Source: Acidobacteriota bacterium (GTDB taxonomy: Bacteria; Acidobacteriota; Terriglobia; Terriglobales; Acidobacteriaceae). From it: 37,254 bases of DNA. Position numbers and translations under genes: made by a program. Shown here in pieces: positions 1 through 37,254 of this stretch (positions are counted from its first letter, which is position 1; each line of letters starts with the position of its first letter). The stretch spans positions 1 through 37,254 of the forward strand of contig QIAN01000090.1 in NCBI GenBank assembly GCA_003225005.1, written 5' to 3'. The notes below the pieces were generated by a model, which was given only the letters and a program-made list of their open reading frames with translations, was not told where the DNA came from and did no database searches.

Positions 1-786
1 TACGTGGTGATTGCGGGTCTGATGGGCGCCATTGTGTGGGATCTCTTAACCTGGTGGTGGCGACTGCCCACTTCTTCCTCCCACGCCTTGATAGGTGGTT
101 ATGCTGGGGCGGCTATCATGCGCTCCGGATTCGGGGTCATTGTCCCCGCAGGCTGGCATAAGACTCTGATTTTCATCGTCGTCGCTCCGATCATGGGCCT
201 CTTCCTCGGATTAGTACTCATGGTTTCTGTCTTCTGGCTCTTGCGGAACAAAGCTCCGCGACGGATTGATGTTTGGTTCCGCCGATTACAACTTCTTTCT
301 GCCGCTGCCTACAGCCTTGGACATGGTGGGAATGACGCGCAAAAAACCATGGGAATTGTTGCGGGCGCTCTCTATGGCGCGAAATATCTCACGTCCGCCG
401 AGCTTGCGGGCAACTGGGGACATTTTCACTGGCCGATCATTCTCGCGGCCCATGCTGCCATTGCTCTTGGAACCTACTTCGGCGGATGGCGCATAGTTCA
501 TACCATGGGATCCCGCATTACCAAGCTGAAGCCGGTCGGAGGCTTTTGCGCCGAGACTGCCGGAGCCATCACTCTGTTCTCGACGGCGCTTGCAGGTATT
601 CCGGTAAGTACAACCCATACGATTACAGGAGCCATCGTCGGAGTGGGCGCTACGACACGATTGTCCGCAGTTCGCTGGGGCGTAGCTCGACGAATTGTTT
701 GGGCCTGGATTCTTACCATCCCGGCTTCTGCGATCGTGGCGGCTCTCGTATTCTGGGCCTTTCGTCTAGTTAAACCGGACGCCTAG
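1..786 (+). CDS. pit: Inorganic phosphate transporter, PiT family (5' partial)
   Basis: Membrane phosphate permease of the PiT (PF01384) family, which imports inorganic phosphate with a cation. The reading frame is open from the first base of the window, so the N-terminus lies outside; about 261 residues are visible. The two family signature repeats can be seen: an SSHALIGG motif near residue 25 and GGNDAQKTMG near residue 108, with a second inverted-repeat signature VSTTHTITGAIVG near residue 202. Hydrophobic segments alternate with short loops to the end, where the protein stops after a final membrane helix and a short basic tail. Family members are usually a little over 300 residues, so most of the protein is present. 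The next gene is on the opposite strand, so this is the last gene of its transcript. Confidence 0.93.
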   Translation, partial: YVVIAGLMGAIVWDLLTWWWRLPTSSSHALIGGYAGAAIMRSGFGVIVPAGWHKTLIFIVVAPIMGLFLGLVLMVSVFWLLRNKAPRRIDVWFRRLQLLSAAAYSLGHGGNDAQKTMGIVAGALYGAKYLTSAELAGNWGHFHWPIILAAHAAIALGTYFGGWRIVHTMGSRITKLKPVGGFCAETAGAITLFSTALAGIPVSTTHTITGAIVGVGATTRLSAVRWGVARRIVWAWILTIPASAIVAALVFWAFRLVKPDA

Positions 787-965
787 GTTTGAAAGCCAAG
801 CGGGAGAAAGTCAGGCGCGATTCGCGACCAGCAAGAATTCGCGAAAAACCCCGCCCTTCTTTACTTCTACGTGTGCCGATAACTGATTCAGTCGCGCAGC
901 CCCGGGGCGTCAAGCACGCCATTTCTTGGTCGAACCTGAACTGCCTGCACAACAGTTAGCCAACA

Positions 966-2537
966 CTAGGGACGAGAACTCTGTGCGCCTTGCCGCAGTT
1001 TGGCATAGTCGTCATCTCCGACCAACGGCCCGAGCCCTGGCAGGGTCGGTGTCATCTCTTTAACGACTGCTTCCAACGACTTTGGATTCAACCCTAGTTG
1101 CTCAAGAATAGTAGGTGCAATTTGGGCCGTGCGCACCGGTGACTTGATTTCACGGGGCAGGAAACTGGGAAGAGAAACGAGCAAAGCAACATGAGTGTCT
1201 TCGTCGGTAAACCCTCCATGTTCTTCGATAAAGCCGTCGTCCGGCTCCACATAAATCACTCCCAGGTTCGGCTGAATCACAATATCCGGCATACGCGGAT
1301 CGCTAGCTGGATCGGCAAACATCAGCTTCAAGGATTCTCCGGAAAAGATCTGCTGGATCCCGGCTTCAGTCTGCTTGTTTCGAAGTGCCTTCACCACGTC
1401 GGTCGTGCGTCTGTGGTCCTTCAACCAGAGCATTGCGATGCTTCCGTCCTGCTCTGCATTGAGGAGCAGACCTCGTTCGACACTGTTCACAACTGTCGGG
1501 ATCAAGTTCAGGTCGGCAGCCCGGAACCTAAGTGGATCTATCGGAACGTCGCCATGTTTGGCGGTGAGAACGATAAGGGTCGAGTCGAGCAGATGTTTCT
1601 CCTTCAACCTTGCCACAATTTTTCCCACCGACTGATCAGTGTGATCGAGAGCATCCAATAGGCCGGCGCTAGGCGTCCCCTCACCATCTAAATATCCGAA
1701 GCCTTTCATCTTTTGCGCCATGCTGATGGCTTGGAAATTCATGCCGAACATTTCAGGTACGCCGACCTGTTGGGCTCCTCTATGGTCTTTTCCATCAATC
1801 TCATTGAGAATGGCGGCGACCTTACCGTCGTCGTAAGCTTCCATTTTGGGGATGCTTCGAGTCTTCGTCGTCGGGCGAATTTCGGGGGTGAAAAGGTCAT
1901 CTACGCCCTTTCCCGACGGTCCATTCAGGAACTCGTATGCCGGATGCTTATCCGACCAGGCAGTGCGCCCACCGGCCTGCTTAATGACTTCGAAGATATT
2001 GTTCACACGGATGTAGTCATGCGGATAAACCGGAGCGCAACTCTTCGCTGGATTCAAAGGCAGCTTCACAGGATTGATTCCGCCTCCGTCCGGCGCGTTG
2101 GAATCATTGTCGATGGAGCTGTCGTACACCACCGCAGTGCCAATCGAGGCGCATTTGGATCCAGGAGGGGACAAGCTGCGATCGTAGCTATTTTCAAAGA
2201 TCACCCCTGTAGAAAGAGGAGAACCTCCCGTCACCATTGCAAGCAGTCCTGGCCACGAGTTTGAGGGTAAGGACGTACGCGCATTCTTGTAGGTGATACC
2301 GTGCTGACTGAGTTGCGCGAGACTGGAATTGGTCCTGGCCTTTACATAATTGGCCAGATCGAGGGCATGCAGACCATCGAGGCTAAGCAATAAGACCCGT
2401 TTCACGCGGTGAGGACTTGGTGTAACTGCCGGAGGTGCTTGAGCCGCCGCAACCTTGTTTCCAGCTCCTCCGAGGAATGCCAGCAACAGCATCAGTACAG
2501 CTCTTGACTTGACTCCATCCAGATTGATAATCAACAA
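966..2537 (-). CDS. Exported alkaline phosphatase superfamily / type I phosphodiesterase-like protein
   Basis: Probable secreted metal-dependent phosphohydrolase of the nucleotide pyrophosphatase/phosphodiesterase fold (PF01663). Motifs visible: LLLSLDGLHALDL (first metal aspartate), SLPSNSWPGLLAMVTGG (nucleophile region, as in the family's S/T-x-P-GLL block), a central LDHTDQSVGKIV helix, TAKHGDVPID, and near the C-terminus EEHGGFTDEDTHVALLVS (metal histidines). A hydrophobic stretch AVLMLLLAFLGG followed by AAAQA looks like a signal peptide. The start is uncertain. The frame stays open to an ATG at 2618, but no ribosome site precedes that or the ATG at 2561. An AGAAGGAG sits just before tandem TTG codons at 2537/2534, which I prefer. 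The 2618 ATG overlaps the stop of the decayed gene upstream, so the region before 2561 may derive from that insertion. Substrate unknown. Confidence 0.8.
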   Translation of the reverse strand: MLIINLDGVKSRAVLMLLLAFLGGAGNKVAAAQAPPAVTPSPHRVKRVLLLSLDGLHALDLANYVKARTNSSLAQLSQHGITYKNARTSLPSNSWPGLLAMVTGGSPLSTGVIFENSYDRSLSPPGSKCASIGTAVVYDSSIDNDSNAPDGGGINPVKLPLNPAKSCAPVYPHDYIRVNNIFEVIKQAGGRTAWSDKHPAYEFLNGPSGKGVDDLFTPEIRPTTKTRSIPKMEAYDDGKVAAILNEIDGKDHRGAQQVGVPEMFGMNFQAISMAQKMKGFGYLDGEGTPSAGLLDALDHTDQSVGKIVARLKEKHLLDSTLIVLTAKHGDVPIDPLRFRAADLNLIPTVVNSVERGLLLNAEQDGSIAMLWLKDHRRTTDVVKALRNKQTEAGIQQIFSGESLKLMFADPASDPRMPDIVIQPNLGVIYVEPDDGFIEEHGGFTDEDTHVALLVSLPSFLPREIKSPVRTAQIAPTILEQLGLNPKSLEAVVKEMTPTLPGLGPLVGDDDYAKLRQGAQSSRP

Positions 2538-2617
2538 CGCTCTCCTTCTTGTGATACCCATAGATTTTTGGATCAAAGATCTTAGACAAGAATACTTCAA
2601 GATTTGAAGCTGTAACA

Positions 2618-3970
2618 TCAGGCGGCAGCGAGCAGGTCGACGATGTTCTGGATAGCTTTGTCGGCTTTGTAATATGCGACCTCGAGTTTGCTGTCCGGTG
2701 TGTGGGCAGGATCGGGAGCGTGGTGAAACCGGCTATTGGCCAGGGGACCACAAAGGCGCTTGTGGAAGAAGAGAAAAAACAGTGCCACTTGAAACACCTT
2801 TGACGGTCAGCCGGTAGGCATATCGGGTGCCATCGCGTTGCAGCAGGCCGTGGCCCTTGAGTTTGCGCAGATCGTAGCGGAGTTGGTTGAGCCCATAGGT
2901 GTTGGGCGAAAGCTGAAAGGTGGTGAGGACGGCCTGGTGGATTGGTTTGGCAGTCCAGCCGCCGACCGAATTGCCGCCATGGAGCAAAACCTCGAGTAAG
3001 CGGATGATGCGGGTGTCGTGGATCCTGATCCCGGGATAGCGGACTGATCCGACGGTGATGGGCAGGGCCAGGCGCTGGAGCAGTGGGAAGTCGACATGGA
3101 CATTGAGGCACTGGGCCTGAAAGCCGGCAAAACGGTCGGTGATGGTCTGGAATCTGGTGCGCACGTCGTCCAGATGATCGAGCCCTTTCTTCAGACCAAA
3201 GTCGCGCAGATTGTTGGAGCAAAGCTCATTGCGCAAGAAGCGCGAGAATTTTTCGTACTGCTTGAGAAAAGCGTTCTTCCAATAGGCGCGGAAGACGTGA
3301 TGGCCATGCTCGATCTGATCGAGGACGGTAGCCAACTTTCCGCGTAGCCTCTTGTTCAGCCGGACGCCAAAGATTTCACTGATGCGATTAGCGGTGAGGC
3401 GCCACAAGCCGATTTCGCAGCTACGTTGGAAGATCTTGTGAATCGGGAAGTGGTGCTTAAAGATAAAGTTGCGACAGTACTCCAGTTGTGCCAGGGCGTA
3501 GAAGCGGGACAGGTTCATCTGGCTGCGTTCTTTTGTGGAGAACTTCGGCCCCAGCAGAAAGGTCCAGTAATCAAGCTGTTTGCGGATGATCTGTGGGCTT
3601 AGCCGGTCGGCGGCCGCCTGCAAGGCCGCCACGTCGTCGATGGCGAGGAAGGCATTGTCATTCTTACGGAAGCCGATGTGGCTTCATTCAGTTCCTGCTC
3701 GATGAAGGAGTGGCCGTTGAGCCAGTAGGTGGCGTGAAAGGGAAAGAAAGAGGCCACCCGAAGCACGATCGGTCCCAGAAGATCATCCCGGATGTAGAAG
3801 TAGTAATGCGTGAAACGGCTCCGTTGGTGCGCCAGAATGCGATAGTTGGGGTCCTGGGTGGGATATTTGGGCGTGCTAGGGTTGTGGTTATCGTTCGCCG
3901 CCGTCGTTCTCGGCTTGAGCCTGGCGCGGCTATTATCCCGGACGGCGCGGCATCCCGAGCCTGGTCACTG
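2618..3970 (-). pseudogene. Decayed gene of a repetitive family of unknown function (two frameshifts, no start)
   Basis: The protein can be rebuilt only by switching frame twice. The 5' part (about 3970-3680) reads through HYYFYIRDDLLGPIVLRVASFFPF and a LNGHSFIEQEL motif. A one-base shift near 3679 leads into FRKNDNAFLAIDDVAALQAAADRL and about 290 further residues. A second shift in a run of three A at 2792-2794 leads into FFLFFHKRLCGPLANSRF and the true C-terminus, which stops at 2618-2620. No start codon is visible and a stop lies just upstream, so the 5' end is missing too. I recognise the pattern from memory as a family found in multiple copies in many bacteria and usually annotated hypothetical; its function is not known to me. 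The C-terminal third has a helix-turn-helix-like LRYDLRKLKGHGLLQRDG segment. The stop overlaps an ATG of the next gene frame. Confidence 0.6.
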
Positions 3971-4318
3971 ACAAGTCTGGAAACGCGCTAAACAGTACGG
4001 GACTCCTCCGGCAAAGCACGCCCATCGCCGCACTGAAGCACTACACGCGCGCTCAAAAAGCTGATGCGGCATCTCAAGCCAGCACGCACTAAAACTAAAG
4101 AGGTACGGATAAGGTCAATGACATTTTTGGATAAGGAGCGCGGTGGTGCCGTTCACAACCCTGGGACTGGCCACAGTAAGAGGTTCCGATAGCAACGTAC
4201 GAGCGACACACCCCTGACCTGGCATTCTTGTCTTGTTGGAGTCCCCGTGCGAAACAGAGCCGCGGCCGGACGCCCGGTAACGCTCGCGGCTCTGTTACAG
4301 CACGAATAGCCCTGCTGC
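3971..4318. other. Intergenic stretch without recognisable gene
   Basis: I see no coding frame with protein-like composition here on either strand. The only structure noted is the hairpin at 4253-4296 next to the receptor gene's stop. The stretch may include the lost 5' end of the decayed gene at 2618-3970. Confidence 0.5.
4253..4296 (-). terminator. Hairpin downstream of the TonB receptor gene
   Basis: AACAGAGCCGCG (4253-4264) and CGCGGCTCTGTT (4285-4296) are perfect 12-base complements separated by 20 bases. It begins 23 bases after the minus-strand stop at 4319. On that strand the stem is followed only by TTTC, not a long T run, so a factor-independent terminator is plausible but not textbook. 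Confidence 0.6.
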
Positions 4319-7300
4319 TCAGAACTCCAGGCGCAGCATGAGCTGGAGTTTCCGCGACGAGCCGAGCCCAGTGGGGCCGGTATTCAGCTCACTGGTGATG
4401 TGCCCGAAGGCGGCGCCGTCCGAGATATCGGAGTCCGGATCCCCGTAAATCGGATGGTTGAACAAGTTAAACGCCTCGGCGCGAAACTTCAAGTTCAGTC
4501 GTTCGGTAAGGACGGTTGACTTCTCGAGCGCGGTGTCGATTTCATAATACCCCGGTCCGCGTCCAGCGTTGCGTCCCAAGCTCCCCCACGTGCCTACTGC
4601 CGGGACCGCGAATGCATTTATATTGAACCAGTTGTTGATCGTTTTGGGGGTCCCGTATATGGATTGGCCGGGAACCAGGTCCGGCCGCTGATTCCGTGTT
4701 ACGCCGTCGGGCCGGTCCGTCGAACTCACGTCTACCAGGATATCAATGGGCCGGCCGCTGGAGGCGGCCGCAATCCCACTCAGCTCCCAGCCACCCAGCA
4801 ACTTTCCCATCACGCCGGAGGTTAGGAAATGCTTGCCCGGGCCAAACGGAAGCTCGTAGACCGTATTGACCGAGAGGGTCTGGCGAATGTCAATGTCCGT
4901 GCTGCTATATGAACATTTGATGCAGTTATAGTTTTGAATGTGCGGATACTCCCCCGCTCCGAACCCCACGTCCGACAAGCCGTGCGACCACATGTACTGC
5001 GTCCCCCACAGCCATCCGTTGGTGGAAGGGCGCTCCACCGATACCTGAAGTGAATGGAAGTTGCTGTTGCCGTAGTTACTCTTCTGGTTGAACTCGCCAA
5101 AGGTGGGGATTGGACGAATGCAATTGGTGAGCCCAGAATTGCCTTCGCAACGGTTGAACCGAACGGCGGAGAATAAGTGATGCCCCTCGCTGCCTTGGTA
5201 AGCAATCTTGGCCAAAAAGCTATGCGGGAATATCCGCTCGAGCGACAAAGACCAGTCTTCGAAGTATCCGTCATGGCGCTTCGGATCCCACGCCTTGGGC
5301 GAGCTAAATGGGGCAGTCAGCTGGGCCGGTGTAAGCGGCCACGTCAGGCCTGGCACATCCGCCGACGAAACATCAACCCGTTTGCCGGTGCTCTCGTGCC
5401 CGTCGCTGAAGTCGTCCATCTGGTTCGGCTCATAGTACATCCCGAACCCGGCGCGGAGGACCGTCTGTCCTCCGGTTCCCCCGGGCATCCACGCCAGGCC
5501 CAACCGTGGCGCGAAGTTTCTGTAAGTCGGCCCATACAGCGGCGTGCCCTTGGGGCAAACCCCTCCGCACGCAATGGTCACCACGGCCTGTTCGCCATGC
5601 ACCTCTTTCACGACCGTGTAGTACTCGTATCGCAATCCGTAATAGAGGGTGAGGTTGGGGCGCACCTTGAACGTGTCCTGCGCGTAGGGCATAAAATAGG
5701 TGCGGCGATGGCCGGCGAGGTCCAATGCCCCGACGAAGAAGTAATCATCAAGAGAGTTGTTAACGAAATCCTGCGGGCTAGCGTATGTGAGTGTCGTGTC
5801 AGCAAACTTCGCCTCGCTCGAATTGTTAAGGCGGTGGCGCTCGACGCTCATCCCGATCTTAATGGTGTGCCGCCCCTTAACGATGCTCAAGTCATCGTAC
5901 GCGTCAATCGTGGTCCCGATCTCCTCGTCGAGCGAATTCTGACTGGGACTATCGAAGCCGGAGATGCTCGCCGCCACATAGGCGGGTCCATCGACAGTAT
6001 CCAGCAATGGAGACGTTCCAAGAAAATAATGATGCATGGCGGAGCGGTTCACTCCGCCTCTAAGCTCGTTAATGACCGTAGGCGAGAAAAGGTGCGTCAG
6101 CTGAACAACATAGTTGGAAGTGCGAACGAGGGGGTTATCGCGGCCACCCACAGTGTCCGCCACGGAGTTGATGGTGGCATCGTTGATGATAACGTGGCCG
6201 AATATGGAGGTGTTGTCGCTGAACCTGTGATCCAAACGGAACATCCCGTTATCCTCGCGCTGATTGTTCGCCCCTGGCGCAGTCCATTGGTCGACGTTGG
6301 GATCGGAGGTGTGCGTCTGTCCAATTGGCCAGGAAGACAGAAAGGGGGTGAGAGCGGGATCAGTCACGCTCGCCCGGTACGCGGCGCTCGGCACAAACCC
6401 GATCACGGTACGGTTCTGGATCTGCCGGAGACCTTCGTAATTGGCGTAGAAGAAAGTGCGGTCCTTCTGGATGGGCCCGCCTATGCTGCCGCCGAACTGG
6501 TTCAGCCGGAGGGGGGGCACAAAGCCGAGGCCGGTAAGCGGGTCGACATCGAAGGGCCCCCGCGCGTCGAATACGTTGTTGCGCAAGAACTCGAAAGCCG
6601 CGCCATGAAACGCGTTCGTTCCGGCTTTTGTAACGACGCTGATTTGGGCCCCGGCCGACCCGCCCTTATCCGCGGTATACTGCGACGAAGCCACGCGAAA
6701 TTCCCCTATCGAGTCCAGCGAAATGGGCAGCCGCACAGCCGCCTTCTGGTTCTGCTCCTGGACGCCAGTGGCATCGAGGCCATCGAAGGTGTAGTTGTTG
6801 TCGTCCGTGCCTCGCCCGACGAATGTTGACAGCGCCCGGGGTGAGCAGGGCGAGGGTGGACCAGTTGCGACCGTTCAGCGGGATGTCCTCCACTTGTTTT
6901 GATTGCACCACGCCTGCGATCTCGGCGTTGCTCGAATCAAGCGCCTGAACTTGAGCCTCCACATCCACCGTCGTTGTAGCCGCGCCCACCCGGAGCTGCG
7001 CGTCGACGGTGCGGGTCTGGCCAACGAAAAGTTCGATGCCCATTTCCGCGTAGGTCTTAAATCCTTCATGAGAGATGGTGAGAGTGTACTTACCTACGGG
7101 CAGGCTGCTGATGCTGTAAACTCCACCCGGCCCGGTGATGGTCTCCCTTGTGAGGCCAGTGTCAACCTTGAGGAGCCTGACTTTTGCGTTGAGAACCCTC
7201 GCCCCGCTCGTGTCCGTCACGGTTCCATTAAGATTGGCCTCGTTAATTTGCGCCATGCCGTTGACTGTCCACAGGAAGCACAACGCGTGAGCCAGGAGAA

Positions 7301-7334
7301 TACGGTTAAAGGAATAGATCCGGTTCTTTTCCAT
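4319..7334 (-). pseudogene. Oar-like TonB-dependent receptor with carboxypeptidase-regulatory domain, one frameshift
   Basis: Outer-membrane receptor of the Oar-like type common in Acidobacteriota, probably taking up an oligosaccharide or similar ligand. The start is the ATG at 7334, preceded by AAGGAGG at good spacing. A signal peptide ends in VNGMAQ. A carboxypeptidase-regulatory (Ig-like) domain follows at about residues 28-110, then the plug with QVEDIPLNGRNW and LALLTPGAV. Just after that the frame breaks: at 6824-6828 one extra base moves the frame, and the plug resumes as TFVGRGTDDNNYTFDGLDA, then SIGEFRVASSQYTADKGG and the long beta-barrel. The protein ends LQLMLRLEF with the C-terminal phenylalanine typical of barrel proteins. 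Rejoined, it is about 1,004 residues, full length for the family. With only one indel, a base-calling error is as likely as a true pseudogene. Confidence 0.88.
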
Positions 7335-7514
7335 CGACGCCTCCTTAATATCAATCCCCCCCCGACAAAATTCTGAAAGATAATCTTCAAGACCGAATCT
7401 GTCATCAGACGAAGTTTCAGGCCGGAGTTTCCATTTTGGCGATCCAATGATGAAAAATAAGTTGCAAAGCCACAAGTCCGTAGCTAACCGCTTAGCGACT
7501 CATCGTACCAAGCA

Positions 7515-7542
7515 TTTACACCAATGGGAACATTGTTGTCAA
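7515..7542 (-). promoter_or_regulatory. Possible sigma-70-type promoter for the TonB receptor
   Basis: On the minus strand a perfect TTGACA (7542-7537) is followed after 16 bases by TGTAAA (7520-7515), four of six matches to TATAAT. It lies about 180 bases before the receptor start at 7334. The -35 match is strong, the -10 weak. Confidence 0.35.
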
Positions 7543-7580
7543 GCCATTTCTCATTTCTCATGGACAGCCATTTCTCATGG
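7543..7580 (+). repeat. Short direct repeats GCCATTTCTCAT
   Basis: GCCATTTCTCAT occurs at 7543-7554 and again at 7567-7578, with a partial TTCTCATGG between at 7555-7563. The 24-base period lies just upstream of the candidate receptor promoter on the minus strand. It could be a regulator-binding repeat or a scar of local duplication. Confidence 0.5.
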
Positions 7581-7624
7581 AGATGGAACATTCCCCCGGC
7601 AGATACGGAAGGGATCGCCGTCTC

Positions 7625-7789
7625 GCGACCCAGTGGGAGTTCCAGTCACGCTGCACGTGGTCACATTCGATCAACGACGGCTCGGTCGGCGGGGGTGAAG
7701 CCACCGGACCGGAAAACGTGAGTTGCCTGCATTGCGATAAGGGCCCCAGCATTTTCGATGTTCGCCACAACGTCACTGTGAACGCCGTC
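7625..7789 (+). pseudogene. Fragment of a TonB-dependent receptor barrel
   Basis: About 55 codons read like the C-terminal third of an Oar-like receptor: a CTWSHSINDGSVGGGEA segment (compare YMWSHGLSDVGFGAGEY in the receptor at 4319-7334), then PENVSCLHCDKGPSIFDVRHNVTVNAV. Sequence on either side in the same open frame (7577-8224) does not continue as a receptor, so that longer frame is a chimera of debris and not a gene. Orientation is opposite to the neighbouring receptor, so it is not a simple tandem duplicate of that gene. Confidence 0.6.
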
Positions 7790-8190
7790 GTGCCGTATTC
7801 TGCGTCATACAACGCGCTGTTGAGGCGATACTCCTCGACTGCATCCTGGGAAATCTGCAGTCGGGTTGCGATTTTTGAGCTTGTTCTTGAATGCCGCCGG
7901 CAAACGCTTGGTAAGCTGCTGGGTCTGAAATTCAAGGACTTCTACGCGTCCGCGGATAATTTCCTGGTTACAAAAGAGCATTTCATTACCCGCGACGTCG
8001 CAGCCGGCAAGAATGCTCCACCCCCGCAGAGTCGTCTATGGGTTCAACCGACCAACGCGGAGGTTCTGATTGCGCAGGGCCAACACCCGGTTCCCACTGT
8101 GAATCAATTGGCATCGGGTGTTTCTGCAATATGTTGGGACCTCCAAGTCAATCAATGTTGTGTGAGTCCGGCATTTGGAAGAACCTCATC
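7790..8190. other. Debris between gene fragments
   Basis: No intact gene. On the minus strand around 7800-7980, switching frames gives pieces such as VEVLEFQTQQLTKRLPAAF and IATRLQISQDAVEEYRLN. The latter faintly recalls the C-terminal end of ImmA/IrrE-type proteins, but this is too weak to name. The stretch is best read as remnants brought together by insertions and deletions. Confidence 0.35.
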
Positions 8191-8367
8191 TTTCGTTCAC
8201 TGGTTTGGAGCCTGGGGTACGTAGTTGTCCCCAATGTGGACTATGCTCACCGCGCTATTTTAGAACTCGACGACTGGGGAACCTCAGACAAGGGGTTTCT
8301 CTCGTATTGGCGCTATCTCGAACCGAGTGAGGAGACCATTCGCCGGGACCTGATTGTGCCGCTGCAA
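8191..8367 (+). pseudogene. Internal fragment of an unidentified protein
   Basis: A stretch of about 59 codons has strongly protein-like composition: YVVVPNVDYAHRAILELDD followed by GFLSYWRYLEPSEETIR. It has no plausible start (upstream codons of the open frame are low-complexity debris), and after residue 110 of that frame the text becomes arginine-rich nonsense, close to where the IS66-type cassette begins. I do not recognise the parent family with certainty. It is probably the remains of a longer exported protein interrupted by the insertion. Confidence 0.4.
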
Positions 8368-8412
8368 CGTGTCCTTTCGGCAAGGCTGCGCACTCGGCGC
8401 ATTCGCTCGATC

Positions 8413-10027
8413 TCAATCGGCATTTGAGAGGCTTCGCTTCAATGCCGTGCGGTAATTCCAGGGCATCCAGCCCGCGGGTTTGGCTGGGAGCTCCTGTGTG
8501 TGCCGCTGGAGTTCAGTGAGGTAGTCGAAGGGATTGACATCATTCAGTTCGCATGTGTGAATCAGGCTCATGTATAGGTCACCGACTTCGGCACCATTCA
8601 GTGTCTTATAGAAGAGTGAGTTCTTCCGGTGAAGAATCGCTTTTTTCAGCGCGCGCTCAACCAGATTGTTGTCGAGTGGGCGCCTGGCTCGCGCAGAAAA
8701 AGGGTCAGCGCTTGCCAGTGCCGCAGCATTTAGGCGATGGCTTTGCCTAAGCCGGAGTTCGGCTCCACTTTGTTTTCCTGCAGCTGGGTGTGCAGCCGTT
8801 GGTGTAAGGCGTTCATCACTGGCTGGCTGTGTTGCTGGTGAAGGTGCAATCGTTCTACGCGTGATAGCCGACGCTCTCGCGCCAGTCGGTTCCTGGTAGT
8901 ATACCTCGCCCAACGCCTCCAGCACATGACGACATGGTTCAGGAAAGATGGGTGTGATCTGAACAAACTGCCTTCTTCCATGGGCGAGACAGTTCCCCAC
9001 TAACAACTGGATGGGCTTCGGTGCATTTCGGGATAACGCATCCGACATCTGAATCGGCATGGGCAGCTCCGCCGCGCGCCGTTTCAGTACCTCGGCAAGG
9101 TTCTCTCCCGCATGTTGGCGTCCGGTGAAGAACAGCGCAATCTTGCGCCCTGCGGCCGTCGAGACCACCCCGGAAGTGAAGATACCGGTGCGTTCGCCTG
9201 CTTCTTCGGTGATGGCCCGTCGGAGCGCCAACACCTTCATGCTGGTGTCGTCGTTGTGCAGGACCTCGCCCTGGGCCGCCTGTCGAATCAGCTCATCGCG
9301 CGCCGGCTTGATCAGCTCCGACGCCTCCTCCACGATCTCCCATTGCGTGGACGCCGGCAGCGGGATCCCCAGATTCTTTTCCAGATCCTCCAGCCGGTAA
9401 AACGGCATGCCCGTGCCGTATTTCAACTGTGCGATCATCGCCGCCGCGCTTTCGTCGTACTTGTCTTCACCCACTCCTTCCGGTGTATCCGCGCTATACA
9501 CTTCTCCGCATAGATTGCAGCGCAAGCGCTGCAGCTCGTAAACCGTCGCCGTCAGGGGAGCTTGTCCCACGATGCGCACCAGCCGCCTCGGCTCCTGCTG
9601 CTCGTAGACTTTGCCCTTCAGGCAGCCGGGGGCACTTGTCGCCATGTTTTAGGCTCTCGTGAGAAACCCTGACTCGGCGCGGGTTGCGATAAGCTTCGGC
9701 CCGGTTTCGTCCGTGGCCGGGCGCATTCTGCTTTCGTTCTCCAGCTTTGCTTGTACCCTGTTTGTCGGCTGCTGTCTTCGACGTTCCCTCCATGCCGGCT
9801 TTCTTCGGCACCGCTTCGGTCTTCTCCGTTGAGGCCGGGAACAACAACTCGCGGAGATCGTGGATCGTGGTTTCCTGATCTGCGACCAGATCTGTCAGGT
9901 AAGTCAGCGCCTCCACCACCCCCTTCAGCTTGCGATGCTCTTCCGCCGACAGCGCCGCTGGGGCATGCTCTACCAACTGATTCCACTCCTCGCGGTCCAT
10001 GTCGATGAACTCGATTGCCGATCTCAT
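8413..10027 (-). pseudogene. tnpC: IS66-family transposase TnpC, decayed (three frameshifts and a stop)
   Basis: The N-terminal part starts at the ATG at 10027 (MRSAIEFIDMDREEW) and includes a helical LVADQETTIHDLRELLF segment. A run of five G at 9628-9632 shifts the frame into GCLKGKVYEQQEPRR, then the zinc-binding CNLCGEVYSADTPEG and the catalytic core: HNDDTSM (first Asp), QMSDALSRN (second Asp), NNLVERALKKAILHRKNS (Glu). Between the last two blocks the text leaves frame near 8897 (RNRLARERRLSRVERLHLHQ resumes one frame over), meets an in-frame TAA at 8730-8732, and returns near 8680. The C-terminus PAGWMPWNYRTALKRS is normal for IS66 TnpC. Start and the upstream gene's stop overlap as ATGA, so the two were a translationally coupled cassette. 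No IS66 TnpB gene was seen. Confidence 0.85.
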
Positions 10028-10329
10028 CCTACCTCGCCGAGCAGTTCGCGAAACCGGGGGCTCAGTGGATATCCCAGAACATGCTTGATCGAACGGTTCG
10101 GGACATAGCTGTTCGAAGCTTTGCCCCGCCCCGTTGTCTCTCCCAGCCGTACCCAGTTCGCGGCGTAGTAACAAGTGCCACGGAATCGCTGCGGATCCAC
10201 GAACGTTTCCAGGAAGTACACCGGGTGACCGTAGAAGTTCTTCCAGCCCTGAGAGATGCGCACCCCATGCGGCCCAGAATGTGAGAAGGTGATCAAGTGT
10301 TTTTTCAGGTCTCTGGCTGATCGCCACAC
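10024..10329 (-). pseudogene. DUF4338 (DruA-like) protein, C-terminal part of a decayed gene
   Basis: The C-terminal domain is clear: NFYGHPVYFLETFVDPQRF, RGTCYYAANWVRLGETTGRG, then NRSIKHVLGYPLSPRFRELL. These are the conserved blocks of DUF4338, the family that contains the Druantia protein DruA and many proteins encoded beside IS66-type transposases. The N-terminal half, expected upstream to about 10.9 kb, is unreadable; only a SHILGRMG-like scrap survives in another frame. The stop codon overlaps the TnpC start (ATGA), which points to a mobile-element cassette rather than a Druantia defence locus; no DruB-E genes are present. Confidence 0.65.
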
Positions 10330-10737
10330 TGGTCAACATGGGGGTCGGCGTCGCAAAGCAGGCTATTCCATCAAGGATGAGGTCCGATGGCTTTTTTCGT
10401 CTTTGCAGTCCCCGCGAATTTCGATGCTCATTTGTCAAGGCACCCTTGGTCCTCCATTCCCCAGTGGTTGTCTTCTCCACTGAGTGCAACACGGTGAGGA
10501 ATCTGCTGTTGCAGCTGTACCGTCGGAGTCAGCTAGAACGGGGAGCGCCGCACTCTTTTTCGGTGCTCCCCGAAGACATTGAGGAATTGTATCCGTCCTT
10601 GAAGCCGCACAAGAAATCAAGTAGCTTGTGTGTGTCCCAGGCACTCGCGCCATTGAACTCAAATCGCGACCTCGAGTCATGTTCAGGTTAATTTCAGGGA
10701 GCCTGCAATATGATTTGCGGCACAAGAACGGAGACAC
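10330..10737. other. Intergenic stretch upstream of the inositol-type operon
   Basis: Holds unreadable remains of the DUF4338 gene on the minus strand (to about 10.4 kb), the stem-loop at 10539-10572, and presumably the promoter of the operon starting at 10738. I could not pick a convincing -35/-10 pair or a LacI-type operator. Confidence 0.4.
10539..10572. other. GC-rich stem-loop
   Basis: CGGGGAGCGCCG (10539-10550) pairs with CGGTGCTCCCCG (10561-10572), a 12-base stem with one G-T wobble and a ten-base loop ending in five T. It may be a transcription barrier between the decayed cassette and the operon, or an old element end. Confidence 0.45.
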
Positions 10738-11802
10738 ATGCGCCAGTACATCCCACGCCATTACCCGTCCGTCTTTTTTTCAGGTTTGTCACTCCTTCTC
10801 GCCATGATTTTGATGCTTTCCCCAACAGCAGTTCAGTCGCAGTCTGCTTCCGCCACCGGACGGCTTGAAGGAATCGTGACCGATTCCACCGGAGCCGCCG
10901 TGCCGGGTGCAGACGTTACCGTGCGCAACCAGAACACGGGAATTTCCACGACTCTACGGTCCGGGGCCGAGGGCGATTTCACGTTTCTGTATCTTGATCC
11001 TGGCACCTATGAGGTCTCAATTCAGAAAGCTGGATTCAACAAACTCGTGCTGAAGGACATCACGGTGACGGTCGGCACCCGCGCGATCATTCACCCGCAA
11101 CTGGCCGTCGGCAGAATCGAAACTACCGTCTCAGTAAGTGCAACCACACCCTTGGTTGATACTAGCGAATCATCTCTCGGCACAGTCGTGGATCAGCAGA
11201 GCATCGAGTCTCTTCCCCTCAACGGACGCAACTTCACCGACTTTGCACTGCTAACCCCAGGCGCCACCACCGACGGCGATTTCGGCATGATCAGCTTCAA
11301 CGGCGTCGCGGGAAACTTCAACAATTACACGGTCGATGGCGGCAACAACAACAACGCCTTTTTTGCACAGCAGGTCGGACGTACCATCCCTTTCCAGTTT
11401 AGCGAAGACGTAATTCGCGAATTCGAGGTCACCAGTACCGGATTCGAAGCCGAGTTTGGCCAGGCCGGAGGCGGCCTGGTAAATACTGTCACCAAGAGTG
11501 GCACCAACCAGGTTCACGGCGACACCTACTACTACATCCTAGACTCCTCCACCAGCGCCAACGACAAGATCAACGAGGGGCAGGGGATTGCCAAACCTCA
11601 CAATCGCAGGCAGCAGTTTGGCGGTACCGTTGCCGGACCGCTCATCCACGATCGGCTGTTCTATCTCGGCAATTATGAAGGCCAGGTGCGCAACGAGCCC
11701 TTGACCGTCAATGACGGCCCCGCCGTGAATGGTCTGCCTTCGGATTTCTTTGCCAACAACCCCGGCTTGGCCGCTCAGGCGTTGCCGACGTTTAGATTTT
11801 AG
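10738..11802 (+). CDS. Oar-like TonB-dependent receptor, truncated after the plug
   Basis: N-terminal third of an outer-membrane receptor. A signal peptide (LSLLLAMILMLSPTAVQSQ) is followed by a carboxypeptidase-regulatory domain (GRLEGIVTDSTGAAVPGADV, about residues 40-125), then the plug with SIESLPLNGRNFTDFALLTPG, NYTVDGGNNNN, IREFEVTSTGFEAEFGQAGG and GGTVAGPLIHDRLFYLGNYEG. The frame then ends after residue 354, where family members continue through a barrel to about 1,000 residues. The start ATG has a CGGAGA before it. The TAG stop sits inside the ribosome-binding AGGAG of the next gene, so what remains is tightly joined to the LacI gene. The barrel was probably lost by deletion, leaving a non-functional receptor at the head of an otherwise intact operon. 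A plug-only role is conceivable but unsupported. Confidence 0.85.
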   Translation: MRQYIPRHYPSVFFSGLSLLLAMILMLSPTAVQSQSASATGRLEGIVTDSTGAAVPGADVTVRNQNTGISTTLRSGAEGDFTFLYLDPGTYEVSIQKAGFNKLVLKDITVTVGTRAIIHPQLAVGRIETTVSVSATTPLVDTSESSLGTVVDQQSIESLPLNGRNFTDFALLTPGATTDGDFGMISFNGVAGNFNNYTVDGGNNNNAFFAQQVGRTIPFQFSEDVIREFEVTSTGFEAEFGQAGGGLVNTVTKSGTNQVHGDTYYYILDSSTSANDKINEGQGIAKPHNRRQQFGGTVAGPLIHDRLFYLGNYEGQVRNEPLTVNDGPAVNGLPSDFFANNPGLAAQALPTFRF

Positions 11803-11811
11803 GAGATCCGG

Positions 11812-12930
11812 ATGAAAAGTAAGGGATCCCGAAAGAAAAAGCTACATAAACCACCAAACATCCATGATGTCGCCCGGCAGGCACGTGTTTCAGTCTTTAC
11901 TGTTTCGGTCGTCGTCAACAAGAACGGTAATGTGAGTCCTACATTGCGGCGCCGGGTTGAGGCGGCGGTGCAAAAGCTGAACTACCGTCCCAACCTGCTT
12001 GCCCGCGGCTTGGTAAAGCACGAGACACACACGATCGGCATCGTGGTAAGGGATATCGTCAATCCGTTCTTCCCCCTGCTGGTCCGGGGGGTCGAGGATG
12101 CGGCTCGAAAGGCTGGATATAGCGTGTTGCTCTGCAACAGCGATGACCAGCGCGAGAAAGAAGAACAATATTTGGAGTTATTGCTGTCGAAATGTGTGGA
12201 TGGGATTTTACTCAACAAAGCTCCTGGCAATCTGAGTTTGTCTCTGCGGCGGCTGCTAGCCGACTCCAAGGTTCCTGTGGTTTTGATGATGCGCACGTCT
12301 TCCGATCTGAAGGCCGACGCCGTGGTCACCGACGATGAAAAAGGCGCATTTGAGGCAGTATCGCATTTGGTGCGGGTTGGACATCGCCTAATCGCCCTGG
12401 TGAGCGGCCCGCTGAGCGTCAGCAACGGAAAGGCACGCTGGCGCGGCTTTCGCAAGGCGTTGGAGGCTGGCGACCTGCAATACGAGAGAGACCTGGTGAT
12501 AGAAGGGGACTATCACATCGACTCGGGTTACAGCGCAGGACTCAGCCTGCTGCCGCGGCGGCCGGATGCGGTCTTCGTAGCCAACTACTTGATGACCGTC
12601 GGATTGATGAAGGCAGCGGACGAAATGGGTTTGAGATGTCCCGAGGATTTTGGGCTGGCCAGTTTTGACGACTACCCGTGGCTGAGCTGTTTCCGGCCGC
12701 GGTTGACCACGGTGGAGCTGCCGAAATACGAAATTGGCGCCACGGCGGTACAGATCCTGCTGGAACGGATCTCGGGTAAACGCAACCGCCGTGCTCTCGT
12801 TAAATTGATGCCGGAATTGCACATACGAGAATCCTGCGGCTTCATGCTCAGGAAACGAGATTCCAAAGAAGATTCTTTGGCACGCCAGGAGAAGCCGTAC
12901 GCTGCAAGTACGGCTCCCGAGTTTCAGTGA
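11812..12930 (+). CDS. LacI-family transcriptional regulator
   Basis: DNA-binding regulator with the LacI layout: helix-turn-helix at residues 16-37 (NIHDVARQARVSVFTVSVVVN), hinge helix around 58-67 (YRPNLLARGL), then a periplasmic-binding-protein-like sensor domain with TIGIVVRDIVNPFFPLLVRGV, VDGILLNKAP and a C-terminal FGLASFDDYPWL block. In the recognition helix the usual TVSRVLN reads TVSVVVN, so the common arginine is a valine; operator preference may differ. AGGAG precedes the ATG by a normal distance. Its stop overlaps the start of iolD. Location inside an inositol operon suggests an autoregulated repressor responding to inositol or a breakdown product (inference). Confidence 0.93.
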   Translation: MKSKGSRKKKLHKPPNIHDVARQARVSVFTVSVVVNKNGNVSPTLRRRVEAAVQKLNYRPNLLARGLVKHETHTIGIVVRDIVNPFFPLLVRGVEDAARKAGYSVLLCNSDDQREKEEQYLELLLSKCVDGILLNKAPGNLSLSLRRLLADSKVPVVLMMRTSSDLKADAVVTDDEKGAFEAVSHLVRVGHRLIALVSGPLSVSNGKARWRGFRKALEAGDLQYERDLVIEGDYHIDSGYSAGLSLLPRRPDAVFVANYLMTVGLMKAADEMGLRCPEDFGLASFDDYPWLSCFRPRLTTVELPKYEIGATAVQILLERISGKRNRRALVKLMPELHIRESCGFMLRKRDSKEDSLARQEKPYAASTAPEFQ

Positions 12931-14861
12931 GTCTCGCGAATATGACTCGACGACTAACAATGGCGCAGGCCTTGATCGAATTTCTAAAGCAGCAGTATGT
13001 CGAGCGGGATGGAGTGGAGAACCGGTTCTTCGCCGGCTGTTTCGGAATCTTTGGTCACGGTAATGTTGCCGGCATTGGCGAGGCTCTTCAGGAGAATCCC
13101 GACTTTCGTTATTACCTGTGTCGAAATGAGCAGGCGATGGTGCACACGGCCTCAGCCTTCGCAAAAATGAGCAACCGCATGCGGGCGCTGGTTTGTACTA
13201 GCTCGATCGGTCCGGGGGCAACGAACATGGTGACGGGAGCTGCCGCAGCCACAATTAACCGAGTGCCTGTGCTCCTGCTACCCGGTGACATATTTGCGCG
13301 GCGCAATGTTGCGCCAGTGTTGCAGCAACTGGAATCGTTCTCATGTCAGGATATCTCGGTGAACGACTGCTTCAAACCAGTCTCGCGCTATTGGGACCGG
13401 ATCCAGCGTCCAGAGCAGATTCTTACAGCTTTGCCGGAAGCAATGCGCGTGCTGACGTCCCCTGCTCAAACCGGAGCAGTGACGATTGCGTTACCACAGG
13501 ACGTCCAGGCCGAGGCATTTGATTATCCCGAGGAGTTTTTCGCAAAGCGGGTGTGGATTGTTGCCCGACCCAGAGCGGATGTTGAAGTGATTCACACCGC
13601 AGCCGAATGGATAGGTTCCGCGCAGAAGCCTCTGATCGTAGCTGGCGGCGGCGTCATTTATTCCGACGCGACCGCGGTGCTCGCGAGTTTCGCCGCTCAC
13701 ACCGGCATTCCGGTAGCCGAGACCCAGGCCGGAAAGGGATCGCTCTTCTATGATCACTATCAGGCGGTGGGAGCAATCGGTGTTACGGGCACGTCTGGGG
13801 CCAACATTCTCGTCCGTGAAGCTGATCTCATCATTGGTATTGGCACACGTTACACGGACTTCACTACTGCCTCAAAAACAGCCTTCCAGAACCCCGACGT
13901 GCGGTTCGTCAACATCAATGTCGCTGAATTTGATGCTTATAAGCATGCAGCATTGCCCCTCGTGTCTGATGCGCGCGTTGGCATAGAAGAACTGGAAGTG
14001 GCGCTCGAGGATTACTCGATCGATAACTCTTATGTCCGACGTATTCAACAACTCCGCGACGAATGGGCCGAGGAGGTAGAGCGGATTTATAACCAACGTC
14101 ATGGACCGCCTGTCAGCCAGGCAGAAGTGATTGGCGTGGTCAACGAATTCACCGGTCCGCGAGACGTCGTGGTGTGCGCAGCCGGAAGCTTGCCGGGTGA
14201 CCTGCACAAGCTGTGGCGCACTCGCGATCCGAAGGGTTACCACCTCGAGTACGGCTACTCCTGCATGGGATACGAAATTGCTGGCGGCCTCGGCGTGAAG
14301 ATGGCGGATCCCAGTCGCGAAGTTTTTGTTCTCATCGGTGATGGGTCGTACCTGATGATGTCACAGGAAATCGTGACCTCAATCCAAGAGGGATACAAGC
14401 TGAACATAGTTGTCCTCGACAATCACGGCTTCAGCAGTATCGGTGGCTTAAGCCGTTCCTGCGGGAGCAGCGGTTTCGGTACAGAGTATCGATACCGTCG
14501 TAACGGTGGCCTCGAAGGTGAGGTAATCGAGTTGGACTTTGCTGCGAACGCAGCAAGCCTCGGTGCTTGGGCCGTTCGCGCAAAGACTCGACAAGATCTG
14601 GTGAATGCTCTTTCGGAGGCCCGCGCCATTGATCGTACATCCGTGGTGGTCATAGAGACTGACATCAACAAGAGAGTTCATGGGTTCGAGTCCTGGTGGG
14701 ATGTTCCGATTGCCGAGATATCGAAATTAGAGTCGGTCCAAACAGCGCGGGATGCCTACGAGGAAGCAAAACGCAAAGAGCGGTATTTCTTTCAGCAAGG
14801 TAACGAAACCAAGGTTTCGGGAGCGTCGGTCGCAAACCGCGCCGAACGAAAGAGACCATGA
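12927..14861 (+). CDS. iolD: 3D-(3,5/4)-trihydroxycyclohexane-1,2-dione acylhydrolase (IolD)
   Basis: Thiamine-diphosphate enzyme that opens the ring of the diketo inositol intermediate to give 5-deoxyglucuronate in myo-inositol breakdown. The N-terminal ThDP domain has the IolD hallmark FGIFGHGNVAGIGEAL and the catalytic glutamate in CRNEQAMVHTA (Glu68). The central domain spans about 205-340. The C-terminal domain carries the ThDP/Mg motif starting GDGSYLMM near residue 471 and ending near VVLDNHGF. At 644 residues it matches family length. The frame opens with a GTG overlapping the lacI stop (GTGA); an ATG at 12942 is an alternative start and neither has a strong ribosome site, so coupling to lacI is likely. 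The iolB gene follows with a 4-base overlap. Confidence 0.93.
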   Translation: MSLANMTRRLTMAQALIEFLKQQYVERDGVENRFFAGCFGIFGHGNVAGIGEALQENPDFRYYLCRNEQAMVHTASAFAKMSNRMRALVCTSSIGPGATNMVTGAAAATINRVPVLLLPGDIFARRNVAPVLQQLESFSCQDISVNDCFKPVSRYWDRIQRPEQILTALPEAMRVLTSPAQTGAVTIALPQDVQAEAFDYPEEFFAKRVWIVARPRADVEVIHTAAEWIGSAQKPLIVAGGGVIYSDATAVLASFAAHTGIPVAETQAGKGSLFYDHYQAVGAIGVTGTSGANILVREADLIIGIGTRYTDFTTASKTAFQNPDVRFVNINVAEFDAYKHAALPLVSDARVGIEELEVALEDYSIDNSYVRRIQQLRDEWAEEVERIYNQRHGPPVSQAEVIGVVNEFTGPRDVVVCAAGSLPGDLHKLWRTRDPKGYHLEYGYSCMGYEIAGGLGVKMADPSREVFVLIGDGSYLMMSQEIVTSIQEGYKLNIVVLDNHGFSSIGGLSRSCGSSGFGTEYRYRRNGGLEGEVIELDFAANAASLGAWAVRAKTRQDLVNALSEARAIDRTSVVVIETDINKRVHGFESWWDVPIAEISKLESVQTARDAYEEAKRKERYFFQQGNETKVSGASVANRAERKRP

Positions 14862-15712
14862 CCTCGCAAGATTTTTTGGTTCATTCACGCCAATCGGGAG
14901 ATGGCAGCGGTGATCTGCTTACCCTGCCACGTGAACTTGCGAGCTGCGAGTGGATGAGTTTTTTCGTGTATCGGTGGGCCCTGGGTCAATCTCACAGCGT
15001 GCACACCGAGAATGAAGAAGTAGCTATCGTCCTACTTGGTGGCAAGTGTGTCGCGGATTGGGGTGAAGGACAGCACCGAATCGGGGAGAGGACGCATGTC
15101 TTCGATGGCTTGCCATATGCAATTTACCTCCCGGCGGGGAGTCGGGCTCAACTGCGAGCGGAAACCACATGCGAGTTGGCGGAATGTCGCGTGCCATCGA
15201 CTGCGCGCCTGAAACCGCAGCTGATCACTCCCAAAGACGTGAAGTGCAGTTTGCGAGGCGGCGGCAATGCGTCGCGCCAGATTGTGGATGTGATGCCTCC
15301 GGATTTCCCGGCAGACAAATTAATGGTGGTTGAGGTTTACACTCCCAGCGGCAATTGGTCGAGCTATCCTCCGCATAAGCACGACATCCATGATCCTCCC
15401 ACCGAAGTCGATCTCGATGAGATCTATTACTACAGAATCGACCGTCCTGGGGGCTATGCACACCAGCGTCTATACACTCGGAACGGGCAGCGTGATCTCA
15501 CGCTCACGGTGCACGATGGTGACGCAGTGCTGGTGCGGGATGGTTACCACCCGGTGGTGGCTGGGCACGGTTATAACATCTTCTACCTGAATTGTCTGGC
15601 TGGGAGCACTCGTCAGCTTGCGACTACGGAGGATCCCGATCACGTTTGGGTACGTTCTACGTGGAATCAAGTCGACCCGCGGGTCCCGATGGTGCGAGGG
15701 CGCGGTGTCTGA
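14858..15712 (+). CDS. iolB: 5-deoxy-glucuronate isomerase (IolB)
   Basis: Bicupin metal isomerase that converts 5-deoxyglucuronate, the product of IolD, to 2-deoxy-5-keto-gluconate. At 284 residues it is of usual size. The C-terminal cupin shows the metal site: SSYPPHKHDIH (His173, His175), the glutamate in VDLDEIYYYRI (Glu188) and a histidine in DGYHPVVAGHGYNIFYLN. The N-terminal cupin includes WALGQSHSVHTENEEVAIVLLGG. Start ATG overlaps the iolD stop as ATGA. Together with IolD it gives two successive steps of the inositol pathway; genes for the dehydrogenase, dehydratase, kinase and aldolase steps (IolG, IolE, IolC, IolJ) are not in this window. Confidence 0.94.
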   Translation: MTSQDFLVHSRQSGDGSGDLLTLPRELASCEWMSFFVYRWALGQSHSVHTENEEVAIVLLGGKCVADWGEGQHRIGERTHVFDGLPYAIYLPAGSRAQLRAETTCELAECRVPSTARLKPQLITPKDVKCSLRGGGNASRQIVDVMPPDFPADKLMVVEVYTPSGNWSSYPPHKHDIHDPPTEVDLDEIYYYRIDRPGGYAHQRLYTRNGQRDLTLTVHDGDAVLVRDGYHPVVAGHGYNIFYLNCLAGSTRQLATTEDPDHVWVRSTWNQVDPRVPMVRGRGV

Positions 15713-15731
15713 TTGAGACTGGTGAGATCAA

Positions 15732-15857
15732 GTGAATGACGAGAACCTGAGGACACGGCCTGACAGTCTATTCAGCACAATCATGGGTGACGTCCATTTC
15801 TGGATCCCGCTGATTGTGCTTCTAGCGGGTCTGCTCCTCTTGCACGAGCTCCACTGA
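15732..15857 (+). CDS. Small single-pass membrane protein (41 residues)
   Basis: A short frame between iolB and the sugar transporter begins with GTG at 15732, with GGTGAG five bases before it, and stops at 15857, 19 bases before the transporter's start. The product has a charged N-terminus (VNDENLRTRPDSLF), then one hydrophobic helix (HFWIPLIVLLAGLLLLHELH) with no charged residue inside. Position, ribosome site and composition all fit a real small membrane protein, perhaps a partner of the transporter. I do not recognise a named family. The closest ATG at 15736 is in another frame and stops after four codons; an in-frame ATG at 15783 would leave only the helix. Confidence 0.6.
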   Translation: MNDENLRTRPDSLFSTIMGDVHFWIPLIVLLAGLLLLHELH

Positions 15858-15876
15858 GGTAGGAAAAGGAGAACGC

Positions 15877-17175
15877 TTGGAATCTGCCGCGACTGTTGTC
15901 GTTCAAAGTCCAATGCAGGCAAGCCGTCTGCGAAGTTTGCAGGCCCTGGGAGTGTTCTGCGGGTTCGCTGCCGGTGCGTGGCTGGGCGGAGCCGAAGCAC
16001 CGATAAAGATGGTCAATCCGGGTATCTCCCCAATCACGGTTTCACTCATCATGGTGGCGGGTGTCTTCCTGGCTCGCTGGAGCATACCGGCGTTTATCCG
16101 TGGGACATCGTATGTTCGCAACGACGTGCGTCAAGCGCCTCATCTCATTATTTGGGCGGTACTCGCGGGATGCATGTGGGCGGTGGCCAACACCATGACC
16201 ATCTATGCCATCCGGGACGTTGGCCTGAGCATCGCGTTTCCTCTATGGAATACAAACAGTTTGCTGGGGATCCTCTGGGGATTTGTTTTGTTCAACGAAC
16301 TGCACCAGGCAGGATGGAAGCGCTGGCTGGGTGTGCTGGGCGGAGCGACAGTTATGTTCGGCGGCGCAATCTTGCTGGCTTTTGCATCTTCCACTCAAGC
16401 TCCTCCGGGCAAAGCCACTCTCGGTGTAATCGCGGCTCTAGGCGCGGGGATCTTATGGGGAACGATGTATATCCCCTACCGAAAAGCTTATCTAACGGGC
16501 ATGAATCCCCTCTCTTTCATAACATTCTTTACCGTAGGCGAGTTAGCCACAATGACCGTCCTGGCCCTGAGCTATAGGGGGGCAGTCCCTCTGTGGCATG
16601 AAATCGTCGGCGCACGGACCGTGCTGTTTTGGCTGATGCTGGGGGGCTTCGTTTGGGTGATCGGAGACTTATTTCAGCAATACGCGGCGAAATACGTGGG
16701 GATCAGCCGGGGGGTTCCGCTTTCCAACACCAATCAGCTCTGGGGATTGCTCTGGGGCATCCTGGTTTTTCATGAGCTGCAAGGGGGGAGCCAGAGGGTT
16801 TATGCCCAGGTAATCGGCGGATCGATTTTGATGGCACTGGGAGCCGTCGCGATTGCGTTGTCTTCGGCAACTGGCCGAGAGCACTCGCGTTGGCAAGATG
16901 CAGCAGAACGAGAGGGCAAACGGTATGGCATTGCAGACGGCTATGTTCGAGCCAGTATGGAAGGCAGGGAGTTCGAGGGAGGGTTGAGCCGCCGATCCTT
17001 TATAGACTGGCTGCTCGTCGGCAGTGTCACAGCTATCTTTGTTGCGCTTGCTGCCATGGCGCGGCTCCCGCGCATGGACATCGATTTGAGATGGGCAGCC
17101 GCAGTTTCGGCGGCCATGCTTTTGCTGCTGGTGGGCTGTGGGATCGCCCTCTGGCGCACCACTCGGTTCAACTAA
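15877..17175 (+). CDS. GRP-family (glucose/ribose porter / RhaT-like) sugar transporter
   Basis: Polytopic inner-membrane transporter of the drug/metabolite-transporter superfamily, GRP/RhaT branch, 432 residues. About ten helices are visible in two repeated halves; the repeat is plain in PLWNTNSLLGILWGFVLFNEL (about 124-144) and PLSNTNQLWGLLWGILVFHEL (about 282-302). After the tenth helix comes a charged cytoplasmic stretch (about 330-375) and two more hydrophobic segments near the C-terminus, longer than the minimal family. Start is TTG at 15877 with AAGGAG seven bases before it. As the last gene of the iol operon it most likely imports inositol or a related cyclitol or sugar (inference from context). 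An IS5 element lies 78 bases after its stop. Confidence 0.85.
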   Translation: MESAATVVVQSPMQASRLRSLQALGVFCGFAAGAWLGGAEAPIKMVNPGISPITVSLIMVAGVFLARWSIPAFIRGTSYVRNDVRQAPHLIIWAVLAGCMWAVANTMTIYAIRDVGLSIAFPLWNTNSLLGILWGFVLFNELHQAGWKRWLGVLGGATVMFGGAILLAFASSTQAPPGKATLGVIAALGAGILWGTMYIPYRKAYLTGMNPLSFITFFTVGELATMTVLALSYRGAVPLWHEIVGARTVLFWLMLGGFVWVIGDLFQQYAAKYVGISRGVPLSNTNQLWGLLWGILVFHELQGGSQRVYAQVIGGSILMALGAVAIALSSATGREHSRWQDAAEREGKRYGIADGYVRASMEGREFEGGLSRRSFIDWLLVGSVTAIFVALAAMARLPRMDIDLRWAAAVSAAMLLLLVGCGIALWRTTRFN

Positions 17176-17253
17176 GTGCCGGAGTCGTTCATATGAGACA
17201 ACTAGTCTCGGCGGATTCGCTAAGCGCTCAGTAGACTTCGATACTTCCCCTAA

Positions 17254-17268
17254 CAGGCTGCTGAAAAA
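17254..17268 (+). repeat. Left terminal inverted repeat of the IS5 element
   Basis: CAGGCTGCTGAAAAA, exact complement of 18479-18493, preceded by the CTAA duplication. Confidence 0.92.
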
Positions 17269-17351
17269 TTGATTCGTAGAGCTTTCTTCTTTGTGGTTTT
17301 CTGGTGACTGAGTCTAGCTCTAGGCGCCGGCGGGCACACCTCGGCCCGGGC

Positions 17352-18455
17352 CTACAGCGCTGGAACGGTCGCCAAGTTTCGCATGCGCACCAGATTGTAG
17401 GCCGCGCAAGCGAAGGTAAAGATCCAGTCCACTTTGCAGACCCCACGATGGCGCATCTTCCGCATCAGTGCAATCGTCTTCAACCAGCCAAAGCATTCTT
17501 CGATCCGCTTCCTCTTTCTTTGGCTGATAGCATGTCCAGGGTGGCGTGCGGTGCGGCCATCAATCGCGCTTCCGCCCGGTCGCGCGTGGTTTTGCGCGAC
17601 GTGGGGCGTCACCCGCAGATTCCGGCACTCGGCCACAAACCCGCGCGTGTCAAACCCTTTGTCGCCGCCCACCGTCACCGGCTTCGTTCCCGGAATCTGC
17701 TCCAGCATCACCAGCGCCGCGTCACGTTCCGCCGTTCCGTTGGCCTGGAAGACTTCCGCGTCCACGATCAGTCCGTTACGGTTCTCCACCAACAGGTTCC
17801 CGCTGTAACTCAACTTGGACTCCTTGCCCCCGCTTTTGCGCGCCAGCAGAGCCTGGGAATCACTTTTCGATGCATGCGTCTCATTCGACCGCTGCTCGCC
17901 ACGAAAGTTCACGGTGGGATTGCCCGGATCGTCCGGCGGCGATGGTCTCCCATCCTTCGGCTGAAAACTCTTGGCGCTCGCCCACGCTTCCAGCAGCGTG
18001 CCGTCGACCGTGAAATGCTCGTCGGACGTCAGACCTTTCGCCTGCGCTTGCTCCACCACCCGCGCCAGAAACTCTGTCGCAATGTCGGCCTCCAGCAAGC
18101 GATCGCGATTCTTGGTGAACACCGTCGCGTCCCACACGTCTTCATCCGCGTTCAGCCCCACAAACCAGCGGAACAACAGGTTGTAGTCCATCTCTTCCAT
18201 CAGCAAGCGCTCGCTGCGGATCGAGTACAACATCTGCAGCAACTGCGCTCGCAACAATTTCTCGGGCGCAATCGACGGTCGGCCCACGCGGGCGTACATC
18301 GCGTCGAACCGCCGGGAGAGTTGAGTGAGGACTTCGTCCACCATCGCTCGAATGGCGCGCAGCGGATGATCTTTGCGAACGCGCATCTCGGGCGACAAGT
18401 AACTGAACATATGATTCTGCTGCTGATCGTCTCCTCGCATACCTTCTCGTACCAT
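17352..18455 (-). CDS. IS5-family transposase
   Basis: DDE transposase of 367 residues. The N-terminal DUF772-type region (about 20-100) includes HPLRAIRAMVDEVLTQL and RAQLLQMLYSIRSERLLMEE. The catalytic core has FTVDGTLLEAWAS (Asp151), TVGGDKGFDT (Asp265) and KRIEECFGWLK (Glu319/320, the Y/F-containing E motif of IS5). No frameshift or internal stop, so it is probably active. It fills almost the whole element, starting 38 bases inside the right repeat. Long plus-strand frames opposite it are shadows. Confidence 0.93.
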   Translation of the reverse strand: MVREGMRGDDQQQNHMFSYLSPEMRVRKDHPLRAIRAMVDEVLTQLSRRFDAMYARVGRPSIAPEKLLRAQLLQMLYSIRSERLLMEEMDYNLLFRWFVGLNADEDVWDATVFTKNRDRLLEADIATEFLARVVEQAQAKGLTSDEHFTVDGTLLEAWASAKSFQPKDGRPSPPDDPGNPTVNFRGEQRSNETHASKSDSQALLARKSGGKESKLSYSGNLLVENRNGLIVDAEVFQANGTAERDAALVMLEQIPGTKPVTVGGDKGFDTRGFVAECRNLRVTPHVAQNHARPGGSAIDGRTARHPGHAISQRKRKRIEECFGWLKTIALMRKMRHRGVCKVDWIFTFACAAYNLVRMRNLATVPAL

Positions 18456-18478
18456 AGTCAGCTGTGGATTAGGAGTAG

Positions 18479-18493
18479 TTTTTCAGCAGCCTG
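18479..18493 (-). repeat. Right terminal inverted repeat of the IS5 element
   Basis: TTTTTCAGCAGCCTG on the plus strand, exact complement of 17254-17268, followed by CTAA. Confidence 0.92.
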
Positions 18494-18548
18494 CTAATGG
18501 GCCGGGCGAGGTAAGACTGATGCTGCAAAGAGAGGGAGAAGGTGAACC

Positions 18549-19359
18549 ATGCGATCAGGGTTGTTGACGGGCCTAGTGCTCATATTACTGGTTGCCTGCA
18601 GCGAAAACTCTGGGCCGAACGGCAAGGGCAATTCCACAAAGCAGGCTTCGCCGAAAGGCACGCCTGCGGCCGAAGATAAGACACCTAACGCAGCCGATGT
18701 CGTACTCGTGGGAGCCGGTGATATTGCCAGTTGCGATGATCTTGCAGGAGCGCAGGCGACGGCGGATCTGCTCGACAAAATCCCCGGAACAGTGTTCGCA
18801 GTTGGTGATCTCGCTTACCCCGAAGGCAGAGACGAGCAATTTGCCAAGTGTTATGCAACTTGGTGGTTGGCACATCGTAGCCCTTAATAGCGAATGCGAC
18901 CAAATCGGAGGTTGCGGTGCGGGATCAGCGGAGGAACAGTGGTTACGGAAAGATTTGGCGGACCGCGTTCCCTGTACGTTGGCGTGCTGGCACAAGCCAC
19001 TGGTTAGTTCTGGCGCGAAGCACGGAGACGATCCGGAGACAAAAGCTTTTTGGCAGGTACTGTACGATGCCGGCGCTGAGATCGTGATCAACGGCCACGA
19101 CCATGACTACGAACGCTTTGCCCCGCAGGACCCTAATGGTGTTGCTGACCCATCACGCGGCATACGGGAATTTGTCGTGGGCACAGGTGGCAAAAACAGC
19201 CACCGAGCTTTCGGGAAGGCTGATGCGAACAGCGACGTTCGAAACGCCGATACTTTTGGTGTCCTTAAATTAGCTCTTCGCCCAGGAAGTTACTCTAGGG
19301 AATTCGTGCCGCAAGCAGGAAAAACATTCAGTGATTCGGGCAGTGCTGTCTGTAACTAG
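18549..19359 (+). pseudogene. Metallophosphoesterase lipoprotein with internal deletion
   Basis: Calcineurin-like phosphoesterase. Start ATG at 18549 follows GGAGAAGGTG. The N-terminus is a lipoprotein signal (LVLILLVACSENSG, lipobox cysteine 17), followed by VVLVGAGDIASCDD and VFAVGDLAYPEG, the first two metal motifs. After FAKCY the text jumps, one frame over, to LGGWHIVALNSECDQ. By comparison with the family about 45 residues are missing, including the GNHE metal motif. The C-terminal motifs AEIVINGHDHDYERFAPQD and FVVGTGGKNSH are intact. Losing GNHE together with the frame makes the product non-functional. Unlike the single-base shifts elsewhere, this is a real loss of sequence, or an assembly gap. 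Confidence 0.85.
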
Positions 19360-19391
19360 CGGACTGTAATCTCAACTTCTTGGAGGCTTTT

Positions 19392-20358
19392 GTGAAATTA
19401 GCGGTCGCGATATTACTACTCGGAGTGATCGCCCACCCGGCTTTTTCGAGTGACGACTATCATCTCGTTAAGAAAATCCCTATCCCCAGCACTGGAAGCT
19501 GGGATTACCTGACTGTCGATGAGGGGGCGCGGCGTTTGTATGTGTCCCATGGAACGCAAGTGGAAGTTCTCGATGTAGACTCGGGCGCGATTGTAGGCCA
19601 GGTCCCCAATACGCTTGGAGTCCACGGCATCGCAATAGCTCCCGATTCAGGCCGGGGATTTACCAGCAACGGCCAATCTTCCACAGTGACGATTTTCGAT
19701 CTGAAAACCCTTAAGCCCCTGGGCGAGGTCAAAACAGGCAAGAAGCCCGATGCGATCATCCACGATCCCGCGACTTCTCGCGTGTTTGCTTTTAATGGCG
19801 GGAAATGGCGGGAGCAACAGCGTAACTGTGATCGAAGCTGCGAGTGGAAAGGTCGCGGGCACAATCGACCTCGGCGGCGGCCCTGAGTTTGCTGCGGCGG
19901 ACGGTACGGGATACGTTTTCGACAACCTGGAGGATGAGAGTCTGGTTCTTAAGATCGATGCGCGCAAGCTTACGGTCGAGCAGCGGTGGAAAACAGCCTC
20001 TTGCGAATCGCCCAGCAGCATAGCTATGGATCGGCCGAATCGCCGGTTGTTCATTGGATGCCGAAGCCACGTAATGGCAGTCATAAACGCGGATACCGGA
20101 CAGGTGATCACGACGCTACCCATCGGCGACCACGTGGACGCGACCGCCTTCGATCCTGACACGCGGCTTATCTTCAATTCCAACGGCGAAGGCACGATCA
20201 CGGTGATTCACCAGGACGGTCCGGATAAATACTCCGTTTTCGAGAACGTGAAAACCCTGCCTCGGGCGAAGACCATGGCACTCGATCCGAAAACACATAC
20301 TCTATTTCTGTCGACTGCCGAAGCCGGGCAGTTCGAGATATTAGTGGTTGGAAGGTAA
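19392..20358 (+). pseudogene. Exported YVTN beta-propeller protein, one frameshift
   Basis: Seven-bladed YncE-like propeller, function unknown. GTG at 19392 with GGAGG five bases before it is the best start, giving signal peptide VKLAVAILLLGVIAHPAFS. Repeats of the form (R/K)LYVSHG..VEVLDVDSG are visible at about residues 45-130. A one-base shift at 19797-19801 (GGCGGG next to AAA) splits it; the second part runs from GNGGSNSVTVIEAASGKV to LFLSTAEAGQFEILVVGR. Rejoined it is about 321 residues, normal for the family. Only one indel, so it may be intact in the real genome. The next gene starts 18 bases after its stop with AAGGAG in between, so the two were an operon. Confidence 0.8.
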
Positions 20359-20375
20359 GGAAAAGGAGATGTCTT

Positions 20376-21558
20376 ATGAAAAAATCAGTGGATCTTTCGT
20401 GGAGAGGTACGCTGCTGGTCTTGGCGTTGTGCGGCTTGAGTGCTTTCGCCGTCCTCGGGGCTCAGGGGCAACTCACGGCCAACGCCGAGCTCGGGCAACC
20501 TAATTTTACGAGCCCGACCTGCGATAACGCGGCCCTCAGTCCAGCTCAGCAACTTTGCCACCCGGTCGGGGTGGCGGTAAACAACGCCACTGCTGTTTGT
20601 CGCGGATGGGGACAATAACCGCGGTCTGATTTGGCCGAGCGCCTCGGGGTTCGCTAACGCCCAAGCCGCCAGCGTAGTTCTGCCAGCCAAACTTCAACAT
20701 TGGACGCAAGTGCACTGGCGGGACGACCGCCAGCACGATTTGCGATCCGAATTCCGCTACGTTTGATGTGAATGGAAATCTTTGGGTCGCCGACACCGAC
20801 GGAGATCGAATTCTGCGCTTTAGCCCACCGTTCACAAACGGTATGCCCGCTAACATGGTGATTGGGCAACGCGACCTGACAACCAGCATTTGCGGGAATG
20901 ACGCCGAGACTTTGTGTCATCCCCGCGACCTGGGATTCGACGCCTTCGGAAATCTGTGGGTGGTGGACAGCGATAACAATCGCGTTCTCGTCTTTTTTGG
21001 CCCCGCTGAGAAGCAGCGAGGCGGCCTCGCTCGTAATCGGACAGCCCGACTTCACCAGCAAGCACTGCAACCGGGGCAGCAGCACACACCGGCTGCGGAC
21101 ACGCTCTGTGGCCCCAAGGGCATGGCATTCGACTCATCCGGTAATCTCTGGGTCGCCGAGGACGACAACAGCCGCGTGCTCGAGTACAACGACCCCCCTG
21201 CATTCTGGATCCACTGACATCAGCGCCAATTTGGTGTACGGGGAGCCCGACTTTTCGACGGTCGCTTGCAATGTGGGCGCCAACGGCGTCTGCCCATCCA
21301 GACCACGTCGCCCTGGGTCGTTTCGGTCAGTTGATTATCAGCGACGGCGACAATAATCGCCTTCTCGTGGTCAACAAGCCGCTGAGTAACACGACTGCCA
21401 ACGCAGTGATTGGACAGCCTAATTTCACCAGTAACACCCCCACCACGACGGCCAGTGGTCTCGCGGGCCCGAAGGGCATAAAAGTCGACGGCAGCGGCAA
21501 TCTCTATGTGACAGATGAAGACAATAACCGCCTTTTGAGGTTTAACAAGGCGGAATGA
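20376..21558 (+). pseudogene. NHL-repeat beta-propeller protein with multiple frameshifts
   Basis: Exported NHL-type propeller. ATG at 20376 follows AAGGAG; a signal peptide (LLVLALCGLSAFAVLGAQG) precedes blades of the pattern VIGQPNFTS...LCHPxGVAxDxxGNLWVxDxDNNRVL. To read it the frame must change several times: near 20593 (into LLFVADGDNNRG), near 20685 (into CQPNFNIGRKCTG), around 21010-21080 (two shifts before ADTLCGPKGMAFDSSGNLWVA), near 21205, and again near 21300, ending GSGNLYVTDEDNNRLLRFNK. Five or more indels in 1.2 kb is far beyond the rest of the window. It is either a decayed gene or a poorly resolved stretch of sequence. Rejoined length would be about 394 residues. Confidence 0.8.
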
Positions 21559-21633
21559 TTTAACGCCCCGCTTCGGCCCGGAGGGGTATTCGTTCGTGGC
21601 ATTCGTTGAATCCGCTTTCAAGGAGTTGGAAAA

Positions 21634-22107
21634 ATGAGATACCTAACTGTTGCGGCGGCTTTTGTAGTTTTGGGTTTTGGCACACCGATCACTGCTCAGG
21701 CTGCGCCCCAGTCCAAGCACAACATCCAGAAAGTCTTCATCATCCTGATGGAGAACCACAACTGGACGGGGACGCAAGACAGTACTTCGATCGAGGGGAG
21801 CCGGTATGCGCCGTATATTAACAACACTCTCCTCGCCATGGCCTCGCACGCTGAGCAGTTCTTCAACCCGCCAGGCATTCATCCCAGCCTTCCGAAGTAT
21901 CTCTGGCTCGAGGCCGGTACGAATTTCGGCATTCTGGACGACAGCGATCCGATTAGTCATCCCTGTGTCGATTTCCTTGAGGTCCTTGGAGAGTTGAGCA
22001 AGGTCGCCATCCCAGCAACCGACCGGAGAAACATGACGCAGACTTTCAAGCGGATTCCTCCATTCCTCCGGGGTCAACGCCGGGAGAAGACCTGGGTCAG
22101 TCCGTAG
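21634..22107 (+). CDS. Phosphoesterase (phospholipase C/acid phosphatase family), truncated
   Basis: N-terminal part of a PF04185-type phosphoesterase. ATG at 21634 with AAGGAG upstream; signal peptide VAAAFVVLGFGTPITAQA. The family's first metal motif KVFIILMENHNW is followed by YINNTLLAMASHAEQFFNPP and KYLWLEAGTNFGILDDSDPISHP, to about codon 110 (position 21965). After that the frame reads unrelated residues to a stop at 22107. Full members are about 300 residues or more, with later catalytic motifs absent here, so the product should be inactive. The new tail runs out of frame over an FG-GAP repeat fragment, which suggests a deletion that joined two genes. Confidence 0.75.
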   Translation: MRYLTVAAAFVVLGFGTPITAQAAPQSKHNIQKVFIILMENHNWTGTQDSTSIEGSRYAPYINNTLLAMASHAEQFFNPPGIHPSLPKYLWLEAGTNFGILDDSDPISHPCVDFLEVLGELSKVAIPATDRRNMTQTFKRIPPFLRGQRREKTWVSP

Positions 22108-22196
22108 CCTTCGGGGGAAATACGATAGTCGTAGCCGGAGCGCCAGTAACCTCAAATCTTACGGGAGCTGCGTACATCTTTGAACGAATGCCGTGA
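22050..22196 (+). pseudogene. FG-GAP / integrin-alpha-type repeat fragment
   Basis: In a different frame from the phosphoesterase tail, 48 codons read as the end of an FG-GAP repeat protein: STPGEDLGQSVAFGGNTIVV, AGAPVTSNLTGAAYIFERMP, stop at 22194-22196. The pattern D.LG.SVA..GNTIVVGAP...GAAYIF is typical of these surface propellers. No start is present, so it is the 3' remnant of a second gene fused by deletion behind the phosphoesterase fragment. Confidence 0.5.
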
Positions 22197-22432
22197 GACA
22201 CAGAGTGTGCCCGAATTTGATAGGGGCCGCTGGTGATCGACGTAATTTTTGGTGTCCCACGCGCGGAAGTTATTACTATTCCGTACATTCTCAATCCCAG
22301 CAAAGCGCGCCGTGCCGTTGGTTCTGATCCCTGAAAAGCGTATCCTCCGATCCGAGCACCATCGTTTGCGATTACCATTCGTCCTGAGTAGTATGCGCAC
22401 TGATTGGTCAAGAACTCCCCTCGAGGTGTTCC

Positions 22433-23278
22433 ATGCGAACGAATAGCCTTTCAAGACGAACCTTCCTCACTTTCACTGCGGTGCTGCCTTGGGCCTGGCG
22501 CGCAGCGGCAGCGGCTACGATTCCTGTCGGATTGGAGATGTATTCTGTCCGCGACGAGCTTGCGAAAGATCCTCAGGGAACCGTCCGCGCCGTGGCAGCG
22601 ATGGGTTATCAGGGGCTTGAGTTCTATGCACCTTACCTGGACTGGACTCCGGCTCAAGTGCAAGAGATGAAGGCGCTGATGGACGGCCTGGGCATCCGGT
22701 GTTTCTCGACTCACAACAGTGAGAGCACTTTCCGGAACGATACTATTCAAAGAGCAATCGACTTTAACCACGTCCTCGGAAGCCGGTACATGGTCATGGC
22801 CAGTTCGCAACCGGGACCAGGTCTCGGCGGCTGGAAAAAGATCGCCGAGGAACTGAATGTAGCTGCCGACCAATTGGAGCGTGTCGGATTGAAAGCTGGG
22901 TACCACAACCACCAGCCGGAGTTCACACCCGTGAACGGCGTGCGGCCGATCGAGATTCTTGCCAAAGAGACGAAGCCGTCGATCATGCTACAGCTCGATG
23001 TGGGAACGTGTCTGCAAACGGGATCCGACCCTGTGGCCTGGATCAAGGCCAATCCTGGACGGATACGGTCATTGCATTTGAAAGAGTGGTCCCCCGACCC
23101 AGGCAAAGGATATTCGGTCCTCTTCGGGGAAGGAGTCGCGGATTGGAAGGGCATTTTGAGCGCGGCCAAGGAGGTCGGCGGCGCCGAATATTTCCTGATC
23201 GAGCAGGAAGGGAGTCGCTTCCCGCAACTGGAAACGGCCAAGAAATGTTTGCAGGCATACCGCGCGAAGGGCTTCTAA
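22433..23278 (+). CDS. Tat-exported sugar phosphate isomerase/epimerase-like TIM-barrel protein
   Basis: Xylose-isomerase-like TIM barrel (PF01261), 281 residues. The N-terminus LSRRTFLTFTAVLPWAWRAAAA is a twin-arginine signal. Probable metal ligands and neighbours: LEFY (Glu63), YHNHQPEF (His160, Glu163), LQLDVGT (Asp189), LHLKEW (His215) and LIEQEG (Glu257/259), the usual E/D/H/E set of the family. GAGGTG precedes the ATG. Exported members are common in Acidobacteriota and act on unknown sugars or cyclitols; a link to the inositol operon 5 kb away is only possible, since IolE and IolI share this fold but are cytoplasmic. Intact, in contrast to its upstream neighbours. Confidence 0.88.
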   Translation: MRTNSLSRRTFLTFTAVLPWAWRAAAAATIPVGLEMYSVRDELAKDPQGTVRAVAAMGYQGLEFYAPYLDWTPAQVQEMKALMDGLGIRCFSTHNSESTFRNDTIQRAIDFNHVLGSRYMVMASSQPGPGLGGWKKIAEELNVAADQLERVGLKAGYHNHQPEFTPVNGVRPIEILAKETKPSIMLQLDVGTCLQTGSDPVAWIKANPGRIRSLHLKEWSPDPGKGYSVLFGEGVADWKGILSAAKEVGGAEYFLIEQEGSRFPQLETAKKCLQAYRAKGF

Positions 23279-23408
23279 CCCTGCCGCACGTCGGTCCTCC
23301 CCGTGCATGCGGACCTGCGGGTTCGTCATCTTTGGGGGTGCTTCGTCTTTAGCGCCCCTCCCATCTCTTTCCCGTGTGAGGCGAGTGGCGTGAGAGCCAA
23401 TGGCCCCC

Positions 23409-24188
23409 CTATTGACCGATCCCGCTTAAAACGAGAGTGTGCTGGCCACCGCTCCCGTCATCTTGGATGCTGAGAGACCCAGCCAGGAGTCCTTGCAAGG
23501 TTGGAGCAAACTGAACTGAAACTGTGCAGTGTGCCCCGGCAGCGAGCGACGCACCACACGCATTGCTTTGAGTGAAAAGCCGCGGAGAAATGGCAATGCC
23601 GCTTAATGTAAGTGTGCCAGTCCCGGTATTTGTGAAGGTCACCTGTTGCGGCTTGCTCTGCGTGCCCACCTTTTGAGTACCAAAGGAAAGAGTGGAGGAA
23701 GACAGAGTTCCGATTCCATTCGAGATTCCAGTGCCCTGCAGGGCGGCGGTGTGGGGTGAGGAAGAATCGCTCGCCGTTACAGACATAGAGCCAGCGCGTC
23801 CACCGGTCGCAGAAGGGGTGAAGACCACCTCCAGGCTGCATCCAGTATTCCTAGCCAGCGTAGTCCCGCAGTTATTTTGAGCAATCGAGAAATCACTTCC
23901 CTGGATACTTACGCTGCCCAAAGTAACCGTCGTAAGTGCATTATTTTCAACGAACATCGTCGTCTGCGAGCTGCTCGTCTTCACCCGTTGCTCACCAAAC
24001 TGCACCGACAACGGATAGAACTGAACCGTATAGCGAAGCACTCGACCGTAGTTCCGTGGATGATTGCAGCCACGGAGTCTTGCGATATCCGGGAGGGCGT
24101 TCTCAAGTTCTCGCGGCTCATAGCTGCTGGTCTCGCTCAATTCACACTGATGATGCAGAATGGCCCGATGATACTCTACGAGGTACAT
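23409..24188 (-). CDS. Choice-of-anchor D domain protein, probably missing its N-terminus
   Basis: Contains two Ig-like (ASH/HYDIN-type, choice-of-anchor D) domains. The first reads PLSVQFGEQRV...GSDFSIAQNNCGTTLARNTGCSLEVVFTP (about residues 58-155), the second STLSFGTQKVG...NACGASLAAGAHCTVSVQFAPT to the C-terminus VLSGIGQ. The first 50 residues (MYLVEYHRAILHHQCELSET onward) have no signal peptide and do not look like this domain type, so the true 5' end has probably been replaced by unrelated sequence. Such domains occur in large exported or surface proteins with many copies. A plus-strand frame over 23877-24314 overlaps it and has no support. Confidence 0.65.
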   Translation of the reverse strand: MYLVEYHRAILHHQCELSETSSYEPRELENALPDIARLRGCNHPRNYGRVLRYTVQFYPLSVQFGEQRVKTSSSQTTMFVENNALTTVTLGSVSIQGSDFSIAQNNCGTTLARNTGCSLEVVFTPSATGGRAGSMSVTASDSSSPHTAALQGTGISNGIGTLSSSTLSFGTQKVGTQSKPQQVTFTNTGTGTLTLSGIAISPRLFTQSNACGASLAAGAHCTVSVQFAPTLQGLLAGSLSIQDDGSGGQHTLVLSGIGQ

Positions 24189-24323
24189 CTTTCACCTAAA
24201 GGAATTCAACTGGTGGACGCCTGGATAACGAGCTACATCTTATACCCGATAGGGTGGCTTATAGGATTGATTGGTAAGCTCACCGGCGTGCCCGGGATCG
24301 GTGGAGCGGAGTGATGTTATGCG

Positions 24324-24485
24324 ATCTGTGACAATATCAATTCCGATTGCTTTCGGCTTGCCATTCGCAATCGCGTCTACAAGTTGGATCAGAGTTTTCT
24401 GCTTCAGAGGACTCTGGCCTTGAAACTTGGTTTTGTAATCTTGGTCGTTGACCTCCGCATGGCATACCAACTTTCTGGCAGCATT
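24324..24485 (-). pseudogene. CHASE2 sensor-domain fragment
   Basis: About 54 codons read VNDQDYKTKFQGQSPLKQKT followed by LVDAIANGKPKAIGIDIVTD, the conserved core of CHASE2 extracellular sensor domains (D..DY...F.G.SPL....L..L..AI....P..IGID). The surrounding minus-strand frame gives no transmembrane helices or output domain, so this is a relic of a sensor protein. It lies immediately upstream of the propeller/phosphoesterase gene on the other strand and overlaps only the rejected N-terminal extension of that gene. Confidence 0.5.
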
Positions 24486-24585
24486 CCAGAACGTCTCCAC
24501 GCAAGTGTCGCAGGAAATGGCGCGCCTGCGGGGACTTCTGTATTCTTGTTTCACTGAAAAGACTCTCTTCCTCAGGAGCGAAACG

Positions 24586-27387
24586 TTGGCTCTGTCAAAC
24601 TGGCGGCTCCGTTTGGTTCTGTCGCTTCTCCTGCCGTATGCATCACTTATTTCCGTGCGTGCGCAGACGGCAGCCGAGACTGCCGGACCGGCCACGCAGC
24701 CAGAGGTCCCAAAGAAAGACCCGAAGAGCGGCTCCGGAAAAACGACAGCTCAAACCCCGGCAATAAAACCTGACGAAGTTCAGGACAGCGAAGCGCCGGT
24801 CAGGAGCGTAGTCGACCCCGGAGTGATCACCACCCGCCAGAGCATCACGCCTGCAGGAGTGCAGGCGGTGTTCGAGAGCCGAACCTACGGCGTAGCGTTT
24901 GGGGATTCAAGCGATGTTGTGTATGCCGTAGCGACGTCACGAAAAGGCGCCTTGATCTACAAACTGGACTGGCGAGCCAACAAGGTCCTCCAACTTAGCC
25001 ATGCAGCTGCTTACCCAGGCATGCAGGCGATTGCGTTCGACTCGTCGAACGGTTCTGTCCTGATGAGCGGAGAGGTGTCTGGAACTGAGAACGGAAAACG
25101 GATTTCTAGCATCGGCCTTATCTCTCCAGAAGGCAATTCCGCCAAAGTCGTCGTGGGTCACCTCGGCAAAAACGCCGTGGGCGGAGTTGCGGTGGCGGCA
25201 TCGCACAATGCTGCCGGATATTACGCTGTCGTGCCCCTGACTTTCGACGATGAGGCAGCGATTGTTGATCTGACCAGCGGAGCTCTCAAAACAAAGGTTA
25301 AGACCGGCGTCGCTCCATTTGGTGCCGCCATCAACCAGGCTGCTACGGCCGCGTACGTGAGCAACTGGGGCGGACGATTTCCGCAACCAGGAGACACGAC
25401 AGCGCCCACGGGCCCAAAGGAGAGCGCTGATCAGGCGGTAGTCGATGCGCGTGGCATCGCTTCGTCTGGAACGGTTTCCCGAATCGATGTGACAACTGGC
25501 ACATTGACCGCCAATATCGACGTGGGCCTGCACCCAACATCCCTAGCCTGGGATGAAGTCCGCAATCGCCTCTACGTGGCCAACAGTAATTCAGACAGCA
25601 TTTCGGTCATCGATACAACGAAGAATGTCGTCGTCGAGACAGTCGCTCTTCAACTATTCGATCGCAACGTTGCAGGCATCTCTCCCGACGCCTTGGTTCT
25701 CTCCAAAGACGGCACCAGACTATATGCCGCCTGTGCCGGCATCAACGCCGTGGCGGTTCTTTCGGTCGGCGCCAAGCAAAGCAAGATCGAGGGAGCGATC
25801 CCCACTGGCTGGTATCCCAACCATATCGCGATCAGTCGGGATGGAGAGTACCTTGTGGTCTCGACTCTTCTGGGAGTCGGCTCCGGATGGAAGACGGCCC
25901 CCACAGAACAGTTCGGCAAACAACTTGGTCGCAGCATAGAGCCAGGGCCAACCCGGCGCTATGTTCACTCCTATCGCGGGACCGTTCATGTCATCCCGGT
26001 TCCGGATACGGCTCAGTTGGCCGGATACAGCGTAGCCGTGGCTGAAAACAATCACGTCGCGCTTAAAGGCCAGGGCCTAGCCACTGCGGAAGAGAAGCGC
26101 TCAGTGCCAGCAGCTCGTCCCGTGCCAGTCCGCGCGGGCGATCCCTCGCCTCTCGAACATATCGTTTACATCATCAAGGAAAATCGGTCTTACGATCAAA
26201 TGTTCGGCGACTTGGGGAAAGGCAATGGAGATCCTTCACTTCAGGTCTACGGCGATGATGTTGCGCCCAATCAACGCAAGCTGGCTCGGGAATTCGTACT
26301 GCTCGACAACTTCTACGCCACCGGTGGAAACAGCGGCGACGGCCACCAATGGGTCACGCAGGCGAGCGAGACCGATTACAGCTATTGGCCGGGCTATGGT
26401 GCCAGAAGTTATCCCAAAAATGGCGATGATCCCCTAGCCTTCGCCAACAGCGGATTCATCTGGGACAACGCGGTGAATGGAACCAAGACCTTTGCAGACT
26501 TTGGAGAGTTCGTTGGTTTCATCCCCAAGATGCAGCTCAAGGAGCGAATGAAGCTGCTCGAGGAATACAAGTCCGGCAATGACTTCGTCGCCCGGTTCAA
26601 TACCGTGGCGCCGATCTCACCTTTGAACAAATGGGTCGCTAAAGATTACCCGGCATACGGACTACAAGTTCCCGACGTGGTGCGCGCGCGCATTTTCCTG
26701 CGTCACCTGAAGCAATCGGAGGCAGACGACAAGATGCCGAACTTAGTCATGCTACAGTTACCCTCCGACCATACCTCGGGGACAATCCCCGGGCTGTCTA
26801 CGCCGAATGCTGAGATCGCTGACAACGACTTGGCCTTGGGGCAAATTGTCGAGGGTGTATCGCATTCAAAGTTCTGGAAGTCCACGCTGATTTTGGTGGT
26901 GGAAGACGATGCCCAGGACGGCCTAGACCACGTCGACGGCCACAGAACGTTAGCGCTCGCGATCAGTCCTTACATCCGGCACGGAGCCATCGATTCGACC
27001 TTCTACTCCCAGCCAAGCATGATCAAAACCATTGAGCTCATCCTGGGGCTGCCCACGATGTCGCTCTTCGACTTGATCGCCAACGACATGCGAAACAGCT
27101 TCCAGCAAACTCCCGATCTGACACCGTACGACTCGGTCTTGCCGAAGCAGTCGATCTACGAGGCGAATCCGCAAATATTATCATTGAAGGGGCCAGCCAA
27201 AACTGCAGCCCTGGCTTCCATGCGCATGAATTTCCTGATTCCCGACGATGTCCCCACCAAGAAACTGAATCGGATTCTCTGGCATGATGCCAAAGGCTGG
27301 GGCGGCAAGTATCCCGAGGGGACGAAGGGAGTGTTCCTGCCAAGTTCCGATAGCACGGATCTGCTCTGTGGCAAGGACAATGACTAG
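24586..27387 (+). CDS. Exported YVTN beta-propeller / phosphoesterase fusion (YncE-alkaline phosphatase type)
   Basis: Large exported protein of 933 residues. The frame is open from an ATG at 24448, but that extension crosses the CHASE2 relic. A TTG at 24586 has AGGAG at 24574-24578 and places a signal peptide (RLRLVLSLLLPYASLISVRAQ) at the N-terminus, so I start there. A proline/lysine-rich linker follows, then a propeller (about 90-515) with blades such as LHPTSLAWDEVRNRLYVANS and SDSISVIDTTKNVVVETV. The second half (about 520-870) is a PF04185 phosphoesterase: EHIVYIIKENRSYDQMFGDL (metal Glu/Asn), DNFYATGGNSGDGHQWVTQ, and VVEDDAQDGLDHVDGHRT (metal Asp/His). This domain pair is a known bifunctional arrangement; substrate unknown. 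Intact. Confidence 0.88.
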   Translation: MALSNWRLRLVLSLLLPYASLISVRAQTAAETAGPATQPEVPKKDPKSGSGKTTAQTPAIKPDEVQDSEAPVRSVVDPGVITTRQSITPAGVQAVFESRTYGVAFGDSSDVVYAVATSRKGALIYKLDWRANKVLQLSHAAAYPGMQAIAFDSSNGSVLMSGEVSGTENGKRISSIGLISPEGNSAKVVVGHLGKNAVGGVAVAASHNAAGYYAVVPLTFDDEAAIVDLTSGALKTKVKTGVAPFGAAINQAATAAYVSNWGGRFPQPGDTTAPTGPKESADQAVVDARGIASSGTVSRIDVTTGTLTANIDVGLHPTSLAWDEVRNRLYVANSNSDSISVIDTTKNVVVETVALQLFDRNVAGISPDALVLSKDGTRLYAACAGINAVAVLSVGAKQSKIEGAIPTGWYPNHIAISRDGEYLVVSTLLGVGSGWKTAPTEQFGKQLGRSIEPGPTRRYVHSYRGTVHVIPVPDTAQLAGYSVAVAENNHVALKGQGLATAEEKRSVPAARPVPVRAGDPSPLEHIVYIIKENRSYDQMFGDLGKGNGDPSLQVYGDDVAPNQRKLAREFVLLDNFYATGGNSGDGHQWVTQASETDYSYWPGYGARSYPKNGDDPLAFANSGFIWDNAVNGTKTFADFGEFVGFIPKMQLKERMKLLEEYKSGNDFVARFNTVAPISPLNKWVAKDYPAYGLQVPDVVRARIFLRHLKQSEADDKMPNLVMLQLPSDHTSGTIPGLSTPNAEIADNDLALGQIVEGVSHSKFWKSTLILVVEDDAQDGLDHVDGHRTLALAISPYIRHGAIDSTFYSQPSMIKTIELILGLPTMSLFDLIANDMRNSFQQTPDLTPYDSVLPKQSIYEANPQILSLKGPAKTAALASMRMNFLIPDDVPTKKLNRILWHDAKGWGGKYPEGTKGVFLPSSDSTDLLCGKDND

Positions 27388-27510
27388 AGCCAGGAGAGTC
27401 TCGCGCCGCGAGGCCGAAAACGACGGAAGAGCCGGGAGAGTCACAGCTTTGATGAACCGTTGCGCTGAAGCTCCAGAAGGATCCGTATTCCTCGATAAAA
27501 ATTCTCCTTG

Positions 27511-27621
27511 TTAATCGTCAGCCAGGATTTCTCGTTTGTTCTTCGAATTCTGGAGCTTGTGCTTCTTAATGTACGCCCAAATCTTTTTTTTGACTGCAGT
27601 TCGAGGCAATGGTTCTGTCCC
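27511..27621 (-). pseudogene. SWIB/MDM2-domain fragment
   Basis: Thirty-odd codons end at 27511: GTEPLPRTAVKKKIWAYIKK, then HKLQNSKNKREILADD and a stop. This is the first half of a SWIB domain (PLPR..V.KK.W.YIK...LQ...NKR.I..DD); the second half, which normally runs to a conserved MFEMTKLV.KHL helix, is gone. Upstream residues are not SWIB-like. Small SWIB proteins are widespread in bacteria, with unknown or chromatin-related roles. Confidence 0.55.
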
Positions 27622-28044
27622 GCAATGGTCGCCCGAGAGCACGATCGACTTGATGGACTCCCAAGAGATCGCGACCGGAATCCTTTCGCTGACCGCTCCG
27701 GGCATCGTCGGCTTTGAGAATAGTGAACGACGGGAGATTGCTCGCCTCGTCAACGAATCCACCGCTGCGGCACGGCTGATCGAACTCATGGGACATACAG
27801 TCAGGTATTGTCGTTTTCCGGCCACAGGTCCTCGAGACGGGATACCGCTGAGGTTGCGGCACTCAGGATTTTCAATTGTTGGTGCACCACCTGGCTGCTA
27901 CGCGAAGCAATTCCGATCAAGACGCACGACTGTCATGTGTCGGAACACTTCGTTAATGGGATCAGAGCTCGCTTTCCATGGATCGGCTGCTCTGGTGACA
28001 AATTCGTTGTGTCGAGAGCAGGAGAAGCGTACGATGCGCGAGTC
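27622..28044. other. Non-coding stretch upstream of the molybdenum-enzyme operon
   Basis: Several frames are open here, but none shows protein-like composition or a ribosome site. A weak promoter-like pair (TTGTGT at 28007-28012, 17 bases, TACGAT at 28030-28035) lies just before the repeats at 28045, pointing toward the operon. Confidence 0.35.
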
Positions 28045-28097
28045 AGAGGTCCCAATCGGAAATTCTGGTTAGAGGTCCAAATCGGAAATTCCGATTT
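28045..28097 (+). promoter_or_regulatory. Direct repeat and perfect palindrome upstream of the molybdenum operon (probable operator)
   Basis: AGAGGTCC(C/A)AATCGGAAATTC occurs twice, at 28045-28065 and 28071-28091, 26 bases apart with one mismatch. The second copy extends into a perfect palindrome, AAATCGGAA-A-TTCCGATTT (28079-28097). The first copy has the same left arm but an imperfect right arm. It lies 52 bases before the ATG at 28150 and just after a weak promoter-like pair, a typical place for a repressor or activator site. No regulator gene sits next to it. Confidence 0.55.
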
Positions 28098-28149
28098 ATA
28101 GTCCACGCGCCGCGAAGCCGACGTTGGATGCGAGAGGAGGGACCTAGAG

Positions 28150-28794
28150 ATGAGCGACATCGAAGATCCAAAAACGATTGAGTGCCCGCCAAATACGCTC
28201 ACACGACGCGACCTAATAAAGAGAGTAATCGTAGGCGGCGTGGCCGTCTCCTCCGCAAGCTATCTTTTCCGCGCCTCCACTCTATTGCGCCAGTCTGCTC
28301 CCGGCACGGGTGAAAGGCTGCTCACCATCAACGTCAACGGGCAGCAGCGGCGGGCAGACGTTATGAAACAAGAAACGCTGGCCTGGACGCTCCGCCACAA
28401 ACTGGGGCTGACCGGCACGAAACTGGGCTGCGATCGAGCCGAATGCGGCTCTTGCACCGTGCTGATTGACGGCGTGCCGCACTATTCCTGCTCGGTGCTG
28501 ACACACACGGTGCGCGATAGGAAAGTCCTGACGATAGAAGGGCTGGCGAGCTCTGACGGAACGCTGCACCCGGTCCAGCAAGGCGTCATCGACGAACAAG
28601 GATTCCAGTGCGCGTTCTGCATGCCGGGCTTCATCATGGCGGCGGTGGCATTCCTGAAGACGAATCCCAACCCCACCCGGAGCGAACTGGCACAGGGCCT
28701 TTCGGGGAATCTGTGCCGGTGCCAGGACTACGACAAGATTCTTACCGCGATGATGCGCGGCGCAGAGAACATGAGGGGGGCAAGCCGTGTCTAA
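28150..28794 (+). CDS. Tat-exported (2Fe-2S)-binding subunit of a xanthine-dehydrogenase-type enzyme
   Basis: Small subunit of a molybdenum hydroxylase, 214 residues. A twin-arginine signal (LTRRDLIKRVIVGGVAV, Arg19-Arg20) predicts export of the folded complex. The ferredoxin domain (about 56-130) has Cys94, Cys99, Cys102 and Cys114 in GCDRAECGSCTVLIDG...HYSC; the helical domain holds the second cluster with Cys154, Cys157, Cys189 and Cys191 in QCAFCMPG and LCRCQDY. All eight ligands are present. GAGGAGGG precedes the ATG. The gene overlaps the Mo subunit by 8 bases. It passes electrons from the molybdenum centre to FAD. Confidence 0.93.
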   Translation: MSDIEDPKTIECPPNTLTRRDLIKRVIVGGVAVSSASYLFRASTLLRQSAPGTGERLLTINVNGQQRRADVMKQETLAWTLRHKLGLTGTKLGCDRAECGSCTVLIDGVPHYSCSVLTHTVRDRKVLTIEGLASSDGTLHPVQQGVIDEQGFQCAFCMPGFIMAAVAFLKTNPNPTRSELAQGLSGNLCRCQDYDKILTAMMRGAENMRGASRV

Positions 28795-31333
28795 GGGAGA
28801 TACTGGATCTGTCGAAACGACTCCGCGCGTGTACGGGGCTGGACACAAATTGATCGGCAAGAATTACGTAACGGCTGACCTTTACGCGAAGGTTACTGGG
28901 CAGGCAAAGTACGCGGAGGACTTTCACGCCGAAGGAATGCTGTTCTGCAAGCTGCTCCTCAGCCCCTTGCCGCATGCGCGCGTGAAGCACCTCGACGTAC
29001 GCCAAGCGCTGGCAATGCCCGGCGTGAAAGCGATTCTCACGGCCGACGAACTTCCACCTCCCGCCGATACGCTCACCGACAATGGTACGGTGATTCGGGC
29101 CAACCCAAAGAGCGAGCGGGCGCTCACCATGGAACCGCTCTACCAAGGCGAACCGATTCTCGCTGTGGCCGCGGTCGATGAGTTCACTGCCGCTGAAGCG
29201 ATTGAAAAGATTCGAATCGAGTTCGAACCTCTTCCCTTCGCCATCGACCCGCTCGATACCTTGCGGCCCGGTGGTCCCAATCCCAGAACGGACGGAAACA
29301 TTTGGGTGCAGTCTCCGACACCGCCGGCCGTCGTGGGAGCTCCGCCGCCGGCCCCTCCGCCTCCCACGATCGGAGCGCTCAAGTGGACCGAGGCGGAGTT
29401 CGCCGACGCGAAGTACGGGCGTCTACCGATGGGGAAAACGCCCGATGAATGGTCCTTCGGTGACATCGAAGCGGGGTTCAAGGATGCGGCGCTGGTGCTC
29501 GATGAAACGTTTGTGACACCGGACACGAGCCATCAGCCGCTTGAGACGCGCAGTGCGCTGGCGTACTGGCAGAACGGGAAGGTCTACGTTCACACCGGCA
29601 CGCAGAGCACCGCGCAAACTGTTCCTGCCATCGCGAGATGGTTGAACATTGATGTGAGCAAAGTTGTCCTCGTCAGCGAATATACCGGAGGCGGCTTCGG
29701 CAGCAAGGTCACTGCGGGCGTTTCGCTGATTATTCCTGCGCTCCTATCGAAGAAGGCCAATGCGCCGGTGATGATGCGGATCAGCCGGGAGGAGGAGACT
29801 TTCATCGGCCGCGCGCGGCCCAGTCTGCTAGGGCGGATGAAAGTCGGCTTTTCCAAGGACGGGCGGATCATCGCGCTCGACATGTTCGTTATCTCCAACA
29901 ACGGCCCCTATGACGCAAACGGCGATGTCCCCACATCGGGCCGTATCGTGTCGCTCCTCTACCAACCGGTAGCCATGCGCTGGCGTGGAGTCACTATGCT
30001 GACGAATACGCCGCCCAGAAGTGCGCAGAGCGCGCCTGGGGGCCTGCAGGGCATCGTTATTATGGAGCCGATCATCGCGAAAGCGGCGCGCAAGCTCGGG
30101 CTCGACCAAGTCGCCATCCGACGAGTCAATTGTCCGGAGGGCAAGGCGCCATTCGGGCCGGAAGTGAAAGGCAAGCGGCCTTACGCGACAAGCGCGTTCC
30201 TCAGGGAAGCCCTCGACCGCGGGGCAGAGCAGTTCAAATGGAGTGAGAGGGTCGCGCGCACGCCGAAGCGGATCGGCACAAAGGTGCGCGGCGTCGGCGT
30301 ATCGCTCAGCTGTTATGTTGGCGGCACGGTCGGATTCGATGGTCTTCTCGTTATCAAGCCGGATGGCCGTGTGAACTTCCAGTCCGGAATCGGCAACCTG
30401 GGAACAGAGTCTGTCATCGACGTACATCGCGCGGGAGCCGAAGTTCTCGGAGTACCGTGGGAGAAGTGCGACGTTACATGGGGCGACTCGTCCAAAAACC
30501 TCCCTTTCACCTGCGTCTCCGGCGGCAGCCAGACGACTCACGCGATGACACGCGCTGCCTACGCGACAGCGATGGATGCCCGGCAAAAACTCAAGGAGAT
30601 TGCAGCCAAGAAGCTCGGCGGCAAGCCAGAGAATTACGATGTTGCCAACGAGCGCGTATTTCGCAAGGGCGGTGGCGCCGGCATGACTCTGGCACAGGCC
30701 GCGAAGTACGCGATTCAACTCGGCGGCATCTACGATGGCCACGAAGTATCCGCCGACCTCAACAGGCGGACTAAGGCGTCGGCGGTGGCGCTCGCTGGAC
30801 AGGGCCTTTTGGCGGCCGCGAAGGACAATTACCCGCGCGATGGAGTGACATTTTCCTACATTGCCAGCTTTTCCGAGGTCGAAGTGGATGTGGAGACCGG
30901 CAAGTACAACATCGTCGATTTCCTCGCCTACGCCGATGTGGGCTCGGTAATTCATCCCCGGTCTCTTGGCGGCCAAGTGCTAGGCCGGTCCATTCTGGGG
31001 ATTGGGCATGCGATCGGACAGAAGTGGGTGTACGACCCGCACTACGGCGCAATGCTTTCGACGCGCTTTTACCAGAGCAAGCCGCCAACAATTTTGGACG
31101 TGCCCGTCGATATGCAATGGGCGGCGCTCGATATTCCCGATCCGGAAACACCGGTCGGCGCCCGCGGTGTGGGCGAACCGCCCGTTGGAGGCGGGTGCGC
31201 CTCCATCTTAAACGCGCTTTCGGATGCCCTTGGTGATGAGATTTTTCAGCGCGCGCCCGTCAACGCGGACACCATTCTCACGTCCCTCGAAGCGGGACGC
31301 CCCATGCAACATCCCCTAATGGCGCACATTTAG
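28787..31333 (+). CDS. Xanthine dehydrogenase family protein, molybdopterin-binding subunit
   Basis: Catalytic subunit of 848 residues with the molybdopterin-cytosine-dinucleotide fold. The N-terminal aldehyde-oxidase a/b hammerhead domain (about 25-155) is followed by an unusual proline-rich linker (about 177-193) and an inserted segment, then the Mo-binding domain: GGGFGSK at 301-307, TPPRSAQSAPGGLQG, QSGIGNLGTESVIDV, and GVGEPP (about 794-799), which carries the catalytic glutamate. No signal peptide of its own, so it would be exported by hitch-hiking on the Tat-tagged small subunit. The start is GTG inside the small-subunit gene, overlapping by 8 bases. The residues facing the substrate do not match the CO dehydrogenase loop (AYRCSF); the substrate cannot be told from sequence, and aldehydes, N-heterocycles or aromatics are possible. 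Confidence 0.92.
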   Translation: MSKGDTGSVETTPRVYGAGHKLIGKNYVTADLYAKVTGQAKYAEDFHAEGMLFCKLLLSPLPHARVKHLDVRQALAMPGVKAILTADELPPPADTLTDNGTVIRANPKSERALTMEPLYQGEPILAVAAVDEFTAAEAIEKIRIEFEPLPFAIDPLDTLRPGGPNPRTDGNIWVQSPTPPAVVGAPPPAPPPPTIGALKWTEAEFADAKYGRLPMGKTPDEWSFGDIEAGFKDAALVLDETFVTPDTSHQPLETRSALAYWQNGKVYVHTGTQSTAQTVPAIARWLNIDVSKVVLVSEYTGGGFGSKVTAGVSLIIPALLSKKANAPVMMRISREEETFIGRARPSLLGRMKVGFSKDGRIIALDMFVISNNGPYDANGDVPTSGRIVSLLYQPVAMRWRGVTMLTNTPPRSAQSAPGGLQGIVIMEPIIAKAARKLGLDQVAIRRVNCPEGKAPFGPEVKGKRPYATSAFLREALDRGAEQFKWSERVARTPKRIGTKVRGVGVSLSCYVGGTVGFDGLLVIKPDGRVNFQSGIGNLGTESVIDVHRAGAEVLGVPWEKCDVTWGDSSKNLPFTCVSGGSQTTHAMTRAAYATAMDARQKLKEIAAKKLGGKPENYDVANERVFRKGGGAGMTLAQAAKYAIQLGGIYDGHEVSADLNRRTKASAVALAGQGLLAAAKDNYPRDGVTFSYIASFSEVEVDVETGKYNIVDFLAYADVGSVIHPRSLGGQVLGRSILGIGHAIGQKWVYDPHYGAMLSTRFYQSKPPTILDVPVDMQWAALDIPDPETPVGARGVGEPPVGGGCASILNALSDALGDEIFQRAPVNADTILTSLEAGRPMQHPLMAHI

Positions 31334-31355
31334 TGGGGAGGCGAAAGGCGAGGCC

Positions 31356-32369
31356 ATGGCTGTGATCCGAGACGTCATGCCGGCTTTCGAGCTGGTTCAG
31401 CCGAACTCTATTACTGATGCGCAGAAGGTGCTCGAGCAACAGGGCGAGAGCTGGGTGCTGGCCGGAGGCATGGATAGCTTCGACTGGCTCAAGGACCGCA
31501 TCAAGAAACCAAGGGTGGTGGTCGATTTGAGCGGGATCGCGGAACTCAAGGGGGTTCGCGCCACCGCCGACGGCATCGAGATCGGAGCAATGACCACGCT
31601 GACGGAAGTAGTCGAGCATGCGGTCATCAGAGAGAAGTACAAGCTGCTGGCGGAGAGCGCGGAATTGGTGGCCTCGCCGCAGATTCGGAACCAGGGCACG
31701 CTTGGCGGCAACGTGTCTCAGGATGCTCGATGCTGGTATTACCGCGCCGGTTGGCCTTGCTACCGCGCCGGCGGGAACATCTGCTATGCCGATACGCCGG
31801 AAGGCCGCAACCGGGAGCACGCGATTCTGCATGCGGACCGCTGCGTGGCCGTGAATCCGTCTGACTCTGCTCCCGCGCTTATTGCGCTCGATGCCAAATT
31901 CGTGATTCGCACTGCCAAGGGTGAGCGCGTGGTGGACGCCGAGGACTACTTCATCGGACCTGAAATCGATATCACCCGGCTGCACATTTTGAAGCCCGGG
32001 GACCTGCTGACGGCCATTCGTATTCCATCCACATGGGCTGGCGCGCGATTCTATTTTGAGAAAGTCCGGGACCGGAATGTGTGGGACTTTCCGCTGCTCA
32101 ACGTGGCCTCAGCAATGGTGGTGCCAAGTGGCAGCATCGAGCGAATCCGCATTGCGGTGAACGGCGCCGCCGCTCGTCCTCTGCGCTTGAAGGTCGTCGA
32201 AGACGCGGTCCGCGGCAAACCACCGAATGCTGCAACCGGAGAAATGGCGGGGAAACTGGCAGTGATGGGAGCTGTCCCCTTGCAGTTCAATGCATACAAG
32301 ATCCCGCTGATGAGGAATCTGGTGAAGCGCGCCATCGGAGGAGTGCAGGAGGCAACATGGACCTCCTAG
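31356..32369 (+). CDS. FAD-binding subunit of the xanthine-dehydrogenase-type enzyme, with four-cysteine loop
   Basis: Medium (M) subunit, 337 residues, PCMH-type FAD domain: VLAGGMDSF at 34-42 and SPQIRNQGTLGGNV at 107-120 bind FAD, and a CO-dehydrogenase flavoprotein C-terminal domain begins near 220. Between them is a loop with Cys126, Cys135, Cys143 and Cys163 (CWYYRAGWPC, GGNICYAD, HADRC). A comparable cysteine loop in 4-hydroxybenzoyl-CoA reductase beta subunit holds an extra [4Fe-4S] cluster, so one is likely here (inference). GGCGAGG precedes the ATG 22 bases after the Mo subunit. Overlaps the next gene by 13 bases. Confidence 0.92.
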   Translation: MAVIRDVMPAFELVQPNSITDAQKVLEQQGESWVLAGGMDSFDWLKDRIKKPRVVVDLSGIAELKGVRATADGIEIGAMTTLTEVVEHAVIREKYKLLAESAELVASPQIRNQGTLGGNVSQDARCWYYRAGWPCYRAGGNICYADTPEGRNREHAILHADRCVAVNPSDSAPALIALDAKFVIRTAKGERVVDAEDYFIGPEIDITRLHILKPGDLLTAIRIPSTWAGARFYFEKVRDRNVWDFPLLNVASAMVVPSGSIERIRIAVNGAAARPLRLKVVEDAVRGKPPNAATGEMAGKLAVMGAVPLQFNAYKIPLMRNLVKRAIGGVQEATWTS

Positions 32370-33229
32370 AGTGGGCCAGAAATCCGTGGGGGCAGAATAT
32401 CCCGATCCACATTGCTTGGTTCTTGATATGGGTAGCAGCGATTGCCGGATTGCTCTTCCTAATGGTTCACGCCACTTATATCCGGTATTTCGCCAAGGCC
32501 AGGGCCTTTGCGAACACCGACTCACCTGTGGTCGCGGCGCGCATACCTGAGCATGTGCCCAGGCACTCGCTGACCGCGCGGATGTTCCGCTGGGTTATGG
32601 CCGCCTCCATGTTCACGCTGCTATTCACCGCCTTTCTCCCGAAGGTGGGTTTTCAGTTCGACTGGGTCACTTATCATTGGATCGCAGGCTCCGTATTGAC
32701 CGTGTCCATCCTCTTTCACATCATTCACGCGTCTTTTTTTATGGATTTCTGGTCGATCTGGCCGGACAGGATTGATCTGCGGGACGCTGGGAGAAGAATT
32801 CTACGGTTTGTCGGGAAGCCTGCGCCACCGCCGGACAGATTCGCCAAGTATCCCCTGGAGAACAAGCTCTACCACGGCGCTATCATTGCCGCAGGTCTGT
32901 CCTCGATCGTAACCGGCGTGTTCATGATGTTTCGCGTACGCACGATTTTTTTTCCGCGCAATCCGTATCTGTTCAACGACATGACCTGGGGCCTGATGTA
33001 CGTGCTGCACGGGCTCGCGGGCGTCGGATTGATCTCGTTGATCATGGCGCATGTTTACTTTGGGCTGCGGCCGGAGAAACGCGCCATTACCAAGTCGATG
33101 ATCTCCGGCTGGATGAGCCGCGACTTCTATCTAAAGGAACACGATCCGGCGCGATGGCCGGTTGAAACTTCCGCGCCACCTGCGAGATCCCAGGGAGCAA
33201 GGACCGAGGGGTTAACCGATGCTGGCTGA
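32357..33229 (+). CDS. Membrane cytochrome b subunit (formate dehydrogenase gamma/FdnI-like)
   Basis: Integral membrane protein of 290 residues starting at the ATG at 32357 (GGAGG five bases before it); a longer upstream frame from 32081 is a shadow of the FAD gene. Five hydrophobic helices at about 17-38, 78-95, 105-128, 170-192 and 212-236. Histidines suited to ligate two b hemes: His70 (RHSLTARMFRW), His107, His121/His124 (FHIIHASFF), His173, and His218 and His232 separated by 13 residues, the same spacing as the FdnI pair His155/His169. The family passes electrons from a periplasmic enzyme to quinone. Gene overlaps on both sides with the Mo operon argue that it anchors this enzyme to the membrane. 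Confidence 0.88.
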   Translation: MDLLEWARNPWGQNIPIHIAWFLIWVAAIAGLLFLMVHATYIRYFAKARAFANTDSPVVAARIPEHVPRHSLTARMFRWVMAASMFTLLFTAFLPKVGFQFDWVTYHWIAGSVLTVSILFHIIHASFFMDFWSIWPDRIDLRDAGRRILRFVGKPAPPPDRFAKYPLENKLYHGAIIAAGLSSIVTGVFMMFRVRTIFFPRNPYLFNDMTWGLMYVLHGLAGVGLISLIMAHVYFGLRPEKRAITKSMISGWMSRDFYLKEHDPARWPVETSAPPARSQGARTEGLTDAG

Positions 33230-33602
33230 TATCTCGGAACGCGCGGCACAAGGTCTTCCCCGTGACGAAAGCAGCCAGTCCGGCGGACAGGGCCGCGAAT
33301 ATTTGGGCCGTGCCGTGAGAGCGATGTCTGGTCTGGCAGAGAGCTGTGCAACGGCGGTTAAACAAGAACGCCTTGAGCCGGCCCAACGATACCACGCATT
33401 CTTTGCGGTGCTTGACCACGACGCACACGACTCGCTCGCCGCGGTTGAGCTGGTTCTCGCACAATCCACCATCAGCTCTCAATTGATCGACAATCTGAAC
33501 GCGTCCATCCATCTCCGCGCGCTGCTCACAGATATGTTTCTTCTAAGTGAGATTGTAAAGACTCAACGCACACCGGCAAAGCCGATGGCTTCGGGCGGTT
33601 AG
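33219..33602 (+). CDS. Hypothetical protein, last gene of the molybdenum operon
   Basis: Soluble protein of 127 residues, unrecognised. It starts at an ATG that overlaps the cytochrome b stop by 11 bases, which strongly supports co-translation. Predicted mostly helical, with one cysteine (Cys43), three histidines in AQRYHAFFAVLDHDAHDSL (about 56-74), and a C-terminal helix IHLRALLTDMFLLSEIVKTQ. No signal peptide or membrane segment, so it would stay in the cytoplasm, perhaps as a maturation or assembly factor for the exported complex (guess from position only). Confidence 0.7.
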   Translation: MLADISERAAQGLPRDESSQSGGQGREYLGRAVRAMSGLAESCATAVKQERLEPAQRYHAFFAVLDHDAHDSLAAVELVLAQSTISSQLIDNLNASIHLRALLTDMFLLSEIVKTQRTPAKPMASGG

Positions 33603-33707
33603 GATTTCCGTCTTCGCGATTTTCGGACGAATGAAAACCAGGGACAAACGCCTTCACGCCAAATCCACGACCGCGTCGTGATCCATTGCCACTCTGTCCC
33701 TCGCGTA

Positions 33708-33980
33708 GAGACCTGCTCGATTCTGACCACCAGCCCAAATGTCGTGACTTCAGCCGTTCACGACCGCATGCCAGTCATTATTGATCCAGACAGCTACGAA
33801 ATATGGCTCGATCCTGGAATGAGGGACGTGACTACGGCGTCCGAGCTGCTGAAGCCTTACGATGCTCGGCCGATGCGATGTTATCCTATAAGCACTCGCA
33901 TCAATCACGTCGCCAACGACGACGAGGAATGCTCCGCACCCGTGGAACTCACCCAGTCTCAGCCTAGCCTCTTTTTGTAG
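33708..33980 (+). pseudogene. SRAP (YedK/HMCES-type) protein, C-terminal fragment
   Basis: The frame reads ETCSILTTSPNVVTSAVHDR, then MPVIIDPDSYEIWLDPG and ELLKPYDARPMRCYPISTRI with NHVANDDEECSAPVEL, the C-terminal half of the SOS-response-associated peptidase family that crosslinks to abasic DNA. The N-terminal half with the essential Cys2 and the active-site asparagine and glutamate is missing; upstream sequence is unrelated. It is therefore a non-functional remnant, about 105 bases after the molybdenum operon. Confidence 0.7.
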
Positions 33981-34036
33981 GCGGACTGTCTGGGTAGGTG
34001 CGACGATTGCCGGGACCGCGAGGTGAAATCAGAAAA

Positions 34037-34064
34037 CCCGTGCTAGCGAGGACGCCAGCGCGGG
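34037..34064 (-). terminator. Stem-loop terminator
   Basis: CCCGTGCTAGCG (34037-34048) and CGCCAGCGCGGG (34053-34064) pair over 12 bases with two G-T wobbles and an AGGA loop. On the minus strand the stem is followed by TTTTCT. It fits a factor-independent terminator for the small frame ending at 34076 and the LysR-type gene upstream of it. Confidence 0.6.
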
Positions 34065-34075
34065 CTTAGCGCTGG

Positions 34076-34288
34076 TCAGTACTCGCTTGGTAAGTGGATT
34101 ACGTTGTTGGCAAAGTACAGTTGATCTCATCCAGCGGAAAATCCGTGTGCTCGATCTCCTTGGTGAGCAGGATGTTGCAGTTGCCATCATCACACGTAAG
34201 CGTAGCGGTCCGGTCGGGACGTACAGACAGGGCGGAGAGATGCAGCGAGGGAGTAGCGGGCAGTTTACGGGTGGCACTCCACGGTCAT
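34076..34288 (-). pseudogene. Small unidentified gene with two frameshifts (about 70 residues)
   Basis: An ATG at 34288 with GGGAG close before it begins MTVECHP. One frame over, the text continues ATRKLPATPSLHLSALSV, RPDRTATLTCDDGNCNILLT, KEIEHTDFPLDEI. A second shift near 34110 gives LYFANNVIHLPSEY and a stop at 34076-34078. The rebuilt protein has two cysteines in TCDDGNCNIL and no membrane segment. It lies between a LysR-type gene and a terminator on the same strand. I do not recognise the family, and reading it as a gene is tentative. Confidence 0.35.
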
Positions 34289-34349
34289 CTCCCGTTCGCG
34301 ATTCCAACCCTTGCAAAAAGCCCGGATTGCCGTTTTTTAAGTTGAAAAC

Positions 34350-35327
34350 TCAAGCGGACAGCGACAACTCCATTTGCTTTGGCGGCCGGCGCTGGGGCGC
34401 ATACTTGCGGAGGAACGATCGGACGAATTCGTTGACTAGCCGAGAATTATCACCCGCTCTCATGATCACATGTGTTTCGAACCACAATGACGTCTCGGAG
34501 AGCGGCTTTACCACTACACGATCACCGCGAAAGCCAAGGGTTGCAGGTTTGGTGAGGATGGCGACGCCAACGTGCTCAGCTACCAAATGAAGCGCCTGTT
34601 GAGCTGCAAGGATATCGTGCGCATATTTCGGAGCGATTCCCTCGCGTCTCGCTGCCTCCATGATTGCATGAACAACTGGGTAAGCTCGTCGAGCAAACAG
34701 AATCCAGTCATCCTTTGCCAAATCTTGGAGCGTGATGTCTTTCTCTTGAGCAGCCGCGCGGATCTGCGGGAGTGCAGCATAAAGAGGTGCCTGCGCGAAT
34801 GCCGCGGTCGTGATCTGAGAATTTTCCAGCGCTGCCGTCACCAACGCCAGATTTAGTTCGCCTGCCATCACACTCCGAACCAGTTCGCTTGAGAATTCGC
34901 TGATGAATTGAATGCGGAGCTTAGGGTACAGGGGCAGGCGAATTGCAAGAATGGCTGAAACCCAGGCTTGGTCGGCCTCGGGCGAGTGGCCGATAGTCAA
35001 AACGCTATCGCTCCCGTCGCGAACAGCATGCCCGAGCTGAACAGCCCGGTCTATGTGCAGGAGCGCTTCCTTGACTTCGGCCTCATCCTCCCAATCCCAA
35101 TTTTGGTCTTGGCCTCGGGAGACTTTCTCGAACTGCTGACAGGCGTCAGCCCATCGGCGTACAAAATCTTTCGATTGAGTAGCGGCAACTTCTTTATTTC
35201 GGCTGAAATTGTGGCAGAGTAATTTTTCTAGGCAAGGCCCAAAGTCGGCGGGGTCAAGAAGTTCATTTGCTAAAATAGCGGCTGCAAAATAGTCATCATT
35301 GGGTTGGGGGTTATTCCATACGCTCAT
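34350..35327 (-). CDS. LysR-type substrate-binding domain protein without helix-turn-helix
   Basis: 325 residues from an ATG at 35327 with a strong GGAGG just before it; a longer frame to 35471 lacks a ribosome site. Residues 95-320 are a LysR effector domain: HIDRAVQLGHAVRDGSD (the linker-helix end), VLTIGHSPEADQAWVSAIL, LRIQFISEFSSELVRSVMAGELNLALVT, then the second lobe to LVNEFVRSFLRKY. The first 90 residues (MSVWNNPQPNDDYFAAAILA, then DFGPCLEKLLCHN) are not the winged helix-turn-helix that normally starts these proteins. It may sense a ligand without binding DNA itself, or be a regulator whose 5' end was swapped. Its neighbours are an unknown small gene and an integrase. Confidence 0.8.
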   Translation of the reverse strand: MSVWNNPQPNDDYFAAAILANELLDPADFGPCLEKLLCHNFSRNKEVAATQSKDFVRRWADACQQFEKVSRGQDQNWDWEDEAEVKEALLHIDRAVQLGHAVRDGSDSVLTIGHSPEADQAWVSAILAIRLPLYPKLRIQFISEFSSELVRSVMAGELNLALVTAALENSQITTAAFAQAPLYAALPQIRAAAQEKDITLQDLAKDDWILFARRAYPVVHAIMEAARREGIAPKYAHDILAAQQALHLVAEHVGVAILTKPATLGFRGDRVVVKPLSETSLWFETHVIMRAGDNSRLVNEFVRSFLRKYAPQRRPPKQMELSLSA

Positions 35328-35379
35328 AGCCCTCCGTTGTAGGATTTTTGCAATCTTTGCTTTTGTAACGATTTGCGCC

Positions 35380-35392
35380 CTAGCTAAGCTAG
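35380..35392. promoter_or_regulatory. Short palindrome upstream of the LysR-type gene
   Basis: CTAGCT-A-AGCTAG is a perfect 13-base palindrome about 53 bases before the start at 35327. It could be a regulator site or a recombination core near the integrase; there is no second copy in the window to support the latter. Confidence 0.3.
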
Positions 35393-35430
35393 TACGACTG
35401 GCTGGGCAATGACGACGGCCACGTCCAGCT

Positions 35431-35808
35431 TCATCGTGCACCCTCAGACAGCCGTCGCAGCGTGTCGTCAATCTCGATCTCGAACATCACCGACGCGACC
35501 CGCTCCTCGACCATCGACGGCTGAAACAGTTGAGGCAACTCGCCTTCCTGTTCGGCGTCGAGGTCGTCTTCATCGACATTGTTGAGGTTGGGATAGTTCT
35601 CGCGAGTCAAGGGGAGCCCGTACTTGACCAGCACGGCCACGCTCGAGTGTGCCATGGCGTCACGTTGCAACGCCTCAGCTTGGCCGACAATCCATTCCTG
35701 CATCCGAGGACTGAGTTTGATGAGCGGGAACGTCTCGAGCAACCCGAGTTCGCGCAGCAACCCGCCCAGAATCGCATCGATGAAAACCGTCTCGATCGCA
35801 TGTGTCAT
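35431..35808 (-). CDS. Hypothetical protein next to the integrase
   Basis: Acidic soluble protein of 125 residues, unrecognised. Start ATG at 35808 has GGAGG six bases before it. The N-terminal half is hydrophobic-helical (IDAILGGLLRELGLLETFPL), followed by MQEWIVGQAEALQRDA and an acidic stretch NNVDEDDLDAEQEGE (about 76-90), then a helical tail. It lies 72 bases after the integrase stop on the same strand, so it is probably cargo of the same integrated element. Confidence 0.65.
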   Translation of the reverse strand: MTHAIETVFIDAILGGLLRELGLLETFPLIKLSPRMQEWIVGQAEALQRDAMAHSSVAVLVKYGLPLTRENYPNLNNVDEDDLDAEQEGELPQLFQPSMVEERVASVMFEIEIDDTLRRLSEGAR

Positions 35809-35880
35809 CGTGACCCTCCGTGTGCCGCGACCGCCCGCCGCAACGCCGGTTCCAGCGTCGGCGGTCGAACGACGATATGA

Positions 35881-37254
35881 CTAAGCGAAAATCTCGTTCA
35901 CCTTATCCCGTACATGCTGGCTGCGTGACGGCTTCAAATATCGCATCGTCGATTCCATGTCTGAGTGACCGAGCCATTGCTGCACCGTGCGCAGATCGAC
36001 ACCTGCCCAGAGACACCGAGTAGCGAAAGTCGCACGGAACTTGTGAAGCCAGAAGTTGTCTTCGTCGAGCTTCGCACGCTCGGCAACCGCTTTCAGGCAG
36101 TCGAGGAAGTCGAGCTTTGGCTTGCACCCGGCAGTAGGGAAGACCAAACCGCACGTCTTGTCTGCCTTTGCCTTCCAGGCCTTCAGATTTCTTGCCAGCT
36201 TCGCAGGAATCGGAATCTCGCGTTCTTTGTACGCCTTCGGCGTCCATCCACGATCAGGCTTGTGGCTGACACGAACGGTCGCGTGGGCGATGTTGATATC
36301 TGACCAGTACGTGTACATGACTTCCTGCTCTCGCATTCCTGTCATCAGGAAGAACTCGTACCAAAGCCGCTCTTCCTCATCGCAAGCCGCAAGCAGCTTG
36401 TCGAGTTCTTCCAGCTCGTAAATTTCAGGTTCCTCTTCGGTGTATCGCGGCCAGTCGTTCTTTCCTACTAGACCACGGATTCCGTTCGCCTTCAGAAATG
36501 TCATTACGTTCTCGAACTTGTTGTAAACGGACCGGGGTGCCTGCTCCTTCTCGTCTCTGAGGAACGCGGAAAACTTGAGCAAGTCTCTGCGGTCGATGTC
36601 TTCGAGGTAGAGCTTCGGACAGGACTCGGTGAAGTAGTTCATCGCGGTCGTGTAAGCGGCCACGGTCTTGGGCTTCTTCGTCAGCTTCGTTTCGTCCAGG
36701 AACTCCGCGACCGCTGCCGCCAGGGAGCGGTGTCCGTTCTGCCCGTCAGGCACGACGGAGACGCCGTTGTTCAGAGCGTTCAGTTCAGCCTCCTTGCGCA
36801 GCCGTCGCGCTGCCGCGTCTTGCGCATCCTTGCCAACTGACAGCCGTACCCGCTTCGACCCTTCCCGCCACTCCAAGTAGTAAGCGCCTTCTGGATGCCG
36901 CTCTTCATGGCCATTCACGACCACAATATCGGGCTTGACGCGCCCATTGGCAGATTCAGCGACAGGGCAGTAGCGCAGTCCCTGGTCGGTTTGTACCCGT
37001 TTCGTGAGATTCACGGAGTACCCGCCTGTCCTCATTACAAATCGCTTCTGATTCTCTCGGCGGGTAACGTATTCGAGATTCGACACCTCGCTATGAGTGC
37101 AGTCGCCATCCTTGTGCGTGATCTCGTGGTTTGGGGGGCAGTCGCCCAGAAATGCAGAGGCGACCAAGCTATGAACCGTGCATTTTCGTTGGAAACCGCT
37201 GCTGGATAGGGTGACGTAGAGTCGCCCGTTCTTCATCTTGACGGGCTGCAGGAT
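35881..37254 (-). CDS. Tyrosine recombinase/integrase with N-terminal HNH endonuclease-like domain (5' partial)
   Basis: The frame runs off the window; the first in-frame ATG is at 37236, but six further codons upstream (ILQPVK) look like part of the same domain, so the true start is probably outside. Numbered from that ATG, residues 15-65 resemble the HNH domain of homing endonucleases: VHSLVASAFLG, ITHKDGD, NLEYVTRREN. From about 78 it reads as an Acidobacteriota-type phage integrase: ANGRVKPDIVVVNGHEERHP, the core-binding domain (about 170-255), and the catalytic domain with Arg302, a lysine near 334-337, His398-x-x-Arg401, His424 in LGHSD and Tyr433. All catalytic residues are present. 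A separate integrase could start at Met68 (37035), but no ribosome site is seen there. No attachment site found. Confidence 0.85.
   Translation of the reverse strand: MLQPVKMKNGRLYVTLSSSGFQRKCTVHSLVASAFLGDCPPNHEITHKDGDCTHSEVSNLEYVTRRENQKRFVMRTGGYSVNLTKRVQTDQGLRYCPVAESANGRVKPDIVVVNGHEERHPEGAYYLEWREGSKRVRLSVGKDAQDAAARRLRKEAELNALNNGVSVVPDGQNGHRSLAAAVAEFLDETKLTKKPKTVAAYTTAMNYFTESCPKLYLEDIDRRDLLKFSAFLRDEKEQAPRSVYNKFENVMTFLKANGIRGLVGKNDWPRYTEEEPEIYELEELDKLLAACDEEERLWYEFFLMTGMREQEVMYTYWSDINIAHATVRVSHKPDRGWTPKAYKEREIPIPAKLARNLKAWKAKADKTCGLVFPTAGCKPKLDFLDCLKAVAERAKLDEDNFWLHKFRATFATRCLWAGVDLRTVQQWLGHSDMESTMRYLKPSRSQHVRDKVNEIFA

Follow-up and report, generated by a model that had tools for sequence, protein, structure and literature searches.

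I-HmuI-like NUMOD4/HNH enzymes are encoded in phage introns or as free-standing genes (PMC3428280, PMC3943268, PMC12724721). The catalytic residues of I-HmuI are D74, H75 and N96, and D74 is described as conserved (PMC12724721). The Tsy transposon carries tyrosine recombinases together with a separate GIY-YIG nuclease gene, which is non-essential for transposition (PMC10293859). In polinton-like viruses, HNH domains are fused N-terminally to helicases, and the text of that study places HNH beside tyrosine recombinases in two elements only, as separate proteins, with one NUMOD4-HNH_3-AP2 arrangement (PMC12220804). ShiLan-type HNH genes are hidden in phage methylase genes and read in another frame from the host gene (PMC11855218), and homing-nuclease domains are reported in phage-satellite conflicts (PMC10448857). 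In the main text of a survey of tyrosine recombinases (PMC8138268), "HNH" and "nuclease" occur 0 times as word starts.

The locus described here encodes a NUMOD4-HNH module and a tyrosine integrase in one frame. Like I-HmuI (PDB 1u3e) and its relatives, it has the NUMOD4-HNH_3 half, the fold and the catalytic His and Asn. However, Thr stands in place of D74, an integrase takes the place of the C-terminal DNA-binding part, and the module is not a free gene, with no intron seen around it. With the arm-binding tyrosine recombinases classified in PMC8138268, it shares a tRNA attachment site and an N-terminal region that precedes the core-binding and catalytic domains; candidate arm sites are paired on the P side of the G272 island and, in two HNH-less relatives, on either side of the core. 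It differs from these recombinases in the extra NUMOD4-HNH domain at its front. As in Tsy, a homing-type nuclease travels with tyrosine recombinases, although Tsy has separate genes and another nuclease family, in contrast to the single predicted polypeptide here. The polinton-like virus proteins are alike in placing an HNH homing-type domain ahead of a mobile-element DNA-handling protein, which in their case is a helicase. In ShiLan, too, an HNH gene interrupts a host gene with neither an intron nor an intein around it, whereas the acidobacterial module lies in frame, at the 5' end, and is fused. Each half is of a known kind; no description of HNH or NUMOD4 fused to a tyrosine recombinase was found in a full-text search of mainly open-access journal papers.

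The fused gene and its distribution

The window, i.e., the whole stretch of DNA that was analyzed, is the entire contig G000:C511 (37,254 bp) of a 7.9-Mb genome in 550 contigs. The following features were assigned at its end:

35881-37254, minus strand: HNH-tyrosine integrase frame, NUMOD4 tail first; 457 codons and a stop, truncated on the 5' side where the contig ends
37015-37254, minus strand: visible part of the NUMOD4-HNH module (aa 1-80), homologous to the modules of loci L061, L062 and L063
37048-37176, minus strand: HNH_3 core (aa 27-69) with T46-H47-K-D-G, N59 and N68; from Pfam, with I-HmuI equivalence via alignment
37012-37017, minus strand: junction S80/V81; HNH-less relatives have a short N-terminus (MNRE, NTQSKE) and then the VNLTKRV found here
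36805-37014, minus strand: integrase N-terminal region, kept in the fusion and matched by HNH-less paralogues and fused relatives; presumed arm-binding from its position
36442-36717, minus strand: core-binding SAM-like domain PF13102, from Pfam
35929-36411, minus strand: catalytic domain PF00589, from Pfam and motif alignment
35431-35808, minus strand: small protein adjoining the integrase, without Pfam match; the HNH-less paralogue in G000:C24 is likewise followed by a homologue

An earlier note, made from the sequence alone, had described a single open frame joining an HNH segment to a tyrosine integrase, and this holds: the frame is open for 457 codons, and its recurrence in two other assemblies speaks against chance. 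Pfam places HNH_3 at aa 27-69 (E 2.9e-10, 40 bits against a cut-off of 24.8), Phage_int_SAM_5 at aa 180-271 (E 1.2e-7) and Phage_integrase at aa 282-442 (E 7.3e-23), the latter two also above their curated cut-offs. The segment had been called NUMOD/HNH-like; HNH_3 is borne out, and the stretch ahead of the HNH core belongs to the tail of a NUMOD4 domain, which only the relatives show in full. All of the integrase residues R-K-HxxR-H-Y had been claimed as well. In alignments to XerD and to a XerC-like recombinase of known structure, the motifs R (TGMR), HxxR (HKFR), H (LGH) and Y (RYL) are matched; the catalytic Lys lies outside the assigned set. The link, put at about residues 66 to 78, needs a sharper border, as the integrase actually begins at V81, which is residue 75 when counted from the ATG of codon 7 as was done then and falls inside that region.

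Two further observations concern the remainder of the window. A protein with a LysR substrate-binding domain is encoded near the integrase (34350-35471, minus strand), with no LysR helix-turn-helix detected. Pieces of an outer-membrane beta-barrel (PF25183) lie at 7577-8221 and 10738-11799 on the plus strand, with an IS66 transposase frame between them (8416-9645, minus strand); the outer-membrane gene at 7577-11799 is possibly interrupted by this transposase, which bears on the earlier remark that many other genes of the window have indels.

The missing 5' end of the window fusion was not found in its assembly, where the module occurs at one place only (the fusion itself) and no NUMOD4 scores above the cut-off elsewhere (best match, E 2.75). 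Judged by its relatives, the gene should extend for some 30 more codons past the contig end, with a leader and a tRNA-Ser ahead of it. The complete fusion is present in genome G037 (485 aa) and in genome G272 (504 aa), which belongs to another genus and carries it mid-contig. NUMOD4, HNH_3, SAM_5 and Phage_integrase all score above their cut-offs in both, with NUMOD4 at aa 4-47, HNH_3 at aa 57-99 and the integrase from aa 111. The HNH part therefore is not the end of a separate gene joined by an assembly indel, which the earlier note had considered, as the same junction occurs in these other assemblies.

Among the 398 genomes of the family, a close module (E ≤ 1.4e-44) was found in four, namely the window genome, G037, G032 and G272, and a further four contain only distant HNH genes in frames of 149 to 233 aa. 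A search of 45 genomes of the genus returned the full fusion in G037 and, in G032, a module without an integrase after it. The G032 NUMOD4-HNH gene (L049, 584-1033, minus strand; L062, 6001-6369) adjoins a tRNA-Ser(TGA), and its identity to the fusions stops within a few bases of the fusion junction, followed by unrelated sequence; it may be a deletion remnant or a free form. The modules differ from one another at 19 to 29% of 240 nt.

Wider searches gave few additions. A scan of a genome collection of 84,980 species, confined to records that contain either of two short peptide patterns without mismatch and possibly omitting the window's own records, yielded three loci: QIAJ01000128.1 (Acidobacteria gp1), which is the G272 contig, and JASHPH010000103.1 and JASHOH010000246.1 (Candidatus Sulfotelmatobacter), which are the contigs of G032 and G037. 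At class level, eight of 399 genomes had a NUMOD4 match at E 0.01, five of them above the cut-off in frames of 180 to 254 aa, which are too short for an integrase; this sample evidently lacks the known carriers, none of which is among the matches. At phylum level, the two hits at 1e-10 among 347 genomes are the window and a free 186-aa relative with 45% identity. No record covered at least 80% of the query among the 1270 matching of 50,697 phage records or the 340 matching of 72,556 plasmid records, and a scan of IMG/VR, again for sequences with a perfect hit to either of two short peptide patterns, gave no viral locus with the fusion. None of the 80 viral NUMOD4-HNH loci kept (of at least 597) matches an integrase profile within the HNH frame; one of them (L189) has an integrase-like frame in its flank. 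The fusion is rare and, among the genomes searched, confined to a few soil Acidobacteria, with three fused loci known.

HNH-less relatives, attachment sites and leader

The earlier note had proposed to look for integrase-only homologues starting at Met68; such homologues are common and start at the junction. The window genome itself has three such paralogues that match from aa 75-80 on (C24, 86%; C93, 82%; C287, 81%). It also contains broken integrase-family copies on C431 and C309, which are signs of decayed islands. In total, 49 loci from 37 family genomes were collected, with a readable 5' end in 45. In 42 of these, a short N-terminus (e.g., MNRE or VANTQSKE) leads into VNLTKRV or a variant; the open frame ahead of the integrase spans 5 to 65 codons and in no case (0/42) contains HNH. 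The other three have the HNH module followed by S/VNLTKRV or S/VHLTKRV, with an identical junction residue in all three. The Thr codon of VNLTKR is ACG in 3/3 fused genes versus 2/42 of the others. HNH-less and fused integrases coexist in one genome in two cases, and also within the genus.

ARAGORN detected a tRNA-Ser, with four different anticodons, in 18 of the 26 loci tested, of which L019 and L048 represent a single site; the remaining eight gave none. A tRNA-Ser adjoins the fusions of both G037 and G272, and the tRNA tail motif TCTCCGCC lies upstream of 40 of the 42 readable HNH-less loci and of both fused loci with a visible leader. The island of G272 is complete, with attL and attR sharing an identical 28-bp sequence, GAATCCCTCCCTCTCCGCCAGTACTTTA, at a distance of 32.5 kb:

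G272:C104, 27623 and 60141: ends of the island (L113 and L114)

These 28-bp direct repeats equal the tRNA-Ser end. In our reading, the fused gene is the integrase of an acidobacterial tRNA-Ser genomic island, and the tRNA and att sites of the window copy are expected past the contig end.

Repeats flank the attachment core. About 150 bp inside attR of G272, on the P side, two TGATACC sites are spaced 9 bp apart. Two IMG/VR contigs with HNH-less integrases, L101 and L102, have a core ending in CTCTCTCCGCCA with repeat pairs on both sides (TGCTACC in L101, TGATACG in L102), and look like the unsplit form. In these contigs and in G272, the two repeats of a pair are separated by 9 to 10 bp on one flank of the core and by 12 bp on the opposite flank. 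The words TGATACC, TGCTACC and TGATACG are element specific and, from their place beside the core, are probable arm sites of the integrase. In all three carriers with a visible leader (G037, G272 and G032), the second P' site TGATACC is altered to TGAACCC, TGAGTCC or TGAGTCT, leaving one intact P' site only, and GTATACC occurs 24 bp from the first P' site.

The leader is common to fused and HNH-less genes up to GTGATACCTACACTGA, about 45 nt past the tRNA-Ser end. After GTGATACCTACACTGA, the carriers have other sequence with its own Shine-Dalgarno (SD)-like AGGAGCAGTG and ATG. As the ribosome-binding site and start codon of the integrase are replaced in this way, translation most likely yields a single polypeptide of about 485 to 500 aa. 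A separate observation is an inverted repeat in the leader that folds across the SD and the start codon (z scores with a median of -2.4, and below -1.5 in 30 of 42 loci, two fused ones included), often GGTGAT...ATCACC in HNH-less genes and ATACCTACACTG...CAGTGxGGTAT in fused ones. RNA covariation in this hairpin was absent (0/4 pairs changed on both sides). The repeat could be a silencer of read-through from the tRNA promoter or a DNA operator.

Fold, selection and exchange of the 5' module

The G272 module aligns to I-HmuI without gaps over 99 residues (E 2.7e-15). Its model (L061), built from a 58-sequence alignment, has a mean pLDDT of 86 and matches 1u3e_M with E 1.7e-9, a TM score of 0.88 and an rmsd of 2.0 over 108 columns; the HNH fold, whose completeness had been in question, is complete in this modelled module of a relative. 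The model of the whole fusion (6 rows; pLDDT 56.6, HNH part mostly below 50) was too poor for use, and an integrase scan of viral contigs for a better one returned five loci only, which were too few.

All four modules keep the catalytic His and Asn, and all four have Thr where I-HmuI has D74. Judged from the residues, this Thr speaks against full nuclease activity, while the kept His and Asn leave nicking possible. Thr is also seen in a free-standing NUMOD4-HNH relative (L106), which has THLNG there. At the Thr76 position, all 80 viral NUMOD4-HNH loci have N, a count biased by the presence of VNHKDGNK among the six search seeds. The module ends at about aa 110, without its own C-terminal DNA-binding domain, and the integrase comes next; in another free relative (L112), the point that corresponds to the junction is followed by a different C-terminus, at the place of the integrase in the fusion. 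The fusion thus seems to have swapped the C-terminal part of the endonuclease for an integrase. Values of dN/dS were 0.06 to 0.12 for the module (5/6 pairs computable), which are rough because dS, at 1.2 to 2.3, is near saturation, and 0.05 to 0.075 for the fused integrases (three pairs). These ratios indicate purifying selection on both halves.

In a protein tree of 40 integrases, the three fused members were united in 0% of 200 bootstrap trees, and the starred branches alone are compatible with a single origin of the fused genes. Nucleotide trees of 41 rows were built separately for the 5' end (first 225 columns) and the 3' part (columns 400-1209, 772 kept). The 5' end groups the fused genes together (72/86, not starred; recovered in 73% of bootstrap trees), and the 3' part rejects their union (p-AU 1.5e-5). 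Such a pattern resembles co-conversion around a homing site. HNH-less 5' classes served as controls. The NTQ class (9 rows) is likewise one clade at the 5' end (92/93) and rejected at the 3' part (p 1.6e-7), and the MHR class (5 rows) is rejected at the 3' part (p 1.2e-4) and not at the 5' end (p 0.56). The ANR class (3 rows; 3' p 6.6e-4, 5' p 0.036) and the MNR class (17 rows; 3' p 2.2e-4, 5' p 0.018) are rejected at both ends. These trees argue that 5' ends of about 225 nt are generally exchanged as cassettes in this integrase family, NUMOD4-HNH being one of them. The earlier suggestion of a homing gene that invaded the 5' end of an integrase gene is upheld in that a homing-type module was added there; an inference of homing from the mosaic alone is weakened, because HNH-less classes show an equally strong 5'/3' mosaic.

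Possible roles of the module

We favor, with a probability of roughly 55%, a rare fusion, kept under selection, by which an island integrase gained an in-frame, homing-type NUMOD4-HNH module as an exchangeable 5' cassette. The nuclease half of an I-HmuI-type homing endonuclease would have been joined in frame to the 5' end of the integrase gene. The integrase half, going by the att repeats, arm sites and catalytic residues, would bind the arm sites and the tRNA-Ser 3' end and recombine there. As the HNH half does not have the C-terminal part of its free-standing relatives, the integrase would now supply the targeting. Most likely, the module would serve as a homing-derived DNA binder or nickase that is brought to att and leader DNA, probably that of related islands that lack HNH and share these tRNA genes. 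Cleavage by the HNH part, and the coupling of nicking to integration proposed in the earlier note, are hypothetical. The module would travel as one of several exchangeable 5' cassettes of the family.

Other explanations were weighed against this one. The module may be catalytically dead and retained as an extra DNA-binding or regulatory domain, for instance one that reads the altered P' arm or leader. The Thr at the D74 position, the retained fold and the changed second P' site with its nearby GTATACC in every visible carrier leader are in keeping with this, but the invariant His and Asn are not, and Thr at this place is not peculiar to the fusions, as the free-standing L106, of putative activity, has it too; we regard a dead module as a tentative alternative, with a chance of being correct that is limited yet real. 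Active homing is rather unlikely. Here the module would cut HNH-less alleles near the P' arm or start codon, repair would copy the module and about 225 nt, and the split site would protect carriers. Its position within sequence that is conserved in HNH-less loci (TGA/TACC...), the opposite behavior of the fused genes in the 5' and 3' trees and the coexistence of HNH-less alleles in the same genome and genus fit such a course. However, the NTQ and MHR classes behave alike without HNH, carriers are rare, and the divergence between modules gives no sign of a recent sweep.

Two products, with an HNH protein that reads on into the integrase plus a free integrase from an internal start, are improbable. 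In G272 and the window genome, aa 104 is an in-frame ATG, and initiation there would produce MRSGGYSVNLTKRV or MRTGGYSVNLTKRV, which resembles a normal N-terminus; yet no clear SD precedes this ATG, and G037 does not have it, nor any in-frame ATG, GTG or TTG between TTG60 and GTG117, which is inside the integrase. An assembly artefact or chance read-through of two neighboring genes might be suspected from the window copy, which sits at a contig end. It is ruled out for practical purposes by two other assemblies with the same junction, in which both halves are open and conserved; another genome with the joined architecture had been sought, and the whole fusion in G037 and G272 provides it twice.

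The protein could also be a nuclease-armed integrase that recombines into tRNA-Ser and cuts the leader or arm DNA of rival HNH-less islands with an I-HmuI-type nickase, aimed by the DNA-binding domains of its integrase half, with its own altered P' arm giving protection. We hold this to be a speculative and rather unlikely possibility. If it is true, rival islands would be displaced, or their integrase genes converted to carriers. A tyrosine recombinase needs no nuclease, hence the question whether the module is a parasite, a weapon between islands with tRNA-Ser sites in common or a re-used DNA-binding domain. The family amounts to a natural experiment for this question, as att sites of one kind are served by integrases with and without HNH, and the core and candidate arm sequences are available. 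If borne out, the acidobacterial fusion would be a natural example of a nuclease-recombinase chimera.
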